From positions 1 through 45,616 of IMG/VR virus record IMGVR_UViG_3300012532_000100: a stretch of DNA of 45,616 nucleotides; one strand, written 5' to 3'. This stretch comes from a virus. Both the position numbers and the translations under genes were made by a program. Below the pieces are notes generated by a model. It had not been told where the DNA came from, made no database searches, and saw nothing but the letters and a program-made list of their open reading frames with translations. Of the stretch, positions 1-45,616 are shown piece after piece. Positions within the stretch are counted from its first letter, which is position 1, and the number at the start of each line of letters is the position of its first letter.

Positions 1-76
1 ATGACGTCCATATATGGCGTGGTCGCCAGAGCCGCCGAACGGGGTCCCCGATCGTATGCGATCGAGAACCCGCTGC

Positions 77-123
77 GAGCCGCCTGTCGGAATCGAACCG
101 ACGACCTGTGCTTTACGAGAGCA
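77..123. repeat. attL: left 47-bp attachment repeat
   Basis: This 47-bp stretch is identical to 45418-45464; the sequences diverge immediately on both sides. It carries the 3' part of a tRNA-Thr gene (T arm and anticodon-side sequence, minus strand) but lacks the 5' half, so it is the tRNA fragment duplicated by integration. It marks the left edge of the prophage; bases 1-76 are host DNA with no gene I can support. Confidence 0.93.
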
Positions 124-170
124 AAGATCCAGGTTGCCCGCAGTTGCCCTGACCTGCCCAGGGCCATGAT

Positions 171-226
171 CGAGGGTTGCAGACAGGCCCAGCCAGGCCC
201 CGCAGTGCAACCCTCGCTGCAACCCT
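171..226. promoter_or_regulatory. Integrase arm-type sites, left arm
   Basis: Three copies of one word lie here: CGAGGGTTGCA at 171-181 (inverted), GTGCAACCCTCG at 205-216 and TGCAACCCT at 218-226. The same GTGCAACCCTCG plus a second TGCAACCCTCG occur at 45346-45370 beside the other attachment site. Short repeats flanking both cores are what arm-binding sites of tyrosine integrases look like. The rest of 124-408 holds nothing else I recognise. Confidence 0.6.
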
Positions 227-408
227 GATCATCCACAGTGGAGCGCCACGCATTTCCATCCGTCGCTGCGTATTCGATTTCGCATTTCCATTACGCAGCG
301 TAACCGGCGCCCCCGCTCGGCACCTCCAGGCAAGCGCAGACAGGCCGGGGTACCCTTGGGGCGTTCGGGGGGCGACACTTCCGCGACCCCGGGGATGGTG
401 AGCAAGCA

Positions 409-1614
409 ATGCCACGCAGGCAGAGCCCAGACACGACGATCGGCGAACGCATCCGTACCCGCCGACAGCTGCGCGGCTGGAGCGTCCGGCACGCGGCCAG
501 CCGAGCCGGCATCTCTCACGCCACCTGGTCGCGAATCGAGAACGGCCGGCAGGCGGCCGACAATCGTTTCGTGGTGGCTGACATAGCGGCGGCGCTGGAG
601 TGCGCCCCTGCGGACCTGACGGGTACGCCGATGCCGGCCGCCGACCGGGAGACCATGGCCGCGCAGGCGAGCGTCTACGCGATCCGTCAGGCGCTGGTCG
701 ACGTCGACCTCGCCGAGCCCGCCACGCCGCGGGCGCGGCCGCTACCCGAGCTGGAGCGCGACGCGGCGCTCGTACGGGAACTGTGGGGCCGCTGCGACTA
801 CGCCGGCGCGGGCCGGCTGCTGCCCCCGCTGCTACGTGAGATCCACAGCGCGACCGGCGGACCGGATCGGTTGCGGGCCCTGCGGCTGCTCTGTGACGCC
901 GCGTACCTCGCCGCCGCCACCGTACGGCCGCTGGGATACCCGGCTGAGGCTTGGCTCGCCGCAGAGCGCTGCCGCGACGCGGCTGAAGCCACCGAGGACC
1001 CAGTGCTCCTCGGGCTGGCCGCGTTCGCCCGGGCCCAGGCCGCCGCCGCGTGCGGCTCCTACGGCCGCGGCCTCGTGGTCGGCGACCGTGCCGTCGATGA
1101 CCTCCAGGCGCACGCGGACGCGCACGGCGGTATGGAGATGCTCGGCATGCTCCACCTCACCGGGGCGTACTCCGCCCGTGGGCTGAAGCGGACCGACGAC
1201 AGCGAAGCCCGGCTCGCCGAGGCGGCTGCGATCGCCGAACGCACGGGCGAGACGACCACCCTCGGCCTGTGGTTCGGCCCGACCAACGTCAATCTCTGGC
1301 GGATCTCTTTGGAGACCGACGCCGGGGAGCCCGGCCGGGCCGTCGAGGTCGCCAAGGGGACCAACCCCGCGGCGATCGACGCCAACGTCCGTCAGGTCGC
1401 CTTCTATGCCGACACCGCCCGCGCGCTGGCCCGGGTGCGCAGGGACCGCGAGGCTGTCCGCTACCTGCTGACCGCCGAGCGGCTCGCGCCGCAGCACGTC
1501 CACTCCTCCGCGATGGTCCAAGAGACCGCCCGGGCCCTGTTGGAGCGCTCGCAGCGTCAGGCTGGCGGGTCGGAGCTGCGCGGCCTGTGCGACCGGATGG
1601 GGCTGTCCGCCTGA
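409..1614 (+). CDS. XRE-family HTH regulator with TPR-like C-terminal region
   Basis: A 401-aa protein with a Cro/C1-type helix-turn-helix at about residues 11-65 (IGERIRTRRQLRGWSVRHAA, then SHATWSRIENGR), followed by some 320 residues of alanine-rich helices resembling the TPR-like sensor region of actinobacterial XRE regulators. Such proteins bind DNA through the N-terminus; the C-terminal part is thought to sense a ligand or peptide. GGTGAG lies 8 bases before the ATG. It is the first gene inside attL and faces into the prophage. It could regulate lysogeny or the neighbouring cas operon, but nothing visible decides this. Confidence 0.85.
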   Translation: MPRRQSPDTTIGERIRTRRQLRGWSVRHAASRAGISHATWSRIENGRQAADNRFVVADIAAALECAPADLTGTPMPAADRETMAAQASVYAIRQALVDVDLAEPATPRARPLPELERDAALVRELWGRCDYAGAGRLLPPLLREIHSATGGPDRLRALRLLCDAAYLAAATVRPLGYPAEAWLAAERCRDAAEATEDPVLLGLAAFARAQAAAACGSYGRGLVVGDRAVDDLQAHADAHGGMEMLGMLHLTGAYSARGLKRTDDSEARLAEAAAIAERTGETTTLGLWFGPTNVNLWRISLETDAGEPGRAVEVAKGTNPAAIDANVRQVAFYADTARALARVRRDREAVRYLLTAERLAPQHVHSSAMVQETARALLERSQRQAGGSELRGLCDRMGLSA

Positions 1615-1867
1615 CCCCGGTGGTCCGTAGCCGTACCGGTGCGTTGACGTACCAACCCGCGTAGCGGCGGCCGTACGGTCTGTTGCACGGGGTGCGGTGG
1701 CCGGATGACCTCAAGGGCCCGGCTTCCGCGCCCCCTGCCACAAAAGGGCGTAGTGGTCGCGACCTCGGGGCGTTCACGCCATCATCCGATCCGACCTACC
1801 GCGCCCCCGTTCAGTGGGAGGCGGGAAAGTACCTGTGGGCCGGCGAGGGTCAACCGTTCGTATCGAA

Positions 1868-2128
1868 TTATGGACGGGCAGTGGCGACGAAGACGCCCTT
1901 GCCCTGGTGGCCCTCCAGCACACCTCGATCCTTAAGCAGATCGATGGCCTTCCGTACCGTTCCGACGCTCACCCGATACTGTTCTGCCAGCTCGCGGGCG
2001 GATTGCAGACGGTGGCCGGGCGGATACTCGCCCGACCGGATGCGCGCGACGATGTCGTCCAGAACGCGCAGATAGTCAAAATTGACGGACACAGTGACAC
2101 TCCCACCTTGGCCCGTCAATCCGATCAT
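1868..2128 (-). CDS. Mini GntR-type winged-helix regulator
   Basis: An 86-aa protein that is almost only a GntR DNA-binding domain: ARIRSGEYPPGHRLQSAREL, then an HTH (VSVGTVRKAIDLLKDRGVL) and a wing ending QGKGVFVA. No effector domain follows, as in many small actinobacterial and ICE/phage GntR proteins. A second start is credible: GTG at 2092 (74 aa), preceded by GGTGGGAG. The gene opposes its neighbours. Upstream, CTCCCACCTTGGC occurs twice exactly 100 bp apart (2100-2112, 2200-2212), a possible operator pair. Confidence 0.8.
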   Translation of the reverse strand: MIGLTGQGGSVTVSVNFDYLRVLDDIVARIRSGEYPPGHRLQSARELAEQYRVSVGTVRKAIDLLKDRGVLEGHQGKGVFVATARP

Positions 2129-2212
2129 GAGTCCCCGCCGACTTCAAGAGCAACCTTGTCTTCGCTATCAATGTTAGCTAAGTTCCGGACTCGGGGCCGC
2201 TCCCACCTTGGC
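2100..2212. repeat. 13-bp direct repeat pair upstream of GntR gene
   Basis: CTCCCACCTTGGC is present at 2100-2112 and 2200-2212, identical over 13 bases and spaced exactly 100 bp. The first copy overlaps the translation start region of the GntR-type gene. The arrangement suggests operators for autoregulation, but chance cannot be excluded. Confidence 0.35.
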
Positions 2213-2479
2213 AACGGGAGGCGGGCACCCAAGGTCGGTCGTGGGGGCCCGGCGCGGCACTCGCGCGTCACCCCCGCGCCGGCAACCCAATAACCCCCGG
2301 CGAGGAAAAGGCGGGCGATCGATGGGGAACGCGAACGCAGCAAAGACAGCCAGGCCCCCCCGGCGCTGTGCGCGCGTTTCCTTCCACCTTCAAACGTCGG
2401 GGCGCCCGATAGGGCGCGGCGGCCGGAGCTGCTCCCCCGGCCGCCGCGCCCCCCTACTTTTCCCCAAGGGGAGGTCAGT
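2129..2479. other. Intergenic region between GntR regulator and cas-side operon
   Basis: I find no credible gene in these 351 bases. They contain the second copy of CTCCCACCTTGGC (2200-2212), a TTAGCTAA palindrome near 2174, and a strong hairpin at 2412-2451. Promoters for the divergent transcripts must lie here, but no clear -35/-10 pair is visible. Confidence 0.5.
2412..2451. terminator. Strong GC hairpin, possible terminator or insulator
   Basis: Bases 2412-2426 pair perfectly with 2437-2451 (15 bp) around a 10-nt loop, followed by CCCCTACTTTT on the plus strand. It sits just upstream of the small-gene/cas operon and may insulate it from read-through. Confidence 0.5.
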
Positions 2480-2710
2480 GTGACGCGGACCGAGGTGGAC
2501 GACTTAGCCAGCCGTCGGCTCGTACCCGAGCTCGTTGCTCGCGTCGGCAACGGGTGTCAAGGCGGCGGCAGCGGCCTGTACCGCAGCCGGGTGGCGCCGG
2601 GGTACGACCCACGACACGCGGCGGCTGGGCTGTCGCGGATGCGGGTGCCGCTATGGATGCCCCTGATGCCGGTGTTCGTGCCAGCCAAGGTCCTCGGAGC
2701 AGTGGCCTGA
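2480..2710 (+). CDS. Small protein of unknown function, upstream of cas12m
   Basis: A 76-aa reading frame starting at GTG, with GGGGAGG ideally placed before it. Codon third positions are GC-rich, as in real genes here. The C-terminal third is hydrophobic (VPLWMPLMPVFVPAKVLGAVA minus its last residues) and may touch a membrane. Its TGA overlaps the next ATG (TGATG at 2708-2712), a sign of translational coupling. I do not recognise the family. It may be the first gene of the transcript that reads on into the cas genes. Confidence 0.42.
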   Translation: MTRTEVDDLASRRLVPELVARVGNGCQGGGSGLYRSRVAPGYDPRHAAAGLSRMRVPLWMPLMPVFVPAKVLGAVA

Positions 2711-2943
2711 TGAGGTTGAAGCTTCCGCTGCCGTGCGGGATATGGGGCAGCAGCGCGGCGGCGGTCCCCGGGGGGAGGGGGGAAACGCTGGCGTGGGCGT
2801 CGCAGGCAATCCGAGCAGCCGCGACGTCCACGCCAGCCCCGGCGGTCCCCCTCGCTGCGTTGATGTTCGACGTGGACGACGAAGACCTCGATGACGCGGC
2901 CTGGGCCCAGTGCGCGCCCGGGCTGATTGGCGGTCGTCGCTGA
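2710..2943 (+). CDS. Small protein of unknown function, coupled to preceding gene
   Basis: A 77-aa frame whose ATG overlaps the stop of the gene before it. The C-terminal part is acidic (FDVDDEDLDDAAWAQ), which looks like genuine protein rather than a shadow frame; the N-terminal part is low-complexity. No family recognised. The overlap and shared strand place it in the putative operon leading to cas12m. Confidence 0.4.
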   Translation: MRLKLPLPCGIWGSSAAAVPGGRGETLAWASQAIRAAATSTPAPAVPLAALMFDVDDEDLDDAAWAQCAPGLIGGRR

Positions 2944-3070
2944 CGTGCGGGGGCCCGTCAGCGACGTAACCGAGGGGGATGATCCTGCGAACTTGTTTGG
3001 GCTCCACGGGAGGGACGCGGCCGCCGTGCCCTCAAAGTCCCCAGAAAACGGGGAAGGGGGGAAACGTCCG

Positions 3071-3256
3071 GTGGTTGACAAGCGTGTGCGGTACGTCCTC
3101 GGGGCGCTCGTGTTGGCGACCCTGGCGATGTGCGTGGTGATCGCAGGCGTGGCCGTCGCCCAGTCATGGTCGACACCGAGGCCGGCGTGGTCTCCGATGA
3201 GCCGGTTTGAGCCCGGGCCACAGCAGCCTGCCGGTGGTAATTGCCCAGGCCGATGA
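3071..3256 (+). CDS. Small single-pass membrane protein before cas12m
   Basis: A 61-aa frame from GTG with a purine-rich ribosome site (AAGGGGGGAAA) upstream. Residues about 7-30 form one hydrophobic helix (YVLGALVLATLAMCVVIAG), preceded by positive charges and followed by a proline-rich tail, so a signal anchor with the tail outside is likely. It ends 29 bases before cas12m and shares its strand. Whether it serves the CRISPR system, as accessory membrane proteins do in some other types, is open. Confidence 0.5.
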   Translation: MVDKRVRYVLGALVLATLAMCVVIAGVAVAQSWSTPRPAWSPMSRFEPGPQQPAGGNCPGR

Positions 3257-3285
3257 CGGCAGTTGTCTTTCGAGAGGTAGCAATC

Positions 3286-5286
3286 ATGGCGACGTTGGTG
3301 TACCGCTACGGCGTTCGCGCGCACGGGTCAGCGCGGCAGCAGGATGCCGTGGTGTCGGATCCAGCGATGTTGGAGCAACTGCGGCTCGGCCACGAGCTCC
3401 GCAACGCCCTGGTGGGGGTGCAGCACCGGTACGAGGACGGCAAACGCGCGGTGTGGTCGGGGTTCGCGTCGGTGGCCGCGGCGGATCACCGGGTAACCAC
3501 CGGCGAGACCGCCGTGGCCGAACTGGAGAAGCAGGCCCGCGCTGAACATTCCGCCGACCGCACCGCCGCCACGCGGCAGGGCACGGCCGAAAGCCTCAAG
3601 GCCGCCCGGGCCGCGGTGAAACAGGCCCGCGCCGACCGCAAGGCCGCAATGGCAGCCGTGGCCGAGCAGGCCAAGCCGAAGATTCAAGCGCTGGGCGACG
3701 ACCGCGATGCTGAGATCAAGGACCTGTACCGGCGGTTCTGCCAAGACGGTGTCCTCCTTCCCCGGTGTGGCCGCTGCGCAGGAGACCTACGCAGCGACGG
3801 CGACTGTACCGACTGCGGCGCCGCCCACGAGCCGCGCAAGCTGTACTGGGCCACCTACAACGCCATCCGGGAGGACCACCAGACCGCCGTGAAGCTGGTC
3901 GAGGCCAAGCGCAAGGCCGGCCAGCCGGCCCGGCTGCGGTTCCGCCGCTGGACCGGCGACGGCACACTCACCGTGCAGCTGCAACGCATGCACGGCCCGG
4001 CCTGCCGATGCGTGACCTGCGCCGAGAAGCTGACCCGACGCGCCCGCAAGACCGACCCGCAGGCGCCCGCGGTCGCCGCCGACCCCGCCTACCCGCCCAC
4101 CGACCCGCCCCGCGACCCGGCGCTCCTCGCCTCGGGGCAGGGCAAATGGCGCAACGTGCTGCAGCTGGGCACCTGGATACCCCCGGGCGAATGGTCGGCG
4201 ATGAGCCGCGCCGAGCGGCGCCGCGTCGGGCGCAGCCACATCGGCTGGCAGCTGGGCGGCGGTCGCCAGCTGACCCTGCCGGTCCAGCTGCACCGGCAGA
4301 TGCCCGCCGATGCAGATGTGGCCATGGCGCAGCTGACCCGCGTCCGTGTCGGCGGCCGGCACCGCATGTCGGTCGCGTTGACCGCGAAACTCCCCGACCC
4401 GCCGCAGGTGCAGGGCCTGCCGCCGGTGGCCCTGCACCTGGGGTGGCGGCAGCGGCCCGACGGGTCGCTGCGGGTGGCAACCTGGGCCTGCCCGCAGCCC
4501 CTCGATCTGCCACCGGCCGTAGCCGACGTGGTCGTCAGCCACGGCGGCCGCTGGGGTGAGGTCATCATGCCCGCCAGATGGCTGGCCGACGCGGAGGTTC
4601 CGCCGCGGCTGCTCGGCCGCCGCGACAAGGCCATGGAACCCGTCCTGGAGGCCCTCGCGGACTGGCTGGAAGCACATACCGAAGCGTGCACCGCCAGGAT
4701 GACCCCGGCGCTGGTGCGGCGCTGGCGCTCCCAGGGCCGCCTCGCCGGGCTCACCAACCGGTGGCGCGGCCAACCGCCCACCGGTTCGGCCGAGATCCTG
4801 ACCTACCTGGAGGCGTGGCGAATCCAGGACAAGCTCCTGTGGGAGCGGGAAAGCCACCTCCGTCGCAGGCTCGCCGCCAGACGCGACGACGCCTGGCGCC
4901 GCGTCGCTTCCTGGCTCGCGCGCCACGCCGGCGTCCTGGTCGTCGACGACGCCGACATCGCCGAGCTACGCCGCCGCGACGACCCGGCCGACACCGACCC
5001 GACCATGCCCGCCAGCGCCGCCCAGGCCGCCCGCGCACGTGCGGCCCTGGCCGCCCCAGGCCGCCTGCGCCACCTGGCCACCATCACCGCGACCCGCGAC
5101 GGCCTCGGCGTACACACCGTGGCCTCGGCCGGCCTGACCCGGCTGCACCGTAAATGCGGCCACCAAGCCCAACCAGATCCCCGCTACGCCGCCTCCGCCG
5201 TCGTGACCTGCCCGGGCTGCGGCAACGGCTACGACCAGGACTACAACGCGGCCATGCTCATGCTGGACCGGCAGCAGCAGCCATGA
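3286..5286 (+). CDS. cas12m: Cas12m-like type V-M CRISPR effector
   Basis: A 666-aa protein starting at ATG 3286 (GAGAGG upstream; an earlier TTG at 3241 lacks a ribosome site). It resembles, from memory, the mycobacterial Cas12m2 sequence along its length: LYWATYN (186-192), GKWRNVL (286-292), LPVQLHRQMPADAD (331-344), VALHLGWR (381-388), VVDDADIAEL (552-561), KCGH (623-626), CPGC (642-645) and YDQDYNAAML (649-658). The last blocks are RuvC-II, the zinc ribbon and RuvC-III of the TnpB/Cas12 fold. In RuvC-I the catalytic Asp is replaced by His384, and RuvC-II has Asp554/555 where Glu is usual. Studied Cas12m proteins bind crRNA-matched DNA at 5'-TTN PAMs and block transcription without cutting. 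Residues 70-145 are coiled coil. Extra cysteine sets at 161-177 (CxxC-x9-CxxC) and 240-245 are absent from the homologue I remember. The stop overlaps the cas4 ATG. Confidence 0.9.
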   Translation: MATLVYRYGVRAHGSARQQDAVVSDPAMLEQLRLGHELRNALVGVQHRYEDGKRAVWSGFASVAAADHRVTTGETAVAELEKQARAEHSADRTAATRQGTAESLKAARAAVKQARADRKAAMAAVAEQAKPKIQALGDDRDAEIKDLYRRFCQDGVLLPRCGRCAGDLRSDGDCTDCGAAHEPRKLYWATYNAIREDHQTAVKLVEAKRKAGQPARLRFRRWTGDGTLTVQLQRMHGPACRCVTCAEKLTRRARKTDPQAPAVAADPAYPPTDPPRDPALLASGQGKWRNVLQLGTWIPPGEWSAMSRAERRRVGRSHIGWQLGGGRQLTLPVQLHRQMPADADVAMAQLTRVRVGGRHRMSVALTAKLPDPPQVQGLPPVALHLGWRQRPDGSLRVATWACPQPLDLPPAVADVVVSHGGRWGEVIMPARWLADAEVPPRLLGRRDKAMEPVLEALADWLEAHTEACTARMTPALVRRWRSQGRLAGLTNRWRGQPPTGSAEILTYLEAWRIQDKLLWERESHLRRRLAARRDDAWRRVASWLARHAGVLVVDDADIAELRRRDDPADTDPTMPASAAQAARARAALAAPGRLRHLATITATRDGLGVHTVASAGLTRLHRKCGHQAQPDPRYAASAVVTCPGCGNGYDQDYNAAMLMLDRQQQP

Positions 5287-6934
5287 CCGGGCCGCGGGAC
5301 GTGCCGGCGCTGGTGCCGGCCAGGATGCTCACCGAGTACGCCTACTGCCCGCGGCTGTTCTTCCTCATGTGGGTCGACCGGCTCATGGCCGACAACGCCG
5401 ACGTCGCCGAGGGCCGACGCCGCCACCTGAGGGTAGACAAGCCCACCGGCAAGGTCCCACCACCCGGCGGCGACCTGAAGATCGCCCGCTCGGTGGAGCT
5501 GGGCAGCGAAGAGCTCGGCATCATCGCCAAGCTCGACCTCCTCGAAACCACCCCCGGCGGCACCGTGACGCCGGTGGAGTTCAAGAAAGGGCGACCGGCA
5601 CCCGCCGGCGGGGCGTGGGAACCCGACACGGTCCAACTCTGCGCGCAGATCCTGCTGCTTCGCGACCACGGCTACGACTGCGACTACGGCTACCTGTACT
5701 ACGCCGCGACCCACCAGCGCATCCAGGTCGAACCCACCGAAGAGCTGATCGACAAAACCCTGGCCATCGTGCACGCCGCACGCACCACCGCCGAGCGACT
5801 CAAGCCGCCGCCACCCCTGGTCGCCAGCCCAAATGCCCCCGCTGCTCGCTGGTGGGCATCTGCCTCCCCGACGAGATCAACGCCCTCCGCCAGCGTGGCA
5901 CACCCACTCCTCGGCGGCTACTGGCCTCCAAGCCCGACAGCCAGCCCCTGTACGTCACCGAGCAAGGCACCATGGTCGGCGTCAGCGGCGGCCGCCTTGT
6001 CGTCACCCGCAAGGGTGAGCGGCTGACCACCGTCCGCCTGCTTGACGTACTGCAACTCTGCCTCTACGGAGACGTGCAGCTGACCGCCCAGGCCATGCGC
6101 ACGCTCCTCGACCTCGGCATCGAGGTGTTCCACTTCTCCTACGGCGGCTGGCTGCAAGCCGTCACCACCGGCCTACCCGGCAAGAACGTCATGCTGCGCA
6201 TCCGCCAGACCACCGCCGCCGCCCGCGCCGACCTCACCGCCCCCCGCCGGATGATCGCCGGAAAGATCCGAAACCAGCGAACCATGCTGCGCCGAAACGG
6301 TGGCGAGGTCTGCGCCAGGGTCGTCGGCCAGCTCGGCCAGCTTGCCGATGCCGCCGAGCACGCCGAAGACGCGGCCGAGCTGCTCGGCACCGAGGGGGTC
6401 GCGGCACGCCTGTACTTCGACGCTTTCCCCAGCCTGGTCCCGCACGCCACGGGCCTGCCCGGTCCGGCCTTCAGTGGCCTACGTAACCGGCGACCACCGA
6501 CAGACGCCGTGAACTGCCTCCTCAGCTTCTGCTACGCCCTGCTCACCAAAGAGATCATGGCGGCGGCGGTCACCGTCGGTTTCGACCCCTACATCGGCCT
6601 GTTCCACCGGCCGCGCTTCGGCCGGCCAGCCCTCGTCCTAGACCTGGCCGAAGAATTCCGGCCACTGGCCGCCGACTCCACCACCATTACGCTGATCAAC
6701 ACCAGGCAACTCGGCCGCGACGACTTCGTGGTGCGCGCCGGCGCGGTCAACCTCACCCCAGCGGGGCGCAGGATCGTGATCCGTGCCTGGGAACAGCGCA
6801 TGACCACCGAGCTGCGCCATCCGGCCTTCGGCTACCAGGTCTCCTACCGGCGCGCAATGGAGCTACAGGCCCGGCTGCTGGCAGCCGCCCTGATCGGTGA
6901 CGCACCCCGCTACGACCCGTTGACCACCCGGTGA
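5283..6934 (+). CDS. cas4-cas1: Cas4-Cas1 fusion joined by a -1 frame change
   Basis: Two halves in different frames together give a 550-aa adaptation protein. The Cas4 half starts at ATG 5283 (ATGA overlap with cas12m): Cys22 in YCPR, Asp85, the nuclease motif VEFKKG (Glu99, Lys101) and Gln118. At 5828-5834 the frame moves by -1. The new frame begins with the three remaining Fe-S cysteines (CPRCSLVGIC, 185-194) and continues into Cas1, starting near PLYVTEQG, with catalytic Glu371 (GTEG), His442 (GLFH), Asp454 and Glu457 (LDLAEEFRP). Without the shift, translation ends at 6026, giving 247 aa that lack those cysteines and all of Cas1. Cas1 integrates spacers; Cas4 trims prespacers and selects for PAMs. 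Fusions of this order are known from other subtypes. A real mutation or a sequencing error is the alternative. Confidence 0.85.
5828..5834 (+). promoter_or_regulatory. Slippery heptamer C_CCA_AAT, candidate -1 frameshift site
   Basis: In the Cas4 frame the codons are AGC CCA AAT, so the site reads X_XXY_YYZ with X=C, Y=A. Slipping back one base puts the two tRNAs on CCC and AAA, and the next codon, TGC, is the first of the Cas4 C-terminal cysteines. This matches the form of programmed -1 sites. I see no convincing stimulatory hairpin at the usual distance; GCCC/GGGC (5835-5838/5854-5857) could pair weakly. Confidence 0.6.
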
Positions 6935-6941
6935 GCCGGCC

Positions 6942-7226
6942 ATGGCCCGGCGCCGCTACCTGCTCGCCTACGACGTCCGAGACCAACGCCGCCTCCAGTT
7001 GGTCGCCCGCTGCGCCGAAGGCTTCGGCGACCGCGTGCAGTACTCCGTCTTCGTCTGCGACCTGTCCGAGGTCGAGCTGATCAAGATGAAGACCAGCCTC
7101 GAACTGTTGATCGACAGAGGGCAGGACAGCATCATGGTCATCGACCTTGGAAGCGAGGACGCCTCCCGCTTCACGTTCATGGGCCAACCACTGAAGCTGC
7201 CCAACAACTCGGCGCTGATCATCTAG
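6942..7226 (+). CDS. cas2: CRISPR-associated endoribonuclease-fold protein Cas2
   Basis: A 94-aa protein with the hallmark YDVRDQRR near the N-terminus and GDRVQYSVFVCDLS (conserved Cas2 second block), the usual size for the family. Cas2 dimers bridge two Cas1 dimers in the spacer-integration complex. The ATG lies 7 bases after the cas1 stop, so it shares the operon, and the leader and array follow directly. Residue Asp10 in YDV is retained. Confidence 0.97.
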   Translation: MARRRYLLAYDVRDQRRLQLVARCAEGFGDRVQYSVFVCDLSEVELIKMKTSLELLIDRGQDSIMVIDLGSEDASRFTFMGQPLKLPNNSALII

Positions 7227-7411
7227 CGGACCGCGAGCGGCACATCGAGCAGAACCGCCAGCGTGGCCGCTCGCAACAGCAGAACACCAGGTGAAGGCCA
7301 CTGAACCACAAGACCGAGACCCCACCAAGTTCCTTGACACCTCCACACAGGCCAGGCCGCTCGCGAGCTCAGCCAACATCGCAGCTCACGGCTGCTTCAC
7401 CAGAGCGAGCC
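7227..7411 (+). promoter_or_regulatory. CRISPR leader
   Basis: The 185 non-coding bases between cas2 and the first repeat. Array decay is at the far end, and the only identifiable protospacer has a 5'-TTT flank when read in the plus direction; both place the leader here and transcription to the right. TTGACA occurs at 7334-7339, but no good -10 follows at the right distance. Confidence 0.75.
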
Positions 7412-9653
7412 GTCGAAATGCCCGCGCGGGGGCGTCGTACCCGCGACCGCGTGGCCGCCGGTGCGCAGGTCGGTGATCTTGGCCGTCGAAATGCCCGCGC
7501 GGGGGCGTCGTACCCGCGACAACTGGTCGTGACCTACCTACCGCCGACCAACGAGGTCGAAATGCCCGCGCGGGGGCGTCGTACCCGCGACGTGTCGGCG
7601 GCGCCAGTTCGACCAGTGCAGCCAAGTCGAAATGCCCGCGCGGGGGCGTCGTACCCGCGACCGCTGCTGTCGATCTGGCGGCGGGCCGTTCGTATAGTCG
7701 AAATGCCCGCGCGGGGGCGTCGTACCCGCGACTCGGCCTCGGTCCGGCCGATCCCGCCGGCGGCCGAGTCGAAATGCCCGCGCGGGGGCGTCGTACCCGC
7801 GACTGATCTCCATCATGGTCTGGCCATCGCGGGATCGGATGTCGAAATGCCCGCGCGGGGGCGTCGTACCCGCGACGGAACCCCGGGCGAGGTGATGTCG
7901 CAGGTCAGCACCTCGTCGAAATGCCCGCGCGGGGGCGTCGTACCCGCGACGGTACTCCTGGTCCGGCGACCTCGACCGCAGCTTCGGTCGAAATGCCCGC
8001 GCGGGGGCGTCGTACCCGCGACCAGAAGGCCGTGTATCCGGTGACAACGACCCACGTCGAAATGCCCGCGCGGGGGCGTCGTACCCGCGACCCGAAGCGA
8101 CACTACGCCGCACCCGCAGTGGCACCCGTCGAAATGCCCGCGCGGGGGCGTCGTACCCGCGACCCTGAAACGAGCGGCGAGGAGCACACCCGCTTCCTCG
8201 TCGAAATGCCCGCGCGGGGGCGTCGTACCCGCGACGGATGAGGAGTTCGCCGGCGAGGTTGGTGGCATCCTGTCGAAATGCCCGCGCGGGGGCGTCGTAC
8301 CCGCGACATCAAGCACGACGAACCCTGGCCGCCTGTCCGGCCGTCGAAATGCCCGCGCGGGGGCGTCGTACCCGCGACCATTTGGGTAACTTTGGTGAGG
8401 CTTGCTATGGCCCTAGTCGAAATGCCCGCGCGGGGGCGTCGTACCCGCGACCGGTGGGCCGTGACGTTGCTTCGCTTACGCGGCAAGTCGAAATGCCCGC
8501 GCGGGGGGCGTCGTACCCGCGACTCCGCCATCGTGTGGAATTCACCACCTCACCGTGGTCGAAATGCCCGCGCGGGGGCGTCGTACCCGCGACTGAGTCT
8601 CCACGACTCACGCCGGTCCGGATTCCGTCGAAATGCCCGCGCGGGGGCGTCGTACCCGCGACGGGATATCTGAATACCAAGATACTCACATGCGACCAGT
8701 CGAAATGCCCGCGCGCGGGGGCGTCGTACCCGCGACAGGATCTTGACCATGAGCACGTTCTGGGCAGGCGGGAGTCGAAATGCCCGCGCGGGGGCGTCGT
8801 ACCCGCGACCTCTGCACTCGGGCCGAGATCAAGGACTTCGAAGAGCGTCGAAATGCCCGCGCGGGGGCGTCGTACCCGCGACCGGGGCAACAGGTTTTCG
8901 TCGCGCTGGCCCTCCGGCGGGTCGAAATGCCCGCGCGGGGGCGTCGTACCCGCGACGTGGGCAGGCACATGGTGTGGTTCCCCGCGCGGGGGCGTCGTAC
9001 CCGCGACTGGGCTGATGTCGTCAGCTTCTCGGTGCCGCGGCGAGGTCGAAATGCCCGCGACGGATGGCGCGTTACCGGTTATGCGCGCGGTTAGGGCGGT
9101 CGAAATGCCCGCGCGGGGGCGTCGTACCCGCGACTGGCCCCTGTTCTCGGTCGCGCGGTCGGGTCGACTTGTCGAAATGCCCGCGCGGGGGCGTCGTACC
9201 CGCGACGTGATGCAGGTCGACCTGCGGGACATGAAGGCCGCGGAGTCGAAATGCCCGCGCGGGGGCGTCGTACCCGCGACGAGGACATCGGTATCCATCC
9301 TTCGGTGGCGTCGCACGGTCGAAATGCCCGCGCGGGGGCGTCGTACCCGCGACACCAACAGTGTCGGTAGCGCAGTCGCGATCGACCTGTCGAAATGCCC
9401 GCGCGGGGGCGTCGTACCCGCGACCTGTATCGCCCGTCCCCTCTCGATCAATGTCGACGGGTGTCGCAATGCCCGCGCGGGGGCGTCGTACCCGCGACTG
9501 GGAACCGGTCGGCAGGGGTCCCGTCCCCACCGCACCGCGAGCGTCGCAATGCCCGCGCGGGGGCGTCGTACCCGCGACGGCGCCGGGTACCGCACCCCGG
9601 CCGCCATGCGCGGAGGTCGAAATGGCCCCGCGCGGGGGCGTCGTACCCGCGAC
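7412..9653 (+). CRISPR. CRISPR array, 32 repeats and 31 spacers, type V-M
   Basis: Repeats are 36 bp, beginning GTCGAAATGCCCGCGCGG and ending GTCGTACCCGCGAC. The 3' part folds into a 6-bp hairpin (CGCGGG/CCCGCG, 9-nt loop) two bases before the spacer, as in other type V crRNAs. Repeat starts: 7412, 7485, 7556, 7626, 7697, 7768, 7841, 7915, 7987, 8056, 8128, 8200, 8272, 8343, 8416, 8487, 8558, 8627, 8699, 8774, 8847, 8921, 8981 (first 9 bases lost), 9045 (17 bp only), 9099, 9171, 9245, 9318, 9389, 9463, 9543, 9616. Spacers are 33-38 bp except one of 44 and a 24-base remnant. Repeats 16, 19 and 32 have 1-2 extra bases; repeats 30 and 31 start GTCGCAATG. Variants toward the right support that end being oldest. 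Spacer 1 (7448-7484) matches the prophage itself. Confidence 0.98.
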
Positions 9654-9775
9654 ACCCTGCCATGGCGGCTCCGAGGTTGGCGCGGCCACCTCGCGCGGGA
9701 ATGGCTGTCCTCTTCCACTTCCGCGTCAAGGATGTGCCGGCTGGCAAAGGGTTTCTACGGCATCGAGCGGGCGAC

Positions 9776-10021
9776 CTAGAACTCTCGCTCGGCTGAGAGC
9801 TGTCGCGGGCGGCGGAGGTTGGCGCCCTTGCCCGGCCGGCCCCTCAGCGCGGCGCGTAGCGGGACGGCAGCGTAAAGCGGCGTTCGTTCGTCGAGGTGCG
9901 CGACCGGCTCGATGCCGAGTCGGCTGATCTCTCGGCGCAGTGAGGCGCTGGACAGGCCCGTTTCGGCGGCTGCCTGCCGGGTGGTCAGGGCAAGCCTGCC
10001 GTCAACTGTGATCCGGATCAT
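9776..10021 (-). CDS. Small helix-turn-helix DNA-binding protein
   Basis: An 81-aa protein from ATG 10021 (GTGGGG upstream; GTG 10039 is an alternative). ALTTRQAAAETGLSSASLRR is a clear helix-turn-helix of the kind seen in excisionase-like and replication-control proteins of actinobacterial mobile elements; the tail is basic. It is divergent from the DUF2637-like gene, and a perfect 22-bp palindrome with a second half-copy near its own start lies between them, a likely operator for this protein. Confidence 0.7.
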   Translation of the reverse strand: MIRITVDGRLALTTRQAAAETGLSSASLRREISRLGIEPVAHLDERTPLYAAVPLRAALRGRPGKGANLRRPRQLSAEREF

Positions 10022-10076
10022 TGGCCCCACGCCCGCCACGCTAGCGCGGCAAGCCAGCCCCGTCTACCCCCTTGCG

Positions 10077-10098
10077 TATGCCGCGCTAGCGCGGCATA
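10077..10098. promoter_or_regulatory. Perfect 22-bp palindrome, probable operator
   Basis: TATGCCGCGCT is followed directly by its reverse complement. A partial copy, GCTAGCGCGGCA, lies at about 10040-10051. Both are in the gap between the divergent HTH gene and the DUF2637-like gene, where a regulator would control both directions. Confidence 0.65.
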
Positions 10099-10176
10099 CT
10101 AAGGGGCATGACAGCGATCCGCGTAGAGCGCGACACCCGCAGCTCCGCGTCCCCCAGCTTCGTCCAGGAGGACACC

Positions 10177-10857
10177 ATGACCGTAACCAACCCCACCGTT
10201 ATCGAGCTGCCCCGCCTGCGCCGGGTCCGCTGGGCCGTGCGCGCGACCCTAAGCCTCGGCGTGGCCGCCTCGGTCGTGGCCAACGTGCTACACGCCGTGG
10301 ACAACCCCATCTCGCAGGCGATCGCCGCCTGGCCGCCCCTCGCCTTGCTGCTCACCGTCGAGCTCATCTCACGGGTGCCGGTGCACCGCCGCTCCCTCGC
10401 GGCCGCCCGGCTGGTCGCCACCGCGGCAATCGCCGGGATCGCCGCCTGGATCTCCTACTGGCACATGGCCGGCGTGGCGGCCCGCTACGGCGAGACCGGC
10501 GCCTCGGCGTACCTGCTGCCGTTCTCCGTCGACGGGCTGATCGTTGTGGCCAGCGTCTGCCTGGTGGAGCTCGCCGGCCGGATCCGCGACCTCGAGGTCG
10601 CGCCGGCCGTCCTACCGGTGCCAGCGGTGGCCGAGCCGGCGCCGGAGCTGCCGGCCGAGCTGCTGGCTCGGGCGACCGAGGCCGCGCGCAGGTACCTGGC
10701 CGACACCGGCAAGCCGATCAACCGTGACGCGCTTGGCCGGGCACTGCGCGTGCGCAACGAGGTGGCAACCCGTCTGGTGCGCCCCGCCCGCACCGCGGCC
10801 GCGACGACCAACGGCACTCCGATGCCCGAGTTGCTGGCGGCGGTCAGCGCCTCCTGA
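10177..10857 (+). CDS. DUF2637-like membrane protein
   Basis: A 226-aa protein with AGGAGG 5 bases before the ATG. Four hydrophobic stretches lie in the first 130 residues (LSLGVAASVVANVLHAV; WPPLALLLTVELI; LVATAAIAGIAAWISY; YLLPFSVDGLIVVASVCLV), the layout of the DUF2637 family found in actinobacterial conjugative elements, plasmids and phages. The C-terminal 80 residues are soluble and helical, possibly DNA-binding (AARRYLADTGKPINRDALGRALR). The function of the family is unclear; some members sit beside transfer or replication-control genes. It is probably controlled by the upstream palindrome. Confidence 0.75.
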   Translation: MTVTNPTVIELPRLRRVRWAVRATLSLGVAASVVANVLHAVDNPISQAIAAWPPLALLLTVELISRVPVHRRSLAAARLVATAAIAGIAAWISYWHMAGVAARYGETGASAYLLPFSVDGLIVVASVCLVELAGRIRDLEVAPAVLPVPAVAEPAPELPAELLARATEAARRYLADTGKPINRDALGRALRVRNEVATRLVRPARTAAATTNGTPMPELLAAVSAS

Positions 10858-10901
10858 ATGTGACCGGTTCCTGGGGAGGCTCCGGTACGACCCAACAGGC
10901 C

Positions 10902-10939
10902 GGGCCCCGGCCGTGCGACGTCACCGCCGGCCGGGGCCC
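10902..10939 (+). terminator. Hairpin after DUF2637-like gene
   Basis: GGGCCCCGGCCG (10902-10913) pairs with CGGCCGGGGCCC (10928-10939). TTGATCAG follows, so it lacks a clean U-run. It lies between two plus-strand genes and may attenuate transcription. Confidence 0.5.
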
Positions 10940-10965
10940 TTGATCAGGATCGGAGGTCCTGACCC

Positions 10966-11310
10966 ATGAGCACGGTACCTACCCATCAGACGCCGCGCGG
11001 ACGCGAGCCGTCCGCGGCGGATCTGCTGGCCGCGGAGATCGAGGGGATGCGGCTGGTCGCTGCTGAGGACCTGGCCGCCGGCGGCACTGGGACCACGGCG
11101 CGGCTGGTGCAGTACACGCGAGCTGCCGCGATCGTCGAGTGGCACCTGGACAGCGCCGCACCCGGCATGGTCAAGTTGGCCGCGATCCGTCGTGTCGTCG
11201 TCGCCCTGGACGCCGCCAAGGACGCGGCGTGGGGTGGCCGTGACGACCCGGAGACCGGCGTGCCGCTGCCGCCCGGCATCGAGGGGTACGCGCCCCGCGC
11301 CGGTTCCTGA
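10966..11310 (+). CDS. Unknown 114-aa phage protein
   Basis: A soluble, mostly helical protein (SAADLLAAEIEGMRLVAAED; then VKLAAIRRVVVALDAAKDAA) with a proline-rich end. GGATCGGAGG precedes the ATG at a suitable distance. No family recognised. It lies between two hairpins on the plus strand of the accessory region. Confidence 0.7.
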   Translation: MSTVPTHQTPRGREPSAADLLAAEIEGMRLVAAEDLAAGGTGTTARLVQYTRAAAIVEWHLDSAAPGMVKLAAIRRVVVALDAAKDAAWGGRDDPETGVPLPPGIEGYAPRAGS

Positions 11311-11317
11311 GACGAGC

Positions 11318-11352
11318 GAAGCGCCCCCGCCCGTCACGGGCGGGGGCGCTTC
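11318..11352. terminator. Strong 16-bp stem terminator
   Basis: GAAGCGCCCCCGCCCG (11318-11333) pairs perfectly with 11337-11352 around a TCA loop. It follows the stop of the 114-aa gene by 7 bases. The downstream T-run is short (TTCTTCC with the stem's last bases), common in high-GC actinobacteria. Confidence 0.8.
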
Positions 11353-11406
11353 TTCCTGGTCTGGTCCGCCAACCTAGTTAGCTCGGCCCTACCGGCAGTT
11401 GCTCAC

Positions 11407-11461
11407 GGCTCCTACCCTTGGGCCCCATCGAAGGCCCCATCGAAGAACAAAGGTAGGAGCC
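11407..11461 (+). promoter_or_regulatory. Hairpin that hides the ribosome site of the lipoprotein gene
   Basis: GGCTCCTACCCTTG (11407-11420) can pair with CAAAGGTAGGAGCC (11448-11461) with one mismatch. The right arm contains GGTAGGAG, the ribosome site of the gene at 11470. The loop contains two tandem copies of GGCCCCATCGAA. Such a structure in the mRNA would reduce translation unless opened. Confidence 0.5.
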
Positions 11462-11469
11462 AACCGACC

Positions 11470-11802
11470 ATGAGAAAGATCCTTCCCATCGTGAGCATCA
11501 CCACTGCCGGCCTCGTCGCCGCGCTCGTGGCGTGCGCCGCGCCGGGCAGCCCCGACAAGCCCGGACCCGCGCCGAGCCGTCCCGCTGCCGTCACGACCTC
11601 GGCGGTAGAGCGTCCGGGCAGTCCCGCCGTGTATGCCAGCATCGCCGCCGAGACCGACTGCGTGAAGCTACAAACATCCTTCGACACCGCCGCGGCGGCC
11701 CACGACCGGGACAAAGCCCGCAGCCGCCTGGACCTCATGGAGATCGACACCGCATATATGCAGGCCATCGATGCTCGAATGCGGGAGCTGAAATGCTACT
11801 GA
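11470..11802 (+). CDS. Small prophage lipoprotein
   Basis: A 110-aa protein with a lipoprotein signal peptide: positive start MRKI, hydrophobic core and lipobox LVAC (Cys22). After a proline/serine linker comes a small helical domain bounded by cysteines (DCVKLQTSFD to LKCY), which may form a disulphide. It would be anchored outside the membrane. Surface lipoproteins carried by prophages often block superinfection; that role is only a guess here. Last plus-strand gene before the converging late operon. Confidence 0.8.
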   Translation: MRKILPIVSITTAGLVAALVACAAPGSPDKPGPAPSRPAAVTTSAVERPGSPAVYASIAAETDCVKLQTSFDTAAAAHDRDKARSRLDLMEIDTAYMQAIDARMRELKCY

Positions 11803-11874
11803 CCGTGGGCACAGAAGATGCCGGCCCGCCGTCCGGGGCGCCCCGGGCGGCGGGCCTCTCATTGTTGGGGCGAT

Positions 11875-12360
11875 CTACATGCGCGGCGGCACGCTGCCGG
11901 GCGGGATCGGTGTCCCGGTGCGGCGGGCCTGCTGCTCGCGGAGGTGCTGTACGGCCTCGGGCGGCTTCCTCTGGGCGTTGTTGCGCAGGCCCCAGACCCC
12001 GATGGCGCCCAGCGCGCTGCCGAGGATGATCTGCCACTCGTCCGGGGTGATCTGGTTGTCGGTCACGGCCGCTTGCATCGCGACGCCGCCGGCGGCCAGG
12101 GCCGCGACGATCAGCTTGCGGTACCCGCTCAGCGGCGGCCGGGGGCCTCGGCGAGCGTAGGCGTCGGCGAAGTGCTTGGGCAGCCACGCGGTGAGGACGG
12201 CGATCGCGGTGACGGTGATCTCCTGCGGGACGTAGCCGGCGATCAGCTCGGTCCATGGCACGGTGTTCGGGTTCCGGTCGAGGCCGGCCACGAACTCCAG
12301 CAGGATCGCGATCGCCGTCGGTACCAGGATGAGCGCGTTGGACACGCCGCGTTTGGTCAT
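11875..12360 (-). CDS. Putative holin-like membrane protein
   Basis: A 161-aa protein from ATG 12360. It has a hydrophobic N-terminal segment (ALILVPTAIAILLEFVAG), a second near VTAIAVLTAWL and a third pair around LIVAALAAGG and IILGSALGAIGVWGL, then a charged C-terminal tail: the layout of many actinophage holins. It is the last gene of the late transcript and overlaps the stop of the gene before it. Holins make the membrane holes that release endolysin. The sequence alone does not prove this role. Confidence 0.6.
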   Translation of the reverse strand: MTKRGVSNALILVPTAIAILLEFVAGLDRNPNTVPWTELIAGYVPQEITVTAIAVLTAWLPKHFADAYARRGPRPPLSGYRKLIVAALAAGGVAMQAAVTDNQITPDEWQIILGSALGAIGVWGLRNNAQRKPPEAVQHLREQQARRTGTPIPPGSVPPRM

Positions 12361-12668
12361 GACGGTCCTTCCGTGGTCGCGGGCAGCATCGCCCGCACGA
12401 AGGCATCTTTGGCCTCGATCAACCGCTGGAGGCCGGTGAGGAGCTGGTCGACGTCGCCGCCGGCCGGAAAGCGTCTGGCCATCTCGTGCGCCAGGTCGTG
12501 GCACATCTGGCTCGTCGGTCGCGGGTACGGCGGCAGCTGCTTGTACTCGAACCAGCGCAGCCGGGCGGCGACCGCCGGGTGTCGCTCGATGATGCTCTGC
12601 GCGTCGCGGGCTCGGTGGCACACGGCCGGGTCACACGTCGAGTGGTCCAGGTCGTCGGGCAGCGGCAC
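12357..12668 (-). CDS. Acb2/Tad1-hairpin-like protein (possible anti-CBASS sponge)
   Basis: A 103-aa protein. The C-terminal half (FEYKQLPPYP, then SQMCHDLAHEMARRFP, then LLTGLQRLIEAKDAFVRAML) has the pattern of the Acb2 family: an aromatic-x-tyrosine strand-like start, a helix ending in a proline, and a second helix rich in Leu/Ala with a conserved acidic-Ala pair. Acb2 hexamers trap cyclic nucleotides and blunt CBASS defence; homologues are common in actinophages, often beside holins. Here an extra 35 residues with two cysteines precede the domain. The assignment rests on remembered family pattern only. Confidence 0.5.
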   Translation of the reverse strand: MPLPDDLDHSTCDPAVCHRARDAQSIIERHPAVAARLRWFEYKQLPPYPRPTSQMCHDLAHEMARRFPAGGDVDQLLTGLQRLIEAKDAFVRAMLPATTEGPS

Positions 12669-12674
12669 CCGGGC

Positions 12675-13034
12675 TCAGCCTCCGACCATGTAGGTCTGGA
12701 CGGTCGGCGCTGGGCCGGTGGCGGTCATCGTGGTACTCGGGTGCACCGCCGCGCCCTGCCCGATGACCGGCATCGGGGGCTCGCTGTGGGCCGGCTTGGC
12801 TGCGGGCTCGTCGAGGACCAGGTGCACGGCGGTCACCTTGATCTCGCAGCTGGCCCAGACCTTGTCGTGGTGGCCGGAGGCTTCGACCCGCACCCCGTTG
12901 GTGGGGACCTCGTCGACGAGCTCGGCGATGGCCCGCTTGGCGAGCTCGCCCTGGGCCTGGCCGTAGACGTTGGCCTCGGCGACGGCCCGGCGGACGGCGT
13001 CCTTGGTGCCGGTTGCGCTGATGTGCCAGCTCAC
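12675..13034 (-). CDS. Unknown 119-aa late protein
   Basis: Starts at GTG 13034 with AGGAAGGA upstream. VRRAVAEANVYGQAQGELAKRAIAELVDE forms a long helix in part, then a beta-rich part (RVEASGHHDKVWASCEIKV) and a Pro/Ala/Thr tail. Small proteins of this kind occur in lysis cassettes of actinophages. No function known to me. Confidence 0.7.
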   Translation of the reverse strand: MSWHISATGTKDAVRRAVAEANVYGQAQGELAKRAIAELVDEVPTNGVRVEASGHHDKVWASCEIKVTAVHLVLDEPAAKPAHSEPPMPVIGQGAAVHPSTTMTATGPAPTVQTYMVGG

Positions 13035-13060
13035 GCTCGTGTCCTTCCTGTTTTGGCGGG

Positions 13061-13702
13061 TCAGTTGAGGTGGTCGGCGAGCACCCCGTTGCTGAGGTGC
13101 CCGTGGTAGTAGCCCGCCGTGCCGGGTGTGCCGATGGCGATCGACGGCGTGACGCTCACGTTGGCCTGCCGCGGGTCGCCGGACCGGGTCCAGAAGCCGC
13201 CGGTGGAGGAGGGTTCGTCGACCGGCCAGTCGTGGTCCATGCCGGGCGTACCGTCCGGGCGTGGGCAGCGCACCATTAGCGCGATGCCGTCGGGGCCCTT
13301 GCGGGTCAGCCAGTGCGCGTCGAACGTGGCGCCGGCTTCGGCGGTGGGCGCGTCCGGTGGGGCGTGCCGCCAGTGCAGCACCCGCAGCTGGCCGGTGTCG
13401 GCGCGCCGGTACAGCCGCTCGGACCAGGTCTGCCAGGCGTCGCCCTCGACGAACCGGTAGCCGCAGCCGTTGGCGCATTCGGTGGGCCAGCGCGGGTCGT
13501 CGTGCGGCGGCGCCGGCCGCCAGGACAGGTCGTGGTAGCCGCGCTCGTTCCAGGCGGTGTCGACCTCCTCGCCGGTCCAGGCGAGGGCCTCGTGCCAGCC
13601 GCCGGCGCAGGTGAACGCGCCGCCCTGGTACCTGCTGGTGTAGCGGCGCAGGCCGCGTCGGTCGCGGCCGACCGGTTCCAGCCAGAACGTCTGCCAGCTC
13701 AC
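13061..13702 (-). CDS. Unknown 213-aa late protein rich in Trp and His
   Basis: Start chosen at GTG 13702 because GAAGGAG lies 8 bases before it; ATG 13723 upstream is the alternative. The protein has many aromatic residues (WQTFWLEPVGRD, GGWHEALAW, HHLSWRPAP-like spacing) and a CANGCGYRF pair of cysteines, looking like an extracellular or virion-associated module. It lies next to the lysis-like genes. No family recognised. Confidence 0.7.
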   Translation of the reverse strand: MSWQTFWLEPVGRDRRGLRRYTSRYQGGAFTCAGGWHEALAWTGEEVDTAWNERGYHDLSWRPAPPHDDPRWPTECANGCGYRFVEGDAWQTWSERLYRRADTGQLRVLHWRHAPPDAPTAEAGATFDAHWLTRKGPDGIALMVRCPRPDGTPGMDHDWPVDEPSSTGGFWTRSGDPRQANVSVTPSIAIGTPGTAGYYHGHLSNGVLADHLN

Positions 13703-13715
13703 GCCCTTGACTCCT

Positions 13716-13731
13716 TCGAACATTTGTTCGG
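13716..13731 (+). promoter_or_regulatory. LexA (SOS) box with adjacent leaderless promoter
   Basis: TCGAACATTTGTTCGG fits the actinobacterial SOS box TCGAAC-N4-GTTCGA with one mismatch. It is followed at 13732-13737 by TACGGT, which fits a TANNNT -10 element, and then by ATG at 13741, the spacing of a leaderless start. LexA bound here would block this plus-strand promoter. Confidence 0.6.
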
Positions 13732-13740
13732 TACGGTGTG

Positions 13741-14023
13741 ATGGTGGAGGACGACGAGCGGCAGCTGGTCGACCAGCTGGTGGAGGTGACCAACCGGCAC
13801 CAGCAGCCACCAGCCGGACGGCTGGCGCGCCCGGGCGCTCGAGGAGATCCGGGCCATGACAACGGATCCGCGGCTGTTGACCGAGGCCGCGGTCTACCAC
13901 TGGCGGGGCGGGGCCTGGTGGCGTCATGTCGCGGCCGAGCTGCTCGTCGAGGCGGGCGCCGACCGGGCGCGGGCGCTGGAGGAGGCGAAGGCCCGGGGCC
14001 ACCGCTACGCGGGACAGCGCTGA
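13741..14023 (+). CDS. Small SOS-linked gene, frame broken near codon 25
   Basis: The only plus-strand gene inside the late operon. It begins MVEDDERQLVDQLVEVTNRH in one frame. From about 13805 the good coding signal moves to the +1 frame (DGWRARALEEIRAM, then TTDPRLLTEAAVYHWRGGAW to RGHRYAGQR, stop 14021-14023). Joined, this is a natural-looking helical protein of about 93 aa. Alternatively only the intact 55-aa frame from ATG 13856 (GAGGAG upstream) is made. The break may be a mutation, an error, or a +1 shift. Function unknown; an SOS-induced phage regulator or toxin are possibilities. Confidence 0.42.
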
Positions 14024-14035
14024 CGGCCTGGCGAC

Positions 14036-14485
14036 TTAGTGTGCCGGGGTGCCGCCGAGCTGGGTTTGGGCGTGCTCGGTCAGGCCGCGCAGGGTGGCGA
14101 TCTCCCGGTCGCGGGCGTCGATGGTTGCCTGGGCGGCGACCAGCTGGGTACGCAGGACGGCGGCCTCTTCGCCGAGCCGGCGTTCGTTGCGGTCGTACTG
14201 GTCGATGCGGGCGCGCAGCTCGGCGACCTCGGTGCGCAGCTGCGCGATGTCGGCCTCGGCGGCGGCGGCGCGCTCTTCTGCCGCCCGCGACCGTCGCTCC
14301 GCGGCGGTCCACGTGCGGTCGATCTCCGCCCGGGCGTGCTCCATCGTGGTGGCGGCGACCTGCTGAGCCAGGCCGGCGATGTCGAGGGCCGGCTTGCGGC
14401 GGTAGCGCCAACGGTCCAGCAGGTGCACGGCGCCGCCGGCGCCCAGGATCAGGGTGGCGTAGCCGGCCAGCGCCGCGAGGTCCAT
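14036..14485 (-). CDS. Membrane-anchored coiled-coil protein of lysis region
   Basis: A 149-aa protein with one N-terminal membrane helix (LAGYATLILGAGGAVHLL), then arginines, then about 100 residues of continuous coiled coil (AEERAAAAEADIAQLRTEVA and on). This is the architecture of spanin-like or holin-associated proteins. It starts 3 bases after the stop of the preceding gene, so it is expressed with it. Exact role unproven. Confidence 0.7.
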   Translation of the reverse strand: MDLAALAGYATLILGAGGAVHLLDRWRYRRKPALDIAGLAQQVAATTMEHARAEIDRTWTAAERRSRAAEERAAAAEADIAQLRTEVAELRARIDQYDRNERRLGEEAAVLRTQLVAAQATIDARDREIATLRGLTEHAQTQLGGTPAH

Positions 14486-14488
14486 CGG

Positions 14489-15460
14489 TCAGCTGTCGGC
14501 CGGCCGGTCGCCGCGGGCGGCGTCGGCGGCGTGTTGGAGCGCGTCGGCGACCTCGCCGCGGCTGCCCTCTTCGGCGCCTTCGCGGGCGGCCGTGGCGGCG
14601 GCGTCGATGACGGCCTGCCGCTGCTCGGCCAGCTGCTGCAGCAGGGCGGCCCGGGTCTGCTGCTCCTGTTCGGCCAGGGCGGCCTGCAGCTGGGCGAGGT
14701 CGTCGGGGCTCATGCTGTTGCCGGGGTCCTGCGCGGCGAGCTCCAGCAGCTTGTCCACCTTGGAGCCCAGCACGGTCAGCGCCGCGGCGTGCTCGACGAT
14801 GCGTTTGTCGGTGGCGGCCTGCCACGCCTCGTCGCGCATGCGCCATTTGACCGGCTCGACCGGGGTCTTGTCGGCGATGGTGGATACGCCGAGCCGCCAC
14901 GCCTGGATGATCTGGTCGGTGAGCTCGCTCACGTCATCTCCCAGGAGCTCGGCCACCGGGTCGTACCCGGCGGCGACGTCGGAGAGGTGGTAGTCGGTGC
15001 GGCCGGACAGGTGCAGGTGGCCGCGGTCGCTGGTGGGGCTGGTGGTGTGGTTGGGTTTCCACGACTCGTGGCGGGCGGCGCCCTGCTCGTCGGTCCAGTT
15101 GAGGTACTTGACCCAGGCGACCTCGCGGCGGCCGGCGTTGCGGTCGGCGATGAGCTTGCGGGCCAGCTGGGCCAGCGTGGGCGCGCCGGGCGGTACCTCC
15201 ACCGCGACCGACAGGCGCATCACGTCCACGGCCAGGACGTAGGGGTAGGGCTGCGGCCCGGGCCACGGGGTGGCCGAGTAGGGGCAGTGGTCCTGCGGCG
15301 GGTCGGCCAGCAGGTGCCGCTCGTCGCCGAGGCCGATGACGTCGAGGCGGCCGACGTTGTACCCGTAGCGGTGCAGGGTGAGCGCGAGGTCGCGGACCGG
15401 GCGGGCGGTGGCGGCCGGCTGCTCGTCCTGCAGCCAGCCCCGGTACGTGGTCACCGCCAT
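14489..15460 (-). CDS. Putative endolysin-like peptidase with coiled-coil tail
   Basis: A 323-aa protein. The first 160 residues start TTYRGWLQDEQPA and hold possible metal ligands of an M15-type D,D-peptidase: DHCPYSATPWPG, LAVDVM, and GHLHLSGRTDYH. Histidine and aspartate spacing and the H-x-H segment are suggestive, not conclusive. The C-terminal 130 residues are helical and Gln/Ala-rich, which could tether it to the virion or wall. Its position after the fibre genes and before the membrane proteins fits a lysis enzyme. A virion protein is the alternative. Confidence 0.5.
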   Translation of the reverse strand: MAVTTYRGWLQDEQPAATARPVRDLALTLHRYGYNVGRLDVIGLGDERHLLADPPQDHCPYSATPWPGPQPYPYVLAVDVMRLSVAVEVPPGAPTLAQLARKLIADRNAGRREVAWVKYLNWTDEQGAARHESWKPNHTTSPTSDRGHLHLSGRTDYHLSDVAAGYDPVAELLGDDVSELTDQIIQAWRLGVSTIADKTPVEPVKWRMRDEAWQAATDKRIVEHAAALTVLGSKVDKLLELAAQDPGNSMSPDDLAQLQAALAEQEQQTRAALLQQLAEQRQAVIDAAATAAREGAEEGSRGEVADALQHAADAARGDRPADS

Positions 15461-15465
15461 GGCCG

Positions 15466-15753
15466 CTACGCGGTTCCGGTGAGCAGCTTGGCGAAGGTGC
15501 GGAAGTCGTACGCCGATGGTTGTGCCTGGGTACCCTCGTAGACGCTGACGAGCCTGGCGAGGTCGACGAAGGCTGACCTGAGGGTGTTGATGTCACCGGC
15601 GGTGTAGCCGAGCGCGGTGAGGTCCCCGTCGGGCTTGGAGTCGAGGAAGATCTTGAAGTTGCGGATCTCGTCCGTGGTGTTGCGCAGGCTCAGGGCCAAC
15701 CCGCCGCTACGGCTGTCGATGTCGGCCTTGGTTGCCGAATATCCGACTGACAA
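15466..15753 (-). CDS. Unknown 95-aa late protein
   Basis: Start set at TTG 15753 because AAGGAAGGAG lies at the right distance. Contains GYSATKADIDSRSGGLAL, then LRNTTDEIRNFKIFLDSKP, a pattern I associate with small proteins after the fibre gene in actinophages. Ends 5 bases before the start of the peptidase-like gene. Function unknown. Confidence 0.65.
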   Translation of the reverse strand: MSVGYSATKADIDSRSGGLALSLRNTTDEIRNFKIFLDSKPDGDLTALGYTAGDINTLRSAFVDLARLVSVYEGTQAQPSAYDFRTFAKLLTGTA

Positions 15754-15779
15754 TGGGGGTCTCCTTCCTTTGTGGACGG

Positions 15780-16889
15780 TTAGGCGGGCTCGTACTCGAG
15801 GTCCCAGCGGATGATGTCGGTCTGCGCCCAGACGTGCGGGTTGTTGTTGGTGACGTCCCCACCCGCGGCGGCGATCAGCAGCAGGTTGTTGGCGTCGGCG
15901 AAGATGCAGATGCCGGCCTTGTTCTGGGTGCCGACGTCGGCGAGGTACGCCGAGCCGACGGCCCGGCCGATCGCGTTGGCGCTCGCGGCGACGGGTGCGG
16001 TGACGCGGTAGCTGCCGGTGCCGAAGGTGGTGCTCGAGCCGAAGGTCATCGCGCCGGCGACCTTGACCATGCCCTTGTCGAGGCTGGAACGGCGCCAGTA
16101 GCCGCCGATGGTTCCGTTGCCCAGCGCGGGTGCGGTGCCGGTGGTGGTCCACACCGGCACGTAGGAGGTCCAGTCGCCGTTGAGCCAGGCGCCCGCGGTG
16201 ACGTCATAGACCTCGATGCGTTTGAGGTCCATGCGCCAGATCGTCATGCCGTCGTACTGGACGATGAGGTCCCGTTGCGCCTGGTTGGCCACCGGCAGGA
16301 TGCCGCCGACGGCCACGCTGTACAGGCCGCCGATGAGGCTTTTCGCGTGGCCGCCGGTGCGCAGGTCGGTGATCTTGGCCGCGGTGATGGTGTTGGCGTT
16401 GGCGTCCACCCGCACCCGGGCCAGGGCGACGTAGTCCTGCGACCCGGTCACGGTCGGGTCCGACGGCGTACCGGACGGGGCGCCGACGACCTGCCGGACC
16501 TGGAAGGGGCTTGACGCGTCGCCGTAGAACGTGTCCGACTGCTGGGCGATGATCAGGTCGTCGCGGGGGTTGGTCGGGTCCGCCGGCGTCGAGAGAACGT
16601 TGATGTCTTTCTGGGCGTCCAGGCACGCCTGGTACACCCCGGCGACGCTCGCGCGGCCCGACTGCAGCATCAGCTGGAACGGGGCGACGTGGACGAACGC
16701 GTCGGGGGTGCCGGTGGCCGTCACCAGGCCGGGGCTGGTGCCCGGGCCGGGCCGGAAGCCGCTCTTGGCCTTGACGATGCTGGCGCTGGAAGGCGTGACG
16801 AGCGCGCCGATGGCCACGCGGCATTCCTCGACGTCGAGGAGCCCGGACGGGCCGGAGGCTTGCACCGCCCACGAGTCGCGCTCGGCCAC
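15780..16889 (-). CDS. Tail fibre / minor tail protein, target of CRISPR spacer 1
   Basis: A 369-aa protein. The N-terminal part (VQASGPSGLLDVEECRVAIG) resembles the baseplate-attachment start of actinophage fibres; the middle carries DYVALARVRVDANANTITAA, then ITDLRTGG, typical of baseplate upper-type fibre proteins; the C-terminal 130 residues are Gly/Thr/Asn-rich beta sheet suited to receptor or glycan binding. CRISPR spacer 1 equals codons for AKITDLRTGGHAK (about residues 170-182). The gene lies between the other tail genes and the lysis-like genes in one minus-strand transcript. Confidence 0.8.
   Translation of the reverse strand: MAERDSWAVQASGPSGLLDVEECRVAIGALVTPSSASIVKAKSGFRPGPGTSPGLVTATGTPDAFVHVAPFQLMLQSGRASVAGVYQACLDAQKDINVLSTPADPTNPRDDLIIAQQSDTFYGDASSPFQVRQVVGAPSGTPSDPTVTGSQDYVALARVRVDANANTITAAKITDLRTGGHAKSLIGGLYSVAVGGILPVANQAQRDLIVQYDGMTIWRMDLKRIEVYDVTAGAWLNGDWTSYVPVWTTTGTAPALGNGTIGGYWRRSSLDKGMVKVAGAMTFGSSTTFGTGSYRVTAPVAASANAIGRAVGSAYLADVGTQNKAGICIFADANNLLLIAAAGGDVTNNNPHVWAQTDIIRWDLEYEPA
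16344..16380 (+). other. Protospacer: exact 37-bp match to CRISPR spacer 1
   Basis: All 37 bases equal 7448-7484. The bases just 5' on the plus strand (16341-16343) are TTT, a valid 5'-TTN PAM for Cas12m. The 3' side reads GCGGTG. The neighbouring sequences differ from the CRISPR repeat, so this is a true target and not a copy of the array. Confidence 0.98.
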
Positions 16890-16900
16890 GGGCTACTCCC

Positions 16901-17509
16901 TCACGATCCGATGCCGATGGCGTAGACGACGAGCACGGCGATGGTGTTGGCGCCGGCGGTGATGCGGGCCTCGACGTCGACCTTCATCGGCGCCCCGGTT
17001 CCGGTGAGGGCGGGCGCGACGAGGGTGCGGTCGAGGTTGGTCTCCACGGTGGCGGCGGTGCCGACCACCAGGATGGCGCCGAGGACCTGGCCGGTGGCCC
17101 GGTCCCGGAGGCGGACCTCGCCGGCGGTGCCGGCGCCGGTGACCGCCCGGATGCGGACCCGGATGCGCGGGTGCTGCGGTTCGGTGGCGCAGGTCAGCAA
17201 CGCGACGAAGGCGCCCGAGGTGGTGGAGGTGACGGGCGCGGCGCCCGGCGCGGTCTCCAGGTTGGTGGCGTAGACGTTCCACGGCAGGTAGGGCCGGTTG
17301 AGGCCGAAGCCGGAGGCGTCGTTGGTGACCAGGTTGGTGCCGGACTGGTCGCGCACACTCTTCTGGTTGCGTTTGGCGGCACGCCGGGACCGGGCGGTGG
17401 AGCGGGTGCGGCTGCTGCCCCCACTGGTCGTGGAGCGGGCCACCTGGGCCGAGCTGGCGAAGCTGATCGCCGGTGAGGACGGCAGCCGGATCTCGGCGAT
17501 GAGCCCCAT
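16901..17509 (-). CDS. Minor tail protein
   Basis: A 202-aa protein with a Ser/Arg-rich N-terminal 50 residues and a beta-rich remainder (VNLETAP-like, RIRVRIRAVTGAGTAGEVRL, ARITAGANTIAVLVVYAIG). Position between the baseplate-type gene and the fibre gene suggests a tail-tip protein. Its ATG is adjacent to the stop of the gene before it. Confidence 0.7.
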   Translation of the reverse strand: MGLIAEIRLPSSPAISFASSAQVARSTTSGGSSRTRSTARSRRAAKRNQKSVRDQSGTNLVTNDASGFGLNRPYLPWNVYATNLETAPGAAPVTSTTSGAFVALLTCATEPQHPRIRVRIRAVTGAGTAGEVRLRDRATGQVLGAILVVGTAATVETNLDRTLVAPALTGTGAPMKVDVEARITAGANTIAVLVVYAIGIGS

Positions 17510-17510
17510 G

Positions 17511-18644
17511 TCAGGCCACCTCCTGGACCGACTGGCAGATCAGCTTGACGGTCTCCTGGCCCTGGTCGTCGATGTCGACCTCGATCGCGAGGATCCGCAC
17601 GGTGAGCTCGATGCCGTCGCTGAAGAGCAGGTCGCCGGCGGGGATGACCATGTGGGCGTCGTCGCCGACGCTGACCTCGCCGAGGGTGGGTGCCAGCTCG
17701 GCGCGCACCCGCAGCTCGGGGGTGACCACGGGAAGCTTGCCGCCGGCCAGGAGGGTGTCGGCGTGCTGCTGCAGGGTGGCCGGCACGGTGACGTCGGCGA
17801 ACACGTCGTCGGTTTCCAGCAGCGGCCAGCCGTCGCCGTAGCGGCTGGCGTCCTCGGCGACCGCGAAGAGGGTGCCGCGCTCCTCACCGTCACCTTCGGC
17901 GAACGCGCGGGTGGCCATGACCCCGGCGGCGGAGCTCCACCGGTAGGACAGCAGGTTGCCGCCGGCGTCGAAGCGGTGCGGCGAGCCCTGCTGGCCGAGC
18001 TTGGGCATCCCGGTGCGCATCAGCCGCGTGGGGCGCCCGTTGGCGTCGAAGGTGCCGACGTCGAAGACGACGTCGGGCCCGTTGCTGACGCCGGCGAGCT
18101 CGCGCAGCGCCTCGCCGACGTCGACCAGGTCGTAGCCCTGGTAGGTGCGGTCGCGCAGGATCCCGGACAGGGCGGCGTCGACGACGATGCCGATGTCGCC
18201 GCCGGTGTGCGACTGGGCGAGGGTGACCAGGCTGCGGGCGATCGTGTTCTGGTCGAGGCCGGTGTACACGGTGGACAGTCCGGCGACGTAGCTGGGCGCG
18301 GCCGGCAAGGTGAGCACCGGCAGCATCTTGCGATGGTCGAAGTAGGACCAGAAGTCGGCACAGCCGAGCTCGAGGACGCGGGTGTCGGAGTCGTAGTCGG
18401 AGGCCCAGATGATGCCGCCCCACCAGGGGCGGTTGTCGCGGACCGCGTACACCACGCGGCGGGCGGGGCGGGTCATGTCGTAGACGTTGCGGGCGGCCAG
18501 CTTCGCATCGCCGAGGGTCGTCTGCGCGCGCAGCTGCCCGGACCCGTTGAGGACCTTGCTCATCCGCACGCCGCCGGACAGGGGTAGCTCGCCGATGATG
18601 ACGCCGGAGCCGAGCGCGGCGATCAGGTAGGTCCAGGCGGCCAT
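17511..18644 (-). CDS. Minor tail / baseplate hub-type protein (Gp37-like)
   Basis: A 377-aa protein resembling the ReqiPepy6 Gp37-like family of actinophage tail proteins: an N-terminal beta domain (GSGQLRAQTTLGDAKLAARN; RRVVYAVRDNRPWWGGIIW), then ELGCADFWSYFDHR and a C-terminal beta part ending in VDIDDQGQETVKLICQ. Such proteins form the tail hub below the distal tail ring. Follows the distal tail gene with one base between stop and start regions. Confidence 0.75.
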   Translation of the reverse strand: MAAWTYLIAALGSGVIIGELPLSGGVRMSKVLNGSGQLRAQTTLGDAKLAARNVYDMTRPARRVVYAVRDNRPWWGGIIWASDYDSDTRVLELGCADFWSYFDHRKMLPVLTLPAAPSYVAGLSTVYTGLDQNTIARSLVTLAQSHTGGDIGIVVDAALSGILRDRTYQGYDLVDVGEALRELAGVSNGPDVVFDVGTFDANGRPTRLMRTGMPKLGQQGSPHRFDAGGNLLSYRWSSAAGVMATRAFAEGDGEERGTLFAVAEDASRYGDGWPLLETDDVFADVTVPATLQQHADTLLAGGKLPVVTPELRVRAELAPTLGEVSVGDDAHMVIPAGDLLFSDGIELTVRILAIEVDIDDQGQETVKLICQSVQEVA

Positions 18645-18645
18645 G

Positions 18646-19557
18646 TCAGGTCCAGGCGTCCTTCCATGTCCCGGTGAGCTTGGCCGCGGCGTCGAACCCG
18701 GAGGCCGAGCCGAATGCGATGACCGTCGATCCCGGCGTCAGCGGGAACCATTGGGCGGTGAACAGCCGGTCCCGCCGCGACACCCCAGCCAGCAGCACCG
18801 TCTTCGCATCGGTGTCCACGGTGACCGTCTGTCCAGCCGGGACACTGAAGGTGGGGTCGAAGGCGAGCTGTTTGCCGGTGTTGCCGGTGTCGGTGACGAA
18901 CGGGCCTGTCACCGGCCCGAGAATCTGCCAGGTCGGCCAGGTGGCGCGGGTGCCGGAGTTGGTCAGGGTCATCTGCCCGCCGGACTGGCCGGCGCCGAAG
19001 ACCAGCGGGAACACCAGCGGGAAGAGCAGGCCGCCGGACGGCTGGGGCAACCCGACGAGCTGGGACTGCGCCGGCCCGTACCGGCGTGGGTCCGGCGCCA
19101 CGAGCAACAAGGACCAGCTGAACGCGTTGCCGTGCACCGGGCTGGTCTTCGTCTCCCCCGAGCGGCGCACGCCGATGGTGCGGGTGGGCCGGCCGGGTTC
19201 GCTGACCTGCAACGTGTACAGCAGCGCGTCATCGCTGCAGACGCTGGCGACGATGTCACGCGCCCGCAGCGCCGAGGCCAGGTCCACGGCGATGGCGGTG
19301 CCCTCCACGGCGAGCACCCGCGGTGTGAGGAACGCGGGGCCGTCGAATGCGCCATGCTCTCCGGGCCGGTCGGTGAGGCTGGTACGCGGTGGCGGGGCGG
19401 CGTGCCAGCCGTCGAAGCGGCTGAGGATCCACTCGGTGCCCTGGGCGTCGATGACGCCGGCCGCGGCCCCGGAGCTGCCCGCACCCCACCCGTCGAGGGC
19501 CACCATGGCGTCCACCGTGGAGGTCAGCGTGGGCCGGTACTCGGCTGGCAGCGGCAC
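18646..19557 (-). CDS. Distal tail protein (Dit-like)
   Basis: A 303-aa protein in the place of Dit, directly after the tape measure. It has an N-terminal barrel (GTEWILSRFDGW, RVLAVEGTAIAVD) and a C-terminal galectin-like part (MTLTNSGTRATWPTWQILGP, then RRDRLFTAQWFPLTPG), features of siphophage tail-component proteins. It forms the ring joining tail tube and baseplate. Confidence 0.82.
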   Translation of the reverse strand: MPLPAEYRPTLTSTVDAMVALDGWGAGSSGAAAGVIDAQGTEWILSRFDGWHAAPPPRTSLTDRPGEHGAFDGPAFLTPRVLAVEGTAIAVDLASALRARDIVASVCSDDALLYTLQVSEPGRPTRTIGVRRSGETKTSPVHGNAFSWSLLLVAPDPRRYGPAQSQLVGLPQPSGGLLFPLVFPLVFGAGQSGGQMTLTNSGTRATWPTWQILGPVTGPFVTDTGNTGKQLAFDPTFSVPAGQTVTVDTDAKTVLLAGVSRRDRLFTAQWFPLTPGSTVIAFGSASGFDAAAKLTGTWKDAWT

Positions 19558-19560
19558 CGC

Positions 19561-21711
19561 TCAGCCCCCCGTCTCCCACAGCAGCTCCCGCTTGACGGCG
19601 GCCACCAGCTCGGCCAGCGACTGCCCTGGCGTGCCGTAGATGTTCTGGGTGATGCCACCGGCGGCGGCGCTCGCAGCGGAGGCGGCGGGGGCGTATGCGC
19701 CGGCAGGGGCGGGCGGCGGGGCCGGCACCAGCGCCGCCATGGCGGCTGCCACCCCGGCCCGGCTGCGTTCGATGCCCAGGATGAAGCCAGCCACCGTCAG
19801 CCGGCCGTAGCGTTCGAACAGTTTCGATGGTGAGGCGAGGCCGATCTTGCCCGCGAACTGCTTGAGCGGCCCGGGCAGCAGGTCGAGCAGGGCGTCGCGG
19901 ACCTTGCCCGGCATCGTGCGGATGCCGTTGATGAAGCCCTGGATCAGGTCGCGGCCCTTGTCGTACAGCGCGGCACCGAGGTCGGCGATCGACCGGGGGA
20001 TGCCCCTGATGAAGTCGACGACCTTGTCCAGGTTGGCTTTCCAGCTGCGGTACACGCCGACGGCGAGGCCGGACACCTGTTCCCAGGTGCGTTTCAGCCA
20101 CGGCCAGGCGGTGCCGACCACCCAGGTGACGAAGGCCCGGACCGCGGCCGTGCTGAAGCCGAACGCGGCCGTGACCACCTTGCGGAAGGTCTCCGAATGC
20201 TTCCAGGCCAGCACGAAGCCGATGACCAGCAGCGCGATCGCGGCCACGATCAGCCCGATCGGGTTGGCCGTCAGGGCGACGTTGAGCAGCCACTGGGCCA
20301 CGGTCCACGCCTTGGCGGCTGCGGCGACGGCGATCGAGGCGACCCGGTGGGCGATCATGCCGGTGGTGGCCCGGGCCCGGGCGAAAAACCCGACATTGGT
20401 CGCTGCGGTGTCGGCGACGGTGGCGGCGGTGCCGACCCGGCTGGCGGCAGTGTTGGCGATCAGCGCCGCGGTGTGGGCGCGCAGGGCCACGTTCTGGCGG
20501 TGCTGGATGACCAGCTCGGCCACCCGCAGCGGCATCCGCACCGCCGCGACCGCGGTCTCGGACGCCTGTGCGGTCTTGACCAGCAGGAACCCGGCGGCCA
20601 GGTAGGGCAGAGCCTTGGCGAGCAGGTCGGCGTGTTCGGCGGCGAACTGCATCACCACGGCACCGACATGCAGGGTGTCGACGAAGCCGGTGCCGGCGGC
20701 CTCGCCCAGCGTCTTGAGCTGCGGGCCGAGCTTGCCGAAGGCGGCCCCGACGTCGGCGCCGAAGCCCTTCCAGTCGAAGCTGGCCAGCTTGTCCACCAGC
20801 GGCCCCGCCTTGGCCGCCGCCTGGCTCAGCCACGCGGTCACCGCCGGGCCGTGCTGAGCCCATAGCGCGTTGAGGGCTGGCATCAGCTTGGTGTTGAGCG
20901 TGGCGACGAACTGCGTCACCACGGGCAGCAGGGCGGTGCCGATGCGGACCTTGAAGTCGCCCCACTGGGCGGACAGGATCCGCGCCTGGTTGGCCAGCCC
21001 GCCGCTGGTGCGGGCGAAGTCGCCCTGCGCCGCGGCCGTGTCCTTCATCAGGATCTGGTACGTGGCAAGGGCTTTGTCGGCCGCCGTGAGGTCCTTGGCG
21101 CTCCTCTTGTGGGTGAGCCGCAGCGCCTCCTGCTCGACCCGGGCGGCGTTGATGGCCGGCACGTACCGCTGCAGCGAGTCGTACTCGCCGCGGAAGGCGG
21201 CCGCCTGCGCGTCGAGCACCTGGGTGATGTCGGCGTTGTGGAACGAGGCAAGGTCGGTGGCGAGGTTGACCAGACCGGTCGACATGTTCCGCGACAAGGC
21301 CGGCGCGATCTTGATCTGCTGGAACATGTCGCCGAACGAGGCGGCGTTCTCCAGCGCCTGCCGGCGCGTCAGGCCCATGCTGGTGTTCGCGGTCGCCGCC
21401 CACGTCTGCACGGCCCCGGCGTTGGCGCCGAAGATGACACCGGTCTTGCTGATCGTCTCGTTGAGGTCCGATGCCGGCATGACCGTGGCCTTGAGCCCGG
21501 CGATCACGCCGCGGAAGAGCAGGACCCCGCCAGCGGCGATGCCCGCGGCGACGACGGCGGTGAACCGGCCCACGAACGAGCGGCCCGACGCCTCACCGGC
21601 CGAGCGGCTGGCCCCCACCGCATCGGCGGTGATCTCCTGCTCCATCTTGCCGCGCAGCCCGCGCGCGGACGGGATGATGGTCAGGACTGCGGACCCGACC
21701 TCAACGGACAC
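19561..21711 (-). CDS. Tape measure protein
   Basis: A 716-aa protein, the longest of the late genes. It begins SVEVGSAVLTIIPSARGLRG, common at the start of actinophage tape measures, then has long helical stretches, a TMP core region (EALRLTHKRSAKDLTAADKA), hydrophobic segments (IGLIVAAIALLVIGFVLAW) and an Ala/Pro-rich end. It sets tail length and enters the host envelope with DNA. At this length the tail would be of the order of 100 nm by the usual 0.15 nm per residue rule. Confidence 0.93.
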   Translation of the reverse strand: MSVEVGSAVLTIIPSARGLRGKMEQEITADAVGASRSAGEASGRSFVGRFTAVVAAGIAAGGVLLFRGVIAGLKATVMPASDLNETISKTGVIFGANAGAVQTWAATANTSMGLTRRQALENAASFGDMFQQIKIAPALSRNMSTGLVNLATDLASFHNADITQVLDAQAAAFRGEYDSLQRYVPAINAARVEQEALRLTHKRSAKDLTAADKALATYQILMKDTAAAQGDFARTSGGLANQARILSAQWGDFKVRIGTALLPVVTQFVATLNTKLMPALNALWAQHGPAVTAWLSQAAAKAGPLVDKLASFDWKGFGADVGAAFGKLGPQLKTLGEAAGTGFVDTLHVGAVVMQFAAEHADLLAKALPYLAAGFLLVKTAQASETAVAAVRMPLRVAELVIQHRQNVALRAHTAALIANTAASRVGTAATVADTAATNVGFFARARATTGMIAHRVASIAVAAAAKAWTVAQWLLNVALTANPIGLIVAAIALLVIGFVLAWKHSETFRKVVTAAFGFSTAAVRAFVTWVVGTAWPWLKRTWEQVSGLAVGVYRSWKANLDKVVDFIRGIPRSIADLGAALYDKGRDLIQGFINGIRTMPGKVRDALLDLLPGPLKQFAGKIGLASPSKLFERYGRLTVAGFILGIERSRAGVAAAMAALVPAPPPAPAGAYAPAASAASAAAGGITQNIYGTPGQSLAELVAAVKRELLWETGG

Positions 21712-21734
21712 CGGTCACCTCCTGGCGGCGGGGA

Positions 21735-22393
21735 TCACATCGGCCGGAGCCGGTCGAGGTAGGCGCGCACCTCCTGCGGGTCGCGGTCGGTGCGGCCAAG
21801 TCGCCGGCCTGCCGTGCCGGGCCGCCGTATCGGCTGAGGTCGGCGGCCCTTGCCGCCGCCGCGCTGCCAGTTGGCCGTGCGTAGCGTGTCGATGACGAGG
21901 GCGAGCAGGTGCGCATCCAGCGACCAGCTCGCCTGTTCGCCGAGAGCGGCGTGGGCGTACGCCGAGTCGATCGGGGTGTGCAGGACCATCGCGCGCAGCC
22001 GGCGCAGGCTCAGCGCCGGCGTGCCGACCTGGGCGAGCGAGAGGCCGCAGCGCGCGAGGTCGACGTCGATGGCCTCCCCGTACTCGTCGAGGAGTTGGAG
22101 GAGGCCGCGGATTCCCCCGAGCTCGTACCGGCGTGCGCCAGCCAGGCTGTGACGAGCTGCTCGATGGCGTACCCCGGCAGGTCCACCATGAGATCGGCGA
22201 CGGTGGTGTCGAGCTCGTTGATGACTGCGGCCAGCTCGCCCGCGTCGATGCGTTCGGCCTGTCGCAGCGTCAGGCAGGATGCGTGCGGCAGCCTCAGGTC
22301 TTCGCCGTTGGGGCCCTCGAACTCGAACGGCTCGCGGGCGGTCTCGGCGACCGCGGTGCGCAGCGAGAACCTCGCGGGCTTCGCACTGGCCAC
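21735..22393 (-). CDS. Tail assembly chaperone, frameshifted long form
   Basis: A -1 shift at GGGGGAA (22112-22118) joins the first 93 or so codons of the short form to a second frame: GIRGLLQLLDEYGEAIDVDL, then LRRLRAMVLHTPIDSAYAH, and the end DPQEVRAYLDRLRPM. This is the G-GT arrangement conserved in long-tailed phages. The downstream frame alone has an ATG at 21989, but translation by frameshift is the expected route. The long form binds the tape measure during tail assembly. Confidence 0.85.
22010..22393 (-). CDS. Tail assembly chaperone, short form
   Basis: A 127-aa zero-frame product starting MASAKPARFSLR, with a compact helical domain (LTLRQAERIDAGELAAVINE, MVDLPGYAIEQLVTAW). After the slippery site the frame turns into Ser/Arg-rich low-complexity sequence, typical of the unshifted form. 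Located directly upstream of the tape measure, as tail chaperones are. Confidence 0.85.
   Translation of the reverse strand: MASAKPARFSLRTAVAETAREPFEFEGPNGEDLRLPHASCLTLRQAERIDAGELAAVINELDTTVADLMVDLPGYAIEQLVTAWLAHAGTSSGESAASSNSSTSTGRPSTSTSRAAASRSPRSARRR
22112..22118 (-). promoter_or_regulatory. Slippery site G_GGG_GAA of tail chaperone
   Basis: On the minus strand the codons are TCG GGG GAA TCC; sliding back one base gives GGG GGA ATC and opens the downstream frame. GGGGGAA is a usual actinophage slippery heptamer for this gene pair. Confidence 0.85.
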
Positions 22394-22406
22394 TGTGGAC
22401 CTTTCG

Positions 22407-22829
22407 TCAGGCGGCGGCGCCGCGGAGTCGGATCTCGACCGTGAGCATGGTCACCGTGCGGCTGTCGTTGAGCGGATCGGGCATGTTGATGGGGCCGGTG
22501 AGCTCGCCCACTCGGTAGACCGGTGTTCCGTCGACCAGGTGGCCGGGCAGCGCCAGGAGCTGGCCGCGGGCGAACTGGGCCAGGCCCATGCGGGCGTCGT
22601 CGGTGTCGTGCCACGCCATGATGTCGATGCGCGGCGCGTCGACCACGGTGGAGGCTCGTGTGCCGCCGACCCGACGCACCAGCAGGTACCGGCCCGGCGT
22701 GGTCGCCGGCGGCATCCGGGTAGCGACGTTGACCTCCTGGAGGTGCGGGTCGACCCGCAGCCGCAGCGTGGCGCGTAGGTGGACGACGACCAGGCGCTCC
22801 GCGTCGGGGAAGAGCATCGCCGGCTGCAT
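22407..22829 (-). CDS. Tail terminator-like protein
   Basis: A 140-aa protein from ATG 22829. It starts MLFPDAERLVVVHLRATL and contains PGRYLLVRRVGGTR and a C-terminal strand TVTMLTVEIRLRG, the pattern of actinophage tail terminator/completion proteins. It lies between the HK97 gp10-like gene and the tail chaperone, the normal place. It caps the tail tube for joining to the head. Confidence 0.75.
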   Translation of the reverse strand: MQPAMLFPDAERLVVVHLRATLRLRVDPHLQEVNVATRMPPATTPGRYLLVRRVGGTRASTVVDAPRIDIMAWHDTDDARMGLAQFARGQLLALPGHLVDGTPVYRVGELTGPINMPDPLNDSRTVTMLTVEIRLRGAAA

Positions 22830-22842
22830 CGCCCCTCCCCGG

Positions 22843-23133
22843 TCAGGCGCTGGCGTCGATGCTGCGCAGCAGCAGCCGGTGCTTGGCCTCCACGGCGGCC
22901 CCGGCCGGGTGCGCCAGCACGACCAGCGCCCGGGCCCGGCCGCCGTCGGTGTGCACGTGCACGTCCACCGGCAGCGGGATGTCTCCCGGCTCGTGCTCCA
23001 CCCGGATGCCGGCCGAGCGCACCCGGTCGGCGATGCGGTCGGCAACCTGCCCAAGCGCTGCGGCAACCTGGGCACTGGTGAGCAGCCGCCGCACACCGGC
23101 CCGGTTCAACGTGACCCGCACCCCGTCAGCCAT
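22843..23133 (-). CDS. HK97 gp10-like head-tail component
   Basis: A 96-aa protein from ATG 23133, overlapping the stop of the gene before it. A helical start (RRLLTSAQVAAALGQVADRI) followed by a two-strand part (VDVHVHTDGGRARALVVLAH) and the end AKHRLLLRSIDA is typical of gp10-like neck proteins. Confidence 0.75.
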   Translation of the reverse strand: MADGVRVTLNRAGVRRLLTSAQVAAALGQVADRIADRVRSAGIRVEHEPGDIPLPVDVHVHTDGGRARALVVLAHPAGAAVEAKHRLLLRSIDASA

Positions 23134-23477
23134 CAGCCTTCCACCAACCTCAGCCGGCATTGCAGGTGCGAGGTGCCGCCGGCCGGGTCCGGCCAGCGCT
23201 CCACCGGGCCGTCGACCTCGTAGGTGTCCCGGCCGTGCTCGATGCGGTCCACGCCCTCGATGAGCGAATGAGCCGGCGCCAGGAGCAGCAGAGCGACGGT
23301 GAGCGCGTCCCGACCGGTTGGCTGCTGCTCGTCGCCGGTCAACGGCTGCACGGAGCAGCCTTCGACGGTGGTGGGGACTGCGCTGCGCCAGTCGAGCACC
23401 ATGTTGCCGTAGGCGTCCTGTGTGGACGGTGCGTGCCAGACCACGATCGTCTGCGCGCCCAATGGCCCGGCCGGCAT
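23133..23477 (-). CDS. Head closure / neck protein
   Basis: A 114-aa protein. It starts MPAGPLGAQTIVVWHAP and has YGNMVLDWRSAVPTTVEGC followed by a strand-rich region ending THLQCRLRLVEG-like. This order matches head-closure proteins of actinophages, which stop DNA leakage at the connector. Confidence 0.72.
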   Translation of the reverse strand: MPAGPLGAQTIVVWHAPSTQDAYGNMVLDWRSAVPTTVEGCSVQPLTGDEQQPTGRDALTVALLLLAPAHSLIEGVDRIEHGRDTYEVDGPVERWPDPAGGTSHLQCRLRLVEG

Positions 23478-23488
23478 GGGGGGTGCCC

Positions 23489-23998
23489 CTACGCGCTGGC
23501 GCCGATGATGACGAGGTCGTAGCTCACGACCGAGCCGCCGCCCGAGTTGGTGATCCGTAGGATGTCTGCGGTCCCGGCGGTGACCGCGTAGGCGGTCGCG
23601 TCTGGCGCCCACAGGGCGAGGAAGCCGCCCGGCCGGATCGTCAGGGTGTGGGCTGCGGCGCCGACCCAGGAGATGAACCCGTTCGCGGCGGCGTTGCCGA
23701 CGACCAGGTTGTTGGTGTTGCCCGGCGCGGCCGATATGAACAGGCCCTTGACGCGCAGGAGGTTCACGGCCGCGCCGAACGGGTCGGTCAGGCTGCCGTT
23801 GAGGTCGATGTCGGCGAAGCTGGAGGCGGCGATCTGCCCGCTGCTGTGCCAGATCCGATCGGCCTGGTTGGCGGCCGTGCCGTTGTCCAGAGCAACTCCG
23901 CGCTCGAAGGTCAGCGGCACCTCGCCGACGGCGAGGGGCAGCACGGTCGTGAGCCGGGACCGCACCGAGACCGACATCCGCGTGTCGTTGAGTGGCAT
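23489..23998 (-). CDS. Structural protein with beta-sandwich features
   Basis: A 169-aa protein from ATG 23998 (a GTG one codon earlier is possible); it overlaps the previous stop. It is rich in beta strand: GNTNNLVVGNAAANGFISWV, LTIRPGGFLALWAP, SVVSYDLVIIGAS. It looks like a virion surface or decoration protein, and it interrupts the usual connector series. Confidence 0.65.
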   Translation of the reverse strand: MPLNDTRMSVSVRSRLTTVLPLAVGEVPLTFERGVALDNGTAANQADRIWHSSGQIAASSFADIDLNGSLTDPFGAAVNLLRVKGLFISAAPGNTNNLVVGNAAANGFISWVGAAAHTLTIRPGGFLALWAPDATAYAVTAGTADILRITNSGGGSVVSYDLVIIGASA

Positions 23999-24240
23999 CA
24001 CGTCTCCTTGGGGTCGGCCGGCGCCCCGGCGTCCACGTTGATGGGGGTTGGTGGCGCGGCGGGCTCGTCGATGACCTCGATGCGGCCGGCCGGCAGCGTG
24101 AGTCGCAGCGTGGGGCCACGGCCCTCGCCCATGACGGTCTCGACCAGCTCGACCAGCCAGGGGAAGTGCTGCCCGTCGAGGGTGAGCGAGAACCGGTTGC
24201 CCTTGCGGACGACGCGAATGACGTCGGGCAGTGCGGCCAT
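23998..24240 (-). CDS. Unknown 80-aa late protein
   Basis: Begins MAALPDVIRVVRKGNRFSL, with a short strand-helix part (HFPWLVELVETVMGEG) and ends in an Ala/Pro-rich tail. Its start overlaps the tail tube gene's stop, so the two are probably made together. Function not recognised. Confidence 0.68.
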   Translation of the reverse strand: MAALPDVIRVVRKGNRFSLTLDGQHFPWLVELVETVMGEGRGPTLRLTLPAGRIEVIDEPAAPPTPINVDAGAPADPKET

Positions 24241-24791
24241 CAGGCCGCGGCCCACGCGGCGTCGTCGGAGTACTTGATGGCGACGAGCTGGTTGGCGTCC
24301 GGGTAGCCGGAGATGGTCACCTCGTAGCCGATCTCCTCGTCCGAGGAGTACTTGATGCTGCCGCGCTCGGACACCTCGGCCAGGGGCACGATGACGCGGT
24401 AGTGCTTGGTGCCGTCCACGATGTCCAGGCCCAGCATCCGCGGGTCCGGCCCGGGGGCCTTGACGTCGAGCCGGTACGGCGGTGTCGCGGCCGGGGTGTT
24501 GCCGCGGTGGTACAGGCTCAGCGTCGTCTTCTTCGTCTCGATCAACGTGAACTTCCACTTGATCTCGGAGCTGGAGATCACCCGCCGGACGACGACGGCG
24601 TTCTGCCACGCCTTGACCTCCTCGGTGTCCTCGTCGGGCTCCTCCTCGACCCCGTCGTCGGAGACGTAGCCGCAGTCGAGCCAGCCGGTCGGCCACGCGC
24701 TGGTCGCATCGGTCGGCTGCGTGGTGCCTCGTGGTGCGGTCATGACGGCGCCGGTGACGGCGACGCGTACCTGGTCGGCGTTGAGCGCCAT
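24240..24791 (-). CDS. Major tail (tube) protein
   Basis: A 183-aa protein with the signatures of actinophage tail tubes: DCGYVSDDGVEEEPDEDTEE, then VKAWQNAVVVRRV, the strand WKFTLIETKKTTLSLYHRG and a C-terminal YEVTISGYPDA. Copies stack in rings to form the tail. In this genome it comes before the neck genes, not directly before the chaperone. Confidence 0.88.
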   Translation of the reverse strand: MALNADQVRVAVTGAVMTAPRGTTQPTDATSAWPTGWLDCGYVSDDGVEEEPDEDTEEVKAWQNAVVVRRVISSSEIKWKFTLIETKKTTLSLYHRGNTPAATPPYRLDVKAPGPDPRMLGLDIVDGTKHYRVIVPLAEVSERGSIKYSSDEEIGYEVTISGYPDANQLVAIKYSDDAAWAAA

Positions 24792-24814
24792 CGGTCAGTT
24801 CCCTTTCCGGTGCT

Positions 24815-25195
24815 TCAGCTCGAGGTGAGGGTCGTCGGGGGCGTGGCCTTCCACGACCAGTCAGGCTCGGGGAACGAGCCCTGCGGCTTGGCGCCCGCGT
24901 TGTAGGCGAGCCGCGCATCTTCGAGGATCTTGTCGCGGCGTAGCCGGTCCCACGTCATGGACACCGCGCCGCTGGTGGACACCGCGAACCCGGCCGGGTT
25001 GCGTAGCGCGATCACGGCCAGCTCGAAGCCCCACGCGAACAGGTCATCGGGCAGCGGGTCCGGCCATGCGGCGAGGCCGGTGGCGTCTTTGAGCCAGCCG
25101 GCGGCGACGCGGCGAGCGGTGGCCTCCCGCGCCTGCGTGACCTGGGGGTCCTGCAACCACTTGGACAGGTCCCCCAGGTCGAACAGCTCGGCCAT
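24815..25195 (-). CDS. Head-tail connector (adaptor) protein
   Basis: A 126-aa protein starting MAELFDLGDLSKWLQDPQV, with helices (EATARRVAAGWLKDATGL, FAWGFELAVIALRNP) and MTWDRLRRDKILEDARL, typical of the gp6/gp15-type adaptor of HK97-like phages. It sits under the portal. Confidence 0.78.
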   Translation of the reverse strand: MAELFDLGDLSKWLQDPQVTQAREATARRVAAGWLKDATGLAAWPDPLPDDLFAWGFELAVIALRNPAGFAVSTSGAVSMTWDRLRRDKILEDARLAYNAGAKPQGSFPEPDWSWKATPPTTLTSS

Positions 25196-25201
25196 CGCCG
25201 G

Positions 25202-25795
25202 CTAGCTCGCCGGCGTGGCGTACTGCGCGATCAGGTCCGCCTTGGACAGGATCCCGGCGGCGTTGCGGGCGTCCTCTTCGGACACTCCCTCATCACGTTG
25301 CGACACCGCGTAGTCGACCCACGCGGCCTTGGGTGCCGACTGGGGTGGCGGTCCTCCGGCGTCGGGCTCCTGGCCGGCCGCGCGGGCATCCTCCGCCGCC
25401 GCCCCGTCCTCGATGAGGACGGCGAGGCCCACGTCGAGCAGGTGCCGCGCCTTCCCGGCGTACACGTCGCCGGGCAGCACCGCACCCTGCATCAGGCCGC
25501 GGATCTGCCGGCCGTCCGGGGTGTCCATCTCCACCGGCACATACGGGCCAGTGACCTTGACGCGCTGGCCGGGTGCGAGCACCTCGCGCAGCGGGCGCCG
25601 CTCATCGACGTCGAGCGTTGCGACCCGCTCACCGGTCAGTGGGTCGAGCCGGGTCGCGGCGAACCCTTGCGGGTGCTGGGCGTTGAGCGCGTCGACGATC
25701 TGCCCGGCGAACCCGGCGTCAAGGGCGAAGGCCACCGTACGGTCGCCGTCCGCCGTGGCCTGGATGATCGAGGTTCCGTCGTTGCGGTAGCTCAT
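25202..25795 (-). CDS. Unknown head-region protein
   Basis: A 197-aa protein from ATG 25795. Starts MSYRNDGTSIIQATADGD; the middle has VDERRPLREVLAPGQRVKVT, and the end (GILSKADLIAQYATPAS) has a short helix like that of rho/SAP-type or head-binding motifs. It lies between capsid and adaptor genes; a head-completion role is likely but unproven. Confidence 0.68.
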   Translation of the reverse strand: MSYRNDGTSIIQATADGDRTVAFALDAGFAGQIVDALNAQHPQGFAATRLDPLTGERVATLDVDERRPLREVLAPGQRVKVTGPYVPVEMDTPDGRQIRGLMQGAVLPGDVYAGKARHLLDVGLAVLIEDGAAAEDARAAGQEPDAGGPPPQSAPKAAWVDYAVSQRDEGVSEEDARNAAGILSKADLIAQYATPAS

Positions 25796-25806
25796 GTCGG
25801 CCCCTC

Positions 25807-26727
25807 TCACGTGCCCGAGTTGGTCAGCCGGATACCAGCGCCGGGCTCCTGCGGCGCGGGCACGGTGACCCGGCGGCCCTGCAGCCACCAGCCGTCGATC
25901 TCCGGGTCGATCCACGCCTTGACCTGGATCATCATCTCGTCGACCGTGTACCCGGGGTCGACCTCCTGCTCATCGGCCATCGACCCGAGCTGCGTCGAGT
26001 CGAAGATCCAAGGGTCGGCTGGCGCGTTCGGGCTGTGCAGGATGGTCAGCCCGCCGACCACCTCGATCTCGCCGGTGTAGATCGGGTTGGTGGTGGTCTC
26101 CCGCTGCAGCGCGTTGGTGACCTTGTCGTCGGACATGAAGTAGGCGTACGCCGAGTCGGTCAGCAGCAGCGTGTCGGGGGTGTAGCCCAGCTTGAGGTTC
26201 GCGATGCTCGCCTTGGCCCGCAGCACGTCACGCAGCATGGTGGGCGAGGCCGCGACCCACTGCGTGGTGATGGCGAAGGTGGCGGTCACCGCCGCGGCGA
26301 CCGCGGACAGGGTCACCGAGTCGACCTGGCTGATGACGGTGTTGACCACCTTCCGCAGCGCCCGGGACACCTCCTGACCCGGGTACTGCGACCGCTTCGC
26401 CTGCTCGAAGGTCAGCTCGACCTTCTGGCCCCACTTGGACACCGCGGCCAGGCCGGCGGTACCGGCCGGCATGTTGGCGATCGGGTACTCGCCGCCAGCC
26501 TGCACGGCCCGCACCGGCCGGTCCGTGACGAACGGCTCGCTCATCTCGTACAGGACCGCGCCACCGGAGGAGCGCAGCCGGCCAGTGAGCACCTGGTCGG
26601 AGACGAACCGCAGGTCGCGGAAGTCCCGCAGCCGCCGCCGAATGTAGGTCGGCGACTGCAGCATCCGGTCGATGGTCAGCAGGTTGCCGGTCAGCGTCGG
26701 CGCTGCCGGCGGGTAGGTACCTGGCAT
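25807..26727 (-). CDS. Major capsid protein
   Basis: A 306-aa HK97-type coat protein: N-terminal arm, IRRRLRDFRDLRFVSDQVL, the E-loop region (GEYPIANMP), the spine helix (SRALRKVVNTVISQVDSVTL) and the A-domain part (LGYTPDTLLLTDSAYAYFM; EIEVVGGLTILHSPNAP). It follows a ClpP-type protease with scaffold and a decoration gene, the standard order. Confidence 0.92.
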   Translation of the reverse strand: MPGTYPPAAPTLTGNLLTIDRMLQSPTYIRRRLRDFRDLRFVSDQVLTGRLRSSGGAVLYEMSEPFVTDRPVRAVQAGGEYPIANMPAGTAGLAAVSKWGQKVELTFEQAKRSQYPGQEVSRALRKVVNTVISQVDSVTLSAVAAAVTATFAITTQWVAASPTMLRDVLRAKASIANLKLGYTPDTLLLTDSAYAYFMSDDKVTNALQRETTTNPIYTGEIEVVGGLTILHSPNAPADPWIFDSTQLGSMADEQEVDPGYTVDEMMIQVKAWIDPEIDGWWLQGRRVTVPAPQEPGAGIRLTNSGT

Positions 26728-26735
26728 GAGTCAGC

Positions 26736-27113
26736 TCACCGACCAATCATCTGGAGCTTGATGCCGGCGCCGGCGGCGGCGGTCGCGGCGACGCCGATGA
26801 GCTGACCGAAGGTGCCGGCGCCGATCGCGCTGACCTGGCCATTGGCGGCCGTGGCGAGGTTGTCGCCGACCGCGACCGCGGCGGAGGCAGTCACCTCATG
26901 CGTGACACCGGGCAGCGGCCACACCGTGACCGGGGTGCCGATCGCCGCGTCATGTCCGGCGACGCCGACCGCGGCGGTGGAAGCGGCGCCGGCGGGGATC
27001 ACTGTGTCTGCCGCGGACAGGGCGACGACCTGGCCACCCACGACGGCTGTAGCACCGACGGTGAACGAGCGCGGCCGCAGGCCCGCGCCGAAAATCGGCG
27101 TGTAGTCAGCCAC
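26736..27113 (-). CDS. Capsid decoration / DUF2190-like protein
   Basis: A 125-aa small beta protein (GQVVALSAADTVIPAGAAST, AVGVAGHDAAIGTPVTV, AVAVGDNLATAANGQVS). This is the DUF2190-like pattern of stabilising proteins encoded next to capsid genes. It probably coats the capsid surface. Confidence 0.8.
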   Translation of the reverse strand: MADYTPIFGAGLRPRSFTVGATAVVGGQVVALSAADTVIPAGAASTAAVGVAGHDAAIGTPVTVWPLPGVTHEVTASAAVAVGDNLATAANGQVSAIGAGTFGQLIGVAATAAAGAGIKLQMIGR

Positions 27114-27116
27114 CGG

Positions 27117-28520
27117 TCACTGCCCCTTTCCCGCGTAGCGCATCGAGGGTGGGAACAGGTTGTCGAACATGGCGTCCTCGGCCGCCTCGTCCGATGTGAC
27201 GTCCCCGCCGTGGCCGAGCTCGGCGACCGCCAGCGCGGTGTTCTTCTGCAGGCTCGCGATCAGCGTGCGGGTGCCCTCAGGGTCGGCGTCCCACAGCTTG
27301 GCGAAGTGGTCGCGCTGCGCCGGGGTGAACTTGCCGTCCCGCACCGCCTGCGCGACGACCTGGTCGCGCTCCTCGCGCTCTCGACGCGCCTCGCGCGCCT
27401 CCAGCCGCTTGATGGTGTTCTGCATCTGCTCCCAGGCCGAGTCCGACACCAGGCGCATCCCGGCCGGGACCGCCCCGTTCGGCTTGACCACCGGCGGGGC
27501 CGGCTCGTTCTGGTCGCCGGGCGGGTTGGCGGGCGGTCCCGCCTGTCCGAGGCCGGCCGCGGCCAGCGCCGCGGTCACCTCGGTGTCGGGGGCGTCGGAT
27601 GCGAGACCCAGCGCCTCCCGGATCTTGGCTGCGTCCACTGACGCCTCCTTCGGGTTCGGATCGACCACCGTCGGGTCGGCGGTGGTTGTCTTCGTGGCCT
27701 CGCCGCGGATGCGCTGGGCCGCCTGCGCGGCTGCGGCCAGCGCGGCATCCGGCGGCGCCGACGATCGCCCGGCCTTGCGGCCGGCCAACGTCGGGGCCGG
27801 CGCATTTTCCCGCCCCTGGTACACGAACGGCGACAGGTCCAGGCGGTCCTGCGAGCGCAGCGTGTCCCACATGTCCCACAGACCGGCCTTACGGCCCGGC
27901 GTGACCTTGCGGCCCGTCGCGGTGCCCTTGTCCTCGTCGGTGGCGACCCGGTCGGCCAGCCCCGCCTTCACCGCCTCCTCGGCCGAGTACCAGGTCTCGG
28001 CCTTCATCAGCTCCCGCCACTCGTCGACGGTGCCGCCGGCCTTGGCCGCGTAGGTGGAGGCGATCGCCTCGGCGGTCGACTCCAGCTGCCGGGCCACCTT
28101 CTGCATCTCGTCGACGTCACCGACCGCCCAGGTTCGCGGGTTGTGGACCATCATCTGGCTGCCGAGGCCCATGACGACCTCGTCGCCGGCCATCGCGATG
28201 ACGCTGCCGGAGCTGGCCGCCATCCCGTCGACCATCACCCGCACGTCGGCGCGGTGCTGGCGGAGCATGTTGGCGATCGCCACCCCCTCGGAGACCTCCC
28301 CGCCGGGGGTGTTGAGGTGCAGCACGATGTGGTCGACGTCCAGGCCCGCGACGTCGCGGACGAAGTCGTCGGCGCTGAGCCCCCACCAGCCGCCGACGAC
28401 GTCGTACAGGTACACGTCCGCGGTGGTGCGCTCTGGCCCGTCGCCGTCGGCCTCGGCGACCACCGGGCCGACGTGGTACCAGGGTCGCGGCCCGGCCGGC
28501 GCGTTCGGGGGTTGCGGCAT
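27117..28520 (-). CDS. ClpP-like head maturation protease with scaffold domain
   Basis: A 467-aa protein. Residues 30-200 are a ClpP-fold protease with LHLNTPGGEVSEG, catalytic Ser103 in DGMAASSG and His126 in MVHNP. The remaining 260 residues are Ala/Pro/Glu-rich, helical (RLEAREARREREERDQVVAQ) and end near the capsid gene, which suits a fused scaffold. It cleaves scaffold and capsid arms inside the prohead. Confidence 0.92.
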   Translation of the reverse strand: MPQPPNAPAGPRPWYHVGPVVAEADGDGPERTTADVYLYDVVGGWWGLSADDFVRDVAGLDVDHIVLHLNTPGGEVSEGVAIANMLRQHRADVRVMVDGMAASSGSVIAMAGDEVVMGLGSQMMVHNPRTWAVGDVDEMQKVARQLESTAEAIASTYAAKAGGTVDEWRELMKAETWYSAEEAVKAGLADRVATDEDKGTATGRKVTPGRKAGLWDMWDTLRSQDRLDLSPFVYQGRENAPAPTLAGRKAGRSSAPPDAALAAAAQAAQRIRGEATKTTTADPTVVDPNPKEASVDAAKIREALGLASDAPDTEVTAALAAAGLGQAGPPANPPGDQNEPAPPVVKPNGAVPAGMRLVSDSAWEQMQNTIKRLEAREARREREERDQVVAQAVRDGKFTPAQRDHFAKLWDADPEGTRTLIASLQKNTALAVAELGHGGDVTSDEAAEDAMFDNLFPPSMRYAGKGQ

Positions 28521-28532
28521 CGTGTGTTCTCC

Positions 28533-29867
28533 TCAGTGGTCGAGGCCGGGGATCGGCGGCTGGAGCGGGGCCGGCAGGCGGCGTCGAGCCCGGGCCGCTG
28601 CGGGTGGTGCCGCGGGCGGCTCGTCGGCGGGCGCCGGCTCGTAGTCCGGTGTCGGGTCGGGGTTCGGCGGTAGGCCGTGCTGCTGGCGTGCCGCCTGCTC
28701 CAGGACCGGATCCGGCCGCAGGATGCCGGCGTCGACGAGCATCTTCAGCGCCGCCGCGGTCGCCGTCTGCCGGCTGCCGATCTCATCGAAGACGATCTTC
28801 GGGGCGGGTTCGTCCACGCCGAAGTTGACGTCGACCAGGTCCTCGACGATGTGTTGGCTCGCGGTGTCCGCGACCGCCTGGGCCAACGCTTGCAGGCTCA
28901 GGGTGAAGAAGTCGGCGAACGTGGCGCCCAGCGCCCACGAGCCCGTCTGGGTGCCCAACGTGAGGAAATGGGCGAGGACACCCTTGGCGATCTGCTCGTC
29001 GTGGTAACGGATCGCCGGGTTCGCGTCCGGCAGGTCCCCCTCCACACCGACCAGCCGAATCTTCGCCCCGTTCGGGATGGCCGCACCGGCCGCCTCCCCG
29101 GACCGCCACGAGGTGGCGATCTCCTGGCCCTTGTCGAGGCTCTTCTCCTTCTCCGCCGCCTCATAGACCGGGATGCCCATGCCGTTGCGCTCGATCGTCT
29201 GCGCCTGCACCCGCAACAGCCGATCCTTGATCAGCCAGTTCTTGTACCCCGCCCGCAGCAGCGACCGGCCGACCCAGTTACCGGCCTCGCGCTCATGCAC
29301 GTACCCCACCAGCCGGTTGACCGGCATCGGCCGCGCCCGCGGCCCCGCCATGGTGCCCCACTGGCTGACCGAGACGAGGCCGCCGTCCTCCGCAACGTCG
29401 ATCTTCTCGATGGTCTTCGGCATCCGCGGCGCCAGCTTCCGCAGCCGCGCCCGCCGGCCGTCGTCATCGACGCGGTACACCTGCTCGAAGTACATGTGCC
29501 CGTACACCAGCATCAGCAGGGCGTGCCGCAGATGCTCCGGCCAGGAGAACCGGTCCCGGGTGCGCGGTGCCGGCCTGGGCGTGGCCCCGACGATCGGCAG
29601 GCCGAGGTCTTCGGACACCCACGCGGTCACCTCGTCGCGGGCACCGCACGGATCCAGACGCCACGGGGTCAGCAGCACCGGCTGGACCACGGCCCGCAGC
29701 ACGGAGGCGACCTGCGAGTCCTGCGACCGCATCGCGTCGAACACCTGCAGCGACTGCGGCCAGCGCAGCTCCGGAGTCGACTCGTCGGGTTCCCAGTCCC
29801 ACCAGCCGCCGCCGCCGGACCCCTGCCACGCGTAGCCGATCTCGGTCACCGGGACAGGAGCAGTCAC
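28533..29867 (-). CDS. Portal protein
   Basis: A 444-aa portal: LRWPQSLQVFDAMRSQDSQV, SVLRAVVQPVLLTPWRLDP, a central wing and stem with YGHMYFEQVYRVDDDGRRAR, and a C-terminal Pro/Ala-rich crown. It makes the ring through which DNA is packed. It starts 30 bases after the large terminase stop. Confidence 0.92.
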   Translation of the reverse strand: MTAPVPVTEIGYAWQGSGGGGWWDWEPDESTPELRWPQSLQVFDAMRSQDSQVASVLRAVVQPVLLTPWRLDPCGARDEVTAWVSEDLGLPIVGATPRPAPRTRDRFSWPEHLRHALLMLVYGHMYFEQVYRVDDDGRRARLRKLAPRMPKTIEKIDVAEDGGLVSVSQWGTMAGPRARPMPVNRLVGYVHEREAGNWVGRSLLRAGYKNWLIKDRLLRVQAQTIERNGMGIPVYEAAEKEKSLDKGQEIATSWRSGEAAGAAIPNGAKIRLVGVEGDLPDANPAIRYHDEQIAKGVLAHFLTLGTQTGSWALGATFADFFTLSLQALAQAVADTASQHIVEDLVDVNFGVDEPAPKIVFDEIGSRQTATAAALKMLVDAGILRPDPVLEQAARQQHGLPPNPDPTPDYEPAPADEPPAAPPAAARARRRLPAPLQPPIPGLDH

Positions 29868-29897
29868 AGCATTCCCTCCGGTCTGGGCGTGGGGGTT

Positions 29898-31691
29898 TTA
29901 GAAGCCAGCGGTCGCCAATGGGTGCGCGTGCGATCTGGCCGGGGCGCGAACGACCACCGGTGCGGGCGGCGCCGCCACGTCGGGCTCGCGTAGCCGACCG
30001 TCGATCGCCTGCAGCAGCGCTGTCATCCCGTCAATGCGTTTGCCGGACGCGCGGCGGTCCGGCTTGACCGGCCGCAGCCGGTCCGGGTCGTTGGCTGGGC
30101 TCCTCGCCTCAAGATTGTCGGCCATCCAGCGCGCGACGGGGTTCCCGCCGGTGCGCAGCTGGCGGGCGGTGAGCAGCCGCATGAGCTCGGTCATCGGCCC
30201 GGTCATCCGCTCGTACGTGGTGGCCGACTCGATGAGCTCCAGGCCGGTTCGCTGCACGATCGCCTGCCGGACGGGCTCGCCGGACCACTTGTCGTAGGTC
30301 ACATCGACGATGACGAACAGGTCGTTGTCCGCCTCGATCTGCTCGTAGATCAGGTCGTAGTCGATGGTGTCGCCGTCGGTGACAGTGACCCAGCCGGCCG
30401 CCGCCCACTGCGAGAGCTGGCCGTCGGTGTGCTCGTCGAGCTTGGGCACCACGGCGGCCGGGCACCAGTGCCGCCACAGGATCGAGCCGTCCTCGAAGAG
30501 CAGGCACCATGCGGTGAGGTCCAGCTTGGAGGACAGGTCGAGGCCGCCCCAGCAGCGCTGCCCGGCGAGCTTGGGTAGCAGCCAGCCCGGGTTGGGCGCG
30601 AGCTCGCCGGTGTTGGCGTCCCAGAGATCGAGCGAGATGTAGCGGGTGACCTGCTGGACCCGCTGGTTGCACTGGAACTGGCGGTAGGCGTTCTCCCGCT
30701 GCGGGTTGCGCTTGGCGTCGACGGCCAGGCGGCGCATCGCCTCGCGGCTTTTGAACTCGTCGAGGCCCGGGTTTGGCCACTTCCAGTTGCGCTCGTCGAA
30801 CGGGTCGCAGGACACCGGAAGGTCCGGATGTCCTTTGTGGATCCGCCACAGCCTGGCCAGCTCCACGTCGGTGCGGGGCAGCTTGCGCACGAAGGCGAAC
30901 ACGTGGGGCGCGCGCTTGGGGTCCTCCTGGATCCGCTCCGCCTCGTCGATCAGCTCCGCCCCGAACGACGCGCTGTCGTTGGTCTCCGTGCTGGTGGCGT
31001 ACAGCAGCTCCTGGGTGCGGGCGCCGACCGCGGTGACCATCGCCTCCCACAGCCCCCCGTTCGGCTGCGAAAGGACCTCGTCGAGGTTGAAGCCGTGCGG
31101 GTTGTGGCCGAGCTCGCCGAGCGCGTCGGCGGTGATGATGCGGTAGTAGCTCGACGTCGCCGCGTCGACGATGCGTTTCTCGTTCTTGAAGTGCCGCAGC
31201 CGCCGCGCCAGGATCGGGCTCAGCTGCACCATCCGCAGCGCCGGCTCGAACACCTTCGCGGCCTGTTCGGTGTCCTTCGCGGCCGAGTAGACCTCGGCGG
31301 AGTCTTCGTCGTCGGCGACGAGCAGCAGCAGCTGGATTCCGGCCGCCAGCTCGCTCTTGCCGTTCTTCCGCGCGACGATGATGTAGGCGATGCGGTACCG
31401 GCGCACGTACCGGGACCACTCCTGCGACCAGACGACCTCGCCGAACAGCGGCCGGATGATCTCGTGTTCCTGCCAGTGCCGCAGCCGGAACGCGGTTCGC
31501 CGCAGCGGCCCCTTGGTGTGCACGAGCAGCTCGGGGAAGAACTTGACCGCCCGGTCGGCACGGGGCTGGCAGTAGTGCGCGCCCCGCTTGAAGCAGGTCA
31601 GCCCGTCGAGGGTGTAGCCGCACTCCGGGCCGCGGCGCTGCCGCGGCCGCCAGCGCGCGTCGTGGTCGGTGGCGGGCGGGCGTATCGGCAT
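29898..31691 (-). CDS. Terminase large subunit
   Basis: A 597-aa packaging motor. The ATPase half has Walker A ARKNGKS (107-113) and Walker B FNLDE (201-205); the nuclease half begins near GGLDLSSKLDLTAW, with FVIVDVTYDKWSG further on. It cuts concatemers and drives DNA into the prohead. Placed between small terminase and portal. Confidence 0.95.
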   Translation of the reverse strand: MPIRPPATDHDARWRPRQRRGPECGYTLDGLTCFKRGAHYCQPRADRAVKFFPELLVHTKGPLRRTAFRLRHWQEHEIIRPLFGEVVWSQEWSRYVRRYRIAYIIVARKNGKSELAAGIQLLLLVADDEDSAEVYSAAKDTEQAAKVFEPALRMVQLSPILARRLRHFKNEKRIVDAATSSYYRIITADALGELGHNPHGFNLDEVLSQPNGGLWEAMVTAVGARTQELLYATSTETNDSASFGAELIDEAERIQEDPKRAPHVFAFVRKLPRTDVELARLWRIHKGHPDLPVSCDPFDERNWKWPNPGLDEFKSREAMRRLAVDAKRNPQRENAYRQFQCNQRVQQVTRYISLDLWDANTGELAPNPGWLLPKLAGQRCWGGLDLSSKLDLTAWCLLFEDGSILWRHWCPAAVVPKLDEHTDGQLSQWAAAGWVTVTDGDTIDYDLIYEQIEADNDLFVIVDVTYDKWSGEPVRQAIVQRTGLELIESATTYERMTGPMTELMRLLTARQLRTGGNPVARWMADNLEARSPANDPDRLRPVKPDRRASGKRIDGMTALLQAIDGRLREPDVAAPPAPVVVRAPARSHAHPLATAGF

Positions 31692-31710
31692 CGGCGCCCT
31701 CCCCGGTGCG

Positions 31711-32190
31711 CTACGACAGCAGCCGATCCGCCCCGGCCGATGGGGCCTTCTCGCCGGCGAGCAGGTGCGCGCGGTCCGCCGGCGTCAGCCCGAACCGGCC
31801 GCCGAAGGTGGCCACCAGGCCGGCGTAGTCGCGGACCAGCTGGACGGCCGGGTTCTTCACCATGCCGCGCTCGCCCTCGACGAGGGGGCCGCGCAGTGCG
31901 ACGTCGCGGGCGGCCTGGGCGTGGCGGGCGATCGCGTCGCACAGGATCGCGAATGCATGGACGTCCCAGGCGGTAAGCACCTTCTTGGCGATCATGTCCG
32001 GGGCCAGCTGCTCCCAGATCGCGATGGCCGCCCCGTCGAGCGAGTCGTCGGCCAGCCATGCCGGCGGTTCCGGCGTGAGGTCCGGGTCCGGGACCGGCTC
32101 GCGGTCGTTGACCCGGTCCTTGCGGGCGCCCTGCAGCACCTTCAGCCGGGTCGGCTGGGCCGGCCGACCGCGGCGCGACCCGGTCGCCAT
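31711..32190 (-). CDS. Terminase small subunit, P27 family
   Basis: A 159-aa protein with the P27-type layout: RRGRPAQPTRLKVLQGARKD, WEQLAPDMIAKKVLTAWDV, KNPAVQLVRDYAGLVATFGG and FGLTPADRAHL. It recognises packaging sites for the large subunit. First gene of the structural operon. Confidence 0.9.
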   Translation of the reverse strand: MATGSRRGRPAQPTRLKVLQGARKDRVNDREPVPDPDLTPEPPAWLADDSLDGAAIAIWEQLAPDMIAKKVLTAWDVHAFAILCDAIARHAQAARDVALRGPLVEGERGMVKNPAVQLVRDYAGLVATFGGRFGLTPADRAHLLAGEKAPSAGADRLLS

Positions 32191-32201
32191 CGCACGGTCA
32201 C

Positions 32202-32226
32202 TCCACTACGGGACAGTCCACTATGG
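32202..32226. promoter_or_regulatory. Direct repeats at the head of the late operon
   Basis: TCCACTACGG (32202-32211) and TCCACTATGG (32217-32226) repeat with a 15-bp period just before the small terminase gene. On the minus strand, TTGCGC and CATAGT lie 18 bases apart here and could be -35 and -10 elements. A site for a late activator or repressor is possible. Confidence 0.4.
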
Positions 32227-32301
32227 ATTTTCGGGGGTTGTTGGCGCAAAAGCTCAGCAATTTTGTCAGCGTGAAAGCCGAGTTGGGACGGCGGTCACGC
32301 C

Positions 32302-32709
32302 TCACGTTCTGCTGGATTTTTTCGGGCCTGCCTGGCGCTCGCGGTGCCATCCACCGGGTTGGCGGCCGGCTTTGTCGGTACGGTCACACGAGTCGCACAA
32401 GCCGCGACCGTGCACGGGGTCGTTGGGGTCGAGGCCCGCGGCGATGAGCTGGCGCTGGTCGAGCGGCCAGTGGTCGGCGACGACGGACGGGGCGGCCTGG
32501 CACATACGGCAGGTCGGGTCGCGGGCTAGGACGGCTTCGCGGAAGCTGTCGCGATGCTGGGTGCCGTAGCCGCGCTGGCTCGGTGAGCCGCGCCGCTGGT
32601 CGCTGTCGTGGCGTTGCCGGCTGAGGCAGTCGCCGCACTTGCCGCGGCCGGGTGCAGGGGTCCCGGGGCATCCGGCGGTGGTACATCGGCGAGGGGCTCG
32701 GCTTGGCAT
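32302..32709 (-). CDS. HNH endonuclease beside terminase
   Basis: A 135-aa protein with an N-terminal zinc knuckle (CTTAGCPG, KCGDC) and an HNH core: CRMC, VVADHWPLDQRQL and GRGLCDSCDR. HNH enzymes next to terminases help DNA packaging in many siphophages. The residue after the core (HDTDK-like, here DRTDKA) is conserved. Confidence 0.82.
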   Translation of the reverse strand: MPSRAPRRCTTAGCPGTPAPGRGKCGDCLSRQRHDSDQRRGSPSQRGYGTQHRDSFREAVLARDPTCRMCQAAPSVVADHWPLDQRQLIAAGLDPNDPVHGRGLCDSCDRTDKAGRQPGGWHRERQAGPKKSSRT

Positions 32710-32772
32710 CGTTGGGCTTCTGGGCAGACTGCTGCTGCTGGCATGAAGTGAACAATGAGATCGGCGGGCCGG

Positions 32773-33930
32773 TCAACCCGACTCGCCGGGCCGGCGGCGC
32801 CCGGCCGCTGACGCAGCGGTGGCGGCCTCGGCGGCGAGGAGGTCCTGCAGCGGGTAGTACACGCCGTCCGGGATGCGGATGGACGGGATGCCGCGCCGCC
32901 TGGCCCATTGGCGCATCATGGCCTCGGTGACATCACCGCGACGCGAGATCAGGCGTACCGCCTCGCCGGCGGTGACGTAGCGGCGGCCGCGCAGCTCGAT
33001 GGAGGGCACCGTGGCGGCGGCGCGCCAGCCCCGGCCGTGGCCCTGCCGGGTGGACCCGACCGGTGGGCGGGGCGTGTGCGCGGCGGCGACCGCGGCCCAC
33101 AGCCCGTACGGGCCATCCAGCTCGCCGCGCGCCCAGGCATGCCGGCGCCCCGCGTAGCGCACCTGCTGCCGGCAGCCGCAGCCGGCGCCGGCGCACACGC
33201 AGGCCTCGCTCACACAGGCGACATACCAGGCGCGCTGGTGGCGCTGGTCGCCGTCGTGGTGCAGCTGCAGCGACCGCAGCCGGCAGGCCGGGCAGCGGTC
33301 CGGCCACGGCGCGGTCAGCGTGGCCGCGACGCCGGCGGCCTCCCGGGCGATGCGGTCGGCCCGGTCCAGCCCGGCCGCGATCGCGGCGAGGTCGGCGGGC
33401 ACCTCGCCGAGCTCCACCTGGTGCAGTACTCCGCCGGGCGGCCGCGGCCACACCACGCCGTCGGCGGTGGCGACCCAGCGGGCCGGGACGCCGTCCAACC
33501 ACACAAGGGCGGCGGGGACGGCGTCCGGGCCGGCCCGGCCGACATAGACCGCCCGGGCGGCGGCCGCGACCGCCCTGGCCGCGTCGACCACGATCGCGCG
33601 GACCTGGGCCTGCGCCTCCACGATGGACAGCCGCGCCGGCGCCGACGTCGCCGCCAGGGCGCCGTGCCCAGCCGGGGCGCGGCTCAGCACATCCTCGGCC
33701 GGCCGGCGGTGCCGGTCGGCCAGGTAGTGCGGGTCGTAGCGGGGCCGCGGGTACCGGTCCGCGCGTTCGGCCGCGGCGAGCTCGGCCAGGCGCTCCCGCT
33801 CGACGTCGGTGAGCACCCGCCCGCCGCTGGTCTCCGTGCCCGGCTCGACCAGCTCGCCCAGCCAGGCCCACGACTCGCGCAGCCGGCCGATCGCGTCCCG
33901 GACGTCCCCGGCGTCCCGGACGCCGCTCAC
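32773..33930 (-). CDS. Unknown 385-aa protein with excisionase-like C-terminus
   Basis: Starts at GTG 33930, overlapping the next gene's stop. An N-terminal helical part (IGRLRESWAWLGELVEPGTE), a zinc ribbon (CPACRLRSLQLHH and CVCAGAGCGCRQQ) and a C-terminal winged HTH (VRLISRRGDVTEAMMRQWAR, then GIPSIRIPDGVYY). It looks like a DNA-binding accessory protein of actinophage early regions. Function unknown. Confidence 0.72.
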   Translation of the reverse strand: MSGVRDAGDVRDAIGRLRESWAWLGELVEPGTETSGGRVLTDVERERLAELAAAERADRYPRPRYDPHYLADRHRRPAEDVLSRAPAGHGALAATSAPARLSIVEAQAQVRAIVVDAARAVAAAARAVYVGRAGPDAVPAALVWLDGVPARWVATADGVVWPRPPGGVLHQVELGEVPADLAAIAAGLDRADRIAREAAGVAATLTAPWPDRCPACRLRSLQLHHDGDQRHQRAWYVACVSEACVCAGAGCGCRQQVRYAGRRHAWARGELDGPYGLWAAVAAAHTPRPPVGSTRQGHGRGWRAAATVPSIELRGRRYVTAGEAVRLISRRGDVTEAMMRQWARRRGIPSIRIPDGVYYPLQDLLAAEAATAASAAGRRRPGESG

Positions 33931-34136
33931 GCCGGCCCGCCCGCGGCTGGGCGGTAGCCGTCGACTTGTTCGGTCCTTCCGACGCATTCGCTGCGGGCGC
34001 GGTGCTCGTCGACGAGCGCCCGGGCGGCCTTGGGTGACAGCCAGCAGCCACACGGGTAGACCGCCACCACGCCCACGCTGCGCTGCAGCCGCTCGACCGG
34101 CGCCCGGCACCGCGGGCAGGTCGGCCGATTGGTCAC
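33927..34136 (-). CDS. Small zinc-ribbon protein
   Basis: A 69-aa protein from GTG 34136: TCPRCRAPVERLQR, then VYPCGCWLSPKAARAL gives a four-cysteine site. Overlaps both neighbours by a few bases. Function unknown. Confidence 0.68.
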   Translation of the reverse strand: MTNRPTCPRCRAPVERLQRSVGVVAVYPCGCWLSPKAARALVDEHRARSECVGRTEQVDGYRPAAGGPA

Positions 34137-34471
34137 GGAGCCTCGCTTGCGGCCTCGGCCTGCAGCAGCTCGACGAAGGCAGCCAGGGACTCGGCGATCG
34201 ACACCAGGGCGGCCGTGCGGGCCTGGCTGATTGCACCGTCCTGTAGGGCCCGGAGCTCCTTGCTCCTGCCCGGCCACATCTCGCCCTTGGCGATGAGCTG
34301 CTCGGCGTGCTCGGTCCACCGGCGGAAGTTGCGCATCGCCAGCCGCGCGAGCTCCAGGTGGTCGACCGGCTCGGCCGTCGCCGGAACCGCCTGGGCGTCC
34401 GGCTCGGCCGGCGCCGCGGGCGCGCGCTCGGGGCACTCGGGCGGGCAGTCACTGTGATCCGTTGTGCTCAT
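34133..34471 (-). CDS. Unknown 112-aa helical protein
   Basis: DHLELARLAMRNFRRWTEHA and RTAALVSIAESLAAFVELL form helices after a Pro/Ala/Cys-rich N-terminus (DCPPECPERAP). Typical small early-region protein; overlaps both neighbours. No family known to me. Confidence 0.65.
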   Translation of the reverse strand: MSTTDHSDCPPECPERAPAAPAEPDAQAVPATAEPVDHLELARLAMRNFRRWTEHAEQLIAKGEMWPGRSKELRALQDGAISQARTAALVSIAESLAAFVELLQAEAASEAP

Positions 34472-35562
34472 GGGGGTGGTCCTTCCTCGTCGGGTGGCCA
34501 GCCGGCGTGCTCGTCGGGGTCTGGCCCGGTGATGGCTGAGCGCAGGTACGGGTCGGGGTGTACCGAGTCGCGGTACGTCGAGGGCGGGCCGACGGTGCGG
34601 CGCTCGCCGCCCGGTCCGGCGTCGCTGGCGGCGCAGCTATCTACGACCGGCGGGCCCGACCCGACCCGACCCGACCCGTCCGGCAGGCCGTCACGGGTCT
34701 GGTTCGTGGTCGCCGTCGCAGGTTGTGCATCAGGCCCGCCGGTATCACCGGGCGGGCCTGCGTGGCTGCTCGGGGCCGGTTCGGGGGGCGGTCTGGGCGG
34801 CGGCGGATCTGGGCCAGGACCTGAAACGGGTTTGTTGTCGGTTTCGGGTCCGGTCGCTGTTGCGTTCCGGGTTGGTTCTGAGTCGGACTCAGAACCGGTA
34901 TCAAAACTGGTCGATGTGGCGGGGTGGGTCGGGTGGCCCGGCAGCGGCAGCAGCCGCATCCCAGCCGCGTCCAGGCTGCGGTCCTTCTTCCGGGAGTTGC
35001 AGCCGCCGCAGCACACCACCAGGTTCGCCGCGCCCGCGGCCAGCTTGGGGTCGACGTGGTCGTATGTGCCGCGCAGCGGGCCGCGGCGGGCGTTCCAGTT
35101 GACCTCCACACCGCAGTACCGGCACCGCCCGGCGTCCCGGCGGCGCACCGCCGCCTTCAGCTCCGGGTCGCGCAGCTCACGCTTCTTCGCCCGGGCGACG
35201 TCGGTCTCCGCCCGGCTCGGGTTGCGGTCGAGGAAGTCGTGCATCGCGTATGCCGCGCCGGCCGGCCAACGCCGCTCGGCCAGGCAGTCACACGTTTCGC
35301 CGCGGCGGTGCAGCAGCGGCGCCCGGTCGAACGTCGGGCGCAGCAGCCGGCCCAGCGACGCCGGCGTGCCGTAGCCCTCGACGATGCCGGCCGGCAGGAA
35401 CCCATCGGTGCCCTCGGCGCCGCAGTGCGCCAGGATCAGCGCCCAGTGCCCGAGCGCTTCGTTCCGCTGCCGGATCGCGGTGCTCGCCCGGGCGCCTGGG
35501 TCGGCCAGCCCGTGCACCTTCACGCTCAGGGGCAGCTTGTCATCCAGACGCAGCCAGGCCAT
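34468..35562 (-). CDS. HNH-domain protein with long disordered tail
   Basis: A 364-aa protein. Residues 1-125 (AWLRLDDKLPLSVKVHGLAD, AMHDFLDRNPSRAETDVAR) resemble the N-terminus of phage replication-initiator-type proteins. An HNH nuclease core follows at 135-195 (CRYCGVEVNW, YDHVDPKLAAGA, NLVVCCGGCNSRKKDR). The last 165 residues are Pro/Gly/Ser-rich. The mix suggests a role in early DNA handling. Confidence 0.78.
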   Translation of the reverse strand: MAWLRLDDKLPLSVKVHGLADPGARASTAIRQRNEALGHWALILAHCGAEGTDGFLPAGIVEGYGTPASLGRLLRPTFDRAPLLHRRGETCDCLAERRWPAGAAYAMHDFLDRNPSRAETDVARAKKRELRDPELKAAVRRRDAGRCRYCGVEVNWNARRGPLRGTYDHVDPKLAAGAANLVVCCGGCNSRKKDRSLDAAGMRLLPLPGHPTHPATSTSFDTGSESDSEPTRNATATGPETDNKPVSGPGPDPPPPRPPPEPAPSSHAGPPGDTGGPDAQPATATTNQTRDGLPDGSGRVGSGPPVVDSCAASDAGPGGERRTVGPPSTYRDSVHPDPYLRSAITGPDPDEHAGWPPDEEGPPP

Positions 35563-35566
35563 GGGC

Positions 35567-36103
35567 TCAGGTCGCCGGCCCGCCCGGCGGGGTCAGGTCC
35601 GCGATCGCATCCAGCGCCTCCTGCATCGCCGTGTGCTCGGCACGCAGCCCGGCCAGCTCGGCGAGCAGCTCGGCGTGCGCGAGGACCAGGCCGTCGTAGG
35701 CGCGTAGCAGGCCCGGCAGCTCGCGCACTGCAGCCAGGGCGGCGGCGAGGTACCGCAGGTCGCTCAGGTCGGCGGCCGCGGCCTCGTACGCCTCGTACCG
35801 GGCCCAGACCGGGCCCGTGTCCAGCCGCTCAGCCAGCGGGTCGGTACCCAGCCACACAATCCGGGTGCGGCCGCCGTGACCATGCACCCGCGGGATCTCC
35901 TCGAGGCTGTCCCAGACCTCCGTCTTCCGCGCGCCCACCCGGCCGGGCGCCCAGCGCACCACCGCCTTTCCGTCGGCGAACCAGACGCCCCAGGCGATCA
36001 GACCCACGCCGGAGATGCCATGGACGTCATCCTCGCGATAGAGCGCGAAGACCCGCGGCGGCCGATTCGCCGGCGGCGGGGACGGTTTCGGACGCGGGCT
36101 CAC
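35567..36103 (-). CDS. Unknown 178-aa protein
   Basis: A beta-rich start (RVFALYREDDVHGISGVGLI, AWGVWFADGKAVVRW) and a coiled C-terminal half (LLRAYDGLVLAHAELLAEL). The first part recurs in actinobacterial phage proteins, in my recollection, without known function. Located in the run of overlapping early genes. Confidence 0.65.
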   Translation of the reverse strand: MSPRPKPSPPPANRPPRVFALYREDDVHGISGVGLIAWGVWFADGKAVVRWAPGRVGARKTEVWDSLEEIPRVHGHGGRTRIVWLGTDPLAERLDTGPVWARYEAYEAAAADLSDLRYLAAALAAVRELPGLLRAYDGLVLAHAELLAELAGLRAEHTAMQEALDAIADLTPPGGPAT

Positions 36104-36204
36104 GGCCCGATCCCGTCAACGGGCTCGACGTACCCGGTAGTCATCAGCACGGGCGACCGGTCCTTGAGCGTAAGCGCCGTGGTGCCGGCGGCTGCGTCAG
36201 CCAC
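36100..36204 (-). CDS. Very small protein, 34 aa
   Basis: A 34-aa frame from GTG 36204 with GGAGGTG before it. Its stop overlaps the next ATG and its start overlaps the preceding gene, as throughout this operon. Contains TTALTLKDRSPVLMTTGYVE. Low information; may be a real leader-type gene. Confidence 0.4.
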   Translation of the reverse strand: MADAAAGTTALTLKDRSPVLMTTGYVEPVDGIGP

Positions 36205-36379
36205 AGGTGCACCTCCGGATCGAGCGCAGACAGCCGTGGCAGCGCCACGTGTAGCCGTCGCTGTCGTAGGCGCCGAGGTAAGTCGTCCACCGGCGACACG
36301 GGCACCGGGGCACCAAGTTGCGACGGCGAAGCTCGTCGACGAGCTCCTCGACGGTGGCCTCGCGCAAGGCGTCAGCCAC
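36197..36379 (-). CDS. Small zinc-ribbon protein
   Basis: A 60-aa protein: a helix (REATVEELVDELRRRNLVP) then RCPCRRW and WRCHGCLRSIRRCTCG, enough cysteines for one zinc site. Overlaps the ParB-domain gene's stop. Confidence 0.68.
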   Translation of the reverse strand: MADALREATVEELVDELRRRNLVPRCPCRRWTTYLGAYDSDGYTWRCHGCLRSIRRCTCG

Positions 36380-37820
36380 CGGTCTGTTCCGGTTCCGATG
36401 CGCCGCGGGCGCGCTGCTCGACGTCGGCCAGCTCGTAGCCCTGCGCCTGGATGAGGGTCAGGTAGTGGGCGGTGCCAGGGTCGACGTTGCGCCACGAGTG
36501 CCGGCCGGTGGCCTCCTCGTACGCGGCCAGGACCAGGCCGAGGGTGATGAGCAGGGCGCGGCCTTCGGTCGCGGTGGCCAGCACGCCGGCGATGTCCTCG
36601 CCGCGGCCGCCGTGCAGCCGCTTCGTGCGTTCGATGCCCAGCAGCTCGTAGGCGAGCTGGTTGCCGCCGGTGAACGCCCGGGTGATGGCGAAGTCGGCGC
36701 GGGCGAGGCTTGTCGCGATGAACGCGGCCGCGGCCTTCGGTGCGGTCTTGCGGCCCAGGAAGGTGCGCAGCCAGTCCCGGCGTACCGCCTCGGCGCTGTC
36801 CCACGCCTTGTTCGAGTCGATCACGTCGCGCCGCTCGGCCCGGGCCTGCTCGCGTTCCTGCGCGGTCATCTCGGCGTTGGTCTTGCGGCCGGAGTCGTGG
36901 CCGCCCCACCGCGGGGCATGGCCGTGGGCCTGGTAGTCGGTGCAGACGTACACCGGCACCCATCCCCGGCTCCAGCTGTCGTCGTCGTCCTCGTCCCCGC
37001 CGTTGCTGACCCACTCCTCCTCCAGCCAGGCGGCGTGGCCGGGACACTGCGCGTGCATCTGCGGGGTGAGGACCTCGCCGTCGGCGGTGAGCTGGTCCAG
37101 CCGCTTCATGCTGGTCTTGGGGTCGTAGGGCGGCGGGTCGACGACGGTCACGCCGGCGGCGGCGGTGAACGCCGCGGTTGCCTCCGCCCTGGCGGCGGCG
37201 TCGGCGCGCTGGTCACGCAGCCGCTGCGCCAGGTGGTCGAACCCGCCGTCCTTGGCGGCCACCACGAGTTTCTTGACCGCCTCCGCGTCGTCGTCGAACT
37301 CGGCCACCACCGCGGCCTGGTCCAGGGTCAGCCACTCCCACCGCTGGGTCGCGCCGCGGGCCACCGCGCTGCCGGCCACGGCCAGGCCGGCATCCACGTC
37401 GGGTCTGCGAAACGCCGTGCGCTTGGCGATCTGCGCCGCGCTGACCCCCAGCACGGCCAGCTGCTCGTACGCCTGGACCTTCTCCGCGGTGCTCAGCCCT
37501 GCCCGGTGCTCGTTCTCGCTGAGCTGGTCGACCAGGCGGACGACGTCATCGGGTGCCGGCCTCACGATCACTGGCACGGTCGGGCGGCCGGCCTCGACGG
37601 CGGCCAGGGTGCGGCGCTGCCCGTGCACGACGACCAACTGCCGGTCGGCGTCGCGGTAGGCCGTGATCGCCTGAAGCACGCCACGCTCGCGCACCGACGC
37701 GACGAGGCTCTTCGACGGGCGCGTATCCAGGCGGGCGTTCGCACCGAGGACCAGGCTGCACGGGTCAACCTCGATCAGCTCAGCCGCGGTCGCCGTGGTC
37801 GCGGTCGCAGTCTTACGCAT
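36372..37820 (-). CDS. ParB/Srx-domain protein
   Basis: A 482-aa protein from ATG 37820 (GAGG 6 bases before; ATG 37826 possible). Residues 15-130 are a ParB N-terminal domain (SLVASVRERGVLQAITAYRD; VVVHGQRRTLAA, the GxxR nucleotide motif; QLSENEHRAGLS). A KorB-like HTH follows (AYEQLAVLGVSAAQIAKRTA), then a long unknown region. Such stand-alone ParB proteins in phages act as nucleases or regulators and less often in partition. No ParA is visible. Confidence 0.85.
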   Translation of the reverse strand: MRKTATATTATAAELIEVDPCSLVLGANARLDTRPSKSLVASVRERGVLQAITAYRDADRQLVVVHGQRRTLAAVEAGRPTVPVIVRPAPDDVVRLVDQLSENEHRAGLSTAEKVQAYEQLAVLGVSAAQIAKRTAFRRPDVDAGLAVAGSAVARGATQRWEWLTLDQAAVVAEFDDDAEAVKKLVVAAKDGGFDHLAQRLRDQRADAAARAEATAAFTAAAGVTVVDPPPYDPKTSMKRLDQLTADGEVLTPQMHAQCPGHAAWLEEEWVSNGGDEDDDDSWSRGWVPVYVCTDYQAHGHAPRWGGHDSGRKTNAEMTAQEREQARAERRDVIDSNKAWDSAEAVRRDWLRTFLGRKTAPKAAAAFIATSLARADFAITRAFTGGNQLAYELLGIERTKRLHGGRGEDIAGVLATATEGRALLITLGLVLAAYEEATGRHSWRNVDPGTAHYLTLIQAQGYELADVEQRARGASEPEQTGG

Positions 37821-37971
37821 CGGCATCCTCACAGTCCGGGTCGTAGTAGTCCGGGTGGCATGGGCAGGTGTGGCCGCACACCCCGAGCCCCAGCGGCTCG
37901 TCCGGCTCACACGCCCGGGCCGGGCAGCAATGGCAGCCGTGGCAGTCGGAGAGCAACCGCGGATCACTCAT
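37813..37971 (-). CDS. Small cysteine-rich protein
   Basis: A 52-aa protein with DCHGCHCCPARACEPDEP and VCGHTCPCHPDYY, ten cysteines or so in 40 residues, likely binding zinc or another metal. Overlaps both neighbours. Confidence 0.6.
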   Translation of the reverse strand: MSDPRLLSDCHGCHCCPARACEPDEPLGLGVCGHTCPCHPDYYDPDCEDADA

Positions 37972-38293
37972 CGGTGGGCCCCTCGTCGAAGGCGGAGCGG
38001 ACGTCTTCTTCCAGCTCGAAGGGCAGCATCGTCTTGCCGGTACGCCGTTCGTACTCGCGCTCCATGAGCATGCGAAGGCGGCGCAGGTCGTCCGGGTCGG
38101 TGATGGCCTCGATGCGCCGCACCCGGATGGTCGGGATCCGGTCGCCGTTGTCCACATCATCGGTGATCTTCGAGCAGTCGATGAGGGCGACCACCACCTG
38201 TACCTTCTTCGGCTCGTCGAGCAGCTCCCGGCCGATCGGGGCGAGGCCGTTGGCGTCGCCCTTGGGCAGGCGGCCGGAGAACTTGGCGCTCAT
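37964..38293 (-). CDS. Unknown 109-aa early protein
   Basis: KVQVVVALIDCSKITDDVDN, TIRVRRIEAITDPDDLRRLR and LMEREYERRTGKTMLPFEL: a small mixed protein that I recognise only as a recurring actinophage early-gene type. No function known. Confidence 0.68.
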   Translation of the reverse strand: MSAKFSGRLPKGDANGLAPIGRELLDEPKKVQVVVALIDCSKITDDVDNGDRIPTIRVRRIEAITDPDDLRRLRMLMEREYERRTGKTMLPFELEEDVRSAFDEGPTDE

Positions 38294-38757
38294 GACCCGG
38301 CCGCCGCGAGCTCGACGTGCTCCACGACCCGGGCGGCGTGGCGCATCCCGCGCACGAACAGCATGTGCACGGCGTCGCCGCGGGGCACCACGGCCTCGCA
38401 GGCCTCGGCCTCGGCCAGGATCGCCGCGCGCAGCCGCGCGGCGACCGCCACCAGGTCGCGGCGGCGGCGCTGCCGGCGGTCGGCCTCCCGCCGCAGCCGG
38501 GCCAGCAGGTGCTCGTCCGGCGGGACCGCGAGGGGCACCGTGTGCGGGCGGGTCATCGGGTGCCCACACTCGCGCTGCACCTCGCCGTCCTCGTCCAGGA
38601 CGTACAGCCGCACCGTCAGGGTGCCGGCGGCCGTGTCGACGAGGATTGGCGCCCACGCCGGCACCGCGTTCGGGGTGATCCCGTTGGCGGCCAGCCAGTC
38701 CGCGACCGGCCGCGCGGCCGCCGCCGGCGGCGGCGGATCCTCGGTAAGGGTGTTCAT
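38290..38757 (-). CDS. Unknown 155-aa early protein
   Basis: VADWLAANGITPNAVPAWAP, then LTVRLYVLDEDGEVQRE, and a helical C-terminus (LLARLRREADRRQRRRRDLV). Resembles a phage protein type with a small beta domain plus helix. Overlaps neighbours on both sides. Confidence 0.65.
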   Translation of the reverse strand: MNTLTEDPPPPAAAARPVADWLAANGITPNAVPAWAPILVDTAAGTLTVRLYVLDEDGEVQRECGHPMTRPHTVPLAVPPDEHLLARLRREADRRQRRRRDLVAVAARLRAAILAEAEACEAVVPRGDAVHMLFVRGMRHAARVVEHVELAAAGS

Positions 38758-39212
38758 TCGTCCCTTCCTTGTCCGACCAGCTGCGGTGAGCGTGTGACGC
38801 ATGACCGGGCCGGCGCCGACGCCGTCGCCGTCTCGGTGGCCGTGAGCAGGGCCGCCACCGCGGCCAGGCACTGCGGACAGACGCCCTCGGCGCTGTGGCG
38901 TCGGCCGCTGAGGTACAGGCCGCAGGCCATCGGCCCGGTGACATGCGTGCCGTCGGTCTGGACCCGCCGGGCGGCCGCCAGGTGCGGCACCGCGCCGCCC
39001 GACGCCTTGACCGCCAGCCACGCCGGGTTCGCCTGCCACCATGCCCGGGCGGCCACCCGGGCCGCGCGGATCGCCTCGCGCTCGCCCAGGCGTGCCGCCC
39101 GGGCCAGCCCGTCGCGCAGCCGTAGCGGCAGCCGAAGCCAACAGGGTCCACACGACGCCCAATCGGCCGGTGCGCTACCGAAGCATCCGCCCGGGCACTG
39201 GTGGCGCAGCAT
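38754..39212 (-). CDS. Unknown 152-aa cysteine-containing protein
   Basis: Begins MLRHQCPGGCFGSAPADWAS, with another pair (GVCPQCLAAV) near the end, so a split zinc site is possible. The middle is helical and Arg/Ala-rich. Overlaps neighbours. Function unknown. Confidence 0.6.
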   Translation of the reverse strand: MLRHQCPGGCFGSAPADWASCGPCWLRLPLRLRDGLARAARLGEREAIRAARVAARAWWQANPAWLAVKASGGAVPHLAAARRVQTDGTHVTGPMACGLYLSGRRHSAEGVCPQCLAAVAALLTATETATASAPARSCVTRSPQLVGQGRDE

Positions 39213-39445
39213 CAGTCCTCCCCCACGCCGTCGAGGGGCTCGCCGAGCCGGCGCGCCTCCAGCTCCCGCGTTGCCGCCGGCACGGGCGGCAACGCACCGT
39301 GCGGGTGCCGCTCGTCGCCTGGCCTGCCGGGCAGCCCGCAGCGTCGGCAGTAGCGGTTGCCGTGGAAGTCCGCCGGCACGCTGCCGTCCGGGTCGAAGCT
39401 GCACACCACCTTCGACGCGGGCGGCTTGCTCTTCGCTGGACTCAT
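39212..39445 (-). CDS. Small zinc-ribbon-like protein
   Basis: A 77-aa protein with CSFDPDGSVPADFHGNRYC and RRCGLPG. The cysteine and histidine spacing suggests one zinc site. Part of the overlapping early series. Confidence 0.6.
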   Translation of the reverse strand: MSPAKSKPPASKVVCSFDPDGSVPADFHGNRYCRRCGLPGRPGDERHPHGALPPVPAATRELEARRLGEPLDGVGED

Positions 39446-39822
39446 CAGGGGCCGTCCCGCAGGGCCGGGCCGAGCAGGCCGACCAGCTCGACGTACTCGC
39501 GCGGCCCCAGCGTCACCACATCGGTGACCTGCGGGAAGAGCAGCTGCAGCAGCTCGTCCGGCAGCAGCCCGAGCGCCCACAGCACCTTGACCGCCTGGCC
39601 GGGCGAGGCCGGCATGAGGTCGTGACCCAGACCCAGGTACGACACGCCCAGCGCCCCGCTGTCCGGATCCCAGTACACCGCCGCCCCGTCGAGGTCCTGC
39701 CGCCACGCGCCGGGCACCGCCCGGTCGCGGGCCCAGCCGTTGGCCCGCGCCCAGCGGAGCACCCCGGCCAGCAGCCGCCGCTCATCCCACGTCAGCGGCG
39801 GCACCGCCAGCTCGGCGGTCAC
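39445..39822 (-). CDS. Unknown 125-aa early protein
   Basis: LTWDERRLLAGVLRWARANG, AAVYWDPDSGALGVSYLGLG and a helical end (LLPDELLQLLFPQVTD). Starts at GTG 39822, overlapping the stop of the J-domain gene. Not recognised. Confidence 0.65.
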   Translation of the reverse strand: MTAELAVPPLTWDERRLLAGVLRWARANGWARDRAVPGAWRQDLDGAAVYWDPDSGALGVSYLGLGHDLMPASPGQAVKVLWALGLLPDELLQLLFPQVTDVVTLGPREYVELVGLLGPALRDGP

Positions 39823-40442
39823 GTGGTCACCGCCGCGAGCAGGTCCCGGGCCGCCGTCAGCCGCTCGAACACGGCCTGGTCGCCGCCTTCGAGGTCGGGA
39901 TGCCAGACCCGCGACGCCAGCCGATAGGCGGTGCCCTGCGCCGCCCTATCGGTGAGCAGCCGGGCCGCGGTGAAGGCGCCGCCGCAGTGCTCGGCGAGCA
40001 GCTCGGCCGCCTCCCCGACGGTCATGGACGCGGCCGTGGTGCCGGCCGGCAACGCCCGCCAGCCGCGGTACTGCTCGCCCCTGCGGCTGACCCCGTAGCG
40101 GTCCACGGCCCGCAGCGCCTCAAGCGCGAGCGCGACCGCACGGACGTTGTCCTGCCACCGGTCGTAGACGTCGGTGGCGTACGTGAGATGGCCGTGTTTG
40201 GTGTCGAACGCGAGCCGCACCCCAGGGTCTGCGATGCGGGCGTTGGCCCGCAGCATCCCGTCCAGCCGGATGTCCTGCTCCGCGGCGTTGACCTGGATGA
40301 CCACCAGCTCGGCGCCGAGGCAACGCATCTCGCGCTCCAGGACATCCAGGGTCCCCCGCCACGATGACCGGAACCGGGCCATCTGCCGCCGCGCGGTGCG
40401 CGGCCCAACCCAGGCGGTCAACGGGCGTATCTGGTACCTCAC
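39819..40442 (-). CDS. Protein with C-terminal J-domain-like segment
   Basis: A 207-aa protein. The first part (TARRQMARFRSSWRGTLDVL, LVVIQVNAAEQDIRLDG) is typical of phage proteins that precede a degenerate DnaJ domain. The end (MTVGEAAELLAEHCGG, SRVWHPDLEGGDQAVFERLT) keeps HPD and the helices of a J-domain. It may recruit a host Hsp70 to phage replication. Confidence 0.75.
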   Translation of the reverse strand: MRYQIRPLTAWVGPRTARRQMARFRSSWRGTLDVLEREMRCLGAELVVIQVNAAEQDIRLDGMLRANARIADPGVRLAFDTKHGHLTYATDVYDRWQDNVRAVALALEALRAVDRYGVSRRGEQYRGWRALPAGTTAASMTVGEAAELLAEHCGGAFTAARLLTDRAAQGTAYRLASRVWHPDLEGGDQAVFERLTAARDLLAAVTT

Positions 40443-40942
40443 CGGCCGGCCTCCCCGTCGTGTCTGCCGAAGTCGACCGGGCCGATGCGAACCTCGGCCG
40501 GATCAACACCCTCGCGGCGGGCCAGCACCTCGGCGATCGCGGTCAGCACCACAGCCAGCTTCGCCGCCATCAGCTCGACCAGCTGCCGCGCGGTCGCGTC
40601 CGGTGGCGGCGGATGGTTCAGGCCGTCCACGCCGGGCCAGGCGTGCCTGTGCAGCGGCACCGCGCCCGGCAGGACGGCGAGGTCCTGGCCGTAGACATCG
40701 CCGAGCAGCGTGGAGCTGCCGGCGTTGCCGCCGGGCCGGGCCGCGGCGTACCAGCTGTCGGCGATCTCGAACAGCGGCACGTCCTCGTAGCCGGTCCAAT
40801 AGCTGGCGACCGGCTGCTGGCCCGGCGCCAGCGCCCGTCGCCGGCGGCGCAGCATCGACCGGGTGGCGAGCCGATCGGCGGGCAGGTCGTCGTACCGGTA
40901 CAGCGGCCGCCCCGCCGGACACGTGGTGCGCCGCGGCGTCAC
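40439..40942 (-). CDS. Unknown 167-aa early protein
   Basis: Start set at GTG 40942 because it overlaps the preceding stop (GTGA). PLYRYDDLPADRLATRSMLR, PVASYWTGYEDVPLFEI and a helical C-terminus. Recurs in actinobacterial phages and elements, in my recollection, without known function. Confidence 0.65.
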   Translation of the reverse strand: MTPRRTTCPAGRPLYRYDDLPADRLATRSMLRRRRRALAPGQQPVASYWTGYEDVPLFEIADSWYAAARPGGNAGSSTLLGDVYGQDLAVLPGAVPLHRHAWPGVDGLNHPPPPDATARQLVELMAAKLAVVLTAIAEVLARREGVDPAEVRIGPVDFGRHDGEAGR

Positions 40943-41124
40943 GACCCACCACCCGAGCAGGTGTCGCACAGCGGCCGGCCGCCCAGCCCGTACCGCTCAC
41001 ACGGCTGGCGGCAGCGCGCGCACGGCCCCACCGTCACACCCGCGTCCAGGCGGCCATGCACGCTCAGCCGCCAACCACGCCGCCGCGCCAACGCCACCAA
41101 GAACTCCGACAACATCGCGGTCAC
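40939..41124 (-). CDS. Small zinc-ribbon protein
   Basis: A 61-aa protein: MLSEFLVALARRRGWRLSVH, then CARCRQPC and CDTCSGG, a four-cysteine ribbon. Overlaps both neighbours. Confidence 0.65.
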   Translation of the reverse strand: MTAMLSEFLVALARRRGWRLSVHGRLDAGVTVGPCARCRQPCERYGLGGRPLCDTCSGGGS

Positions 41125-41369
41125 CGCCGCCGCCGATGCGAAGCTGCGTCAGGGCAGCTGACGAAATGCGACCGGTACAGCTCGCCATGCCCGGCCCGAT
41201 CAGCCTCAGGGACTACCGTGGCGACCAGGCGCCCGCCGCGCGTCTCCGACAGGTGCAAAGTCCCGTCCGGGACCGGCTCCGCATCCACCGGCATCGCCTT
41301 GCCAGTCGCCGCCGACGTCGCCCACACAATCGGCCGGTCACAGCTACGACACTCGCCCCGGCTACTCAT
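41121..41369 (-). CDS. Small zinc-ribbon protein
   Basis: An 82-aa protein: CRSCDRPIVWATSAATGKAM, PVDAEPVPDGTLHL and HFVSCPDAASH. The CxxC...C pattern with PVD is common in actinophage small proteins, where the role is unknown. Confidence 0.7.
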   Translation of the reverse strand: MSSRGECRSCDRPIVWATSAATGKAMPVDAEPVPDGTLHLSETRGGRLVATVVPEADRAGHGELYRSHFVSCPDAASHRRRR

Positions 41370-41725
41370 GCCGCCGCAACCCTCAGCGAGTGGCTGGTCC
41401 GGTTCTGTTTAGCCCACGACGTCCACACCGCCGCCCGGGTGCCCGGCGGCGTCGGACCCAGAGCGTCCAACGTGGCCTCGATCGAGTGCCGGTAGCGGCT
41501 CAACAGGTAGAACGGCCCCACCGGGACCACCGTGCCCGGCCGATGCCGCCCCGGCGCCCGCCGCACACCAGGCCGATGCGACCGCAGCGCCAACAGCACC
41601 ACCTCAGGCCCGATCAGCCCCGCCTTACGGCAGCTCCACAGCAGCACCGCCCACATCACCACCGCGATGAACAGCGGAATCGCCCAACCCGCAACGCTGC
41701 GGCGCGGCCTGCGACCACCAGCCAC
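41366..41725 (-). CDS. Small membrane protein
   Basis: A 119-aa protein with one hydrophobic helix near the N-terminus (WAIPLFIAVVMWAVLLWSC), preceded by arginines; the rest is cytosolic and basic. Unknown function. Confidence 0.62.
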   Translation of the reverse strand: MAGGRRPRRSVAGWAIPLFIAVVMWAVLLWSCRKAGLIGPEVVLLALRSHRPGVRRAPGRHRPGTVVPVGPFYLLSRYRHSIEATLDALGPTPPGTRAAVWTSWAKQNRTSHSLRVAAA

Positions 41726-41728
41726 GAC

Positions 41729-42103
41729 CTACGACCTCCGGTCCGCAGCGCCGTCGTATAGCAGGCGCGCGGCCGTGTGCTGCGCCTCGGCCGCCTCCTG
41801 GGCCACCGCGGACAGCCGCATGTGGAGGGTCAGGCAGATGTCCCGCTCGTCGGCTTTGCGGTGGCTGTGCCATTGCCCGGCGAGGGTGAGCAGCGCGCTG
41901 GTGTAGCCGGCCACCACCTCCGGCGCCGCCGCGTACAGCAGCCCGGCGATGATCCGCTCCGCCGGCGTCCTATAGCCCCGGGTGGTGGCGGGGAAGGCGT
42001 CGACGAACAACGCGGCGTCGACCAGCGCCTGCTGCAGCGCGAACATGGGCAGCCGCACGGACGGGTCCTCCTGCACCGCTGGCCCGGGCACGGCGGCGGT
42101 CAC
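41729..42103 (-). CDS. Unknown 124-aa helical protein
   Basis: Start at GTG 42103 (GTGA overlap). LPMFALQQALVDAALFVDAF, ERIIAGLLYAAAPEVVAGY and MRLSAVAQEAAEAQHTAARL predict an all-helical protein. Early region, no family recognised. Confidence 0.62.
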   Translation of the reverse strand: MTAAVPGPAVQEDPSVRLPMFALQQALVDAALFVDAFPATTRGYRTPAERIIAGLLYAAAPEVVAGYTSALLTLAGQWHSHRKADERDICLTLHMRLSAVAQEAAEAQHTAARLLYDGAADRRS

Positions 42104-42339
42104 CGGATGCCCAACCGCTGGCACTCCGACAACGGCAACACCCGCACCCGGCACCGGCCATCGGGCCCGCAGGCGACCCGGGCGATCGTCTCGGCGAACT
42201 GGCGCAACGCCCGGGCCCGGCTGGTCGGCCAGCCCGGCGTATGCACCGGGCCGCTGGCGTACCGGTGGGTCAACACCACCCGGTAACGCTCCACACGCAA
42301 CAAACGGCGAAGCACCCTCAACAAACGGCGGCGGCGCAT
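42100..42339 (-). CDS. Small basic protein
   Basis: A 79-aa protein from ATG 42339 with AAGGGAG before it. Very basic start (MRRRRLLRVLRRLLRV), then THRYASGPVHTPGWPTSRAR. May bind nucleic acid. First gene of the early series after the switch region. Confidence 0.55.
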   Translation of the reverse strand: MRRRRLLRVLRRLLRVERYRVVLTHRYASGPVHTPGWPTSRARALRQFAETIARVACGPDGRCRVRVLPLSECQRLGIR

Positions 42340-42419
42340 GACGTACGCTCCCTTGGCGTCTGGGCGGTCCCCGCGGCTCATGTCGGGTAGCGGGGACCGC
42401 GGCATGTCTGAGGACGGGG

Positions 42420-42686
42420 TTACTGGCCCCGGCGGCCGGCAGATGGCTGTGCCTGCTCAGCCTTGAGCTGGCGCTCGATGTAGTCCCGGATCGACTGGAA
42501 GGTGACCTTGCGGCTGCGCCCGCTGTGGTAGCTCTGCAGCTCGCCGGTCTCGATGAGTCGGTAGATCGCGCGCTCGCTGAGGTCGAGCAGCTGGGTCGCC
42601 TTCTTCACGGACACGGCGAGGGCGCCGTTCTCCGGTGCTTCGGGCGTCCCCGCACTCGAACTGACCTTGCCCGTTATTCCCTGCAC
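42420..42686 (-). CDS. Excisionase-like HTH protein
   Basis: An 88-aa protein with the MerR/Xis winged-helix pattern: VKKATQLLDLSERAIYRLIE, TGELQSYHSGRSRKV and TFQSIRDYIERQL. Such proteins bend attachment-site DNA for excision, or control early transcription. It is divergent from the repressor-like gene across a 179-bp gap, so both are probably controlled by that switch. Confidence 0.82.
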   Translation of the reverse strand: MQGITGKVSSSAGTPEAPENGALAVSVKKATQLLDLSERAIYRLIETGELQSYHSGRSRKVTFQSIRDYIERQLKAEQAQPSAGRRGQ

Positions 42687-42830
42687 GGGGACGATCGTTC
42701 CCTGGCTCCCTTCTCAGGGACAAGTCAGCCGTTCGGTTGATTCTTACCAGGTCCAGTGCGCGCTATGGTGCCTCCATGCAACTCAGGACAACCCCAGGCA
42801 CAGTGTCCCGGCCGCGGGATCCGCCCCCAC

Positions 42831-42850
42831 TCTCGGACGGCAGTCCGAGA
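42831..42850. promoter_or_regulatory. Inverted repeat in the repressor/excisionase gap
   Basis: TCTCGGAC (42831-42838) and GTCCGAGA (42843-42850) flank GGCA. The site is 15 bases before the repressor ATG and may be an operator or a short mRNA hairpin. A second candidate promoter in the gap has TATGGT at 42764-42769, eight bases before ATG 42776. Confidence 0.5.
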
Positions 42851-42865
42851 TACGGGACCTACGGT

Positions 42866-43327
42866 ATGTCCGTGCCGACCACCGAGGGCCCGAACCCGCG
42901 CCACGTCGCGTTCTCACGCTTCGTCAAGCGCGCCACCGACCAAGCCAGGGCGACCAAGGGCTGGGAGGTACGCGACATCGAGGCGGCATCAGGCGTCGGC
43001 AAGAGCACCATCTACCGGTGGATCAGCGGCGACTTCGAGCTGGACCCCAGGGGCGGCGACATCGAACGGTTCTGCGACGCCCTCGACATCCCGCCCTCGG
43101 TCGCCTTCACCATCCTGTGGCCCGGGAAGAACAGCCGGCGCACGGTGACCGAGCCGCTGCCGATGGACGACGACTTCCAGCTGCTGCTGCGCAAGCTGCG
43201 AGACCCGAACGTCAGCGAGCCGGAGAAGTACCACATTCGCGAGACGATCCAGGGGCTCGCCGCCCGGCCCGTGCGCCCAGCCCGCTCCACAACGGACAGA
43301 CCGGCCACCCGGCGACGTACCGGCTAA
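42866..43327 (+). CDS. Immunity-repressor-like HTH protein
   Basis: A 153-aa protein from ATG 42866 (leaderless ATG 42776 would add 30 residues of poor quality). It starts with PNPRHVAFSRFVKRA and has an HTH (WEVRDIEAASGVGKSTIYRW), followed by FCDALDIPPSVAFTILWPGK and KYHIRETIQGLAARP. This form is common to actinobacterial phage and ICE repressors next to integrases. It probably holds the lysogenic state by acting on the divergent excisionase side. Confidence 0.8.
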   Translation: MSVPTTEGPNPRHVAFSRFVKRATDQARATKGWEVRDIEAASGVGKSTIYRWISGDFELDPRGGDIERFCDALDIPPSVAFTILWPGKNSRRTVTEPLPMDDDFQLLLRKLRDPNVSEPEKYHIRETIQGLAARPVRPARSTTDRPATRRRTG

Positions 43328-43447
43328 CACGGTCTGACCGATCGTCTAGGTCAACTCCCGGCAACTCCGGACGTACCCTGTCACGCATTGGGCAAGCGCC
43401 GGGGGGGCGACGAACCAACCACGTCCGTGCAGAAAGGACAGTCGCAC

Positions 43448-43933
43448 ATGGCGCTGCCCCGCCACTCCCGCAACCCACGCCGGCGCCACCCCCGCCGCAC
43501 CTTCACAACGGTCGTTCCCGCCGCCGCGACGGGGCTGCTCTGGGCCAGCCTGCTGGTCCAGGTCGTCGCCGCCTGGAGCGGCCAGTCGCTGATAACCATC
43601 ACGGCGGCCGTCTGCGTGGCGATCACCCCCGCGATCATCCTCACCGCAGCCATCCGCCGCTCGGCCAACCGCATACATCGCAGCCTACGAAGCGACGTGC
43701 TGCTCGTCGCCGGCTCGATCAATGAGACCACCCTTGAGCTGCGAGGCTCGATCGTCAACCTCGCAAGCGACTCGGCAGTCCAAGCCGGCCAGCTCGCCGC
43801 TCTACAGGAGCAGGTGGGCGCAAAGCTGGACCGTGCGGTCGGCTACTGGCGGGGCTATGCCGACGCGACCGACGACCTGACCGGCAACGGCAACGTTGTG
43901 CCGTTGTATCCACGCGCCAAAGATGGAGCTTGA
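43448..43933 (+). CDS. Membrane protein next to integrase
   Basis: A 161-aa protein from ATG 43448 (AAAGGA upstream). Two hydrophobic helices (VVPAAATGLLWASLLVQVVA; SLITITAAVCVAITPAIIL), then a coiled region (ASDSAVQAGQLAALQEQVGA). Its stop is 3 bases before the integrase ATG, so they share a transcript and may both be on in the lysogen. Superinfection exclusion is a possible role, not shown. Confidence 0.75.
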   Translation: MALPRHSRNPRRRHPRRTFTTVVPAAATGLLWASLLVQVVAAWSGQSLITITAAVCVAITPAIILTAAIRRSANRIHRSLRSDVLLVAGSINETTLELRGSIVNLASDSAVQAGQLAALQEQVGAKLDRAVGYWRGYADATDDLTGNGNVVPLYPRAKDGA

Positions 43934-43936
43934 CCC

Positions 43937-45346
43937 ATGCCACGCCAACCCAACGGCCGCCCGTCGATCTATCCGGGCTCCGATGACAGGTACCACACCT
44001 ACGTGACCGTCGGGCTGAAGCCTGACGGCACATCCGACCGCAGGCACATCAAGCGGAGGACGGCGGCCGCGGTCGCCGACGCGGTCGAGGAGCTGCGGCG
44101 GCGGGTCGATGCCGGCGGCGGCGCCGCGCCCGGGAAGATCGAGACGGTGGCGGAGTGGCTGACGCACTGGCTGGAGAACGTCGTGCGCCCGGCGCACCCG
44201 CAGACCACCTACCGCGCGTATCGGTCGCTGCTGACCATCCACGCGGTCCCGACCATCGGGCGGTACCGCCTCGACGGGTCGCGCAGCCGGCTTGAGCCCG
44301 AGCACGTCCAGACCCTCTACGCGAAGATGCGCCGGGCCGGGCTGGCGCCGCTGACCGTGCTGAAGATGCACCGCACCCTGCACAAGGCGTTCGCGCTGGC
44401 CAAGCGGCAGGGCAAGGCGGTCCGCAACGTGTGCGACCTGGTCGACACCCCGGAGGCCAGGGCGAAGAAGATCGACGCCTACGACCTGGACGACGCGCAG
44501 GCGCTGCTGGCCGCGGTCGCCGGCGACCCGATGGAGGCCCGCTGGCTGGTGGGCATCCTGCTCGGGCCGCGGCAGGGCGAGGCACTCGGGATCCGCTGGT
44601 CCCGGGTCAAGCTGACCGGCAAGCGCCCGCGCATCAACCTGGAGAAGCAGCTGCAGCGCTACACCTGGCAGCACGGCTGCGCCGACCCAGCGGCCTGCGC
44701 GGCGCCGCGCTGCCGGCGCCAGCCGTGCGGCCCGTCGTGGGCGCACGGCTGCGCCGAGCCGGACTCCTGCAAGCGAAACCCGCGATTCTGCCCCGCTCGC
44801 GTCCCGGCGAAGTGCCGGCGGCACACCCGGCCGTGCCCGGCGGCCTGCCAGCCGGGCTGTGCCCGCCACGCGATGCACTGCCCGGAGCGGGTCGACGGCG
44901 GCCTGGTCGAGGTCGACCTGAAGACGGAGAAGTCCCAGCGGGGCCTGCCGCTGACGCCGTGGGTCGTCGAGGCGCTCAACCGCCGGCAGGCCCGGCAGAT
45001 GACCGAGTGCTTCGACCGCGGGGTCTCCTGGGACCCGCAGGGGCTGGTCTTCACCACCCCGGCTGGGGCTCCGGTGGACCCGCAGCGCGACCGGGCGGCG
45101 TGGCGGGCGCTGGTCGCCCGCGCCGGGGTGCCCGCCAAGCGGCTGCACGCCGCCCGGCACACCGCCTGCTCGCTGCTCATCGCCACCGACACCGACATCT
45201 CGGTGGTGAAGGAGCTGGCCGGCCACACCGACGTGAGGATGACGCTCGGTTACGTTGATGTGGTCGACAAGAGCATGCGGAAGGCGGTCAAGCGGCTGGA
45301 GAAAGCGCTCCGGAAGGACAAGCCCAAGCGATCACGCGAACGGTAG
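43937..45346 (+). CDS. int: Tyrosine integrase with cysteine-rich insertion
   Basis: A 469-aa recombinase. N-terminal arm-binding part, SAM-like core-binding domain (VAEWLTHWLENVVRPAHPQT), and catalytic residues Arg212 (LLGPRQGE), Lys in DLKTEKSQRG, His404 and Arg407 (HAARHT), His in AGHTDVRM and nucleophile Tyr439 (LGYVDV). Between the first Arg and the Lys lies an insertion of about 75 residues with 12 cysteines, probably metal-binding. It joins attP to the tRNA-Thr site; arm sites and the terminator follow. Confidence 0.95.
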   Translation: MPRQPNGRPSIYPGSDDRYHTYVTVGLKPDGTSDRRHIKRRTAAAVADAVEELRRRVDAGGGAAPGKIETVAEWLTHWLENVVRPAHPQTTYRAYRSLLTIHAVPTIGRYRLDGSRSRLEPEHVQTLYAKMRRAGLAPLTVLKMHRTLHKAFALAKRQGKAVRNVCDLVDTPEARAKKIDAYDLDDAQALLAAVAGDPMEARWLVGILLGPRQGEALGIRWSRVKLTGKRPRINLEKQLQRYTWQHGCADPAACAAPRCRRQPCGPSWAHGCAEPDSCKRNPRFCPARVPAKCRRHTRPCPAACQPGCARHAMHCPERVDGGLVEVDLKTEKSQRGLPLTPWVVEALNRRQARQMTECFDRGVSWDPQGLVFTTPAGAPVDPQRDRAAWRALVARAGVPAKRLHAARHTACSLLIATDTDISVVKELAGHTDVRMTLGYVDVVDKSMRKAVKRLEKALRKDKPKRSRER

Positions 45347-45370
45347 TGCAACCCTCGTCTGCAACCCTCG
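45346..45370. promoter_or_regulatory. Integrase arm-type sites, right arm
   Basis: GTGCAACCCTCG (45346-45357) and TGCAACCCTCG (45360-45370), the same words as at 171-226 by the other attachment repeat. They begin within the last base of the integrase stop. Confidence 0.6.
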
Positions 45371-45402
45371 GCCCCCGGAAGATCACTCCCGGGGGCCGTT
45401 TT
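45369..45402 (+). terminator. Rho-independent terminator after integrase
   Basis: CGGCCCCCGG (45369-45378) pairs with CCGGGGGCCG (45389-45398), a perfect 10-bp stem with a 10-base loop, followed by TTTT (45399-45402). Confidence 0.88.
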
Positions 45403-45417
45403 GGCTGGTCAGACCCT

Positions 45418-45464
45418 GAGCCGCCTGTCGGAATCGAACCGACGACCTGTGCTTTACGAGAGCA
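45418..45464. repeat. attR: right 47-bp attachment repeat
   Basis: Identical to 77-123. It forms the 3' part of the intact tRNA-Thr gene, so phage DNA restored the tRNA on integration. Confidence 0.93.
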
Positions 45465-45492
45465 CCGCTCTGACCGACTGAGCTAAGGCGGC
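45419..45492 (-). tRNA. tRNA-Thr(CGT), integration target
   Basis: A 74-base cloverleaf on the minus strand: acceptor GCCGCCT/AGGCGGC, D arm GCTC/GAGC, anticodon stem GTGCT/AGCAC with loop CTCGTAA (anticodon CGT), T arm GTCGG-TTCGATT-CCGAC. No CCA is encoded. The prophage inserted in its 3' half and kept it whole. Confidence 0.95.
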
Positions 45493-45532
45493 AACGCAGG
45501 CAAGTGTACGTGATGCGGTAACGTCCGGTCGC

Positions 45533-45616
45533 GTGACTGCCGACCTGCCCCTGCCCCCAGCGACCAAGGGCGAGCCGCCCCCGGCGCCCGGTGAGCTCAC
45601 CGCCCACCCCGGCCCG
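45533..45616 (+). CDS. Partial host gene, 5' end only
   Basis: From GTG 45533 the frame stays open to the window end (28 codons, starting VTADLPLPPATKGEPPPAPG). It begins 40 bases beyond the tRNA in host DNA. It is too short to identify. Confidence 0.35.
   Translation, partial: MTADLPLPPATKGEPPPAPGELTAHPGP

Follow-up and report, generated by a model that had tools for sequence, protein, structure and literature searches.

The window analysed here is a 45,616-nucleotide stretch of DNA, an IMG/VR virus record (IMGVR_UViG_3300012532_000100), in which an integrated element is bounded by two copies of a 47-bp att repeat: attL at 77-123 and attR at 45418-45464, both on the plus strand. The repeat is the 3′ end of a tRNA-Thr gene, within which attR lies, and it occurs exactly twice in the window. 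A tyrosine integrase gene adjoins the tRNA (43937-45346, plus strand; phrog_1, 4.8e-50), and the minus strand carries a mostly tightly packed series of late genes (11875-32190) including those for terminase, portal, protease, capsid, tail tube, tape measure and Dit, together with the gene targeted by the CRISPR array and genes downstream of it. With att repeats, an integrase and virion genes, the element has the hallmarks of a prophage. The possibility that a host array merely lies beside a prophage was rejected, as no third att copy is found between the array and the phage genes even when 16 of 47 positions may mismatch. Since the only two att copies enclose the cas genes, the array and the target, the CRISPR locus is phage-borne and the match described below is truly a self-match. 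This agrees with a sequence-only reading that preceded our analysis and had taken the target to be the prophage's own.

A second record (IMGVR_UViG_3300012204_000085; 29,642 bases) covers window positions 1-29585 and differs by three SNPs over those 29,585 bases (6394, 8176 and 8189), a comparison between two assemblies that possibly represent the same population and are therefore incompletely independent. It holds spacer 1 and its target at the same spacing as in the window, and none of the SNPs falls at either. An artefact of a single assembly, which the sequence-only reading had named as one finding that would overturn it, is unlikely given this agreement in both array and target. Two of the three SNPs lie within a single spacer, spacer 11 (8164-8199).

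Effector and adaptation genes

The effector gene (3286-5286, plus strand) encodes a 666-aa Cas12m (type V-M) protein that matches the PADLOC Cas12u1 model at 3e-132 and the solved structures of GoCas12m (8pm4, 1.5e-101) and MmCas12m2 (8hio, 3e-87). Read residue by residue, the alignment places the RuvC triad H384-D554-D652 opposite His317, Asp485 and Asp579 of MmCas12m2, and all four PAM contacts of that protein (Tyr141, Trp152, Asn156 and Gln197) are conserved, as Y148, W188, N192 and Q233. Cas12m proteins with an HDD triad bind DNA tightly without cutting it, silence transcription and block plaque formation in E. coli (PMC10442227, PMC11013384). On the strength of family membership, the H-D-D triad and the conserved PAM contacts, it is a well-founded prediction that the present effector would likewise bind DNA without cutting, and the earlier premise of a Cas12m-type, binding-only effector gains support at that level. 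Two cysteine-rich inserts in the effector, at residues ~157-185 and 238-272 (CGRC..CTDC and CRCVTC), are absent from three aligned plasmid relatives. A search for the effector in phage records found none.

The effector gene is followed on the plus strand by an adaptation module consisting of a Cas4-domain frame (5283-6026), a Cas1-domain frame (5852-6934) and cas2 (6942-7226). Both of the first two frames are best matched by the type I-G Cas4/1 fusion (NF049935; PADLOC Cas1g), the Cas4-domain frame providing the N-terminal half up to ~5831 (model positions 1-179) and the Cas1-domain frame the C-terminal half (positions 187-546), and Cas2 is best described by the Cas2g model (2.9e-30). The frames part at the heptamer CCCAAAT (5828-5834, plus strand), where Cas4 leads into Cas1 by a -1 change that lies just before the Fe-S cysteines and is common to both records. 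The single open frame expected of type I-G Cas4/1 is thus absent here, whereas relatives retain it at 546-550 aa, and two genomes encoding Cas12m relatives carry an I-G-like Cas4/1 elsewhere as one frame. The break may be either a one-base lesion or a site of ribosomal frameshifting, the heptamer having the form X XXY YYZ; a stem downstream of it is mildly stable (z -1.9). With the Cas4/Cas1 frame interrupted, spacer uptake may no longer work, and the module may be decaying; should the break be a lesion, the acquisition of spacer 1 may have been one of the last. Missing adaptation genes are typical of V-U1 loci (PMC11013384), and cas4, cas1 and cas2 are absent from the flanks (up to 10 kb, some cut by contig ends) of ten genomic and three plasmid Cas12m relatives. 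The presence of all three genes here departs from this type V-M trait, but their absence is typical rather than defining, and the effector keeps its assignment to Cas12m.

The array and its self-matching spacer

The CRISPR array (7412-9653, plus strand) comprises 32 copies of a 36-nt repeat, two of them truncated, and 31 spacers of 33-38 nt with exceptions of 23 and 44. A presumed leader (7227-7411, plus strand) adjoins perfect repeats on the cas2 side, while repeats at the distal end are degenerate (9463, 9543 and 9616), which makes spacer 1 (7448-7484, plus strand; 37 nt) leader-proximal and gives the same polarity as the earlier description of it as the newest spacer, first after the leader. 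The truncated repeats (28 and 17 nt) lie together at 8957-9098, and one of them leaves a 23-nt spacer.

External protospacers were accepted only if the match began at the first base of the spacer and spanned most of it. On this basis, protospacers in actinobacterial plasmids or genomes were found for spacer 3 (28-30 of 34 bases; 5′ flanks CTG, TTG and TTG), spacer 19 (34 of 37; TTG, TTC and TTG) and spacer 26 (35-36 of 38; CTG), which count as three independent cases and not eight, copies of one protospacer being homologous genes. All have a pyrimidine at -3 and T at -2, a combination found at 6% of window positions, and they share no common 3′ flank. A search of 297 actinobacterial genomes with the whole array at E 0.01 returned mostly GC-rich noise, and the array had no match in the phage collection. 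The external flanks support a putative 5′ YTN PAM, with which the TTT beside the spacer 1 target agrees, as well as the plus orientation of the array, and they indicate that the array recorded real targets in that orientation. The PAM side and array direction proposed earlier are thereby backed independently. The T-rich 5′ PAM proposed with them also stands, though not as strict TTN, the external flanks (CTG, TTG, TTC) conforming to the looser YTN; together with TTT at the self site, they show the T/C-rich 5′ motif characteristic of type V-M. With regard to what these spacers match, spacer 3 corresponds to an IS701 transposase, and spacer 26 (9207-9244; best match 36 of 38) to a metallo-hydrolase-like gene that, on a Streptomyces plasmid, lies near a TnsA/Mu-like transposase and genes for ThiF and JAB-domain proteins. 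Spacer 19 (8737-8773) matches, at 34 of 37 bases, a gene found in three related genomes that encodes a secreted glucanase-like protein; this target seems to be cellular and not to belong to a phage or plasmid.

Spacer 1 is identical at 37 of 37 bases to window positions 16344-16380 (plus strand), which correspond to codons 170-182 of a minus-strand gene. TTTT at 16340-16343 lies directly 5′ of this self-protospacer, with TTT in the PAM position (16341-16343, plus strand) and a further T at 16340, and neither target nor PAM carries an escape mutation. Spacer 1 is accordingly self-targeting, with a match on its own replicon, outside the array and beside a fitting PAM. TTN occurs at 1.8% of window positions and TTT at 0.17%. 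The other 30 of the 31 spacers have no match in the window at up to 8 mismatches, irregular spacers having been rechecked; BLAST of all 31 against the window returned nothing besides spacer 1; and a search of the window with all 31 for a 5′ YTN followed by an 18-nt seed at up to 3 mismatches gave spacer 1 as its sole match, scrambled-spacer controls under the same rule giving 0-1. A chance origin is rejected on these controls and on an expectation of ~1e-9 (1.2e-9 exact full-length matches for all 31 spacers together, from base composition). Among the 2.9 million contigs of IMG/VR, the first 26 nt of spacer 1 occur, besides the window, only in the sister record. Partial matches to spacer 1 in three genomes (G060, G185 and G192) were taken as chance, as they run into the repeat or miss much of the spacer. 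The sequence-only reading was therefore correct both in the identity of spacer 1 with 16344-16380 beside TTT and in finding no second spacer that matches the window; the wider alignment it proposed, of all 31 spacers to the window and databases, gives the self-match as the only one within the window and adds the external protospacers of spacers 3, 19 and 26.

The gene that contains the protospacer (15780-16889, minus strand) encodes a 369-aa virion structural or minor-tail-like protein, matching phrog_3398 (1.4e-21; annotated as "virion structural protein") and, at 29%, minor tail proteins of Arthrobacter phages. Its earlier label as a fibre gene is not established by these matches. The gene sits in the closely packed late block, with several further genes called downstream. 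The protospacer encodes KITDLRTGGHA, of which the ITDLR part is conserved in one relative and reads IDDLR in another, and this identifies the gene as the source of the spacer and not the reverse; the idea that the protospacer was copied back from the array was rejected on this ground. Two relatives of the gene (L005 and L006, with 60% and 52% identity across the aligned portion) have not kept the protospacer site, and in IMG/VR no lineage but this one has yielded the allele. The restriction to the sister record and the divergence of the site in the nearest homologues point to this lineage as the source of the spacer. Pairing of crRNA 1 would be with the coding strand, so that polymerase would arrive from the PAM-distal side. 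With dCas12a and dCas9, approach from that side meets the weaker roadblock. In phage assays with Cas12m, both strands were effective in some cases and not in all (PMC10442227, PMC11013384).

Interpretation of the self-match

Spacers that match their own genome are common, and the usual explanations for them are loss of the target, dead cas genes or anti-CRISPRs. A perfect match of this kind is one that a cutting system should not tolerate. The explanation that we prefer here, as an even call, is that spacer 1 was derived from the phage itself or from a sibling and is tolerated because Cas12m binds tightly without cutting. Under this explanation, a temperate siphovirus integrated at tRNA-Thr would bear its own type V-M CRISPR-Cas12m together with a type I-G-like Cas4/1-Cas2 module, whose adaptation complex would have taken up a fragment of a late virion gene beside a correct 5′ T-rich PAM, the donor presumably being this phage or an identical sibling that shared its cell. 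The spacer would then persist, binding without cutting by the H-D-D effector sparing the lysogen. If the array is expressed, an effector complex would sit on the late operon at 16.34 kb, with little effect in a quiet prophage whose late genes are off; in an induced prophage or an incoming sibling, it would probably impede the target gene along with the late genes that follow. HDD Cas12m blocks plaques (PMC10442227, PMC11013384), and a working spacer 1 should therefore cost the phage on induction and be more than harmless. The earlier inference that a self-spacer could be tolerated under a binding-only effector is partly supported, in respect of effector type, PAM and self-location, and a cost on induction is to be expected in addition. 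This cost, the Cas4/Cas1 break, the PAM-distal geometry and the possible shared population of the two records are all counted against the explanation. A bolder version, in which the phage restrains its own late operon and also excludes siblings through a self-acquired guide, amounting to heritable, self-programmed CRISPR interference directed at itself, we consider doubtful.

It is possible, if unlikely, that spacer 1 was instead taken from a competing sibling of the same allele and is retained as a defence against it, in which case the self-match would be a by-product and the benefit would lie in blockage of the competitor within the lysogen. Viruses of Sulfolobales carry arrays directed at close relatives (PMC6858448), V-M systems have been tied to competition between elements (PMC11656645), and spacers 3 and 26 of the present array are directed at a transposase and a plasmid gene. 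However, the Sulfolobales carriers mutate their own sites against self-targeting (PMC6858448) whereas the site here is intact, searches of IMG/VR and the phage collection found no competitor that bears the protospacer, and siblings are usually covered already by repressor immunity. We find it similarly improbable that the locus is a silent relic, its cas genes or array unexpressed or its adaptation broken, such that the self-match is without effect. The division of Cas4/Cas1 between two frames where relatives have one would fit such decay, as would the two truncated repeats and the degenerate distal ones, yet the effector and cas2 are intact, as are nearly all repeats, the triad and PAM contacts are retained, and interference does not require adaptation.

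Selection for self-silencing, whereby spacer 1 would be kept to damp the phage's own late operon and stabilise lysogeny, seems very unlikely to us. It would be consistent with a PAM and target intact in both records, a predicted binding-only effector and a target within the late gene block, and it has a precedent in the repression of a host gene by a self-targeting type IV system (Guo 2022, cited in PMC11656645); however, just one of the 31 spacers is involved, its position as the newest gives no sign of long retention, and the target lies mid-gene instead of at a promoter, with its PAM-distal side towards the polymerase. That spacer 1 and its target come from different genomes, as an assembly or population artefact, is the most improbable of these explanations by our reckoning and scarcely credible: although the two records, being metagenomic or of unknown source, could have reads in common, they differ by 3 SNPs over 29.6 kb, with none at either site, and the att pair is perfect.

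Relation to known systems

The locus shares with the type V-M systems of MmCas12m2 and GoCas12m its effector family, H-D-D RuvC triad, PAM-contact residues and 5′ T-rich PAM, as well as a 36-nt repeat ending in CCGCGAC, as in Gordonia otitidis, and an array that shares its strand with the effector gene. It differs from them in its 666-aa effector with two cysteine-rich inserts, its own cas4/cas1 and cas2, its prophage location and its perfect self-matching spacer; when the V-M array of Gordonia otitidis was compared with its own genome, it matched itself only. Cas4/1 and Cas2 are best described by type I-G models, and a studied I-G Cas4/1 uses a GAA PAM, that is, TTC on the opposite strand (PMC10504553), but here the module is paired with a type V-M effector and the fusion is split at CCCAAAT. 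The type IV-A system of Pseudomonas oleovorans is similar in that a CRISPR on a mobile element represses with no need for cleavage and has one spacer directed at a gene of the cell that houses it; unlike the present system, it belongs to Class 1, resides on a megaplasmid and targets host pilN, whereas the target here is the carrier element itself. The mini-arrays of Sulfolobales viruses likewise bear spacers against very close relatives, but these viruses use host Cas proteins, have mutated their own sites and encode no cas genes.

V-M systems on prophages have been reported previously (PMC11656645). In our literature search, no report was found of the combination seen here, in which a Cas12m carried by a phage is accompanied by I-G-like adaptation genes and by a spacer that matches one of the phage's late genes perfectly and beside a correct PAM. 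A 2020 review noted that no natural catalytically dead CRISPR regulator had been reported and suggested a screen for inactive nucleases with self-targeting spacers (PMC6990116), a description that this locus fits with its self-targeting spacer and a nuclease predicted to be inactive. With array, effector and intact target on a single 45-kb element, tolerance of self-binding, induction cost and superinfection exclusion are directly testable. Moreover, the pairing of a Cas12m effector with an I-G-like adaptation module points to a way in which spacers may be gathered by some V-M systems.

A different arrangement was observed in an actinobacterial genome (L083:6272-10508; G932:C28), in which an 849-aa Cas12m-like frame precedes an array-like run whose repeats of ~28 nt recur at intervals of ~47 nt, leaving spacers of only ~19-22 nt. 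The repeats of this run occur in two forms whose stem halves covary (GCCGG..CCGGC and GCGGG..CCCGC).
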